Source of the DNA: a virus | IMG/VR virus record: IMGVR_UViG_3300003690_000100 | Location: 1-32,394 of that record | Direction: 5' to 3' (one strand) | DNA length: 32,394 nt | Part shown: positions 1-32,394 of the stretch, in pieces | Layout of the letters: every line of letters begins with the position of its first letter | How positions within the stretch are numbered: the first letter of the stretch is position 1 | Translations under genes and position numbers: made by a program | The notes under the pieces: model-generated | Database searches by the model: none | Told to the model about the DNA's origin: nothing | What the model saw: only the letters and a program-made list of their open reading frames with translations

Positions 1-19
1 TTTTCACGTCCATTGTCAT
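1..19 (-). CDS. 5' end of small leftward gene continuing across the window ends
   Basis: An ATG at 19-17 on the minus strand lies one base after the stop of the 125-aa gene and reads MTMDVK to the window edge. Joined to position 32394, the last base of the window supplies the next codon and the frame runs on as MLNALMVERDEL to the stop at 32219-32221, giving a 64-aa protein. This continuity is seen directly; that the ends really join is an inference. The product is an uncharacterised coiled-coil-like protein of the leftward cluster, described with its larger part at 32219-32394. Confidence 0.5.
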
Positions 20-20
20 G

Positions 21-398
21 CTAATTTCTCGCCCGCTTCCGAAAGTACGGGTCTTCTCCGTCTTCGATAATCTCGACGTCCCACATCGTTAAGTTTAACG
101 GATCAAGCTCGAGGGTGTCGGCCTCTAAGAACCACGTCGTGTCGTTTTCGGTGACTATGTCCTCTGGATTGACGAAGCCATGTATGTCTAGCAGGCCGTC
201 GCTTGAGGTCACATACACTTTCTTGGTGAGATTCAGGTCGGCGATTACTTTGTCTGCCAACTTGAGCTTGAGACGAGTCACTTCCAAGTCATAATCAAGT
301 TGTTGGAAGAAGGCGGGCGAGAAATGTGAGCAGCATATGCCGCGCTGTTTTTTGCGGTATGTCCTGGCGACTTTCTCCCGCCATACTTGGTTTGTCAT
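21..398 (-). CDS. hypothetical protein, 125 aa, leftward cluster
   Basis: The 125-residue protein is not recognised. It starts MTNQVWREKVARTYRKKQRG, a basic N-terminus, followed by an acidic second half rich in D and E (residues 65-118) and a short basic tail (FRKRARN). The start is supported by a purine-rich GAGAGAGG stretch upstream. The initiation region (GGCC-GA-AAAATGACAAA) closely resembles those of the genes starting at 32052 and 32222, so these leftward genes share a translation-initiation module. It is probably co-transcribed with the small gene starting at 19. No membrane segment or known fold is visible; a small early accessory role is inferred from position only. Confidence 0.6.
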   Translation of the reverse strand: MTNQVWREKVARTYRKKQRGICCSHFSPAFFQQLDYDLEVTRLKLKLADKVIADLNLTKKVYVTSSDGLLDIHGFVNPEDIVTENDTTWFLEADTLELDPLNLTMWDVEIIEDGEDPYFRKRARN

Positions 399-426
399 TT
401 TATCGGCCTCTCTCTCAATCTAATGC

Positions 427-462
427 GTTGACCAATAGCATGACAGACGCATTGGTTACAAC
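427..462. repeat. imperfect inverted repeat upstream of the 125-aa gene
   Basis: GTTGACCAAT (427-436) faces ATTGGTTACAAC (451-462): ten paired bases with a two-base bulge and a 14-base loop. It lies about 30 bp upstream of the leftward start at 398, so it could be an operator or a transcript hairpin. The rest of 399-664 holds only a weak 48-codon frame at 440-586 without ribosome binding site and a small hairpin at 635-658 (GTTTTAGA facing TCTAAAC) just beyond the stop of the next leftward gene. Confidence 0.3.
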
Positions 463-664
463 CCCTTTGATGAAGAAAAAGGCAGCACCAAATGAAAGGC
501 ACGACCAAATGGTTGATTTTGCTGAATTTAATTTGGCGCAGGCTCTCAGAGCCCCGCACGTGGCCGCCTTTATCTCGGGCACCTAGCTATCAAGGTATCA
601 TCGAAAACGTCTGTGGACCTATCTGTGACCACCTGTTTTAGACCAGTTCGCTCTAAACCAGAGG

Positions 665-883
665 TCAATCAGCTTTTTCGGCCTCTCGCCTGGCTCGGAG
701 CGCCGTTGTTGCGCGGTCCAGCGCTGCCCTTTTGAGCCCACGGATGTAGAAGGCAACGTCAGGTTGGTTCTTTGCATACCAACCGAGGGTTTGGAGCTTA
801 GACCCTACCATCTTGTCCGCCGGCGCGTCTGGCGCAAGTAGTTCGGCGGCACGGGTCTTGAGAGCAGCCCTGCTGCGCCGCAT
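665..883 (-). CDS. hypothetical basic protein, 72 aa
   Basis: A 72-residue, arginine- and alanine-rich protein that I do not recognise. It begins MRRSRAALKTRAAELL and ends in a strongly helical, charged segment (RAALDRATTALRARREAEKAD), suggesting a small helical, possibly nucleic-acid-binding protein. The ATG at 883 is preceded on the minus strand by AAAGGA at good spacing, which supports translation. It is separated from the next leftward gene (398) by 266 bp, so it may have its own transcript. An inverted repeat at 900-947 lies directly upstream and could regulate it. Confidence 0.55.
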   Translation of the reverse strand: MRRSRAALKTRAAELLAPDAPADKMVGSKLQTLGWYAKNQPDVAFYIRGLKRAALDRATTALRARREAEKAD

Positions 884-899
884 AGGTCAGTCCTTTCTT

Positions 900-947
900 A
901 ACAACACGGCGGGGGGTGTAAAATAAAGCACCTTCTTGCGTGTTGTT
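900..947. promoter_or_regulatory. 9-bp inverted repeat upstream of the 72-aa gene
   Basis: AACAACACG (900-908) is the exact reverse complement of CGTGTTGTT (939-947), with an inner GGTG/CACC pair in the 30-base loop. It begins 17 bp upstream of the ATG at 883, in the leader of the leftward 72-aa gene. It may be a transcript stem-loop or a regulator binding site; no T-tract follows, so it is not a typical terminator. Confidence 0.35.
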
Positions 948-1326
948 TCCGCCAAGCGGATTGAAGCTTGAGGAAGGCGGTATCCAGAAAGCATGGCTTT
1001 ATCAAATCCGACATTTGAGCATGACCGACTCCGACCTTCTCTCCGGCAACGCCTGAACCCTCGAAAAGCCAAGAGAAGAATTGAAGTCATTTCTCCCTCG
1101 TTTCGTTCGGCCGCCCCCCCTCGAATCCCGATGGCGGGGTACTACTATACGTATTTGACCCCTCATACAAATGGGGACTACTTTTTGAAAGTGTGTCAAA
1201 ACTAGATGAGCCTTCTTCTTTCTCAGCGGGGGATAGTAAGGGGGGTGACATATTAGACATGTCAAGACCCTTTGTAGCACCATGGGTTTGCTTGGGTTTT
1301 AAGTCTGTAATCTGTATACGGAGTAA

Positions 1327-1332
1327 TATAAT
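1327..1332 (+). promoter_or_regulatory. perfect -10 box, possible late promoter
   Basis: TATAAT at 1327-1332 matches the sigma70 -10 consensus exactly, but no good -35 box lies 16-18 bp upstream. An alternative pair is TTGGGT-17-TATACG just upstream. The lack of a -35 box would fit an activator-dependent late promoter reading into the terminase genes. This is inferred from position and one motif only. Confidence 0.3.
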
Positions 1333-1367
1333 TAGCTTCTCTATACATCAGTATTCGGGTGTGAAAT

Positions 1368-1383
1368 AGTTTCACATGAAACA
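1368..1383. promoter_or_regulatory. parS-like palindrome with an extra half-site
   Basis: The sequence GTTTCACATGAAAC (1369-1382) has perfect 6-bp arms (GTTTCA/TGAAAC) around a CA centre. The chromosomal parS consensus bound by ParB is TGTTTCACGTGAAACA; 1368-1383 matches 14 of 16 positions. An additional overlapping arm gives GTGAAA-TAG-TTTCAC at 1361-1375. It could be a site for host ParB or an operator for an unknown regulator; no ParA or ParB gene is seen in the window. Confidence 0.4.
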
Positions 1384-1471
1384 TTGGGCAGTCCATGTTC
1401 GCGTCGTCTACGTTGACATCCTCTACATCTTGCGCGTATAGGGGCGCGACACCCATTAATTGGTGGTGGCC

Positions 1472-1639
1472 GTGCCGAGTGTCTCTAAAAAGCAACGCCG
1501 ATTTATGGCGGCTGCCGCGCATGATCCATCCTTTGCTAAAAAAGCCGGTATTTCACACAGTGTGGCGCGTGAATTTAATCAGGCCGATAAGGGCAAAAAG
1601 CTCGCTGAAGCCTTGAGAAAAAGAGGCCCGAGTAGATGA
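1472..1639 (+). CDS. small conserved phage protein, 55 aa, GTG start
   Basis: A GTG at 1472 opens a 55-residue frame reading (M)PSVSKKQRRFMAAAAHDP, then FAKKAGISHSVAREFNQADKG and a basic end. I recognise the SKKQRRFM...AKKAGIxxSVAxEF pattern from small conserved proteins common in phages of Proteobacteria, often near packaging or head genes; their function is unknown. It overlaps the next gene by ATGA (1636-1639), indicating translational coupling. The GTG at 1466 is an alternative start, but homologues as I recall them begin M-P-x-V-S. A longer frame at 1395-1616 on the same strand is a shadow of this gene. Confidence 0.75.
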   Translation: MPSVSKKQRRFMAAAAHDPSFAKKAGISHSVAREFNQADKGKKLAEALRKRGPSR

Positions 1640-1989
1640 GTAACCCGTTGAAACCTAACTTGGTCAGCACCTCAAAGAAGATGCGCCGTAGCGAAGGGTC
1701 TAAGAATAAAGCCCGTGAGGCGATAGCCGGGTTCATAGACGAAAATGTTGACCGACTTCAGGAGTGGCTCGACGATATAGCCTTTCGTGAAGGCCCGAAA
1801 TCCGCAATGGGGTGCTTTCTTGAGCTGCTCGAATACCATGTGCCGAAACTCTCTCGGACGGAAATGACCGGAGCCGATAACGGCCCAGTCAAGCTCGTAA
1901 TCCAGTGGGATGACGGAGAAGAACCAAGGCCGATCTTGGATGTAACCAACTATACAACGACAAATGAAGGAACGGAAACCAAGAACTGA
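1636..1989 (+). CDS. terS: putative terminase small subunit
   Basis: A 117-residue protein immediately upstream of the large terminase and overlapping it at the ATG/TGA junction. It carries a basic GSKNKAREAIAGFIDEN helix (residues 21-37) and the pattern CFLELLEYHVPKLSRTEM (55-72), which resembles the G-x-KNK...KLLEY-x-PKL-x-R region of short phage proteins encoded before terminase large subunits. Small subunits normally recognise packaging-start DNA and regulate the motor. The protein is shorter than many TerS proteins (about 140-170 aa), and the call rests mainly on position and this pattern; a direct DNA-binding domain is not obvious. Confidence 0.65.
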   Translation: MSNPLKPNLVSTSKKMRRSEGSKNKAREAIAGFIDENVDRLQEWLDDIAFREGPKSAMGCFLELLEYHVPKLSRTEMTGADNGPVKLVIQWDDGEEPRPILDVTNYTTTNEGTETKN

Positions 1990-3332
1990 TGGCGGAGCAG
2001 ATCATCAGAATCAACTACCGCCCAAGGAAAGCCTTTCGGGAGTTCCATAAACGGACAAAACGATGGGGATGCCTGGTCTGCCATAGACGAGCCGGAAAAA
2101 CCGTGGCCGCAATTAACGATCTTATCCGTGCCGCTATTACGTCGAAATCGCCAAATCCGCAGTTTGCATATATCGCCCCATATCGCTCCCAAGCCAAATC
2201 CGTCTCCTGGGAATACCTCAAGACGTATTCGGCGCCTATCGCTAACGCTACTAATGAAGCAGAATTGCAGATCGACCTGCTTAATGGAGCCCGTATCCGC
2301 CTATTCGGAGCCGATAATGCCGATGCCATACGAGGGCTGGGCTTCGATGGCGTGCTGATGGACGAATATGGCGATTTTCGCCCCTCGGTCTGGGGAAATG
2401 TCATTCGGCCAACCCTATCCGATAGGCAGGGATGGGCCGTCTTTATGGGAACGCCAAAAGGGAAAAATCAGTTCTGGGAGCTGTACGACGCCGCAAAAAG
2501 CCTGCCGAACGAATGGTTCAATATGAAACTCCCCGCGTCTGTCTCTCATATATTGCCCCCTTCTGAAATTGCAGCGGTTAAAGCCCAGCTCACCCAAGAT
2601 CAGTATGAACAAGAATACGAATGCTCTTTCGAGGCGGCTATTCTTGGCGCATTTTTCGGCATAGAAATGCGCGAGGCGGATGAGCAGGGTAGGCTTGCCG
2701 CCGTCCACTCCGACAAGGCTATCCCTGTTCATACCGCTTGGGACTTAGGATTCAAGGACGATACCGCAATATGGTGGTATCAAGTGGTGCGCGGAGAAAT
2801 CCACGTTATCGACTACTATTCCGTCTCTGGCGCTAATATAGAAGACTTGGCTAAAATCGTTACCGATAAGCCGTATTCCTACGGCGTCCATAACTTACCC
2901 CATGATGCCAGAGCTAAAACGCTCGCAGCACAAGGCAAGTCGATAGTCGAACAGCTTGCCTCCTATCTGGGCCTCCAATCCTTGCGCATCGTGCCGCACC
3001 TTTCCGTCCAAGACGGTATTCAGGCAGCTCGCCTTACACTCCCGCATTGCTGGTTCGATGCCATAAAATGTAAGGAAGGAATCGAAGCCCTAAGACAATA
3101 TGAACGCGAATACGACGAAGATACCAAAGCGTTCCGTGCCAGGCCGAAACATAACTGGGCTAGTCATGGCGCCGACGCCTTCCGTATGCTGTCAGTCGCA
3201 TGGCGCGAGGAACCCAGCTCTGAATTTGCCACACCACCAAGCGAAGCAGCCCTCATCGCAGGACCAGAAAATACCGTCACCCTCAACGATCTGTGGGCGG
3301 ATCAAAGACGCCATAGGAGAATTAGGATATGA
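1989..3332 (+). CDS. terL: terminase large subunit (packaging ATPase-nuclease)
   Basis: The motor that pumps DNA into the prohead and cuts the concatemer. The 447-residue protein has a Walker A variant HRRAGKT (residues 32-38), Walker B with catalytic glutamate GVLMDE (121-126), and the coupling motif GTPKGKN (154-160). The C-terminal RNase H-like nuclease shows AWDLGFKDDTAIW (acidic D252), HDA (D306) and GADAFR (D396). All expected catalytic residues are present and the length is typical, so it looks intact. It overlaps terS upstream and the following gene by four bases (3329-3332), consistent with one late transcript. Confidence 0.96.
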   Translation: MAEQIIRINYRPRKAFREFHKRTKRWGCLVCHRRAGKTVAAINDLIRAAITSKSPNPQFAYIAPYRSQAKSVSWEYLKTYSAPIANATNEAELQIDLLNGARIRLFGADNADAIRGLGFDGVLMDEYGDFRPSVWGNVIRPTLSDRQGWAVFMGTPKGKNQFWELYDAAKSLPNEWFNMKLPASVSHILPPSEIAAVKAQLTQDQYEQEYECSFEAAILGAFFGIEMREADEQGRLAAVHSDKAIPVHTAWDLGFKDDTAIWWYQVVRGEIHVIDYYSVSGANIEDLAKIVTDKPYSYGVHNLPHDARAKTLAAQGKSIVEQLASYLGLQSLRIVPHLSVQDGIQAARLTLPHCWFDAIKCKEGIEALRQYEREYDEDTKAFRARPKHNWASHGADAFRMLSVAWREEPSSEFATPPSEAALIAGPENTVTLNDLWADQRRHRRIRI

Positions 3333-3640
3333 CCGGCGTACCCCAACCATTTCGCTATAACTACGAAACCGTGGCTGTCTCACAGACGGCCCAAGTTCTC
3401 GGCACAGCCGGAGCTGCCGGTGATTACATTCATCGCCTCATTATAGATGTTATCACTGTCGCAACTGCGGATGTGACGGTGCTCGATTCTACTACGTCCA
3501 TTGTTATCCTGACAGGAGCATCGGGCCTCCAACCTGGCGTCTATTCCATCGAATTGAACATGGCATCAGCTAATGGAGCGTGGAAGATTACAACCGGCGC
3601 TGGCGCCACAGTTATCGCAGTAGGCATATTCAGCGTATGA
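3329..3640 (+). CDS. hypothetical beta-rich structural protein, 103 aa
   Basis: A 103-residue protein rich in T, V, A and G with alternating hydrophobic strands (residues 36-103) and an N-terminal PQPFRYNYETVAVSQTAQVLG stretch split by polar residues. Composition suggests a small beta-sandwich virion component. It overlaps terL by ATGA and lies between terminase and portal, where phages often place small head-associated or decoration proteins. I do not recognise the family, so a head role is inferred from context only. The start is fixed by the overlap. Confidence 0.75.
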   Translation: MTGVPQPFRYNYETVAVSQTAQVLGTAGAAGDYIHRLIIDVITVATADVTVLDSTTSIVILTGASGLQPGVYSIELNMASANGAWKITTGAGATVIAVGIFSV

Positions 3641-3649
3641 GGAAACTAA

Positions 3650-4294
3650 ATGGCCGATACACGTAAAGAACGCTTGGAAGAACAGTTTGATCGCCTGGAG
3701 AATCCTGAATCGAAGGACGCGATTATGGCGAGATACAGACTCCTAAGAAATAATGACTTCAACCTATTTGATTACCGTGATCGTGGTGTGTCGGAAGGGA
3801 GGAAGTTAGAGTTCTATCCGGCTGATGAGAGCGATAATCCGAAACCCGGCATGATGTCTGTGGCGGTTTTCGATCCAAACCTGAAGGGAGAGGACTATCA
3901 AAGCATGGTGGCAGCAGACTTGCTCCACGGTCTTGGAAAATCCGATCCGGCTATGATTAGCCTTCGTGACCGCATGATGCAGGGAATGACACCGGAGCAA
4001 GGCACGATGAATAGGACCGCCTTTGACCGGCATCAACGAGAAAGCCCCGAAGACACGCGCAATTATGATGACTGGATGGAGCAAAGCAGACTAGATCAGT
4101 TTTTAGGCGCTGGGTTCTTGCCGGAAAGCGACCCTAACCGGGACGATTGGTTTCAAGTGCTAACGGATACACAGAAAAACATTTTGAAACAGATAGTCAG
4201 CTATATGGAGACAGGTGAGCCGCCAATTCCGCATAGAGCTACAAACGGCGGATCAATTCCGCTGGAGAAAATTCTGCCGGAGAAGGTGCGTTAA
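3650..4294 (+). CDS. hypothetical protein, 214 aa, between terminase and portal
   Basis: A soluble 214-residue, acidic protein starting MADTRKERLEEQFDRLENP, preceded by AGGAAA 5-10 bases upstream. The central part contains GEDYQSMVAADLLHGLGKSDP (split DLLHGL near residue 91) followed by an LRDRMMQGMTPEQ helix and a DDWMEQSRLDQFLGAGFLPE segment. These resemble uncharacterised conserved phage proteins encoded beside portal genes. No catalytic motif can be defended: a single histidine in LLHGL is not an HExxH metalloprotease. The stop overlaps the portal start (4294), so the genes are coupled. Confidence 0.75.
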   Translation: MADTRKERLEEQFDRLENPESKDAIMARYRLLRNNDFNLFDYRDRGVSEGRKLEFYPADESDNPKPGMMSVAVFDPNLKGEDYQSMVAADLLHGLGKSDPAMISLRDRMMQGMTPEQGTMNRTAFDRHQRESPEDTRNYDDWMEQSRLDQFLGAGFLPESDPNRDDWFQVLTDTQKNILKQIVSYMETGEPPIPHRATNGGSIPLEKILPEKVR

Positions 4295-6459
4295 TGGCTG
4301 ATAGCCCTCTCAATCCCATTGACGAACGGCTTAAAGTTATCGCCGGTTACGATAACGAGTTTAAGAAATGGGAAGCGCGCGTCGTCAAGATAATTAAAAG
4401 GTATCGTGACGATAATCGAACAAGTGCGGCTAACGAGACGGCCAAGTTCAATATCCTATGGTCGAATGTGCAAACGCTTATCCCGGCAGTTTATGCAAAA
4501 CTCCCAAGTGCGGAAGTCTCTCGACGTTTCGTTGACAACGATCCGGTGGGACGTGTCGCATCGCTTATTCTTGAGCGTGCGCTTGATTTTGAAATAGAGC
4601 ATTACCCCGACTTCCGCTCGACCATGCAGTACGCGGTGGAGGATCGCTTCTTAGGTGGGCGCGGAGTTTCCTGGGTACGCTACGATCCTCGGATTAAGAC
4701 CCAAGACCTTCCCGATGACGGGGTGCAGATCACAGAAGACTTGGACGCCGAAGACGAGATGGAGGGAAATCTCCCGGAAGAAATTGAATACGAATGCGTG
4801 CCCGTAGATTACGTTCACTGGAAGGACTTTGGACACTCGGTAGCTCGTACATGGGAGGAAGTTGGTGCCGTTTGGCGCTGGGTTTACATGACAAAGGAAG
4901 CATTGGTCGAACGATTTGGGGAAGAAAATGCGAAAGGCGTTGCGCTCGACTCAGGCCCCGACCCACTCAATCGGATAGCCAAACAGGAAAACGATAAGGC
5001 CAAGATATGCGAGTTTTGGGACAAGGAAACGCGCAAGGTCTATTGGTTTCCCAAGGGCGGTGCAAAGTTTCTGGACGAACGCGATGATCCCCTTGAAGTA
5101 GAAGGCTTTTTCCCATGCGCCAAGCCGCTCTATGCAACCACCACAACTGATACCCTCGTTCCCGTGCCTGACTTCGTACTTTATCAGGATCAGGCGAATG
5201 AACTCGATATTCTATCGGATCGTATCGACGGACTGGTTAAATCGCTTCGTGTCCGAGGCGTCTATGACGCATCCCAGCCGGTGCTCCAGCGACTTCTTAC
5301 CGAAGGCGACAATAATACCCTTATCCCGTGCGATAAGTGGATGCAGTTCTCGGAGAAAGGTGGTCTTAGAGGGAGCGTCGATCTTCTCCCGCTAGATACG
5401 CTCGCAACCGCTCTGCTCCAATGTTATACGGCTCGTGCCGATATTAAGGGCCAGATTTACGAGATAACGGGCATTTCCGACATTATTAGAGGACAAACAA
5501 AAGCTTCCGAAACGGCTACCGCCCAACAAATCAAAGGCCAATATGCAGGACTTCGCTTGCGTTCCATGCAAGAAGAGGTGGCGCTTTTTGCGACAGACCT
5601 TATTCGTCTCAAAGCCCAAGTTATGTGCTCCAAGTTCCAGCCTAAGACGCTGCTTACCTATGCCGCAGCCGAACAGTTGTCGGAAGCCGATCAACAGCTA
5701 GTCCCACAGGCGCTTACTCTCTTGCTGGACAACCCGCTGCGCAGTTTCCGCATAGAAATAGCCGCCGATAGCCTGGTTCAAATAGACGAAGATCGAATGA
5801 AGCAAGACCGCATGGAGTTCATGCAGGCTTTCGGAACTTTCATGCAGCAGGCACTCCCAGCGGCCCAGTCTGTACCCGAATTAGCTCCGCTTCTGATGGA
5901 TGTCATACGCTTTGGCGTCGGTGCGTTCAAACAGGCCAAACAGATCGAAGGAACCATCGACCAAGCCATGCTTCAATATAAGCAGGCTTCCGCCCAGAAC
6001 GCAGGCCAACCTAAACCAAACCCGGAGGCCCAGAAGGCGCAAGCCGAAGCGCAGGCGATTCAGGCAAAAGCCCAGGCCGAAAACCAGGGACGAGCCCAAG
6101 TGGCGCAGCTCGAAGCCCAGGCAGAAGCCCAGGCCCAGGCCGCAAAACAGCAGCATGAGACGCAAATGGAACAGCTCAGAGCTGAAAGGGATGCCCAGCT
6201 TGCTCAGATGAAGGCCGCAAATGACTCGCAAATCGAACTTGCGCGAGACGCGCTTGAACGCTGGAAGGCCGAACTCTCAGCCGCTACGCAAATCGCCGTG
6301 GCCCAAATGAAGGCCGCGTCAAATGTAGACCCGGAAGTCCAGAAGGCACAGGACGCTGCCGCAGAAACCGTATTGCGAAATCTAAGCGGTGAAGTACGTC
6401 AATCAGTCGATATGATGGCATCTCCAGCAGGCATGATAGGAGAGGGGCCGGTGTTGTAA
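4294..6459 (+). CDS. portal protein
   Basis: The dodecameric head vertex channel through which DNA enters and leaves. The 721-residue size fits large portals of short-tailed phages (P22 portal 725 aa). The first 500 residues form the portal core, with NILWSNVQTLIPAVYAKLP (split here at residues 49-67), and the ISDIIRGQTKASETATAQQ segment near 397-415 is characteristic of these portals. Residues about 575-690 are a long Q/A/E-rich coiled coil (repeated EAQAQA-type heptads), comparable to the barrel of P22-type portals. It is flanked by one-base overlaps on both sides. Confidence 0.92.
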   Translation: MADSPLNPIDERLKVIAGYDNEFKKWEARVVKIIKRYRDDNRTSAANETAKFNILWSNVQTLIPAVYAKLPSAEVSRRFVDNDPVGRVASLILERALDFEIEHYPDFRSTMQYAVEDRFLGGRGVSWVRYDPRIKTQDLPDDGVQITEDLDAEDEMEGNLPEEIEYECVPVDYVHWKDFGHSVARTWEEVGAVWRWVYMTKEALVERFGEENAKGVALDSGPDPLNRIAKQENDKAKICEFWDKETRKVYWFPKGGAKFLDERDDPLEVEGFFPCAKPLYATTTTDTLVPVPDFVLYQDQANELDILSDRIDGLVKSLRVRGVYDASQPVLQRLLTEGDNNTLIPCDKWMQFSEKGGLRGSVDLLPLDTLATALLQCYTARADIKGQIYEITGISDIIRGQTKASETATAQQIKGQYAGLRLRSMQEEVALFATDLIRLKAQVMCSKFQPKTLLTYAAAEQLSEADQQLVPQALTLLLDNPLRSFRIEIAADSLVQIDEDRMKQDRMEFMQAFGTFMQQALPAAQSVPELAPLLMDVIRFGVGAFKQAKQIEGTIDQAMLQYKQASAQNAGQPKPNPEAQKAQAEAQAIQAKAQAENQGRAQVAQLEAQAEAQAQAAKQQHETQMEQLRAERDAQLAQMKAANDSQIELARDALERWKAELSAATQIAVAQMKAASNVDPEVQKAQDAAAETVLRNLSGEVRQSVDMMASPAGMIGEGPVL

Positions 6460-6806
6460 TGAGCAGAACTCGCACTGTTTATGACTCCAAAGGCGAGGCG
6501 GCGGAATATCTCGACGACGAACTGGTATGGGTTCGAGATGACTATTCGCCAAATGTGAAGGTCGGCATCAATGTCATACACGACATTGAGCCGTACCAAA
6601 GCATGGTTGACGGTTCAATGATAAGGAGCCGATCCCATCATAGGGACCACTTGCGCGCTCATGGGTGCATCGAAGTTGGCAACGAGAAGATGGAAACCCG
6701 TCTCTCGACTCCAACGGGGTCGCGGCGCGAGGTCTTGCACCACCAGCTTGCCGATATGAGCGACAGGCAGGCCAATAAATTCCTGAAAAACTTACGGAGG
6801 CAATAA
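6459..6806 (+). CDS. conserved phage protein of portal-scaffold interval, 115 aa
   Basis: A 115-residue protein with IHDIEPYQSMVDGSMI (residues 40-55), then RSRSHHRDHLRAHGCIEVGN (56-75) and a basic helical C-terminus ending KFLKNLRRQ. I recognise the EPYxSMVxGxMIxSRSxHRxHLRxHGCxEVGN pattern from small proteins that sit next to portal and scaffold genes in tailed phages; function is not established. Histidines and a single cysteine could suggest metal or nucleic acid binding, but this is speculative. It overlaps the portal stop and is followed after three bases by the scaffold gene. Confidence 0.75.
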   Translation: MSRTRTVYDSKGEAAEYLDDELVWVRDDYSPNVKVGINVIHDIEPYQSMVDGSMIRSRSHHRDHLRAHGCIEVGNEKMETRLSTPTGSRREVLHHQLADMSDRQANKFLKNLRRQ

Positions 6807-6809
6807 TTC

Positions 6810-7838
6810 ATGGCGTCTGAAATCCAAACCGAAGAAGACAAAGCGGAAAGTACACCTGACCGCCGTAAGCTTCTGGACGAAGCCTTCACAGAGGCCGAAG
6901 CCATATCAGACGAGCCTCAACTCGCGCTAGACGACAAGGAGCGCGATCAAAAGGGTAAGTTTGTCGCCAAGGAAGATAAACCAGAACTTGAGGCTTCAAC
7001 GGACCAAAAGATTGAAGACAAACCAGAGGTGGATACAGAAGAACCAATCTGGAAGCGCCCACCTCAGAGCTGGAAGTCCGAATATCACGAAACCTGGAAG
7101 ATGGCAGACCCGCGACTTCAGGAATACGCCTATCAGCGCGAAGAAGAAATGCGCAAAGGCGTGGAGCCTCTTATCTCAAAAGCCAAATTTGCAGACGAAA
7201 TGCAACAGGCTATCGAGCCGTTTATGTCAACTATCAACGGGCTTGGAATACGGCCTTCACAGGCCGCCCGTGCGCTTATGCAAGCGGACCATACGCTCCG
7301 CCATGCTCCACCAGAGCAGAAAGTACAGCTATTCGCGCAGCTCGCCCAGCAATACGGCGTAAACCTTGGAGATGTAGCGCCTTTTCAGACAGAGGCGCCG
7401 AGCCCGCACATCGCCGCACTTCAGAACGAAGTGTTGGGCGTAAGGGGTCAATTGCAGAATTATCAGAACGAACATGAACAAACAAAACAAACGAAACTTT
7501 TGGAAGAAATCGAAATCTTCGCAAAGGACAAGGAGTATTTTGAAGAAGCGCGGCCCACCATGGTAACGCTCCTACAGAGCGGCTTTGCAGCCACGTTAGA
7601 CGACGCCTATGACAAGGCGGTTCGCCTCGACCCCGAACTATTCGAGAAGGTAGCTAAAGGCTCACAGGCCAAAGACACTATCCGAAAAAGTCATCGGGCG
7701 GACAAGGCTGCGAAAGCGGCCAAGGCGGCGGCGGTGAGCGTTAAGACATCCACACCAGGACAACGAACGACGACCAATGCGCAAGATAGACGTTCCATGT
7801 TAATCGAGCAGTTCGACAACATTAGCGAACGTCTCTGA
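6810..7838 (+). CDS. putative scaffolding protein
   Basis: The 342-residue protein lies directly before the major capsid gene, the canonical place for a scaffold. It has a highly charged, probably disordered acidic N-terminus (residues 1-80), a PPQSWKSEYHETW motif (about 85-97), a helical, glutamine-rich middle and a basic lysine/alanine helix near the C-terminus (RADKAAKAAKAAA, about 295-307) of the kind that contacts coat protein. Scaffolds template prohead assembly and leave before packaging. GGAGG precedes the ATG at suitable spacing. There is no sign of a protease domain. Confidence 0.8.
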   Translation: MASEIQTEEDKAESTPDRRKLLDEAFTEAEAISDEPQLALDDKERDQKGKFVAKEDKPELEASTDQKIEDKPEVDTEEPIWKRPPQSWKSEYHETWKMADPRLQEYAYQREEEMRKGVEPLISKAKFADEMQQAIEPFMSTINGLGIRPSQAARALMQADHTLRHAPPEQKVQLFAQLAQQYGVNLGDVAPFQTEAPSPHIAALQNEVLGVRGQLQNYQNEHEQTKQTKLLEEIEIFAKDKEYFEEARPTMVTLLQSGFAATLDDAYDKAVRLDPELFEKVAKGSQAKDTIRKSHRADKAAKAAKAAAVSVKTSTPGQRTTTNAQDRRSMLIEQFDNISERL

Positions 7839-7859
7839 TAGAACTGAAAGGACTATAAC

Positions 7860-8861
7860 ATGGCTTTCGCAAACAGTTCCGTCAGCGACATCATTGCGAC
7901 AAACATTCAAAGTCGCACTGGTGAGCTTGCGGATAATGTGACGGACAACAATGCTTTGCTCCGTCGCATTAAAGAGCGTGGTAACATTAAGACGTTTTCG
8001 GGTGGTAACGTGATCTTGGAAGAAATCATGTATAACGACTCGAACACGGACAACACCAATAGTTATAGCGGCTATGAAGTGTTGAATGTTTCTCAAAACT
8101 CCCCCATCAGTGCGGCGCAATTCTCAATCACGCAGTATGCGTCGGCAGTTTCCATCTCCGGCCTGGAAATGATCCAGAACTCCGGTAAGGAAGCTATTAT
8201 CGACTTGCTCGACGGCAGAATGAACGTAGCCGAAGCGCAGCTGATGAATCGACTTGGGGGGGATATTTACCTCGATGGAACAGGCAACTCCGGGAAGAAC
8301 ATCACCGGACTTGGGGCTGCGGTTCCAGACGATCCGACAACCGGCACATACGGCGGCATCAATCGCGCTACGTTCTCCTTCTGGCGCTCCGTTAAATATG
8401 CCGGGGTCGCTGATGGCGGTGGTGCTATAACGTCCAGTAACATTCAGGAATACATGGATGCCCTGGCCGTGCAGCTAATCCGTGGCACCGACAAGCCGGA
8501 CCTTATCGTCTCGGACAATACTTACTACAACTTATATCTAAGTTCGTTGCAGACGATCCAAAGGATTACCGATTCCGGTTCCTCAATGGCCGGAGCGGGT
8601 TTTGCTTCGCTGAAATACTTTGGCGCTGGCATGGCTTCCGATGTAGTTCTCGACGGCGGCATTGGCGAGGCGGCAACTTCCTCGCACATGTGGTTCCTCA
8701 ACACCAAATATCTGCGGTTCCGTCCTCACAGGGATAGGAATTTCGTTCCCATCGGGGGCGAACGCCAGGCGGTGAACCAGGATGCCATCGTGAAGCTCAT
8801 CGGCTGGGCCGGGAACCTGACGTGTTCCGGGTCGCAGTTCCAAGGCGTATTGATCGCATAG
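7860..8861 (+). CDS. major capsid protein
   Basis: A 333-residue coat protein expected to adopt the HK97 fold and form the icosahedral shell. The N-terminal region reads DNVTDNNALLRRIKERGNIK, followed by FSGGNVILEEI, consistent with capsid proteins of BPP-1-like short-tailed phages, and the C-terminus contains the typical LRFRPHRDRNFVPIG and NQDAIVKLIGWAGNL segments (residues about 283-324). No N-terminal protease-processed delta domain is visible; the separate scaffold fits that. It has a strong ribosome binding site (GAAAGGA) and is followed by the decoration gene and then a terminator, consistent with very high expression. Confidence 0.9.
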   Translation: MAFANSSVSDIIATNIQSRTGELADNVTDNNALLRRIKERGNIKTFSGGNVILEEIMYNDSNTDNTNSYSGYEVLNVSQNSPISAAQFSITQYASAVSISGLEMIQNSGKEAIIDLLDGRMNVAEAQLMNRLGGDIYLDGTGNSGKNITGLGAAVPDDPTTGTYGGINRATFSFWRSVKYAGVADGGGAITSSNIQEYMDALAVQLIRGTDKPDLIVSDNTYYNLYLSSLQTIQRITDSGSSMAGAGFASLKYFGAGMASDVVLDGGIGEAATSSHMWFLNTKYLRFRPHRDRNFVPIGGERQAVNQDAIVKLIGWAGNLTCSGSQFQGVLIA

Positions 8862-8885
8862 CGAACCGAAGAAAGGAAAAAAGCA

Positions 8886-9422
8886 ATGGCATATACATTT
8901 GACGAACCTCGCGTCGGTTTGCTTCAAATCGCGCAGATCGACACGGGCGTTACAATGGCGAATGGTAGTTCCGCCATTACTACGCCGCCGAATGTTCTTG
9001 GCTCAGTTGTCAAGGCGTTCGATCCGACATACGGGGAGGGTGAGTTTGTCCTTCTCAAAGGCGTGGCGAGTACGGCGATAGGAACCCTTGTAACCTGGGA
9101 TGGTACAACCTATACGTCGATCTTAGCCGCAACGACGACTAACCAAGCACGTCCTGTAGCTGTGGCGATGTCGGCCAATACTTCCGCTTCGGAGTTTGGT
9201 TGGTATCAAATCAGCGGGACAGCGGTTGTCTCGAAGTCAACATCTTCAAAATTCAACGCAACCGTAGCTCTTGGCGTCAAGTCCACTGGCAAGGTTGGGG
9301 CAACTGCCACAGGTGTCGAAGTTCTCGGTGCTCGTACCGCGAATACGGCAACGGTGGCCTCGGCCACGACAACCGTAACGGTTGTCATGGACCGGCCTCA
9401 CTTGCAGGGTCGAATAACTTAA
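8886..9422 (+). CDS. putative capsid decoration (cement) protein
   Basis: The 178-residue protein follows the coat gene, is T/A/V-rich and predicted mostly beta, matching small cement proteins that stabilise the shell. It starts MAYTFDEPRVGLLQIAQIDT, has a YGEGEFVLLKGVAST segment (about 50-64) like the jelly-roll/SH3-like decoration proteins of several phages, and ends DRPHLQGRIT. It has a strong AAGGAAAA ribosome binding site. The assignment comes from position and composition; a tail-related beta protein is a less likely alternative. An intrinsic terminator begins seven bases after the stop. Confidence 0.75.
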   Translation: MAYTFDEPRVGLLQIAQIDTGVTMANGSSAITTPPNVLGSVVKAFDPTYGEGEFVLLKGVASTAIGTLVTWDGTTYTSILAATTTNQARPVAVAMSANTSASEFGWYQISGTAVVSKSTSSKFNATVALGVKSTGKVGATATGVEVLGARTANTATVASATTTVTVVMDRPHLQGRIT

Positions 9423-9428
9423 GGAGTT

Positions 9429-9460
9429 GCAGGGGAGGGTAGCCCCCTTCCCTGCTTTTT
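9429..9460 (+). terminator. strong intrinsic terminator after the head genes
   Basis: An 11-bp stem (GCAGGGGAGGG at 9429-9439 against CCCTTCCCTGC at 9445-9455, including one G-U pair in RNA) with a 5-base loop is followed at once by TTTTT (9456-9460). It lies seven bases after the decoration gene and ends three bases before the next start codon, so it should reduce expression of downstream tail genes relative to the capsid block. Confidence 0.9.
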
Positions 9461-9463
9461 CTC

Positions 9464-10786
9464 ATGGAAATTGAAATTTCCTGTAATACGGGAACCGAAA
9501 TCCTCTTTGAGAACGTGCGTGAAAACTCGCGCGCGTGCTCTAAGTGGACCAAGCTCTTACCGGCCCATGACGGCCATGCCATCATTGTTGGGGGTGGTCC
9601 GTCCATGGCCGAGAACTTGCGGCTTATAAAGAGGCGCCACGCCCTGGGACAGCATATCTTTGCTCTTAATGGTGCTGCCCGCTTTCTTAATAAGAATGGA
9701 ATCGTGCCGGAATACCAAGTAATCCTCGATGCTCGCGTGCGGAATGTCGCGCTTATGGCGGGTGCAAAGGAGCACCTTATCGCCTCTCAGTGCCATCCTG
9801 GTATACTTAAAAAGTCGAAAAATATCACGCTATGGCACCCGGCAGTCCCAGGCATTGATTCACACCTTCCAGAGCATGACAGCTCATACGCGCTAGTTGG
9901 AGGGGGAACGACTGTCGGCCTATCAGCGATGTGCCTTGCGTACACGATGGGTTACAGAAAGTTACATCTTTTTGGCTACGATTCGTCACATCGTGACGTT
10001 TCGGCCCACGCCTACGAGCAGTCTCAGAACGCCGACGAACCTATTTGTAAGGTGACGGTGAACGGCAAAGTCTACACATCGACCCTTGCTATGGCATGGC
10101 AGGCCAAGCTGTTCCCCGAATGCTGTAACAAGTTGATATGGTTAGGTTGCATCATAACTGTCGATGGCGATGGGCTCATCATGGAGGCCATCAATAGGGG
10201 TCCGATGCAAGAGATAGAAGAAAAAGATAAGTACATCAAAATGTGGAAGAACCCCAGCTATAGGGCGGTTTCTCCAGGCGAAGACGCTGTTGACGAATTC
10301 ATAGAGACGGCTGAGATCAATAGGCGCACCAGCATTATAGACTTTGGTTGCGGAACGGGTCGCGGAGGCGAACGTATCTGGCAGCTAACGGGCGCCAAGA
10401 TACAGCTTGTGGACTTCGCGGACAACTGCCTGGATCATGGATGTATGCTTCCTTTCACCGTGGCCGATCTCTCTAAGCCCATGGATATATCCGCCGATGT
10501 AGGCTTCTGCGTCGATGTCATGGAGCATATCCCGACAGGACAGATTGAAGACACCATTAGAAACATCATGGGATGCGTGCGCGGCTGCTTCTTTAAGATA
10601 GCCATGTTCCCAGACAATATGGATCAATTAATCGGACATCCGCTTCACATGTCGGTTTTCCCCGTTTCATGGTGGGAGGACAAATTCAGCAACTACAAAG
10701 TTGTATATCGTAACCACGATGACGACGACGATTTTCCATACGCCGTCTTCTTCGTGAGGAACATTCCGCCGCAAGAAAGAAACTGA
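9464..10786 (+). CDS. DUF115 (MptE-like) domain fused to a SAM-dependent methyltransferase
   Basis: The 440-residue protein joins two domains. Residues about 35-245 show the DUF115/6-hydroxymethylpterin diphosphokinase MptE-like pattern: AIIVGGGPSMAENL (39-52), FALNGAARFL (66-75), VILDAR (86-91) and LVGGGTTVGLSAMCLAY (144-160). Residues about 288-435 are a class I methyltransferase with motif I IIDFGCGTGRGG (291-302), an acidic residue at QLVDFAD (314-320) and VDVMEHIP (350-357). The substrates are unknown; such DUF115 proteins in phages may act on sugars or surface glycans. No Shine-Dalgarno is visible: the ATG follows the terminator T-tract by three bases, so translation may depend on readthrough transcripts. 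Confidence 0.88.
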   Translation: MEIEISCNTGTEILFENVRENSRACSKWTKLLPAHDGHAIIVGGGPSMAENLRLIKRRHALGQHIFALNGAARFLNKNGIVPEYQVILDARVRNVALMAGAKEHLIASQCHPGILKKSKNITLWHPAVPGIDSHLPEHDSSYALVGGGTTVGLSAMCLAYTMGYRKLHLFGYDSSHRDVSAHAYEQSQNADEPICKVTVNGKVYTSTLAMAWQAKLFPECCNKLIWLGCIITVDGDGLIMEAINRGPMQEIEEKDKYIKMWKNPSYRAVSPGEDAVDEFIETAEINRRTSIIDFGCGTGRGGERIWQLTGAKIQLVDFADNCLDHGCMLPFTVADLSKPMDISADVGFCVDVMEHIPTGQIEDTIRNIMGCVRGCFFKIAMFPDNMDQLIGHPLHMSVFPVSWWEDKFSNYKVVYRNHDDDDDFPYAVFFVRNIPPQERN

Positions 10787-10798
10787 AAAGGAGTCATT

Positions 10799-11347
10799 AT
10801 GTCATTAGATAGCGATGTAGCCAACGCAGATACCAAGTTGCATACGGAGTTTTACATCAAAGAAATCAATCCGAATAAAGGAATGCCTTATGTCAGGATC
10901 ATAGTCCCTGGCGACAAAACATCCATAATTGAGCAGCCTGTTCGGGAAGATCACAAGGAGCGTTTTCCGCGCCAATGGCTCTATTTCCAGATGAAGCGAG
11001 AGGGTGACGGAAGCCAAACGCCCGGCTTGCCACTCATGGAATGGAATAAGGAAGCCCCGGAAGACTTCAGTGTGGGCCAGATGGAGGAAATGCTTATTCT
11101 TAAGTTCCAGACGGTTGAACAGATTGGCAGCGCTTCAGACGCTCAGTTACAGCGTGTCGGAATGGGCGGCATCGCCTTGCGCGATAAGGCCAGAGCGTTC
11201 CTTAAGAGTAGGAGCGCGGTGGAGACGAATAAGGATGTGGCGGCGACGAAAAAAGAAATTGCGGCGCTTAAGGCACAAGTTGCTCGTCTCACCGCTGGCG
11301 CCCCTATTCGTCGTCGAGGGCGTCCACCTAAAGTAGCGGGATCATAA
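10799..11347 (+). CDS. conserved virion-region protein with HhH-like segment and AT-hook-like tail
   Basis: A 182-residue soluble protein. The N-terminal half contains MPYVRIIVPGDKTSIIEQPV (split at about 28-47) as in conserved phage proteins encoded between coat and connector genes. Residues about 103-135 (FQTVEQIGSASDAQLQRVG, then MGGIALRDKARAFL) look like a helix-hairpin-helix unit; a coiled coil follows, and the tail RRRGRPPK (171-178) is an AT-hook-like DNA minor-groove motif. It has an AAAGGAG ribosome binding site. The function is unknown; DNA contact inside the head or at the portal is a guess from these motifs. Confidence 0.75.
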   Translation: MSLDSDVANADTKLHTEFYIKEINPNKGMPYVRIIVPGDKTSIIEQPVREDHKERFPRQWLYFQMKREGDGSQTPGLPLMEWNKEAPEDFSVGQMEEMLILKFQTVEQIGSASDAQLQRVGMGGIALRDKARAFLKSRSAVETNKDVAATKKEIAALKAQVARLTAGAPIRRRGRPPKVAGS

Positions 11348-11350
11348 TCT

Positions 11351-12256
11351 ATGGCCAGCACACTTCTGCAACTTATGACGCAGGTTACGGGTGAACTTGG
11401 CGTTCCCATTCCCGCAACGGTTATAGGAAACAACAACCAAGACGTTGTTCAACTTCTCGCACTGATGAATGCGTGTGGCTACGAGTTAATGCGTAAGGCA
11501 GACTGGCGACAACTCACTAAGACGCATATTTTCACAACTAGCTTCCTCACAACTACTGGAACGTGGAGCGACGGAGGGACGGTAATAACGTCCATCCCGG
11601 ACACCAGCACGCTTGATACCACGTATATGATCGTAGGGAGCGGGATACCGAATAGTGCGTTCATTACGAGTGTGGATAGCGGCACACAGGTCACGGCGGA
11701 CCTGACGTTCACCGCAGCCGGAACGGCGGACACGCTCAATTTCCAGAAGGTCAAGTATACTCTCCCCACAGACTATGACTTGACGGTGCCGCGTACACAC
11801 TGGGACAAGTCAAAACACTGGGAAATGCTAGGCCCTACAGATGCGCAACAATGGGAATGGCTCCTGAGTGGGTTTATCGCTACTGGACCGCGCATACGTT
11901 GGCGTCTACTTGGAGAGTTTTTCCAGATATGGCCCGGCTATTCCAGCGCCGAAGTGCTCGGCTTTGAGTATTGCAGCAATTCCTGGGCCTCCACCACGGC
12001 AGGGGTGGGAAAGACCGGCTTTACGGTAGATTCCGATACGTGCATCTACCCGGATCGCCTCATTGTCCTAATGACGAAGCTAAAATACTTTGAGGCTAAG
12101 GGCTTCGATACTACGGCGATGTACCGTAATTATATTGAAGAACTCGAAACCGACATCGGGCAAAATACTTCCTCCGCGAACCTTTCCTTTGCGCCGAGGC
12201 CGTCAAGCATCTTAATCGGTTATGACAACATTCCTGATAGCGGGTATGGAAGTTAG
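11351..12256 (+). CDS. putative head-to-tail connector/adaptor protein
   Basis: A 301-residue protein beginning MASTLLQLMTQVTGELGVPIP, followed by NNNQDVVQLLALMNACGYELMRKADW; this helical N-terminus and a beta-rich middle (residues 60-130) are typical of the adaptor proteins of short-tailed phages that dock below the portal. The DWRQLTKTH segment (56-64) and the C-terminal helix with NYIEELETDIGQ support the same family as I remember it. It starts three bases after the preceding stop. The specific equivalence to P22 gp4 or T7 gp11 is not established from sequence alone. Confidence 0.7.
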   Translation: MASTLLQLMTQVTGELGVPIPATVIGNNNQDVVQLLALMNACGYELMRKADWRQLTKTHIFTTSFLTTTGTWSDGGTVITSIPDTSTLDTTYMIVGSGIPNSAFITSVDSGTQVTADLTFTAAGTADTLNFQKVKYTLPTDYDLTVPRTHWDKSKHWEMLGPTDAQQWEWLLSGFIATGPRIRWRLLGEFFQIWPGYSSAEVLGFEYCSNSWASTTAGVGKTGFTVDSDTCIYPDRLIVLMTKLKYFEAKGFDTTAMYRNYIEELETDIGQNTSSANLSFAPRPSSILIGYDNIPDSGYGS

Positions 12257-12258
12257 AA

Positions 12259-13836
12259 ATGGCTTATCGTGGGCATAAGATAGTCCAAGGGTCCATCGCC
12301 AAGGTTGAGTCGTTGCCCGCGCCCGTGGGGGGCTGGAATGCCCGTGACAGTCTGGCAAACATGTCCCCATTGGATGCCGTTACGCTTATTAACATGTTTC
12401 CAAATGTCTCTAACTGCGTACTCCGGGGTGGGTACACCCGACACGCCACGGGGATGGACGGGGAAGTACAGTCGCTTCTACGGTATTCGCCGCCATCGGG
12501 TACAGAAAAACTATTCGCGGTTGTAGGAACGCCTGACCTTTCGATCTTCAATGTTTCTTCCTCTGGGGCGGTTGGGGCTGCGGAAGTGTCCAGCCTTACG
12601 AATGCCTATTGGGAGTATGCCAACGTATCAACAACGGCAGGGAATTACCTATATGCCGTTAATGGTACGGATGAGCCACTTCTCTACGACAACTCGTCAT
12701 GGACTTCGATTACTGCGGTTTCGACGCCAGCCATTACCGGCGTCACTACAACAGCATTATCGAACGTAGCTTTATTCAAAAACCGTCTATGGTTCATAGA
12801 GAAGAATACGCTGAAAGCTTGGTATTTACCGACATCTTCCATTGGCGGTGCGGCCAGCGTCCTTGATTTAAGCTCTATCGTTAGCAAGGGCGGCTATCTC
12901 GTAGATATGGGCACATGGACAGTCGATGCCGGATATGGCGTCGATGACAACTTTGTCTTCGTCACAAGCCAGGGCGAGATCGTTGTCTATGCCGGGACAG
13001 ACCCGGCGAGCGCGGATACGTGGTCCCTTATAGGTATATGGCAGCTTGGTGCGCCTATCGGCAACAGATGTCTTATGAAGTGGGCTGGCGACTTGCTGGT
13101 ACTCAACTATGACGGTCTTTTCCCCCTAGTAGCTGCGCTTCAAAGCTCTCGCGTGGACCCTCAAGTTGCGCTCTCGGATAAGATTCAGGGCGCCATCAGT
13201 AAGGCGACTGGTCTGTATAGCACGGGGGCGACCTCGACGGACTGGCAGATGCTTTTCTATCCTAAGCAAAACGCCTTATGGATCAATGTTCCTGTTAGCG
13301 CTGGCAAACAAGAACAATACATAATGAATACCATCACGAAGTCATGGTGCCAATTCCAAGGGTGGCCCGCGAATTGTTGGGACTTATTTAATAACGAGCC
13401 GTACTTTGGCGGGGACGGCTTTGTAGGCGTGGCGTGGGACACTACCTATGCAGACAATTCCACCAACATCGACACCTTTAGCCTCCAGGCATTTAATTAC
13501 TTTGATTCCCGTGGCGTGGAAAAATACTTCACACGCTCTCGTCTCAGCCTATTCACTGACGGAGTGCCTAGCGTCTTTATCGGTATGAATGTGGACTTCA
13601 ACATCTCGAATAGCACGGCGCCGCTTTCATTCTCGACCTCCGAATACGGATTCTGGGACGTTGGGAAGTGGGATACCGCCATCTGGGGGCAGGATACCGT
13701 CATTACTAATAATTGGCAGGGCATTACCGGCATTGGCTACTGCGGCGCTCTACAAGTGAAGACGGCCTCGCAAGGACTCCAAATCGAATGGGCATCCACT
13801 GATGTTGTGTATCAGCAAGGGTGGGCCGGAGTATGA
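12259..13836 (+). CDS. putative tail hub/nozzle protein (beta-propeller-like)
   Basis: The 525-residue, beta-rich protein contains LPAPVGGWNARDSLANMSP (residues 19-37) and LINMFPNVSNCVLRGGYTRH (45-64), a pattern I associate with the tail-tube or hub proteins of podoviruses (P22 gp10 and relatives). The middle has repeated aromatic strands such as LFKNRLWFIE and WTVDAGYGVDDNFVFVTSQG, consistent with propeller blades. It is encoded right after the adaptor, as expected for a protein that extends the short tail. It overlaps the acetyltransferase gene by ATGA at 13833-13836. Confidence 0.75.
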   Translation: MAYRGHKIVQGSIAKVESLPAPVGGWNARDSLANMSPLDAVTLINMFPNVSNCVLRGGYTRHATGMDGEVQSLLRYSPPSGTEKLFAVVGTPDLSIFNVSSSGAVGAAEVSSLTNAYWEYANVSTTAGNYLYAVNGTDEPLLYDNSSWTSITAVSTPAITGVTTTALSNVALFKNRLWFIEKNTLKAWYLPTSSIGGAASVLDLSSIVSKGGYLVDMGTWTVDAGYGVDDNFVFVTSQGEIVVYAGTDPASADTWSLIGIWQLGAPIGNRCLMKWAGDLLVLNYDGLFPLVAALQSSRVDPQVALSDKIQGAISKATGLYSTGATSTDWQMLFYPKQNALWINVPVSAGKQEQYIMNTITKSWCQFQGWPANCWDLFNNEPYFGGDGFVGVAWDTTYADNSTNIDTFSLQAFNYFDSRGVEKYFTRSRLSLFTDGVPSVFIGMNVDFNISNSTAPLSFSTSEYGFWDVGKWDTAIWGQDTVITNNWQGITGIGYCGALQVKTASQGLQIEWASTDVVYQQGWAGV

Positions 13837-14297
13837 ACGGCTATACCATGAGCGTCGAATGCGTGGCGGACATCTTCGATGAAATCGAGCCATTGGCCCG
13901 TGCGCACTATGCCGAAATGTCGGATCGCTTGGAACGTGACGGCTTTCAGACATCGCCCTACAATCCACGCCTAAATGAGTATTTTAAGGCATCGCGCGAT
14001 GGTTGGCTGCTCACATTTCTCCTTCGGTACGATGGGAAGGCGGTTGGTTATGCCAATGTCTATGTAACCAACGATATGCATAACGGTGACTTAATTGCCC
14101 AGGAGGATACGCTCTTTGTGCTGAAGGAACACCGCAATGGCATAGGCCGAAAGTTTGTTCGCTTTTGCCTGGATAAGTTGAAAGATCGCGGCGCAAGGCG
14201 CCTATCCGTGTCGGCGCTTACCGATCTTCGCGTAGCAAAACTCTGGAAACGTATGGGCTTCAAAGAAGTCGCCGTCCAGATGATGTATACTTTTTAG
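13833..14297 (+). CDS. GNAT-family N-acetyltransferase
   Basis: A 154-residue protein with the GNAT acetyl-CoA binding motif A: TLFVLKEHRNGIGRKFVRFC, where RNGIGR (residues 101-106) is the R-x-x-G-x-G pyrophosphate loop, followed by the helix and a SVSALTDLRVAKLWKRMGF motif B (125-143). It would transfer an acetyl group from acetyl-CoA to an amine of unknown identity. The ATG at 13833 is chosen because it overlaps the preceding stop (ATGA); an upstream in-frame GTG at 13821 would give a longer overlap. GNAT proteins occur among tail genes of several podoviruses; a virion or host target cannot be told apart here. Confidence 0.88.
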   Translation: MNGYTMSVECVADIFDEIEPLARAHYAEMSDRLERDGFQTSPYNPRLNEYFKASRDGWLLTFLLRYDGKAVGYANVYVTNDMHNGDLIAQEDTLFVLKEHRNGIGRKFVRFCLDKLKDRGARRLSVSALTDLRVAKLWKRMGFKEVAVQMMYTF

Positions 14298-14308
14298 GAG
14301 TACGCCTT

Positions 14309-16303
14309 ATGTGTACCTCATCACCACCACCGGCCCCTGACTATGCAGCAGCCGCCAGAGCCCAAGGAACGGCGAATATCGAAGCCGCCAGAATCCAAGG
14401 GCAACTGAATAATCCGAATATCTATAGTCCATACGGCACTCAAACCGTATCATGGCCTGAAGCGCCACCGATGCAGCAACCGCAATACGATCAGCGAGCT
14501 TATGACGCCGCTCAAGCGGCCTATCAGCCTACGATAAGGCTCAGCAAAGCTATGTCGCGTCCGAACCCGGAGGCGCCTCCTAGGCTAGAGGATTATGCGA
14601 TTCCGACGAGATCGGACGCGACATATGGCGGGTGGCCGGCGGGGCGCGAGCCCCTCACCGTTAGAACCCCCTACGAGGGTGCGCAAGAGCCGATAGGAAG
14701 GGATGAATTTATAGCTGCGGGCGTGCCTGTTTCACAGCGCGGCGGTGGTATGCAGCCGACTATTGTACAGACCCTCACTCCCAATGCGCAGGCTGCCCTA
14801 GATGCGCAGCAGAGAGCCCAACGTGGGCTAGGAGAACTTGCTAGCCTGGGCGTCACAAGAGCGTCGGATATTATTGGGGAAAGGTTTGATCCAAACCTTA
14901 CTGGCCTACAGGGTGCGCTTCCAAGTATGGCCCCTCCAAGTGCGCCCCCCGCACCAGGACAATACGGTCTAGCGACTGCGGGTCCATCCGCAGAACTTTA
15001 TGGTCTCGCGGGTCCAGGTCCATCCGGGGATGCCTTCGGAGCGGCAACAGGAGATGTTCCCGTTCCCACGCTTCAGGCTTCTCTTGGCCCTTATGATCCA
15101 GCAGGATCGAATATTAGTGGGCCGTCTCTCCAGACTCAGATTGGCTCGTTTGGAACTTCTCAAGGGGGAGTGACCGCTCCCGACCTAGCCACGTCTATCG
15201 ACACATCTGGGATTGCTCAGATGCCGGTTAATGCGGGCATGACAGGCCAGCAGGCCATCATGTCTCGCCTGGGACCACAATTACAGCGCCGTGAGGCGGC
15301 GTTACTGCAACGATTGGCCAACCAAGGGCTTGTCTCTGGAGGCGAGGCTTATGGAAACGCCATGCTGGACGAGTCCCAACGCCAGAACGATTTACTTTCC
15401 CAAGCCGCTTTGTATGGAATCGGCCTAGATACTGCTGCAAACCAACAAGGCTTTGGGCAAGCCCAGGCGCAGGGAGCATTCGGAAATCAAGCCCAGCTTG
15501 CGGCGTTTAATGCTGATCTCGCAAACCAGCAAGCTGCCAACCAAGCCATAGACCTCAACTTCATGCGCAGCTTACAGGGGGGCCAGTTCGGAAACCAAGC
15601 TCAATTGGCGGCTTTCGGCGCGGATGTAACGTCCCAGGAGTTGGCCAACCGAGCGGCGGCGCAGAACTTTGGTCAAGACCTTACCGCTGGTCAGTTCGGA
15701 AACCAAGCCCAGCTCGCGCAGTTTGGCGCCGGAGTGCAGGGCGCCGGGCTCTATAATATGGCATTGGGCCAGAACTTTGCTCAATCCCAAGCGGCCCAGG
15801 CTGCCAGGAACCAATCTATTCAGCAGAACTTCATGCGCGGACAAGCTGCGAATGCCGCACAGGCGGCGGCTATCGGACAGAACTTCGGGCAGGGTATGGC
15901 ATCGACCTCGGCGCAGAATGCGGCGCGGGCCCAGTTGTTCAACCAGCAACTACAAGGAGCACAGTTCGGCAACCTAGCGCAGCAGCAGTCGCTCGCGCAG
16001 CAATTGATGCTTCGCAGTCAGCCGCTCAAGGAAATTGCGGCGCTTATGTCGGGTTCTCAAATACAGACGCCTCAATTCCCTGGCTATCAGGGGGTTTCTA
16101 ACATTGGGGCAGCGCCAATCTATCAAGCGTCGAGGGATCGAGGCGACTATGGGTTAGACGCATACCAAGCGCAGGTGGCGAACAAGAACGCAATGATGAG
16201 CGGCCTGTTTGACCTCGGTGTAGCTGGCATCGGCATGGCGTTTCCACCTGCTGGCTTAGTTGCGGGCGGCCTGGGGACAGCCAACCTCCCCACTTACATC
16301 TGA
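14309..16303 (+). CDS. large Q/A-rich virion protein, probably internal or tail-associated
   Basis: A 664-residue protein starting MCTSSPPPAPDYAAAARAQG. The first 330 residues are proline- and glycine-rich; residues about 330-560 are Q/A/N-rich helices with a 36-residue (108-bp) repeat carrying FGNQAQLA at about 391, 427 and 463. The end is hydrophobic and glycine-rich (GLFDLGVAGIGMAFPPAGLVAGG). This resembles the N-x-x-x-x-PYG...Q/A-rich proteins of short-tailed phages thought to be internal or ejected. The early cysteine gives no proper lipobox signal peptide. A GGAG ribosome binding site precedes the ATG. Function inferred from composition and place. Confidence 0.75.
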   Translation: MCTSSPPPAPDYAAAARAQGTANIEAARIQGQLNNPNIYSPYGTQTVSWPEAPPMQQPQYDQRAYDAAQAAYQPTIRLSKAMSRPNPEAPPRLEDYAIPTRSDATYGGWPAGREPLTVRTPYEGAQEPIGRDEFIAAGVPVSQRGGGMQPTIVQTLTPNAQAALDAQQRAQRGLGELASLGVTRASDIIGERFDPNLTGLQGALPSMAPPSAPPAPGQYGLATAGPSAELYGLAGPGPSGDAFGAATGDVPVPTLQASLGPYDPAGSNISGPSLQTQIGSFGTSQGGVTAPDLATSIDTSGIAQMPVNAGMTGQQAIMSRLGPQLQRREAALLQRLANQGLVSGGEAYGNAMLDESQRQNDLLSQAALYGIGLDTAANQQGFGQAQAQGAFGNQAQLAAFNADLANQQAANQAIDLNFMRSLQGGQFGNQAQLAAFGADVTSQELANRAAAQNFGQDLTAGQFGNQAQLAQFGAGVQGAGLYNMALGQNFAQSQAAQAARNQSIQQNFMRGQAANAAQAAAIGQNFGQGMASTSAQNAARAQLFNQQLQGAQFGNLAQQQSLAQQLMLRSQPLKEIAALMSGSQIQTPQFPGYQGVSNIGAAPIYQASRDRGDYGLDAYQAQVANKNAMMSGLFDLGVAGIGMAFPPAGLVAGGLGTANLPTYI

Positions 16304-16383
16304 CCTCGCTGGACCGAACTCTTCCCAAATACTTGGGCGATGATATTAACTGGCTAAAAAATGATTAACTACGGAGCACTCTG

Positions 16384-17790
16384 ATGCCTAATGGATACGA
16401 TTATTCACCTAAATACGATTATTCAAATTTTAACTACGCCGATCCTTATGCCGCTGAGCGCAAGGAGTTAGAGCGTCAACAAGAATTAGCCACCGCTCTG
16501 CGCACGCGATCTAGAGAATCTATCCAGCCGATAAGTGTCGGCGGTTTCCAGGGGCAAATTTCCCCTTTCTCTGGCCTCGCCAGGATGCTCGAATCCTATA
16601 GTGCTGAGAAGACAGGCAGGAAGGCGAGAGAGGATGAGCGGGCCTTGTACAAAAGAATGCGCGACGATGCACTGTACGATAGGGGATTAGCCCTGGAGGC
16701 TACGCGACCCACACGATCTGTCTCCACGGTTACAGACGATCCAATTGACGATCAAGATGTCCCCACACGATCTGTCTCCACGGTTACAGACGATCCAAAT
16801 GGACCGCTAGCTCAGGCGTTAATTCCCCAACTAGAACAGGTAGTGGTTCCCCGTCGCAAGCCTGGTGATCCCACAAATATACCCTCAGATAAGCCATTAT
16901 CCCGGCAACCAGGGGACCCCCTCTTCAAAGAACCTTCCCTTCAAAGCATCTTTCGCTCCGTCCAGCATGTCCCCCAAAACATCTTTCGCTCCGTCCAGCG
17001 CTGGGCGGAACCTACATTTGACGAACTCACCCCAATACAGCAGCAGAGGGAGGATATGAAGGGGCGAGGGCGCGACTCACCATTTTGGGTGCAGCGGGAG
17101 AAAGACTCCGAGGGACGAAAAAGGGAGCGGCAAGGCTCTCCAGACGTTGATTCACTCCCAATGGTTCCGCCAATGGTTCCGCCAATGGTTCCGCCAATGG
17201 TTCCGCCTGACACCCAACAAGCTCTCCCTGTCACCACACAAGCTGCTCCCATGCCGTTTAATCTGGACATGGCAAGCGCCGTACCCGGAGCAGGGGTGAT
17301 GGGTGCCCCACCAGCCATTGAACTACCACCTGTATTGGACCAATACCGTGCGGCCCGTGAAGCGGGAATACTACCCACTGTCCAAGAACCGGACAGACAG
17401 GTACCAGTTGACGAACCATCTCACCCATACGGACGGGATGAAGCCCTGGCTAGAGCTATGTTAAACATGAGGAATCCTACGAAGTTTGGTGAGGGTATGG
17501 AATTATGGAAAGAAACTCAAACTAAAATACAGGAATGGAAGGCAGCGAAGGAACTACAAGACTATAACAGAAAGATAGACGAAAAGAAACTAGAAATACT
17601 GTTGAAGGAGGCTGAAGCGAGGCGACCAGTCGAGAGAGACCCCCCCGCAGATGAAAGGTTTATGCGTTGGTATCGGAGAGCTTATCCAAATAGCACCGAC
17701 GCCGATGCTCTCGAAGCGTGGATAGCGTTCCAGTCGGGGCAGCCGCTTTTCTCTGACACGGACGAAATAATCCAAGTTGATGAGGAATAG
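16384..17790 (+). CDS. hypothetical late protein with several short repeats, 468 aa
   Basis: A 468-residue hydrophilic protein I do not recognise. It starts MPNGYDYSPKYDYSNFNYAD, with a YDYS repeat, and carries an 18-residue (54-bp) repeat with RSVSTVTDDP twice (DNA 16709-16744 and 16763-16798), an 11-residue repeat with IFRSVQ twice, and four copies of MVPP from a 12-bp unit (17161-17208). The C-terminal 150 residues are charged and helical (KETQTKIQEWKAAKELQ...). It lies between two large virion proteins and ends six bases before the next start. A minor virion or ejection role is inferred; the repeats suggest a fast-changing disordered linker. Confidence 0.72.
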   Translation: MPNGYDYSPKYDYSNFNYADPYAAERKELERQQELATALRTRSRESIQPISVGGFQGQISPFSGLARMLESYSAEKTGRKAREDERALYKRMRDDALYDRGLALEATRPTRSVSTVTDDPIDDQDVPTRSVSTVTDDPNGPLAQALIPQLEQVVVPRRKPGDPTNIPSDKPLSRQPGDPLFKEPSLQSIFRSVQHVPQNIFRSVQRWAEPTFDELTPIQQQREDMKGRGRDSPFWVQREKDSEGRKRERQGSPDVDSLPMVPPMVPPMVPPMVPPDTQQALPVTTQAAPMPFNLDMASAVPGAGVMGAPPAIELPPVLDQYRAAREAGILPTVQEPDRQVPVDEPSHPYGRDEALARAMLNMRNPTKFGEGMELWKETQTKIQEWKAAKELQDYNRKIDEKKLEILLKEAEARRPVERDPPADERFMRWYRRAYPNSTDADALEAWIAFQSGQPLFSDTDEIIQVDEE

Positions 17791-17795
17791 AGTCG

Positions 17796-20700
17796 TTGCC
17801 TCAATTTGACGTAAAAGTTGGTGATCGTACCTTCAGGGTTAGCGCCGATAACCAACGAGATGCGTGGGATAGGGCCCAGGTTTTGGCGCGCAAGACTACC
17901 TCGTCGGGGGCCTTTTTGCGCGGCGCGGTGGGCTCCCTTCTACCGGCTACTGCCGGTTTTACCGGCGCGGTTCGTGGCGCGGCTTTGGGTTCTCGTGTGG
18001 GGATGTTAGCTGGGCCATACGGTGTCGCAGCGGGCGGCGTATTGGGCGCACTCGCCGGGGGGTTGGGCGGAGGATATGGCGCCGATGTAGCTCAGAGATG
18101 GGCCTTGAAAAAAGCCCCGCGCGTTCGCGGGATTTTGGGTCAAAGCCCAGAGCAACGCCAAGCGGATGTAACACAACACCCCTATGCGTCCACCGCTGGA
18201 ACTTTTGCTCCTTTGGCGCTCACTCTCAGCCCGCGCGCTCCTGGTAAGGCGTTTGTCAATGCGGTCAGAGGAGAGAAAGCTTCGGGTTTAGCGCAAGCCC
18301 TTTCCAGGGGGAAAGTATGGCGCGGCGTTGGCGCCGCCTTTGGCGGGGGTGGTGAAGCTCTCAGACAGCGTTCGGTAGGAGAAGACTTTGATCTGGGGCG
18401 CATTGGGGTGGCGGCAGGCGCCGGAGCTTTGCTTCAGAGCCCGACACGGTTTGGGAGGCGGTTAGGTGGCCCAGGGATGCCTCAACCAAGTTCCGCTACG
18501 GTTGCAAGCCAGACGGCAGACCGCGCTGAGACGATCCGCCAAAATCGGGCATATACCCCATATACCCCGAGGAGACCACCGCCAGCACCACCGTCGAAAA
18601 AAGGCGAGTTTCGCCATATTCGTCCATCAGCACGCCTACGGCGTCGGGGTTTAGACGAACAGGCGTCCCCAGGGACGTTTCGGGCGCGTCAGGCCGGACG
18701 ACTCGCAACGGACTTCGCAAGAATTTTCGATGATGTTAGTGCGAAAGGATATATATTTTCTAGGAAACCCGGGGAGCTCGGGAAGCGGTTGACCCTTGAG
18801 GATATTAGGGCTTTAGCCGCCGACGTTAGAATAACAGAAGAGCAGCTAAGGAACATACAGCCAGGTACCCCACTTACTGCCGTAGAAGCTACTGCGATCC
18901 GCAATGGCTTTAGTGAAGCAGGTGCGGCTGTGGGTTCTACAGCTAAACAACTAAATGCGCTCCTTGTAAGTGGGCGCCCCATACCTGATGAACAAATGTC
19001 GCAATTCATGAATTTAGTTCATCGGAATACTCTGTTCCAAAGTGTATTGGCGGGTGATAAGACTGCGTGGGGAATTTCGGGACGCGCCATGCAAATGACC
19101 GTGCAAGGTGAAAACCAAGCCATAGCCATCCAAAGAATGATTGCGTCCCATGGTGGGCAAGAGAATATCCAAGACCTTGTTACCAAGATAGCCGCGCTAG
19201 ATACGCCACAAGCTGTTAATCAGTTTCTACAAAGCGCACTAAAGGCGACCAGCGGAGATATGGTGCTGGAGGGGTGGATAAACGCCCTTCTGTCCGGCCC
19301 CCAAACACACCTCGTCAATGCCATTTCCAATACCTTAACGGCGGCACTATCCGCACCTGAAACCCTCGGTGCGGCAATCTTTTCTAGAATAGCGGGACGT
19401 CGGGGGGAGAAGGGAGTCTATTTAGGGGAGGCCCAGGCTAGACTTTATGGCATGATTGGAAGCCTTCGACGTGGCGGGAGCACGGCCCTTAAAACGCTTA
19501 AGACTGGAATGCCAAGTGACTGGGCGATCAAGACCGAGGGGGTGGGTTTCCAGAGAATACCCGGCGCGGCGGGACGGTTTGCTAGAATACCTACACGCCT
19601 TCTTATGGCGAGCGATGATTTTTTTAAGACTATTAACTATGGAGGTGAATTACGTGTGCAGGCTTTTAGGGCCGCTTTGAAGAAAGGGTTGCAACCCCGC
19701 AATAACGACTTTGCGCAGTTCCTAGCGGAATTTGAAGCAAATCCACTACTGCATCCAGAAGCGCATCAGGCCGCAACAGAGGCGGCAAGGTATCAGACGT
19801 TCACCAACCCGCTAACGAGCGAATTTGCGCAGTCGCTTCAGCGATTTATCAATAAACGCGAACGGAATCTTTTAGGTATAAAAGGTCCGTGGGTGAAGAT
19901 GTTAGTACCGTTTTTTCGGACGCCAGCGAACATTGTTAAGTACGCCATCGAAAGAACGCCATTGGCCATTTTGGGCACTAAAATGCGGAAGGACTTGCTT
20001 GGTGGTAACGGCCCTCGCGCCGCCGACTTCGCCCGCGCCCGCATGACGATGGGAAGCATGATAGGTGGCGCGGTTATGACTTACGCCCTAGATGGGACCA
20101 TTACAGGGGGTGGTCCTACCGATGTTGGGGAAAGGAACGTCAAGCTCGCAAGTGGATGGCAACCCTACAGCATAAAGATAGGTGATGCATACTATTCTTA
20201 CGCGCGCGTTGAACCGCTTGCCATTATATTCGGTCTCGCGGCAGATACGGCGGAATCCGAAGGCTTCGGCCTTTTTAGTGACGAGGAATCAGAGAGCTTC
20301 GCCAGCCTTTTTAGCGCTGCCATTTCTAAAAACTTGACGAGCAAAACGTGGCTACGCGGCATTACATCCGCGCTTGACGCCCTGTCAGACCCGGATCGTT
20401 ATGGTTCCTCATTTATTAACCAGTTAGTAGGAAGCGCGGTCCCGACTGGTGTGGCCCAATTCGGCAGAGCGCAAGACCCAGTTCTTCGTGATGTTGGGAA
20501 TTGGAGGGAAGCCATCCAGAGTCGTATCCCCTTCCTGTCTAAAGGAGTGGAGCCACGCCGAGACATCTATGGTGAGCCTATAGAGCTGGAAGGTGGCGCC
20601 GGTATCCCGATTCCTGGACTTCGCGGCATAACATCCGCCATAAGCCCATTTTACAAATCGACAATTTCCGAAGACGTGGTACGCAAAGAGGTTGGACGGC

Positions 20701-20981
20701 TGGGAATGCGCACCCGCACGCCGCAGCGCTCGATAAGTGGCGTGGAGCTGACGAAGGCTGAGTCTGACCAATATGAGGCTATTTCTGGGAGACTGGCGCA
20801 TCGCCAGCTAACTCAGTTCATGTCATCTTCTCAATGGGAGCGTATACCGGATTATAACAAACAAGACCTAATACAAAAGGCATTTTCTAGAGCGCGGAAC
20901 ACCGCGAGAAAGTATCTCATTTCTCAGAACCGCCAACTAAGAACGCGCATTATGTTTTCAAATCGCCCTAATCGTGGGTAG
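17796..20981 (+). CDS. very large internal virion/ejection protein, TTG start
   Basis: The largest gene, 1061 residues, starts at TTG 17796 with GAGGAA eight bases upstream; it begins (M)PQFDVKVGDRTFRVSADNQR. Residues about 40-100 are a hydrophobic glycine-zipper region (GMLAGPYGVAAGGVLGALAGG), which could insert in membranes during DNA ejection. A LLSGPQTHLVNAISNTL segment near residue 497 is a pattern I know from large phage internal virion or polyvalent proteins. The remainder is helical and basic, with no lysozyme or protease motif. By position and size it most probably belongs to the DNA-ejection apparatus of the short tail. Confidence 0.78.
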   Translation: MPQFDVKVGDRTFRVSADNQRDAWDRAQVLARKTTSSGAFLRGAVGSLLPATAGFTGAVRGAALGSRVGMLAGPYGVAAGGVLGALAGGLGGGYGADVAQRWALKKAPRVRGILGQSPEQRQADVTQHPYASTAGTFAPLALTLSPRAPGKAFVNAVRGEKASGLAQALSRGKVWRGVGAAFGGGGEALRQRSVGEDFDLGRIGVAAGAGALLQSPTRFGRRLGGPGMPQPSSATVASQTADRAETIRQNRAYTPYTPRRPPPAPPSKKGEFRHIRPSARLRRRGLDEQASPGTFRARQAGRLATDFARIFDDVSAKGYIFSRKPGELGKRLTLEDIRALAADVRITEEQLRNIQPGTPLTAVEATAIRNGFSEAGAAVGSTAKQLNALLVSGRPIPDEQMSQFMNLVHRNTLFQSVLAGDKTAWGISGRAMQMTVQGENQAIAIQRMIASHGGQENIQDLVTKIAALDTPQAVNQFLQSALKATSGDMVLEGWINALLSGPQTHLVNAISNTLTAALSAPETLGAAIFSRIAGRRGEKGVYLGEAQARLYGMIGSLRRGGSTALKTLKTGMPSDWAIKTEGVGFQRIPGAAGRFARIPTRLLMASDDFFKTINYGGELRVQAFRAALKKGLQPRNNDFAQFLAEFEANPLLHPEAHQAATEAARYQTFTNPLTSEFAQSLQRFINKRERNLLGIKGPWVKMLVPFFRTPANIVKYAIERTPLAILGTKMRKDLLGGNGPRAADFARARMTMGSMIGGAVMTYALDGTITGGGPTDVGERNVKLASGWQPYSIKIGDAYYSYARVEPLAIIFGLAADTAESEGFGLFSDEESESFASLFSAAISKNLTSKTWLRGITSALDALSDPDRYGSSFINQLVGSAVPTGVAQFGRAQDPVLRDVGNWREAIQSRIPFLSKGVEPRRDIYGEPIELEGGAGIPIPGLRGITSAISPFYKSTISEDVVRKEVGRLGMRTRTPQRSISGVELTKAESDQYEAISGRLAHRQLTQFMSSSQWERIPDYNKQDLIQKAFSRARNTARKYLISQNRQLRTRIMFSNRPNRG

Positions 20982-21025
20982 TTCGATATTTGCCATCACT
21001 ACAACAATAATAAAAGGACAGCCAA

Positions 21026-21613
21026 ATGAGTTTTAACGGATCAGGCACTTTCCAGATCAATACAGCAGGGCAGCCTGTTGTCACGGGAACGGTTATAAGT
21101 TCCTCTGATTTCAATTTGCTCACCGCTGATATTGGGACGGGTCTTTCCACGGCCATTTGTAAGGACGGCCAGACGACGGTAACGGCAAATATCCCCATGG
21201 GCACAAATAAGATCACGGGTCTTGCCGTTGCTACATCTTCAGGCGATGCACTGAGTTTTGCCCAAGCCGCCGAAGTGACGACGCTCACCGTATCCGGCGC
21301 TCTTACCTATGGTGGTGTAACGCTCACCGCAGCGGTAACTGGGACGGGCAAGATGGTGCTAGACACAAGCGCCTCGTTAGTCACGCCGCTGCTTGGAACG
21401 CCCACTAGTGGAACGCTTACGAACTGCACGGGCCTCCCGATAAGCACGGGCGTTAGCGGCCTTGGGTCCAATGTCGCCACATTCCTGGCCACGCCATCCA
21501 GCTCAAATCTGGCACTTCGCCACAAGTCCGACGCTAGTTACTCCAGTGCTCGGAACCCCCTCCAGTGGGACACTTACAAGCTGCACGGGTCTCCCAATCA
21601 GCACGGGCGTTAG
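21026..21613 (+). CDS. tail fibre, N-terminal part (frame broken at 21514)
   Basis: The frame starts MSFNGSGTFQINTAGQPVVT, a typical N-terminus of phage tail fibres, followed by DGQTTVTANIPMGTNKITGL and then the collagen-like repeated LGTPTSGTLTNCTGLPISTG pattern. The fibre reading is good to SSSNLA at about residue 163 (21514). There a 38-bp loss relative to the intact repeat shifts the frame, and the last 30 residues (LRHKSDASYSS...) are out-of-frame reading. The N-terminus would anchor the fibre to the short tail. An AAAAGGA ribosome binding site precedes the ATG. The continuation is found in two other frames downstream. Confidence 0.85.
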   Translation: MSFNGSGTFQINTAGQPVVTGTVISSSDFNLLTADIGTGLSTAICKDGQTTVTANIPMGTNKITGLAVATSSGDALSFAQAAEVTTLTVSGALTYGGVTLTAAVTGTGKMVLDTSASLVTPLLGTPTSGTLTNCTGLPISTGVSGLGSNVATFLATPSSSNLALRHKSDASYSSARNPLQWDTYKLHGSPNQHGR

Positions 21614-21974
21614 CGGCCTTGGGTCCAATGTTGCGACCTTTCTAGCTACCCCATCCAGCTCAAATCTGGCAGCAGCGGTTTCAGACGAAACTGGGTCTGG
21701 AAACTTATGCTTCGCCACAAGTCCGACGCTAGTTACTCCAGTCTTGGGGACACCCTCCAGTGGAACGCTTACGAGCTGCACGGGCCTCCCGATAAGCACG
21801 GGCGTTAGCGGCCTTGGGTCCAATGTCGCCACATTCCTGGCCACGCCATCCAGCTCAAATCTGGCACAGTGGGACACTTACAAGCTGCACGGGGCTCCCT
21901 ATAAGCACTGGAGTAACCGGGTTAGGGTCCAATGTCGCCACATTCCTGGCCACACCGTCATCGGCTAATCTTCG
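21449..21974 (+). repeat. 195-bp tail fibre repeat array with two truncated units
   Basis: Four units start at 21449, 21606, 21801 and 21910, each opening with GGCGTTAGCGGCCTTGGGTC or a variant. The spacing is 157, 195 and 109 bp. The 195-bp interval is an intact 65-codon unit; the others lack exactly 38 and 86 bp. Both losses begin after the same bases, CAGCTCAAATCTGGCA (ending at 21514 and 21866), and neither is a multiple of three. Confidence 0.9.
21515..21968 (+). pseudogene. tail fibre, middle fragment in a second frame
   Basis: From about 21515 the fibre repeat continues in the frame of 21462-21968: FATSPTLVTPVLGTPSSG, TLTSCTGLPISTGVSGLGS, NVATFLATPSSSNLAAAVSD and again through to SSSNLA at 21866. 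There an 86-bp loss relative to the 195-bp unit shifts the frame once more and the reading ends at 21968. No independent start or ribosome binding site is seen, so this is a stranded middle piece of one gene unless the sequence has errors. Confidence 0.7.
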
Positions 21975-23016
21975 ATCCGCTCTAACAGATGAGACAGGTT
22001 CGGGTGCTTGCGTATTCGCCGGTTCCCCCACACTAACTGGCACTGTCTCCGCAGCCGCGCTTTCAACTTCGGGAAGCGCCCAGATCGGTGATGCTGTGAC
22101 AGATACACTAGCGGTTGGCGCTGCCCCGCCCACGACAGCCTCGTACTCACAGTCGTTCTTCGGCGGTAATGCAATTGCCCTCTCGGATAGTGGCTCGTGG
22201 ACTTCCTTCGGAGCTAATTGGTACTACAATTCAGGGGCGTTCCGATATAGGCATGACGGTGCAGCTTCACGCTGCAGTTGGGGATCCGATGCCACAGGCA
22301 ATTTTGAAATAGACGTTTCCGTTTCGGGTTCTGAAGACGGAGCAATTTCATGGCTTCGGTGTTTGACAATAGACGTGGACCGCGTTGTACATTTCAACGG
22401 GATAGGTACTACGGCAAGCGGCGCGAACGCATTTCTCGACTCTGGGGATACGGAATCCCTGCTTCGCAGCACGTCATCGCTTCGGTACAAAAAGGATGTG
22501 GAAGCAATCGAGAAGCCATACATCGACAACATCATGCTTCTCAATCCAATTTGGTATCGCTCGCTATCACCAGCCGACAATCCACTATTTTCCTGGTTTG
22601 GGCTGGCCGCAGAAGATGTATTCAAGATCGAGCCGAGGCTAGTCCATTACACCAGGGACGTTACTGGTACAGAGGATTACGAGGAAGACGCTATCCGAGA
22701 GGTTACGATTGACCAAGAATTCGAGTCCATTGTTGAACGTGAAGGCAAGCTGATTCTCACGAAACAGATACGTCAAGTTTCTGTTATGGAGGATAAACCC
22801 ATCTGGAATGAGGATGGCTCCCCTCTCATGGTCAGTGAATCCGTCCAGGCTGTTAAAAAGGTAGCCCGTACAGAGACTTACAAAAAGAGTAAGCAGCGTC
22901 CAGTCTATAGTGAGCTAAAGCCGGACGGGATTATGTATGATCGCCTCGCGGTTTTGCTGCTTGGAAAAGTCAAGGAACAAGAGGCTCGCATTAGAGCCCT
23001 TGAGAGTGGTTCGTAA
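21814..23016 (+). CDS. tail fibre, C-terminal part with S74 intramolecular chaperone
   Basis: In the third frame the true fibre reading begins after 21866 (SGTLTSCTGLPISTGVTG), followed by a receptor-region-like beta segment and, from about 22450, a peptidase S74 (endosialidase-type) chaperone domain: STSSLRYKKDVEAIEKPYID near 22465-22525 with the serine/lysine self-cleavage residues, NPIWYRS, WFGLAAEDV and YDRLAVLLLGKVKEQEARI. These domains trimerise the fibre and cut themselves off. The annotated start at 21814 is only the first available codon. The chaperone end is intact, so the break lies only in the repeat shaft. Confidence 0.85.
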   Translation: MGPMSPHSWPRHPAQIWHSGTLTSCTGLPISTGVTGLGSNVATFLATPSSANLRSALTDETGSGACVFAGSPTLTGTVSAAALSTSGSAQIGDAVTDTLAVGAAPPTTASYSQSFFGGNAIALSDSGSWTSFGANWYYNSGAFRYRHDGAASRCSWGSDATGNFEIDVSVSGSEDGAISWLRCLTIDVDRVVHFNGIGTTASGANAFLDSGDTESLLRSTSSLRYKKDVEAIEKPYIDNIMLLNPIWYRSLSPADNPLFSWFGLAAEDVFKIEPRLVHYTRDVTGTEDYEEDAIREVTIDQEFESIVEREGKLILTKQIRQVSVMEDKPIWNEDGSPLMVSESVQAVKKVARTETYKKSKQRPVYSELKPDGIMYDRLAVLLLGKVKEQEARIRALESGS

Positions 23017-23210
23017 TGCAAGACACCGTGCCAGACACATCAAGTATTCAGGACGTGACTTCGATCCTTGTCGAACAAAGGAACGCCGCGTTTAACCAGG
23101 TAGCGGATTTGGCAGTTCAACTTCGTGGGCTACAGCGCCGCGTTGTAGAACTTGAAGCCCAACTGAGGGCCGCGAAAAGTAGCCAAGATGATAAAACTCA
23201 AACATCCTGA
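23016..23210 (+). CDS. small coiled-coil protein, 64 aa
   Basis: A 64-residue protein whose ATG overlaps the fibre stop (TAATG). Residues about 15-58 form a helix with heptad-like hydrophobics (ILVEQRNAAFNQVADLAVQL, then RGLQRRVVELEAQLRAA). It overlaps the endolysin gene by 23 bases. The family is not recognised; similar small coiled-coil proteins are found between fibre and lysis genes and could be fibre-associated or lysis-related. Coupled translation with both neighbours is likely. Confidence 0.65.
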   Translation: MQDTVPDTSSIQDVTSILVEQRNAAFNQVADLAVQLRGLQRRVVELEAQLRAAKSSQDDKTQTS

Positions 23211-23601
23211 GACTGAAAGGGTGCTTTTTTCCCATGAGGAACTCAAGTGCCGACACTGTGACGGGGCAGTTCTTGCGCATGGCTTTGAGAACGCTCTGAT
23301 CGCTCTACGTGTAGCCTTTAACAATCCAATGACTGTAACAAGTTGTTGCCGGTGCGAAGCGCACAATTCTAATATCGGAGGTCATCCAAAATCGCTGCAT
23401 GTATATGATTTCCCAGCGCACCCGACTGCCGGAACGGCGGCAATAGACATTGCGGGCGCTATAGGAGCCAGAGCGTTGCGGCTAATTAGCCTCGCGTATC
23501 AACAAGGCTGGTCTGTTGGCCTAAATTTTTCCAGGAATTTCATCCACCTTGACCGGCGCAACGATTTTGGAATCGGCGCCTCAACATTGTTTAGATATTA
23601 A
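23188..23601 (+). CDS. endolysin, M15-family peptidase
   Basis: A 137-residue peptidoglycan peptidase expected to cut stem-peptide crosslinks at lysis. The zinc-site pattern of M15 enzymes is visible: SLH (H71), then GTAAIDI (D87), and FIHLD (H120), with a CCRCEAHN segment (53-60). It has no signal peptide, so it needs the holin for export. The size is that of single-domain M15 lysins. The ATG lies inside the previous gene, and the stop is followed directly by the holin-like gene. Because M15 domains also occur as tail-tip lysins, the lysis role rests on the neighbouring holin. Confidence 0.9.
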   Translation: MIKLKHPETERVLFSHEELKCRHCDGAVLAHGFENALIALRVAFNNPMTVTSCCRCEAHNSNIGGHPKSLHVYDFPAHPTAGTAAIDIAGAIGARALRLISLAYQQGWSVGLNFSRNFIHLDRRNDFGIGASTLFRY

Positions 23602-23602
23602 G

Positions 23603-24109
23603 ATGGCATTTAATCTAGCTGGCATCTTAAGCAAGGCGACAGGGGGATTAGCCGAAACCGTGCTTGACGCAGTTCAAGCATATTTTCCGCCTAACATGAG
23701 TGCAGAAGATAAGGCAAGAATGAAGCTGTCCCTAGATCGCGTGGCGTTAGAACGCGAGAAGGCTCTTAACGATGCTATCGCGGAATCCGAGCGGGCAATA
23801 AACGAACGTATTGCGGATTACGAGGGGACGGCTGCCGATCTTAAAGTTATGCCTATCCTTGGTCCTGTGATGATTTTCGCTCGCGGTGCTCAGCGTCCGC
23901 TGTGGGGCTTCGCAACCCTTTACATCGACTTCATGGTGTTTTCAAAGAGTTGGGAATTGGAGCGTGGCACGACGACTGAAAGCGCATTCTGGGTTATAAA
24001 TTTGCTCGTCCTTGGTTTCTTATTCGGAGAACGGGCAATCAAGAATATACTGCCATTCGTGTCTACTGCATTGAGGGCGCGCAACGGTGGGCCGGGGCAT
24101 TCGTCATAG
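23603..24109 (+). CDS. holin-like membrane protein
   Basis: A 168-residue protein with a charged, helical N-terminal half and hydrophobic segments at about residues 82-95, 99-115 and 128-147 (SAFWVINLLVLGFLFGERAI). The KVMPILGPVMIFARGAQRPLW stretch followed by a YIDF helix resembles three-TM holins of the GTA/phage type. It would form the membrane lesion that releases the endolysin. The ATG at 23603 is chosen because it follows the endolysin stop directly; an in-frame earlier start at 23549 would overlap that gene by 50 bases. Confidence 0.75.
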   Translation: MAFNLAGILSKATGGLAETVLDAVQAYFPPNMSAEDKARMKLSLDRVALEREKALNDAIAESERAINERIADYEGTAADLKVMPILGPVMIFARGAQRPLWGFATLYIDFMVFSKSWELERGTTTESAFWVINLLVLGFLFGERAIKNILPFVSTALRARNGGPGHSS

Positions 24110-24209
24110 AAAAAAATATCTTCTGGTGGCGAATGTTTGCGTGGGGCCTGTTTTTCGGACTGCTGTTCGGTGTGCTAGTTCCTTTCAGAATTTAACAAAG
24201 GATAATCTT

Positions 24210-24416
24210 ATGGCTGCATCGGTTGACCAAAAAGCCAGGGACATGGCACAGCAAGCCATTATTTCCGCAGCTAAGACTATGATCGTTATAGACCTGCACC
24301 TAGAGCAGTGTTCCTCCGCGCAACGGCGCGTAGAGCGGGCACTCTATGGGCTAGGGGGCCTGATTGTTACGCTTGTGGGCGGCATGTTCTTGTTTATCTT
24401 GTCGTTCTCACCATGA
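24210..24416 (+). CDS. small single-pass membrane protein of the lysis cassette
   Basis: A 68-residue protein with a good AAAGGA ribosome binding site. Residues 1-45 are a charged amphipathic helix region (DQKARDMAQQAIISAAKTMI) and residues about 46-65 are a membrane helix (LYGLGGLIVTLVGGMFLFIL). It follows the holin and overlaps the next gene by ATGA. It could be an antiholin or accessory holin; this is inferred from the setting. The hundred bases before it (24110-24209) also hold a hydrophobic frame ending at 24195, without a convincing start. Confidence 0.7.
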   Translation: MAASVDQKARDMAQQAIISAAKTMIVIDLHLEQCSSAQRRVERALYGLGGLIVTLVGGMFLFILSFSP

Positions 24417-24775
24417 AGGTATCAATTTTAAGTGTCGGGGCAGTCGCCGCAGCACTTCTCGCTGTCGTTGGTATCATTGGGGTGCTGCGACCTTATTTAG
24501 CGAGTGAGCCCGCGCCTTGGGTCTCCACCAGAACAGTCGCACAGTTACAACAACAAACCCTAGATACGTTCCGTGCCTTCCAATCGGGCTATCAGCAAAG
24601 CGCTGCGAGCTGGTGCGAGTTCTATCGCACGCAATATGCGCTTGAAGAGGCGAAGGTGGCTGCAAATCAACAAAACGCTGATGCAATTGGAAAGCGAGAC
24701 TGGAACGCGGCGCAGCGAGATTTATGGTGCGCCCAACAATTGGCCGCGCCAGTGCGTGGGAGCCTAGACCCGTAG
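24413..24775 (+). CDS. putative spanin-like protein, N-terminal membrane anchor
   Basis: A 120-residue protein with an N-terminal hydrophobic segment (residues 4-25, LSVGAVAAALLAVVGIIGVL) and a mostly helical periplasmic-type remainder with Q/A-rich heptads (RTVAQLQQQTLDTFRAFQSG). An inner-membrane spanin (Rz) has this topology and place, after holin and endolysin. No overlapping outer-membrane lipoprotein (Rz1) frame with a lipobox was found, so the spanin call is tentative. It overlaps the previous gene by ATGA and its end overlaps the opposing nuclease gene by 12 bp. Confidence 0.6.
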   Translation: MKVSILSVGAVAAALLAVVGIIGVLRPYLASEPAPWVSTRTVAQLQQQTLDTFRAFQSGYQQSAASWCEFYRTQYALEEAKVAANQQNADAIGKRDWNAAQRDLWCAQQLAAPVRGSLDP

Positions 24776-25135
24776 CGGAATATCCCAGGAGCGCAGCGCG
24801 TCTAGCGCTTCGTCCAGAGTTCGGACGGTTTCAACCAGCACGCCAGCACCTAGTAGACGTGCGTGCATCGCACGCTGCGCCTTCGATACGCGACCTACTT
24901 TCGTTTTTAATTCCATCGCTCGCGTGCATGAGCGGTAGAAAAACAATAGATCAGGTACACCAGGCTCTAACCCGGAAGCCTTCAATATCTTGCCGCGAAT
25001 AACTCCGCCACCCCCTGCCGGAAAGGCAACCATTACACAGTCGCCCGGCAGTATCTTACGCAGATCACGGACTAGAGCGCTTTGGAAGTGCTGTTCTAGG
25101 TGGGAGCGTTTTTTCTTAAATATACGAGTAGTCAT
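24764..25135 (-). CDS. VRR-NUC domain nuclease
   Basis: A 123-residue PD-(D/E)xK-type nuclease of the VRR-NUC family. It shows GVPDLLFF (D62), AMELKTKVGRVSKAQ (E75, K77, Q87) in the order and spacing of this family, preceded by a glycine-rich AGGGGVIRGK segment. VRR-NUC domains are structure-specific or Holliday-junction-type nucleases in phages and in Fan1. It is the last gene of the leftward operon; its ATG overlaps the methyltransferase stop (ATGA), and its end overlaps the opposing lysis gene by 12 bp. A role in recombination intermediates alongside the exonuclease and ERF protein is inferred. Confidence 0.88.
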   Translation of the reverse strand: MTTRIFKKKRSHLEQHFQSALVRDLRKILPGDCVMVAFPAGGGGVIRGKILKASGLEPGVPDLLFFYRSCTRAMELKTKVGRVSKAQRAMHARLLGAGVLVETVRTLDEALDALRSWDIPLRV

Positions 25136-25737
25136 GCTGCGACCTCGCCAAACTTCTCTGTATCATTTCCCCAAGATGTCCAACCTTGGCGCGTATTGCG
25201 CGCAAATAATTCCAGGTATGGTCCAGCGACGAGCCTCTCTATGCGGCCATAAATGCAATCTGGCTTGCGGGAGTGCTGGCGGCGGGGTTCTATGATTCCT
25301 TGGCGGACGGCGGCGCTTCGGCGCTTGGGTTTGCCGCGCGCGGCGAGCAGACAGACCTCGCTGTTAGATCGCGTCCAGTAGCCGCTGCCGATAAGAGCTT
25401 TCGTATCTTCCTGAAAAAACTCTAACTGCTTTGCGTTGGCTTTCATCCATGAAAACGCGCACGTTTTGTAAGTAAATCCCCAGGCGGCAATAACAGATAA
25501 TGCGCGTTGAAGCGTGGGCCATGTGACCCACATAATCAGTACACAGTCCTTGTTGGCGAGAGATTCAACCGGCAGCGCGGTGAGCGCGTCGGTGTCCATT
25601 GTGCGGTAGTGTCGTCTAACATCTGTATTCGCTTTTTCTTGTGTGCCCCAGGTATCGAAAGCCCAAGGCGGATCAGCATAGATCGCACCGAAATGGTGAT
25701 GCGGTATGTCACCAAACGGCCAACTCAGGCACCTCAT
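25132..25737 (-). CDS. MT-A70-type DNA N6-adenine methyltransferase
   Basis: The 201-residue enzyme carries AIYADPPWAF with the catalytic DPPW (residues 22-25), GYWTRSNSEVCLLAARG (119-135), HSRKPD (155-160) and GPYLELFARNTRQGWTSWGN (172-191), all hallmarks of phage MT-A70 adenine methyltransferases. It should methylate adenine in phage or host DNA at an unknown site. The ATG at 25737 is chosen because it overlaps the upstream stop (TAATG); a longer in-frame extension to 25923 lies inside the upstream gene. Methylation may protect DNA or mark promoters. A 46-bp piece of this gene recurs inverted at 27565-27610. Confidence 0.92.
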   Translation of the reverse strand: MRCLSWPFGDIPHHHFGAIYADPPWAFDTWGTQEKANTDVRRHYRTMDTDALTALPVESLANKDCVLIMWVTWPTLQRALSVIAAWGFTYKTCAFSWMKANAKQLEFFQEDTKALIGSGYWTRSNSEVCLLAARGKPKRRSAAVRQGIIEPRRQHSRKPDCIYGRIERLVAGPYLELFARNTRQGWTSWGNDTEKFGEVAA

Positions 25738-26051
25738 TACCTTATCCAATATATTGGTGTCCGACGCGCATGGCTTTTCTTCGCAGTCATGTGTCCATAG
25801 CGGCCAGTATCTATCAGGATGCCGCGACGAACAGCGGTGGAGATTAGGGAGCCCCATGCGTTGTGATGGTGGGGAACGATTCCGCGATGGCTGAGTGCCA
25901 TACGCACTTGCTCGCCAGTCCATTCTCCGGCAGGAAGCTGGTCTATGCTGGCCAGTGCGCCTACCATAAAGTCGGGCGCGTTTGACGCGACCTTATCTAG
26001 CGCCGCGTTCCTTTCCGAGCGAGCAGTATAAAGATCGCTCATCCGAGACAC
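25737..26051 (-). CDS. conserved phage protein, winged-helix-like, 104 aa
   Basis: A 104-residue protein with DQLPAGEWTGEQVRMALSHR (38-57), GIVPHHHNAWGSLISTAVRR (58-77) and a C-terminal KSHARRTPIYWIR. I recognise the PxGEWTGExVRxALxxRGIxPHHHNAWG pattern as a conserved small phage protein found near replication and regulatory genes; it reads like a winged-helix DNA-binding fold, but no function is proven. The GTG at 26051 has AGAGG about ten bases upstream; an ATG at 26042 is the alternative. It is coupled by TAATG to the methyltransferase. Confidence 0.75.
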   Translation of the reverse strand: MSRMSDLYTARSERNAALDKVASNAPDFMVGALASIDQLPAGEWTGEQVRMALSHRGIVPHHHNAWGSLISTAVRRGILIDTGRYGHMTAKKSHARRTPIYWIR

Positions 26052-26070
26052 TAGGCTATTACCTCTATGG

Positions 26071-26277
26071 TCACGATAACTGTGGAACCTCGCGGTAGCT
26101 CACCTTCACTCTCTCCAAGCCCAGGGCCTTTAGAAGTTTTGGTGGCGGAGCTTTCTGCCTCGAGAGAACGTAGGCCACGAGAGAATAGGAAACGCCAAGC
26201 CCAAGCGCAGCTCGACGGATCGACCCAGAATCATCTACGCGCGCTTGCAGGCGGCGCAACACCGCATCTTCATTCAT
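26071..26277 (-). CDS. Cro/Cdd-like helix-turn-helix regulator
   Basis: A 68-residue protein with an HTH pattern SIRRAALGLGVSYSLVAYVL (residues 19-38) followed by KLLKALGLERVKVSYREV, the layout of small Cro-like repressors. It is the first gene of the leftward operon and faces the rightward early operon across a divergent promoter region, so it probably sets the early switch. The start at ATG 26277 is preferred because the upstream in-frame TTG at 26313 is itself part of a TTGACA -35 box. No Shine-Dalgarno is visible, so the mRNA may be leaderless, as known for lambda cI from PRM. Confidence 0.72.
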   Translation of the reverse strand: MNEDAVLRRLQARVDDSGSIRRAALGLGVSYSLVAYVLSRQKAPPPKLLKALGLERVKVSYREVPQLS

Positions 26278-26284
26278 ATGTGGC

Positions 26285-26313
26285 ACAGTAAAAGTCCGCT
26301 CCACCCGTGTCAA
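26285..26313 (-). promoter_or_regulatory. leftward sigma70-type early promoter
   Basis: On the minus strand TTGACA (26313-26308) is separated by 17 bp from TACTGT (26290-26285). The -35 box is perfect, the -10 box weaker. The predicted transcript start lies within a few bases of ATG 26277. It faces a rightward promoter 11 bp away. Confidence 0.55.
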
Positions 26314-26323
26314 CTTTTAAGTC

Positions 26324-26352
26324 TTGACCACCTAATCTTCATGGTCTATGAA
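26324..26352 (+). promoter_or_regulatory. rightward sigma70-type early promoter with operator-like half-sites
   Basis: TTGACC (26324-26329), a 17-bp spacer, then TATGAA (26347-26352). GACCA (26326-26330) and TGGTC (26342-26346) form an inverted pair inside it, and ATGGTC recurs at 26353-26358 region as ATGGTCC, giving half-sites on one helix face. A repressor such as the adjacent Cro-like protein could bind here. The exonuclease gene starts 40 bp downstream with GGAGGC as ribosome binding site. Confidence 0.55.
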
Positions 26353-26391
26353 TGGTCCACGCATAAAGTATGATTGTTGGAGGCATAGCTA

Positions 26392-26673
26392 ATGGCACTA
26401 ACTAAAAAGCAAAAAGTCGAGCGCGAAGGCAAGCTTACGGCAAGCCGTGTTGGCATTTTGATGGGCGGCAGCAGCGAAAAGATACTCAGATTGTGGTCGC
26501 AAATGATCGGCCAAATCGAAGAAGATGACTTGTCTAATGTATGGCCCGTCCAGCTAGGAGGCGCTACGGAATCGCTAAATTTGAATTGGTATGAACGCAC
26601 CACTGGCCACAAGCTCACCCGGCGCGGCGAGGTTGTCGTAATGAAAAAAAAAATTGGGCAGCGGCAACATTAG
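26392..26673 (+). CDS. YqaJ/lambda-type exonuclease, N-terminal part (frameshift at A10)
   Basis: The first 87 residues read KLTASRVGILMGGSS (14-28), then QLGGATESLNLNWYERTTGH (54-73), the start of a YqaJ/lambda-exonuclease fold (E60 in GGATES). At 26644-26653 a run of ten A residues follows ATG; the frame then ends after IGQRQH. A -1 shift there gives N-W-A-A-A-T-L-D-G-F and joins the second part, producing a 269-residue enzyme of normal length. The GGAGGC ribosome binding site supports the start. The enzyme would resect double-stranded ends for the ERF annealing protein. Confidence 0.85.
   Translation: MALTKKQKVEREGKLTASRVGILMGGSSEKILRLWSQMIGQIEEDDLSNVWPVQLGGATESLNLNWYERTTGHKLTRRGEVVVMKKKIGQRQH
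26644..26653 (+). other. A10 slippery run inside the exonuclease gene
   Basis: Ten consecutive A bases follow ATG at 26641. The conserved protein reading passes from frame ATG-AAA-AAA-AAA to AAT-TGG, a -1 shift, or equivalently one additional A. Runs of nine or more A are known sites of RNA polymerase slippage and A-rich heptamers of ribosomal frameshifting; a sequencing homopolymer error would look the same. Confidence 0.75.
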
Positions 26674-26687
26674 ACGGATTTGATGAT

Positions 26688-27200
26688 ATGGAGGGCGGCC
26701 CAGTTGATGCAAAACATGTGGGCGGATATGAGACTATTGAAACGATAGTGGACAGATACACTCCACAAATGCACTGGCAGATGATTGTTACTGACTCTAC
26801 CTGGTCAGCACTTTCAATTGTCGAGGGAGCGCGTGAGCCCGTCGTGCATGAAGTTCTGTATGACTCAGATTATGGCACTGAGCTGTGGACGAGGGCAGAG
26901 GCTTTTATGCAATGCGTCGAAGCACTGACGCCACCTGTCATTCTTCCTCCAGTTCAAGCGCCGATTCCACAATCAAAATGGCAGACCGTGGACATGGTAG
27001 GCAATAATGCTTGGGCCTCACACGCCACCGACTGGCTTGAAAATAGAGATGAGGCAAAACTATTCGCCACAGCGACAAAGGAATTGAAATCACTGATCGA
27101 GGAGGATGTCGGTCTCGCTTTTGGGAGCGGCGTCAAGATCAAGCGCAACAAGGCAGGGCATTTGTCTATAACCAAATCCAGAGGAGAAGCAAATGAGTAA
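26688..27200 (+). CDS. YqaJ/lambda-type exonuclease, C-terminal part
   Basis: The frame is open from 26652 and reads WAAATLDGFDDMEGGPVDAK (split TLDGF, then VDAKHV), where LDG and DAK take the place of the catalytic D and E-x-K of this family, followed by YTPQMHWQMIVTDSTWSALS, the substrate-binding helix and strand. The ATG at 26688 lies inside the nuclease core and has no ribosome binding site, so independent translation is unlikely. The C-terminal 90 residues continue into a charged tail (KSRGEANE). It overlaps the next gene by eight bases. It is functional only if joined to the N-terminal part. Confidence 0.85.
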   Translation: MEGGPVDAKHVGGYETIETIVDRYTPQMHWQMIVTDSTWSALSIVEGAREPVVHEVLYDSDYGTELWTRAEAFMQCVEALTPPVILPPVQAPIPQSKWQTVDMVGNNAWASHATDWLENRDEAKLFATATKELKSLIEEDVGLAFGSGVKIKRNKAGHLSITKSRGEANE

Positions 27201-27651
27201 AGTTTCAAAACTTCATGAAGTTCCAGACGGGTCTAAGCTCCCACGCAGCACAATAGATTTGGTAGTTGACGCCATAGATAACGCTGAAAAATGCAGAATT
27301 GCGTGGTTTAACCAACTCGAAATCCGAAGGGAATTCGGGCTCGGGCAAGCCAGAGTCACGAGGTTGGAGGATGCCACCAAATTACTCCAAAGTTTGAGAC
27401 GTTCGATATACGATGATTGTTGCGGCAATAAATACGGACTCTACCTGATAGATTTGGTAGTTGACGCCATAGATAACGCTGAAAAAGAGGATGCCACCAA
27501 AATCGTCTTACTCCAAAGTTTGAGACGTCAGATAGCCGAATTGCGTGGTTTAATAGCAGAATTGCAAGGACTGTGTACTGATTATCTGGGTAACGTGGCC
27601 CACGCTTCAAGTGGTTTAACCAACTCGAAATCCGAAGGGGAAGCGCAATGA
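27193..27651 (+). CDS. mosaic repeat protein between exonuclease and ERF genes
   Basis: A 152-residue protein not matching a family I know. IDLVVDAIDNAEK appears twice (residues about 21-33 and 86-98), LLQSLRR twice, and IAELRGLIAELQG forms a two-heptad coiled coil near residue 115. DNA repeats explain this: an exact 39-bp block recurs 195 bp apart, and other blocks recur in shuffled order and in different frames. A 46-bp segment matches the methyltransferase gene in inverted orientation. The start has a GAGGAGAA ribosome binding site. The reading frame is intact, so it may be expressed, but it could also be a decayed or newly assembled gene. Confidence 0.6.
   Translation: MSKVSKLHEVPDGSKLPRSTIDLVVDAIDNAEKCRIAWFNQLEIRREFGLGQARVTRLEDATKLLQSLRRSIYDDCCGNKYGLYLIDLVVDAIDNAEKEDATKIVLLQSLRRQIAELRGLIAELQGLCTDYLGNVAHASSGLTNSKSEGEAQ
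27253..27639 (+). repeat. shuffled direct repeats within the mosaic gene
   Basis: Block A (39 bp, starting ATAGATTTGGTAGTTGACGC) is identical at 27253-27291 and 27448-27486. Block B (GAGGATGCCACCAAA...TTTGAGACGT) is at 27367-27403 and 27487-27529 with a 6-bp indel. Block C (29 bp, GTGGTTTAACCAACTCGAAA...) is at 27303-27331 and 27611-27639 in different frames. Block D (GAATTGCGTGGTTTA) is at 27296-27310 and 27538-27552. D and C overlap at GTGGTTTA in the first copy but are 58 bp apart in the second. Confidence 0.9.
27565..27610. repeat. 46-bp inverted copy of a methyltransferase gene segment
   Basis: The 46 bases starting CAAGGACTGTGTACTGATTA equal the reverse complement of 25507-25552 at 43 of 46 positions. 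In the methyltransferase this segment encodes the KDCVLIMWVTWPTLQ region; here it is read in another frame. The two copies are about 2.0 kb apart and inverted, flanking the early promoter region. Confidence 0.9.
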
Positions 27652-28412
27652 TTAGATCACCAGAGATTGCCGGATTGGCGGCTGCCTTAGCAAAGGCCCA
27701 AGGTGAAATGGAGTTCGCAGTCGAGAACAAAGAGAACCCATTTTACAAATCGACATATGCAGACTTGGCATCAGTGTGGAAGGCTATGCGAGCCCCGCTC
27801 TCGAAGCACGGTCTATCGGTCCTTCAACTACCCGAAGCGGACGAGAGTGGTAACATCCGAGTGTCCACACTTTTGATGCACTCATCCGGCCAATTCATCG
27901 AAGCATCATACACACTCAAACCGACAAAAAATGATCCGCAGGGATACGGATCGTCGATTAGTTACATGAAAAGGTATGCACTCACCGGGCTTGGCGTTGC
28001 GCCGTTAGATGCGCCGCTAGACGACGACGGCAATGCTGCATCAGTTAAAACCAACCGTCCGGTTCGGGAGAGCGATAAACCGAAACATAGTGTAGTGATG
28101 GCGCCCACAAAAAAAGCTGAAATTCTCAAACTGCCAGCCGCGGACCCCAAGGCGGCAGGTGCGCCTCGGGAACTCCCAAGTCCGCAGCAAATTAGTGATG
28201 AGGCAGGTGACGATTCCAAAGTGGGGTATTCTTGGAGGCCATGGGGCCAGCTACTCATTTCTAAATTCAAAAATAATGGGGACAAGGACCTGACGGATTG
28301 GCTTGCGTTTAACGAGACCAATCTTACAAAGCTCAAAAAAGAAGACCCGCGAATCCATGGGGCAGTTATGAAAGCTTATGAGCAATATAGTTTGCCCCGC
28401 GCCCATGAGTGA
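27648..28412 (+). CDS. erf: ERF-family single-strand annealing protein
   Basis: A 254-residue recombinase. Family signatures are KENPFYKSTYADLASVWKAM (28-47), PLSKHGLSVLQ (50-60), YGSSISYMKRYALTGLGVAP (100-119) and PLDDDGNA (123-130). ERF proteins (P22 Erf type) anneal complementary single strands and work with an exonuclease in phage recombination and genome circularisation; here the exonuclease lies one gene upstream. The C-terminal part (about 200-250, YSWRPWGQLLISKFK) is a separate helical domain. The ATG overlaps the preceding stop (ATGATTAG region) and has GGGGAAGC as ribosome binding site. Confidence 0.92.
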   Translation: MIRSPEIAGLAAALAKAQGEMEFAVENKENPFYKSTYADLASVWKAMRAPLSKHGLSVLQLPEADESGNIRVSTLLMHSSGQFIEASYTLKPTKNDPQGYGSSISYMKRYALTGLGVAPLDAPLDDDGNAASVKTNRPVRESDKPKHSVVMAPTKKAEILKLPAADPKAAGAPRELPSPQQISDEAGDDSKVGYSWRPWGQLLISKFKNNGDKDLTDWLAFNETNLTKLKKEDPRIHGAVMKAYEQYSLPRAHE

Positions 28413-28839
28413 GTTTTTTGTCCAGCGCGGGCGTGATGGTTTAATGCCATTCTCTGCTGAAGACTCAGCCCAAATCGCCAAACTGGCGTATGGAAAGCCG
28501 ATCAAGATTAAGGCTACGGTGCCCCGAAATGGCCGGTTCCTTGCGTTGTATTGGGTTCTTTGCGCGCGCGTGGCGGATGCACTTGGGATTTCGCCAGAGG
28601 TGGTGAGTGACTTGATTAAGGTCGCAACGGGACATTGCACTGTCGTCAAAACAAAAACAAAGGGAGTGCAGTATTTCCCAAGATCAATTAGCTTTGCGAA
28701 AATGAAGGATGAAGATAGCTTCCGCGATTTTTTTGACCGGGCGATCTGTGTAATTTGTAACGAGTGGGGCATGGAGCGTACCGATGTCCTTGCCGCAGTT
28801 GAGGATATATTGGTGCCCACGGAACTGCGTGGTAGGTGA
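28405..28839 (+). CDS. DUF1367-like protein, NinB-type neighbourhood
   Basis: A 144-residue protein with GLMPFSAEDSAQIAKLAYGK (split at residues 12-31), PRNGRFLALYWVLC and RSISFAKMKDEDSFRDFFDR (96-115), then a WGMERTDVLAAVEDIL helix. The RNxxF...ALY and SISFAKMxxxxFxxFxDRxxxVI patterns resemble DUF1367 proteins, a family found in the recombination and replication regions of lambdoid and related phages with no established activity. The ATG at 28405 overlaps the ERF stop by eight bases; an upstream ATG at 28378 is possible. The stop is followed at once by gcrA. Confidence 0.72.
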   Translation: MSEFFVQRGRDGLMPFSAEDSAQIAKLAYGKPIKIKATVPRNGRFLALYWVLCARVADALGISPEVVSDLIKVATGHCTVVKTKTKGVQYFPRSISFAKMKDEDSFRDFFDRAICVICNEWGMERTDVLAAVEDILVPTELRGR

Positions 28840-28840
28840 T

Positions 28841-29359
28841 GTGAAGTGCAACGCAAATCCTGTTTGGACACCTAGGAGGATGGAACTCCTACGGAAATTG
28901 TGGCGGCAGGGCTGGACCGCGCGGGCTATCGCTAGCCAGCTTGGAGTGGTTTCACGCAACGCAGTGCTTGGAAAGGCGCATCGTTTGGGCCTTCAGTTGA
29001 GGACCCATGCTGACCATGGGCGATGGGCTGGGGAGTCTGCGCGTCCAGCGGCACAATCTCCTGCGCCTAAACCACCTCCTGCGCCTAAACCACCTCCTGC
29101 GCCTAAACCACCTCCTGCGCCCGAACCACTTCCTGCGCCCGAACCACTTCCTGCGCCCGAAACGTCCCCTTTAACGCTCGTTCGGACGGTGGACCTTGCA
29201 GAGCATCACTGTAAATGGCCGACTGGCCACGTTCAAGAACTGGGCTTTGGGCACTGCGGGGCGCCACGTCTCGCGGGGAAACCTTATTGCGAGGAGCATG
29301 ACAGAAAAGCGCATAATCGTGGAGTCAAGCCCATGGTGATTCAAGATTTTGTCAGGTAA
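28841..29359 (+). CDS. gcrA: GcrA-family transcription regulator with proline-rich linker, GTG start
   Basis: A 172-residue GcrA homologue. The N-terminal DNA-binding domain reads VWTPRRMELLRKLWRQGWTA (8-27), then IASQLG and SRNAVLGKAHRLGL (38-51). The C-terminal RNA polymerase-sigma70-binding part shows CKWPTG, HCGAPRLAGKPYCEEH (about 121-157). In Caulobacter GcrA recruits sigma70 at promoters with methylated GANTC sites. Here the linker is expanded by a PAPKPP/PAPEPL repeat. GTG 28841 is chosen because it directly follows the upstream stop with AGGTGA before it and because the conserved domain starts eight residues in; the frame extends to 28784 inside the previous gene. Presence of gcrA points to an alphaproteobacterial host. 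Confidence 0.9.
   Translation: MKCNANPVWTPRRMELLRKLWRQGWTARAIASQLGVVSRNAVLGKAHRLGLQLRTHADHGRWAGESARPAAQSPAPKPPPAPKPPPAPKPPPAPEPLPAPEPLPAPETSPLTLVRTVDLAEHHCKWPTGHVQELGFGHCGAPRLAGKPYCEEHDRKAHNRGVKPMVIQDFVR
29060..29161 (+). repeat. 18-bp tandem repeat encoding the gcrA proline linker
   Basis: Units of 18 bp: CCTGCGCCTAAACCACCT three times, CCTGCGCCCGAACCACTT twice, then a partial CCTGCGCCCGAA. They encode PAPKPP three times and PAPEPL twice, so length can vary without loss of frame. Confidence 0.9.
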
Positions 29360-29395
29360 GGTTTAATTATTGCCCGCTAAGGTTTAATTATTGCC
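29357..29395 (+). repeat. two 18-bp direct repeats spaced 21 bp after gcrA
   Basis: TAAGGTTTAATTATTGCC occurs at 29357-29374 and 29378-29395. The 21-bp period is two DNA turns, so both copies face the same side, as in operators or iterons. The first copy includes the gcrA stop codon. Confidence 0.75.
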
Positions 29396-29404
29396 TGCGG
29401 GCGA

Positions 29405-29455
29405 CCTGCCGCCGCGCGCTATGACTCCATCCCTCGGAGCGGCGCGGCTGGCAGG
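29405..29455 (+). promoter_or_regulatory. GC-rich hairpin between gcrA and the next gene
   Basis: CCTGCC (29405-29410) and GCCGCGC (29411-29417) pair with GCGCGGC (29442-29448) and GGCAGG (29450-29455) with one bulged T, giving a 13-bp stem. The sequence after it (GAATTAAAT) lacks a T-tract, so it is not a standard terminator; it may pause polymerase or stabilise mRNA. A GACTC (GANTC) site lies in the loop at 29424-29428. Confidence 0.5.
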
Positions 29456-29474
29456 GAATTAAATGGAGAAATAA

Positions 29475-29768
29475 ATGTCAGTCTTTAGCTCGGAACATGC
29501 AGAGTCGCCACTTAAAATACGTTCTAAATCGCTCAACAACGCTGACGAAGATCACCCGTTGGCCATGATTACGCTGGCTGTTCTAAGGCTAGAGAGTTTG
29601 GCATTCGAGGCTATCAGCACTGACCTTGAGACCCTGCGGGGCGCGGTAGAGCAGGACTTTCTCTGTAGCGATGAGGGGGAGACCCTCCGCGACGAATTGA
29701 CCAAAGAAATATCTGAGCTGGCGGAAAAAGTTGACGCACATCTGGGGCTTATATGCGAGGCAGAGTGA
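29475..29768 (+). CDS. hypothetical acidic protein, 97 aa
   Basis: A 97-residue acidic, mostly helical protein of unknown family. It begins MSVFSSEHAESPLKIRSKSL and has two helical segments (HPLAMITLAVLRLESLAFEA and a C-terminal LRDELTKEISELAEKVDAHL). A GGAG ribosome binding site lies seven bases before the ATG. It follows the direct repeats and hairpin after gcrA, so its expression may be controlled there. Its stop overlaps the next start (TGATG). A small early accessory protein is the most that can be said. Confidence 0.65.
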   Translation: MSVFSSEHAESPLKIRSKSLNNADEDHPLAMITLAVLRLESLAFEAISTDLETLRGAVEQDFLCSDEGETLRDELTKEISELAEKVDAHLGLICEAE

Positions 29769-29971
29769 TGACAAACTATCTCAGTATAAATTATCGACGT
29801 TCAGTGGCCTGTTACGAGCCGCCCTCCCAGCCGCCGGCCTCGGGCCAGATGGGATCAACTTACCACACGAGGCATCAGGGGCCCCGCACCAAACTCGCTA
29901 GAGCTTTCTGTATCGCGGGTCTGGTCGCGGCATTGTTGTGCCTTATCTCATTGATAACACTAAATGAATAA
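29768..29971 (+). CDS. small membrane protein, 67 aa, C-terminal anchor
   Basis: A 67-residue protein with a polar, proline-rich N-terminus (YEPPSQPPASGQMGS) and one C-terminal membrane helix (FCIAGLVAALLCLISLITL, residues about 47-65), a tail-anchor layout. The start at 29768 overlaps the upstream stop; an in-frame ATG at 29753 would extend it by five residues. It overlaps the following 33-aa membrane protein by eight bases. Function unknown; it could act on the host membrane early in infection. Confidence 0.6.
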   Translation: MTNYLSINYRRSVACYEPPSQPPASGQMGSTYHTRHQGPRTKLARAFCIAGLVAALLCLISLITLNE

Positions 29972-30065
29972 TCCACTCACACCAAGGGGATGGGTAGTTG
30001 TCTGCGGCGTCCTGTTCGTCATCGCACTTTGGGTTCTAACTCGAAGTCCAATTGGTGCTTTTTGA
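29964..30065 (+). CDS. very small membrane protein, 33 aa
   Basis: ATG 29964 overlaps the end of the previous gene and opens 33 codons: MNNPLTPRGWVVVCGVLFVI followed by ALWVLTRSPIGAF. Almost the whole middle (residues 10-26) is a membrane helix with a positively charged flank. It has no separate ribosome binding site and would rely on coupled translation. The TTGAC at its stop codon is also the -35 box of the next promoter. It is too short for most gene finders; coding is supported by overlap and by the clean hydrophobic pattern only. Confidence 0.45.
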   Translation: MNNPLTPRGWVVVCGVLFVIALWVLTRSPIGAF

Positions 30066-30090
30066 CGCCAGCCGTGACGTCATGTAAGAT
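30062..30090 (+). promoter_or_regulatory. sigma70-type promoter before the replication genes
   Basis: TTGACG (30062-30067), a 17-bp spacer, TAAGAT (30085-30090). The spacer contains the palindrome TGACGTCA (30075-30082). The leader of about 97 bases has a perfect 12-bp palindrome CTGGCCGGCCAG (30145-30156) and a C-rich tract before the DUF1376 gene at 30194. Confidence 0.55.
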
Positions 30091-30193
30091 ACAGCATCGA
30101 GCGACGGTTCGATACTGGGCGCTGGCTTGGTCGTGAGGGCGATCCTGGCCGGCCAGTGACCCCCCTCCCTCCCTTCGCACCAGGGACACCAAA

Positions 30194-30952
30194 ATGAGCG
30201 AATACCCAAAACTGCCCCTGTGGACCGATAGTTACCTTGGGGACACACACCACCTGACGACGATACAGCATGGCGCCTTTCTTCTGCTCCTTATTACGAT
30301 GTGGCGAAGCAAAACTAGAACGCTGCCAGATGACGACAAGCTCCTAGCACGTTACACACATTTGAGCGCTCGGCAGTGGTCGCGGATTAGGCCAATGTTG
30401 ATGCCATTCTTCGAGATTAAGAATGGAGTGCTACAAAACGGAAGGCTACTTGACGAATACGATTCCGTTAAACGATACAGTATGTCACAGTCGAACAAGG
30501 GCAAAGCTAGTGCGTTGAAAAGGCTACATAGGAACGCAACCGGGGCTCAACCGGACTGTCAACCCAATTCAACCCCCAATACCAGTACCAATCCCAATCC
30601 TAAAGTAGTAAGTAAAAAGAAGGCTGCTGCGCAGCTTTCTGTTCCTGGCTGGGTTCCACGCGAAGCCTGGGAAGCCTACGAAGAAATGCGTGTAAAATCT
30701 CGCCGCCCTTTCACCCCAAGGGCGCGGCAAATGGTTATCAAGAAATTGCAGGGGCTCAAGACGGACGGCCACGATGTGTCGGAAGTGCTTAATAATTCTA
30801 CTATGTCCGGTTGGCCTGGAGTCTATCCTGTTCCACAAAAAAAGCTAAATGGTCATGGAGACCATCAGAAGTCTTCTCTGGACAACCATCTTATTGGAAT
30901 TGCTGGCCTCATCGCTGACCGCAGGGAAATTGCAAAAAAACACCAACCGTGA
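30194..30952 (+). CDS. DUF1376 (YdaU-like) replication protein
   Basis: The 252-residue protein opens with a DUF1376 domain: PLWTDSYLGDTHHLTTIQHG (residues 8-27), AFLLLLITMWR, then LARYTHLSARQWSRIRPMLM and FFEIKNGVLQNGRLLDEY. DUF1376 proteins occupy the replication-initiator slot (lambda O-like) in many temperate phages. A low-complexity N/P/T linker (about 115-140) leads to a second helical domain (WVPREAWEAYEEMRVKSRRP). Such proteins are thought to bind the phage origin and load host replication factors. AGGGAC precedes the ATG. The next gene starts eight bases after the stop. Confidence 0.85.
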   Translation: MSEYPKLPLWTDSYLGDTHHLTTIQHGAFLLLLITMWRSKTRTLPDDDKLLARYTHLSARQWSRIRPMLMPFFEIKNGVLQNGRLLDEYDSVKRYSMSQSNKGKASALKRLHRNATGAQPDCQPNSTPNTSTNPNPKVVSKKKAAAQLSVPGWVPREAWEAYEEMRVKSRRPFTPRARQMVIKKLQGLKTDGHDVSEVLNNSTMSGWPGVYPVPQKKLNGHGDHQKSSLDNHLIGIAGLIADRREIAKKHQP

Positions 30953-30959
30953 GGCTGAA

Positions 30960-31325
30960 ATGATAGATGGACTGGACGCCAAAAAAGACGAAACGATACT
31001 ACTAATGCTATCAAAAATGGCCCTTCTGTACTGGCGCCCTGATTTTTCGCCGGGGCAGGCTCGCCAATTTTACGATCAGTACGTCGAAGACCTACGCGAA
31101 TACTCATTGGCCGATATAGATATTGCGGTTAAAAAATACAGGCGCGGCGCCGGTAATAAGTTTTTTCCTATGCCGTGCGATTTGCGGGCTCTTATCGAGG
31201 CGGTCCCGTCTTGGAATGTAATCTCAAAGGCGGAACATATCAGTGATCGCCGCAAGGCCGCGCAAGAGGAATCTGAGTGGATGGCGCGGGGCGAAAAAAT
31301 GAGAATTGGTACGGGCGATGAGTGA
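30960..31325 (+). CDS. putative replication accessory protein (possible helicase-loader slot), 121 aa
   Basis: A 121-residue helical protein after the DUF1376 gene, where lambda-like phages carry the helicase loader. It contains LLYWRPDFSPGQARQFYDQY (split at 22-41), LADIDIAVKKYRRGAGNKFF (50-69) and PMPCDLRALIEAV. The sequence of an aromatic-rich helix, a short basic loop and FFPMPCDLRAL resembles small replication-region proteins that precede loaders, but it lacks a Walker A motif. Start at 30960 is preferred; an upstream ATG at 30849 would overlap the previous gene by about 100 bases. It is the last rightward early gene; an opposing gene ends 89 bp downstream. Confidence 0.65.
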   Translation: MIDGLDAKKDETILLMLSKMALLYWRPDFSPGQARQFYDQYVEDLREYSLADIDIAVKKYRRGAGNKFFPMPCDLRALIEAVPSWNVISKAEHISDRRKAAQEESEWMARGEKMRIGTGDE

Positions 31326-31413
31326 TTACGCTGTCGCGCACGACGATAGGCCCAGAACAGGCTCCCAGGGGGCGCCACAGTCCTGTCGAGCTACTACTGA
31401 GGGTGATCCTACC

Positions 31414-32052
31414 TCAATCACTGCTATGCCTCTCTGTGGCGTCCACAGGGACGTTTGTGGCGCGGGCAACCATAACGTCTAAATCATGCTGCACCACTCG
31501 GCACAGGTGCTTTCTGTGTGCTCGACAGAGATTTGCCAATTCGGGCCACACTCCTGGCGGGATGTGCACCTTCTCGCCCGCCCAGCGCTGGACGGAGCGC
31601 AGGCTTACATCGAGGGCGCGCGCCAGCGGTCCGTGCCAGCCAGCGCCAAATATCGCGCGGCCAGCCTGCCGTATAACGCGTTCACCGCGCACTCTCACAT
31701 AGGGCTCTATACTTATTTGCCTAACGATTTTGAGTTCTGAAGTGGCGCAAATTAGATCGGCGCCCTTCGACCATTTTTTAACCAGGGGTTTATAATCGTA
31801 ATGGCCCTCGGCATCGAAAGGTGCCACGGCGGCCCCCACGCTGGAAATTTCTAGTGATTTAGCATGGCAAATGGTGGAGAGGGCTTTCAGAACGTCCGAC
31901 ATACCAATGTCATCAGACATGATTTCGAGCGCAGTCACCTGAGCAGGGGTGAGCCATGCGCCTGATTTAGCATGATCTTCTGTCAGTTTGCGCACAATTT
32001 CTAAAGAGCGCTCTACGATGCCGTAAGCATTGCCGCGATATGATTTTGTCAT
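31414..32052 (-). CDS. putative DNA-binding regulator, 212 aa, C-terminal HTH
   Basis: A 212-residue soluble protein. The C-terminal part has WHGPLARALDVSLRSVQRWA (139-158), then GEKVHIPPGVWPELANLC (159-176), a helix-turn-helix of the type LxxALxVSxRxVQRWxxGxxxIPxGVW known from small phage and rhizobial regulators. The N-terminal 110 residues are not recognised. A strong AAGGAGG ribosome binding site precedes ATG 32052, which overlaps the preceding stop (ATGA). It may control the leftward cluster or the late genes; no peptidase domain like that of CI is present. Confidence 0.72.
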   Translation of the reverse strand: MTKSYRGNAYGIVERSLEIVRKLTEDHAKSGAWLTPAQVTALEIMSDDIGMSDVLKALSTICHAKSLEISSVGAAVAPFDAEGHYDYKPLVKKWSKGADLICATSELKIVRQISIEPYVRVRGERVIRQAGRAIFGAGWHGPLARALDVSLRSVQRWAGEKVHIPPGVWPELANLCRAHRKHLCRVVQHDLDVMVARATNVPVDATERHSSD

Positions 32053-32270
32053 TTTCTCGGCCTCCTTTGCCGCTTATTCAATTTCTTGAATGCTTCCAAC
32101 AGCTCGTCTCGCTCGACCATCAGCTCGTCTCGCTCGACCATCAGCTCGTTCACTTTATTGAATGCTTCAAAATGCTGAGAGGTTATAGCGTCCTTTAAGC
32201 CTTCAGCGTATGATTTTGTCATTTTCTCGGCCTCCTTTGCCGCGTATTCAATTTCTTGAATGCTTCCAAA
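32041..32270 (-). repeat. tandem duplication in the leftward operon
   Basis: A block of about 59 bp starting TGATTTTGTCATTTTCTCGG (plus strand) occurs at 32041 and 32211 with one mismatch; each carries a ribosome binding site (AAGGAGG) and an MTKSY start. Next to it, a 21-bp unit CAGCTCGTCTCGCTCGACCA(T) is tandemly repeated at 32099-32140 and again near 32346-32381, encoding ELMVERD heptads. Confidence 0.9.
32049..32222 (-). CDS. small heptad-repeat protein, 57 aa (duplicate gene copy)
   Basis: A 57-residue protein starting MTKSYAEGLKDAITSQHFEA with ELMVERD heptads repeated and a basic end (KKLNKRQRRPRK). ATG 32222 is chosen because it has AAGGAGG upstream and overlaps the stop of the upstream gene (ATGA); the frame is open to 32318 but that extension lies inside the upstream gene. 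It shares its C-terminus with the upstream gene and its first five residues with the 212-aa gene downstream, so it appears to be a tandem-duplication product. Coiled-coil oligomerisation is likely; function unknown. Confidence 0.6.
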   Translation of the reverse strand: MTKSYAEGLKDAITSQHFEAFNKVNELMVERDELMVERDELLEAFKKLNKRQRRPRK

Positions 32271-32394
32271 TGCTGAGAGGTTATAGCGTGCTTTAAGCCT
32301 TCGGCGAGAGAATCCCAACGGGCCGCAACACTTGTGAACCGCTCCCGTCGCTCGACCATCAGCTCGTCTCGCTCGACCATCAGCGCGTTCAACA
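32219..32394 (-). CDS. small heptad-repeat protein, 3' part (gene begins at position 19 if circular)
   Basis: The minus-strand frame from 32392 reads LNALMVERDELMVERRERFT, then SVAARWDSLAEGLKHAITSQ and HLEAFKKLNTRQRRPRK, stopping at 32219-32221 with an ATGA overlap to the next gene. Residues EGLKHAITSQHLEAF and KKLNTRQRRPRK are near copies of the 57-aa gene. Across the window ends it joins in frame with MTMDVK at 19-1 to give 64 residues. It is a probable coiled-coil protein of the leftward operon. Confidence 0.65.
   Translation of the reverse strand, partial: LNALMVERDELMVERRERFTSVAARWDSLAEGLKHAITSQHLEAFKKLNTRQRRPRK

What the first reader, a model, noticed from the sequence alone, without database searches (positions are those of the whole stretch)
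9464..10786. MptE-like domain fused to a class I methyltransferase in the virion gene block
Both domains retain nucleotide- and SAM-binding motifs (VGGGPSM, DFGCGTG). The fusion suggests a two-step modification of one substrate, for example making and methylating a glycan or nucleotide-sugar, encoded among head and tail genes instead of among early genes. A virion or receptor-glycan modification is a possible but unproven role.
Basis: partly seen in the sequence, partly recalled or inferred. Interest (0 to 1): 0.5.

Follow-up and report, generated by a model that had tools for sequence, protein, structure and literature searches.

The report
Phage capsid-linked glycosyltransferase–methyltransferase fusion
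A virus that infects bacteria carries, directly after its capsid genes, one protein that joins a sugar-transferase-like domain to a methyl-transferring domain; other, unrelated phages carry the same pair fused or side by side among their head genes, so it probably attaches and caps a sugar on the virus shell.

Summary
Window 9464-10786 is one 440-aa frame: an N-terminal PF01973 domain and a C-terminal class I SAM methyltransferase, just downstream of the major capsid gene and a small virion protein gene. It is not an accidental fusion: 46 non-redundant D115-MT sequences (window included) share it, 45 with the same upstream neighbour. The domains are also fused in the opposite order in another large family, and occur as adjacent separate genes behind unrelated capsid proteins. 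Both domains and the linker are under purifying selection. One relative has a stop at the domain border.

"MptE-like" is only the Pfam label. By sequence and predicted fold the domain is closer to Maf flagellin glycosyltransferase than to MptE, and resembles the sialyltransferase CstII. Other neighbours of this methyltransferase in phages include sulfotransferases, glycosyltransferases and "alpha-2,3-sialyltransferase" (PHROG 4603) genes. E. coli phage P1 PmgO, PmgP and PmgQ belong to the same families.

Best explanation: a Maf/CstII-type glycosyltransferase adds a sugar, probably to a capsid surface protein, and the fused methyltransferase caps it. Fold class is well supported; activity, acceptor, donor and methylation site are inferred. 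My paper searches showed no description of the module. New variant of a known kind; interest 0.56.

The parts
9464..10786 (+). Fusion gene, 440 aa: Maf/DUF115-type domain + SAM methyltransferase
   Evidence: Open frame; Pfam/PHROG; AlphaFold2 model pLDDT 92.7, pTM 0.77
9464..10213 (+). Domain 1 (residues 1-250), PF01973, Maf / CstII-like fold
   Evidence: PF01973 E 2.8e-19; domain model vs Maf 5mu5 Z 21.3 over 222 aa, MptE/HPPK 8sd5 Z 15.5 over 184, CstII 1ro8 Z 10.7 over 163
9587..9607 (+). VGGGPSM loop, residues 42-48 (S47 invariant)
9728..9730 (+). Asp89, invariant in 42 fused proteins and 19 domain-1 sequences; an Asp is invariant at what looks like the same place in 11 PmgO-type proteins
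   Evidence: equivalence read by eye from the motif order
10007..10009 (+). His182, invariant in 42 fused proteins and 19 domain-1 sequences; a His is invariant at what looks like the same place in 11 PmgO-type proteins
   Evidence: equivalence read by eye from the motif order
10214..10783 (+). Domain 2 (residues 251-440), class I SAM-dependent methyltransferase
   Evidence: PHROG 24759 E 9.8e-12; fold Z 16-19 to many class I methyltransferases
10340..10360 (+). DFGCGTG, SAM-binding loop (residues 293-299)
   Evidence: function of the motif recalled
10502..10528 (+). GFCVDVMEH motif (residues 347-355), strongly conserved in this methyltransferase family
9429..9455 (+). Strong hairpin followed by TTTTTC between the small virion gene and the fusion start codon
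   Evidence: 11 pairs (terminator-like sites in the region are not above shuffles); -25.2 kcal/mol, z -3.8; hairpins of different sequence at the same place in relatives
7860..8861 (+). Major capsid protein (context)
   Evidence: PHROG 9953 E 4.7e-104
8886..9422 (+). Small Ser/Thr-rich virion protein ('DEC'), candidate acceptor (context)
   Evidence: PHROG 29386 virion structural protein E 5.9e-19; Ser+Thr content
10799..11347 (+). Conserved downstream neighbour, PHROG 20268 (context)
11351..12256 (+). Tail protein (context)
   Evidence: PHROG 6013 E 1.9e-39

Best explanation
The protein is a two-step glycan-modifying enzyme of the virion assembly programme. Its N-terminal domain is a glycosyltransferase of the Maf / CstII (sialyltransferase-like) superfamily that transfers a sugar from a nucleotide-sugar, plausibly a CMP-activated keto-acid sugar of the host such as CMP-Kdo, to Ser/Thr of a capsid surface protein; the small Ser/Thr-rich protein coded just upstream is the likeliest acceptor, the major capsid protein the second. 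The fused methyltransferase then caps that sugar with a methyl group. Shown: the fusion, conservation of both motif sets, fold class of both domains, the constant position beside capsid genes in the window's lineage, repeated pairing of the two domains in both orders and as neighbours, and their neighbourhood with other glycan-modifying enzymes. Inferred: catalytic activity, donor, acceptor, and that the methyl group goes on the sugar.
For: Domain 1: best solved relative is Maf flagellin glycosyltransferase by profile (E 5.3e-16 vs MptE 3.5e-5) and by fold (Z 21.3 vs 15.5; CstII 10.7). [quoted passage not shown] Domain-1 profile vs a profile of 11 PmgO-type phage proteins: probability 97.6%, E 4e-12; three of these 11 were scanned and match PHROG 4603 'alpha-2,3-sialyltransferase' (P1 PmgO E 4e-74, L392 1e-30, L368 1e-19), and their profile reaches CstII at E 1e-3. 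Pairing: of 102 methyltransferase clusters (80% identity) 66 are fused to and 24 lie next to a domain-1-superfamily gene (90 of 102), 11 have a sulfotransferase neighbour and 3 a glycosyltransferase neighbour of the PmgQ type; in the set found with a methyltransferase-only query 31 of 41 have the partner. Fused in both orders (47 and 15 clusters with domain 1, plus 4 with a PmgO-type N-terminal domain). In the window's lineage, sister phages carry other domain-1 fusions after DEC: with PmgQ-type and GT2-like domains, or with an FkbM methyltransferase. Capsid link: 45 of 46 D115-MT representatives have the DEC gene just upstream (in the exception the contig begins inside the gene). A capsid gene is upstream in 51 of 102 clusters by four capsid profiles, and a fifth capsid family (phrog_1005) in 3 of 10 further loci tested. 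Tetraselmis virus S20 has annotated sialyltransferase, glycosyltransferase and methyltransferase genes between its maturation-protease and head-closure genes. DEC is richer in Ser+Thr in loci with domain 1 (median 20.8%, 31 sequences) than without (15.2%, 10; p 1.5e-5), more than the capsid protein (16.0 vs 14.1%; p 0.017).
Against: No activity, glycan or virion mass spectrum of a member turned up. The donor is unknown: no sugar-nucleotide gene was found among the 30 window proteins scanned against Pfam, and the window is a virus record that may be a fragment. The phrog_9953 loci are one lineage, so shared position there is partly common descent, and the Ser/Thr difference is confounded by phylogeny. 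In 5 MT-D115 representatives, one upstream protein of each was tested and none was a capsid protein (two connector/portal, one portal, one fibre-like/unknown, one unknown). 12 of 102 methyltransferase clusters have no domain-1 partner, 10 of them no recognised partner at all (two of the 10 end within 50 bases downstream and four are bacterial genome contigs). The separate partners of the L003 and L008 type have no family match above a cut-off and are tied to domain 1 only by an iterated profile. One relative has a stop at the domain border. Catalytic residues of CstII/Maf were not mapped onto the model.
Confidence: 0.5

Rival explanations
1. The enzyme modifies a host surface glycan (LPS, O-antigen, capsule) rather than the virion, blocking superinfection or re-adsorption to debris; expression with late genes is incidental.
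For: Domain 1 and PmgO-like proteins resemble CstII, a sialyltransferase of Campylobacter, and one LOS sialyltransferase; phage seroconversion enzymes are a known kind (recalled).
Against: The gene sits inside the head gene block behind several unrelated capsid families, where a late-expressed gene would have little time to remodel the surface (inference); DEC Ser/Thr enrichment.
Confidence: 0.2
2. Two separate modifications of one virion protein: domain 1 glycosylates Ser/Thr, domain 2 methylates Lys, the N-terminus or another residue of the protein, not the sugar.
For: A flagellin that is glycosylated with pseudaminic acid also carries methyl-lysine (PMC9290775, abstract and section 3.2). 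The methyltransferase fold alone does not tell the substrate.
Against: Its other neighbours include sulfotransferases and sugar transferases, which fits capping of a glycan.
Confidence: 0.16
3. Domain 1 is an MptE-type pyrophosphokinase of a small molecule (pterin or nucleotide) and the methyltransferase acts on that product.
For: The Pfam name; MptE/HPPK fold match Z 15.5 over 184 aa.
Against: Maf is closer by sequence and fold; recognised neighbours are glycan enzymes; no pterin gene was seen among the 30 window proteins scanned.
Confidence: 0.06
4. The enzyme hypermodifies phage DNA or another nucleic acid.
For: Phages often code DNA glycosyltransferases and methyltransferases (recalled; a paper on virus-encoded DNA glycosyltransferases was seen only as a citation).
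Against: Linkage to capsid genes, not to replication genes; the window has its own MT-A70 methyltransferase in another block.
Confidence: 0.05
5. The fusion is a structural or scaffolding protein that only keeps enzyme folds.
For: Position in the structural block.
Against: Catalytic-type motifs are invariant across 42 proteins, the other 41 being 37-61% identical to the window's; phages with a related capsid protein lack it (0 of 88 loci, 77 of them with both slot borders seen).
Confidence: 0.03

Closest known systems
Maf flagellin glycosyltransferases (Magnetospirillum Maf, PDB 5mu5; PF01973)
   Same: Domain 1 aligns over nearly its whole length to Maf's central domain (Z 21.3, 222 aa); same Pfam family (passage).
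   Different: No Maf N- or C-terminal domains; fused to a methyltransferase; linked to capsid genes.
CstII-type bacterial sialyltransferases and phage PHROG 4603 'alpha-2,3-sialyltransferase' (includes P1 PmgO)
   Same: Shared fold (Z 10.7) and homology to PmgO-type proteins (E 4e-12).
   Different: A distinct subfamily; window protein itself not matched by PHROG 4603 at E 0.01 (it matches PHROG 2111, the PmgP family, at E 0.0039).
MptE (archaeal 6-hydroxymethyl-7,8-dihydropterin pyrophosphokinase, PDB 8sd5)
   Same: Fold (Z 15.5) and weak profile match (E 3.5e-5).
   Different: More distant than Maf; no linked pterin genes seen.
Virion glycosylation of mycobacteriophages (Che8, Rita)
   Same: Phage-coded glycosyltransferases and a capsid glycan, as reported in PMC11256854 (passages).
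   Different: In Maravista those genes are near the 3' end of the genome; no link to this family was tested, and the primary paper (Freeman 2023) was not held.
Phage P1 pmgO / pmgP / pmgQ
   Same: PmgO and PmgP match the domain-1 superfamily profile (E 5e-25, 3e-20; narrower domain-1 profile 4e-7, 9e-9), PmgQ the glycosyltransferase profile (E 5e-42). L347 has two PmgO/P-type genes, this methyltransferase and a PmgQ-like gene in one row.
   Different: In the P1 stretch examined (76-87 kb) no methyltransferase of this family was found; separate genes.
Phage proteins already in UniProt/BFVD as '6-hydroxymethylpterin diphosphokinase MptE-like'
   Same: Uncultured Caudovirales proteins of 540-700 aa match the model (A0A6J7XC21 E 1.8e-28 over 415 columns).
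   Different: Carry only the automatic label; their architecture was not examined here.

Membership tests
Pfam PF01973 (MptE-like / Maf_flag10) | Score above the curated cut-off | tested here: met
   70 bits vs 34.6, E 2.8e-19
Maf flagellin glycosyltransferase | Central-domain fold | tested here: met
   Z 21.3, 3.5 A, 222 aligned
Maf flagellin glycosyltransferase | Three-domain architecture with N-terminal Rossmann-like and C-terminal helical domains | tested here: not met
   Only the central part (Maf residues 234-498) is aligned and the rest of the protein is a methyltransferase; architecture of Maf from PMC11339370 passage
Maf flagellin glycosyltransferase | Transfers nonulosonic acid to flagellin | not testable with these tools
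   Needs biochemistry
MptE pyrophosphokinase | MptE is the closest characterised relative among solved structures | tested here: not met
   Maf E 5.3e-16, Z 21.3; MptE E 3.5e-5, Z 15.5
MptE pyrophosphokinase | ATP-dependent pyrophosphate transfer | not testable with these tools
   Needs biochemistry
GT42 / CstII sialyltransferases | Fold | tested here: met
   Z 10.7, 3.7 A, 163 aligned; by sequence only E 0.87. The family number GT42 is recalled
GT42 / CstII sialyltransferases | Catalytic residues of CstII in place | not tested
   No coordinates on hand to superpose residues
Class I SAM methyltransferases | DxGxGxG SAM loop and Rossmann-like fold | tested here: met
   DFGCGTG 293-299 invariant at D293, G295, G297, G299; Z 16-19
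PHROG 24759 'methyltransferase' | Profile match | tested here: met
   E 9.8e-12, residues 255-411
Pfam Methyltransf_25 | Score above the curated cut-off | tested here: not met
   22.7 vs 27 bits
Phage virion glycosylation systems | Glycan covalently bound to a virion protein and dependent on the enzyme | not testable with these tools
   Needs virion mass spectrometry of wild type and deletion

The most novel reading that the evidence does not exclude
Tailed phages of Gram-negative bacteria carry a widespread, modular virion-glycosylation toolkit built on Maf/CstII-type glycosyltransferases, with interchangeable capping enzymes (a dedicated methyltransferase family, sulfotransferases) and further glycosyltransferases of the PmgQ type. 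It is fused or reassorted in several orders next to capsid genes of at least five families, it uses host CMP-sugars (e.g. CMP-Kdo) so needs no sugar-synthesis genes, and it includes the unexplained pmgO-pmgP-pmgQ genes of phage P1.
Probability: 0.38. Interest if true: 0.78.

Novelty: new variant of a known kind. Interest (0 to 1): 0.56.

Why it matters
As far as I know (recalled; few papers in my searches), glycosylation of phage particles is documented in few phages. If this reading is right, capsid glycosylation with methyl or sulfate capping is common in environmental phages and can be found from gene order. It would give a function to a recurrent set of unknown head-block genes, and to three nonessential 'putative morphogenetic' genes of P1, a laboratory model where it can be tested by deletion and virion mass spectrometry. 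It would also correct a misleading automatic label (pterin pyrophosphokinase) on phage proteins.

Tried and rejected
Accidental fusion: rejected on dN/dS of domains and linker, 46 non-redundant fusions of which 45 have the same upstream neighbour and fusions in the reverse order. Counter-example kept: L077 has one in-frame stop at the domain border.

MptE-type chemistry: considered and put below Maf.

Looking for the fusion in cultured phages: tblastn of the full protein, of the reverse fusion and of a lone methyltransferase each found 1 of 50,697 records, the same environmental genome MW202621. The capsid protein found 13 records; I fetched 8 of the 13. None of the 8 carries domain 1 or the methyltransferase near the capsid gene by profile; BUCT555 has holin and endolysin genes there.

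Control by capsid: 88 loci (80 found with a capsid alignment led by Mx8, and those 8 records) gave 0 hits to the domain-1, PmgO-type, methyltransferase, sulfotransferase and PmgQ-type profiles among 6427 open frames. In 77 of 88 both borders of the slot (capsid gene and phrog_20268-type gene) were found; 7 of the other 11 end within 1 kb of the capsid gene. Some slots hold other inserts, such as long fibre-like proteins and one that looks Ig-like to me (read by eye, not searched).

Weak or failed: pairwise profile comparison of domain 1 with the L008 partner gave only 4.9% probability and Pfam 18.2 bits, below cut-off; the L003 partner matched no Pfam or PHROG family. Both were linked only through an iterated profile, which can drift. 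phmmer of P1 PmgO against PDB found nothing meaningful. RNA-family and tRNA searches in the window found none. Start codons of several A5 members are BLAST match starts, not checked starts, so their 5' regions (8 of 41 pass a terminator-like test) are partly inside coding sequence. 'GT8-like' in my notes and scripts is my own label by eye; PHROG 1962 calls these proteins glycosyltransferase and Pfam gave no match for two of them.

Several loci are overlapping pieces of one contig (e.g. L002 and L260), which clustering at 80 or 90% identity merges. Methyltransferase clusters were built from L002-L171 and L260-L412; fused counts are inflated because some queries were fused.

Literature: ten full-text searches listed no paper whose title or abstract start describes a DUF115/MptE-like-methyltransferase fusion or this cassette; most subscription papers are not held.

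Full report
WHAT IS THERE. The window is a 32,394-base virus record. At 9464-10786 (+) there is one 440-residue frame. Residues 15-176 match PF01973 at E 2.8e-19, above the curated cut-off. Residues 255-411 match PHROG 24759 'methyltransferase' at E 9.8e-12; Pfam methyltransferase models match only below their cut-offs. The recognised gene order is terminase, portal, a gene without a family match, major head protein (phrog_9953), a 178-aa virion structural protein (here DEC), the fusion, a 182-aa protein (phrog_20268), a tail protein, and a protein that PHROG calls an amidase. Cultured phages with a related capsid protein and the same backbone include Myxococcus Mx8 and Mx9 and Stenotrophomonas BUCT555 (49-53% identity in the capsid protein).

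NOT AN ACCIDENT. A first census of the loci found by fusion, domain-1 and methyltransferase queries gave 143 D115-MT frames and 3 MT-D115 frames, or 46 and 3 clusters at 90% identity (the window itself is counted, and loci overlap). In 45 of 46 D115-MT representatives the DEC profile matches directly upstream; in the 46th the contig begins inside the gene. The capsid profile matches upstream in 38 of 46, and the 8 misses all have under 700 bases upstream. The phrog_20268-type gene is found in 44 of 46. Later scans seeded with the reverse fusion and with a methyltransferase alignment led by an unfused member added 79 MT-D115 frames, 22 D115-MT frames and 51 frames with the methyltransferase alone. 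Nucleotide comparison of ten close relatives gives median dN/dS 0.11 for domain 1, 0.06 for the linker and 0.06 for the methyltransferase. Against this stands L077, with one in-frame stop exactly where domain 1 ends; a fused sequence 98% identical over the methyltransferase exists, so it looks like a recent change or a sequence error.

DOMAIN 1 IS MAF-LIKE. A 19-member domain-1 profile finds Maf glycosyltransferase (5mu5) at E 5.3e-16 and MptE (8sd5) at 3.5e-5 among solved structures. The AlphaFold2 domain model (pLDDT 89, pTM 0.88) matches Maf at Z 21.3 over 222 residues, MptE at Z 15.5 over 184, CstII sialyltransferase at Z 10.7 over 163 and mammalian sialyltransferases at 7-9.6. [quoted passage not shown] The Pfam name is therefore misleading here. 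Separate phage proteins of PmgO type are homologous to domain 1 (hhalign probability 97.6%, E 4e-12); the three of them scanned match PHROG 4603 'alpha-2,3-sialyltransferase'; and they keep S, N, D, G-x-D and H residues in the same order as S47, N69, D89, G171/D173 and H182 (correspondence read by eye). The fused protein's methyltransferase fold matches are generic (Z 16-19), so the substrate cannot be read from the fold.

A MODULE, NOT A SINGLE GENE. Clustering the methyltransferases of loci L002-L171 and L260-L412 at 80% identity gave 102 clusters from 311 frames. With neighbours taken within 700 bases, 66 are fused to the domain-1 superfamily (47 D115-MT, 15 MT-D115, 4 with a PmgO-type N-terminal domain), 24 lie beside such a gene, 1 has only a sulfotransferase, 1 only a PmgQ-type glycosyltransferase, and 10 none. 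Sulfotransferase neighbours occur in 11 of 102 and PmgQ-type neighbours in 3 of 102. Four of the sulfotransferase-like proteins were checked against Pfam: three exceed the cut-off of Sulfotransfer_3 and the fourth that of Sulfotransfer_4. Because some queries were fused, the fairest set is that found with a methyltransferase-only alignment led by an unfused member: 31 of 41 clusters there have a domain-1-superfamily partner, 1 a PmgQ-type gene only, 9 none (with a stricter distance; three of those nine gained a sulfotransferase or domain-1-superfamily neighbour under the wider distance). Within the window's own lineage the region after DEC holds other domain-1 fusions: GT2-like + PmgQ-type + domain 1 (L137, L158), PmgQ-type + domain 1 followed by a second domain-1 gene (L149), and PmgQ-type + domain 1 + FkbM methyltransferase (L156); the GT2-like matches are weak. 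In L016, a 4-kb contig, domain 1 stands alone behind the capsid gene. As a control, 88 loci led by the Mx8 capsid, 77 of them with both slot borders found, gave no hit to any of these profiles among 6427 frames, which also speaks for the specificity of the iterated profiles.

LINK TO THE CAPSID. By four capsid profiles a capsid gene lies upstream in 51 of 102 clusters (39 phrog_9953, 6 phrog_247, 5 phrog_3437, 1 phrog_371); 16 of the rest have under 2.5 kb upstream and 35 remained, four of these bacterial genome contigs. Of ten upstream proteins then tested, each from a different one of those 35 loci, 3 are capsid proteins of a fifth family (phrog_1005), 2 match connector/portal and 2 portal families, 1 an unknown and a tail-fibre family, 2 unknown families. 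So the capsid neighbourhood is common but not shown to be universal. Among named phages, Tetraselmis virus S20 has two sialyltransferase, two glycosyltransferase and one methyltransferase annotations (the last in this family, E 8e-11) between maturation-protease and head-closure genes, and P. aeruginosa phage D14Q has in order capsid gene, PmgO-like gene, connector, adaptor, GT9 and a methyltransferase (weak family match, E 0.0017). DEC is richer in Ser+Thr when domain 1 is in the locus (median 20.8%, 31 sequences, vs 15.2%, 10; p 1.5e-5) while the capsid protein differs less (16.0 vs 14.1%; p 0.017). Relatedness was not corrected for and the DEC profile was built from module-bearing loci, so this is a pointer to the acceptor, not proof.

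EXPRESSION. Between DEC and the fusion there is an 11-pair hairpin followed by TTTTTC and then the ATG (9429-9463; -25.2 kcal/mol, z -3.8), though terminator-like sites in the region are not above shuffles (4 found, mean 3.2). Relatives have hairpins of other sequence at the same spot; in a 13-sequence alignment 5 of 7 predicted pairs show changes on both sides, but the alignment is gappy and six of the seven pairs are broken in 2-4 sequences. A partial terminator that keeps the enzyme below the level of the structural proteins, or a hairpin that brings AAGGAG close to the start codon, would both fit an enzyme better than a structural protein; this is inference.

MECHANISM PROPOSED. Domain 1 takes a nucleotide-activated sugar from the host; CMP-Kdo, which Gram-negative bacteria make (recalled), would serve without any phage sugar-synthesis gene, and none was found among the 30 window proteins scanned. 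It transfers it to Ser/Thr of DEC or the capsid protein before or during head assembly; the fused methyltransferase then methylates the sugar. Sister modules would cap with sulfate or extend with further sugars. Purpose is unknown: shielding from adsorption to debris, host or environmental binding, or capsid stability are all possible. P1 PmgO, PmgP and PmgQ belong to the same families and are listed nonessential by CRISPRi and by a cited deletion survey (PMC10695390, passages), as expected for a decoration system.

VERDICT. Proteins with this domain are already in databases under the automatic label. It is a new variant of a known kind: phage-coded glycan modification, here most likely of the particle.

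Noticed in passing
window 9429-9455: Strong hairpin plus TTTTTC between DEC and the fusion start codon, with AAGGAG 5' of the hairpin; structurally similar hairpins in relatives.
   Followed up: partly
window 28784-29359: GcrA cell-cycle regulator (PF07750, E 2.2e-31) with an 18-base tandem repeat inside the gene; hints at an alphaproteobacterial host.
   Followed up: no
window 25132-25923: MT-A70 type DNA methyltransferase on the minus strand.
   Followed up: no
window 13821-14297: GNAT acetyltransferase gene inside the virion block; acetyl- or acyltransferase genes are annotated in the same region of Mx8, Mx9, BUCT555, ppBjS10J-1, ctMlz233 and RHph_I3_18.
   Followed up: no
window 21330-22004: Degenerate long tandem repeats spaced 109-195 bases in the tail fibre region.
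   Followed up: no
window 25507-25552 and 27565-27610: 46-base inverted repeat arms, 93% complementary, 2 kb apart.
   Followed up: no
L413 3593-6151 (phage P1 pmgO, pmgP, pmgQ): Two tandem sialyltransferase-like genes and a glycosyltransferase gene of unknown role in the laboratory phage P1 belong to the same families as this module.
   Followed up: partly
L356, L362, L367, L368, L376, L378, L379, L388, L402, L406: Recurrent three-gene row PmgO-type gene, methyltransferase, sulfotransferase-like gene in phage contigs.
   Followed up: partly
L206, L228 and other loci, region between capsid gene and phrog_20268-type gene: In Mx8-like phages without the module the same slot holds variable inserts, some looking like Ig-like or lectin-like surface proteins by eye.
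   Followed up: no

Follow-up and report, generated by a model that had tools for sequence, protein, structure and literature searches.

A 46-bp inverted match between a phage methyltransferase gene and an orphan gene is probably the product of a templated insertion

We analyzed a virus record of 32,394 nt (IMG/VR record IMGVR_UViG_3300003690_000100), the whole of which is referred to here as the window. The present study concerned a region in which a DNA methyltransferase gene on the minus strand is separated by a divergent intergenic region from three overlapping genes on the plus strand. Its genes and features are as follows.

25132-25737, minus strand: MT-A70-type DNA methyltransferase gene (PHROG 359, E=4e-75; Pfam MT-A70, E=1e-27)
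25507-25552, minus strand: native segment within the methyltransferase gene, carrying the motif KDCVLIMWVTWPTLQ and matching the donor allele
26392-27200, plus strand: RecE-like exonuclease gene (PHROG 434 on both halves), in two frames split at an A10 run (26644-26653)
27193-27651, plus strand: recipient orphan gene (152 aa), with heptad-like repeats IAELRGL/IAELQGL
27292-27486, plus strand: in-frame 195-nt patchwork duplication in the recipient, with copies of 27253-27291, of the 3' end of the gene and of 27487-27528
27293-27331, plus strand: putative empty-site copy, GCAGAATTGC+GTGGTTTAACCAACTCGAAATCCGAAGGG, a 39-mer equal to both insert flanks joined (27556-27565 and 27611-27639)
27566-27610, plus strand: probable 45-nt templated insertion, a reverse-complement copy of the methyltransferase segment, with the C at 27565 as shared microhomology
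27648-28412, plus strand: Erf-type single-strand annealing protein gene (Pfam ERF, E=1.6e-19; PHROG 2324)

The recipient open reading frame starts inside the end of the exonuclease gene and ends on the start codon of the Erf-type gene. An initial annotation of this DNA had credited the phage with an exonuclease and an ERF protein, and the profile matches bear this out; NinB/Orf-like proteins were also matched by profile. Searches for relatives of the recipient returned none in phage records (protein and DNA), plasmid records (DNA), PHROGs or Pfam, and none among viral contigs by exact DNA pattern. Viral loci with ERF carried no small upstream gene resembling it. No relative of the exonuclease was confirmed among viral contigs, and none of ERF among genome contigs. 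The A10 run in the exonuclease gene is the only homopolymer of at least 8 nt in the window, and may represent a sequencing error, decay or a slippery frameshift site.

Most relatives of the methyltransferase are homologous from about residue 70 of the longest open reading frame, and the probable start is near 25737. A frameshift in this gene was considered and rejected, since the internal start at 25737 explains the pattern. Downstream of the region, a GcrA-like protein (28784-29359; Pfam GcrA, E=2e-31) contains an 18-nt tandem repeat at 29053-29160, and the presence of this protein suggests an alphaproteobacterial host. An imperfect direct repeat cluster (66, 60 and 55 nt) lies at 32039-32391, near the end of the window. 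In the tail fibre region, 3-4 overlapping direct repeats occupy 21330-22004 with spacings of 157, 195 and 109 nt and are 70-99% alike; of these spacings, 157 and 109 nt are not divisible by three, and the reading frame of the fibre is fragmented across 21026-23016.

Direct alignment of 27565-27610 (plus strand) with the reverse complement of 25507-25552 showed that 43 of the 46 bases are equal. The longest exact run is 21 nt, the match ends sharply on both sides, and alignment revealed no similarity in the 60 nt on either side. This pair is the top-ranked inverted repeat in the window, and a self-BLAST of the window gave it an E value of 2.8e-13. Second-order simulations of the window yielded no inverted exact match longer than 16 nt. 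Similarly, in 300 shuffles that retained all protein sequences and gene-by-gene codon usage, no inverted match longer than 18 nt arose at a separation of more than 1 kb, against observed runs of 21, 22 and 26 nt. The match is far beyond chance. The 46-bp inverted copy reported in the initial annotation was accordingly recovered, as was its placement of the two arms about 2 kb apart (2.0 kb between the copies). A second inverted match near the start of the recipient (27227-27247, equal to 24753-24773 in the VRR-NUC region at 20 of 21 positions) is of borderline significance.

The insertion is most reasonably counted as 45 nt (27566-27610), because the C at 27565 is common to donor and target. 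The left junction thus shares one C, and the right junction shares no base. The segment immediately downstream, 27611-27639, recurs at 27303-27331, where it is preceded by GCAGAATTGC, which is also the exact left flank (27556-27565) of the insert. Relative to 27293-27331, the 3' part of the recipient has 45 extra bases and has lost no target base. Since relatives of the recipient were not found, the uninterrupted site is not a phylogenetic one; the pre-insertion state would be represented by this internal paralogous segment, which lies beside the 7-residue repeat. One observation counts against an insertion: the copy opens with CAAGGACTG, which happens to extend the heptad (IAELQGL) as well.

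The 195-nt patchwork also holds pieces of 35 and 34 nt, for which no source was found. Within the recipient, 27253-27291 recurs at 27448-27486, and 27487-27528 resembles 27367-27402. The duplicated pieces inside the gene are perfectly identical. Both changes keep the frame, the insert adding 15 codons and the patchwork 65, and the overlapping exonuclease-linker-ERF arrangement would presumably favour frame-keeping changes. The copy had initially been described as out of frame and not kept for its protein sequence. The first part holds with respect to the methyltransferase frame, from which the copy is offset by one base. However, the reading frame of the recipient is exactly preserved.

On the evidence of conservation, the copy at 25507-25552 is the native one because the KDCVLIMWVTWPTLQ stretch is conserved in about 60 related loci. 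In the methyltransferase sense, the three mismatches between the resident gene and the copy are G/C, C/A and A/G (codons ATG/ATC, GTC/GTA and ACA/ACG). All three fall at codon position 3 of the methyltransferase frame, for which the chance is about 1 in 27. Two are silent and the third is an M/I difference, a variation that many relatives also show. In the recipient frame, the same mismatches fall at codon position 1, and each would alter a residue there. The nearest relatives carry ATG and ACA, as does the resident gene; therefore, the copy at 27566-27610 probably carries derived states. The codon-position pattern, these probable derived states and the perfect identity of the duplicated recipient pieces lead us to favour a donor different from the resident. 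The template was probably a methyltransferase allele slightly different from the resident, for example, from the phage's own lineage or from a co-infecting relative. Alternatively, error-prone synthesis during the event may have introduced the three mismatches. The copied segment, used as an exact pattern, had no match in viral and genome contigs.

These mismatches obey the codon constraints of a methyltransferase, as those of a paralogue would, and the adjoining exonuclease gene is also interrupted. Both observations would speak for a second methyltransferase gene that once occupied 27565-27610 and decayed to a remnant. However, no trace of similarity is left outside the 46 nt, whose two edges are abrupt; the recipient gene is open and overlaps both neighbouring genes; and 27293-27331 has the flanks joined without the insert. 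We regard gene decay as quite unlikely.

The initial annotation proposed that the two arms might recombine and invert a switch region. An invertible switch of this kind, in which the 46-bp arms flip the early control region, has in its favour the inverted orientation of arms that lie 2.0 kb apart and the annealing recombinases of the phage. However, owing to the one-base frame difference, inversion would create out-of-frame fusions between the two genes and would detach the DPPW half of the methyltransferase; moreover, the arms differ at 3 positions. Since recombination between the arms would shift the frame of both the methyltransferase and the recipient and split the former, a useful switch is extremely unlikely, and we do not retain the proposal. 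The annotation also described the copies as flanking both early promoters. They loosely flank the divergent intergenic region, but a scan of that region limited to sigma-70-type sites showed no promoter-like site.

Selection for a regulatory or antisense element, such as a portable antisense promoter or a pairing RNA, appears highly improbable. Both copies contain a 9/12 promoter-like match (TTGAAG-18-CATAAT/GATAAT) antisense to each gene. However, such matches are no more frequent than chance predicts (2 found, 3.0 expected), and the mismatches track coding constraint rather than pairing. The methyltransferase is encoded on the minus strand and the inverted copy lies on the plus strand, so the two mRNAs have the same sense and cannot pair. 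The antisense pairing suggested earlier is therefore excluded by geometry.

Several features of the record would suit a chimera produced by assembly or amplification of a metagenomic contig. The sequence is an IMG/VR-type virus record, repeat-rich patchwork surrounds the site and is also seen in the tail fibre region, the exonuclease gene has the A10 frameshift, and no second independent sequence was found. However, a typical read is longer than the insert, and no more than 1 nt is shared at the insert junctions; k-mer misjoining should not create such an insert, because assembly misjoins need shared k-mers at the junctions and none are present. Furthermore, the 3 mismatches between the copies follow a methyltransferase-like pattern, the frame is kept by both the 45-nt and the 195-nt changes, and comparison with relatives reveals no clear frameshift in the genes of the first 13.5 kb. 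We consider an artefact unlikely, although a library chimera is conceivable.

The 46-bp copy is thus probably a templated insertion, made by template switching or fragment capture. Its most likely origin is not a genetic switch but an accident of copying while phage DNA was being replicated or recombined. The initial annotation had mentioned a template-switch scar among its possibilities, and this suggestion gains support from the clean in-frame 45-nt insertion, the empty-site copy in the same gene and the other inverted snippets described below. We infer a polymerase or annealing mechanism, which may have proceeded as follows. During phage DNA replication or recombination-dependent repair, a strand being extended in the 3' part of the linker gene, or a short single-stranded fragment there, would have switched, via the single shared C, to the methyltransferase gene in the opposite orientation. 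There, 45 nt would have been copied, probably from the slightly different allele, before a return to the exact base that had been left, with no loss of target sequence. The insertion may have survived because its 15 codons are free of stops, which would have kept the overlapping exonuclease-linker-ERF operon in frame. Against this reading, the 2-kb distance between donor and target exceeds that of classical quasipalindrome template switching, and the one-base microhomology is as compatible with the capture of a fragment as with a switch of polymerase.

Two further pairs of exact inverted matches lie far apart in the window.

2349-2374, plus strand: 26-nt segment of the terminase gene (GVLMDEYGD), with its inverted repeat at 18611-18636
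18611-18636, plus strand: inverted 26-nt exact copy of the terminase segment, in an internal virion protein gene (17796-20981)
16987-17008, plus strand: 22-nt exact inverted repeat partner of 31578-31599, in a structural-region gene (16384-17790)
31578-31599, minus strand: probable native 22-nt copy (RSVQRWA), in the HTH-like region of the open reading frame 31414-32052

The direction of copying in the 26-nt and 22-nt pairs would follow from which copy sits in a conserved motif. Searches for homologues covering the copy sites in the two target genes found none, and for this reason the pairs do not discriminate between insertion and replacement. A 19-nt direct match, 27737-27755 with 20645-20663, was not counted with them, as codon-preserving shuffles occasionally yield such matches; it places the conserved ERF motif PFYKST in the internal virion protein as well, in the same frame, and is borderline.

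Among 22 control records (787 kb) of related or ERF-bearing phages, no far inverted repeat was detected at E<=1e-4. The nearest was a self-palindrome (1.7e-4), and the only other was a single 19-nt match (E=0.007). No far inverted repeat was found at E<=1e-4 in 155 other loci, many of them short, or at 1e-3 in 80 further loci. We speculate, with considerable reserve, that a recurrent process, perhaps tied to RecE/Erf, pastes short inverted pieces of conserved genes (methyltransferase, terminase and the HTH gene) into fast-evolving genes and supplies new in-frame protein sequence; such a process is possible, but doubtful. The excess of dispersed inverted snippets makes repeated occurrence in some phages with annealing recombinases testable. 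In a single phage genome, the insert occurs together with the donor gene and with a putative copy of the site as it was before interruption, which would provide a clear example of new coding sequence arising by short templated copying.

Several known systems offer comparisons. In diversity-generating retroelements, a short template is also copied directionally into a variable gene. However, the changes in these elements are adenine-specific, and the G/C, C/A and A/G differences in the present case are not, which argues against such an element; no reverse transcriptase was found among the genes annotated in this analysis. Lambda Red proteins can recombine homologous sequences even when these have diverged, and have been proposed as drivers of phage mosaicism (PMC2327257). 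Relaxed mosaicism of this type resembles the present case in that phage recombinases accept diverged substrates and make mosaic genes. However, Red-type events occur between homologous diverged sequences, whereas here the junctions share no more than one base of homology and the copy is inverted. According to the account in PMC8604942, the idea of two-hop template switching first arose in bacteriophages (Ripley 1982) and templated mutagenesis was described in phage T4 (Schultz and Drake). In the template-switch mutations covered by that account, as here, an inverted template is copied with an exact return to the original template. These mutations correct a pre-existing imperfect repeat, whereas the present event is a 45-nt non-homologous insertion with its template 2 kb away or on another molecule. 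In yeast, breaks are documented to acquire short templated insertions in inverted orientation, and insertions templated by distant loci are documented as well (PMC11724301). These are likewise short, templated elsewhere, often inverted and associated with microhomology, and are sometimes accompanied by other rearrangements. However, they are eukaryotic and involve Pol delta and end joining, whereas the present insertion is in a phage with RecE/Erf-type proteins and is fixed in frame within a gene. By analogy, the present case appears to work like template-switch mutations and the templated insertions of yeast.
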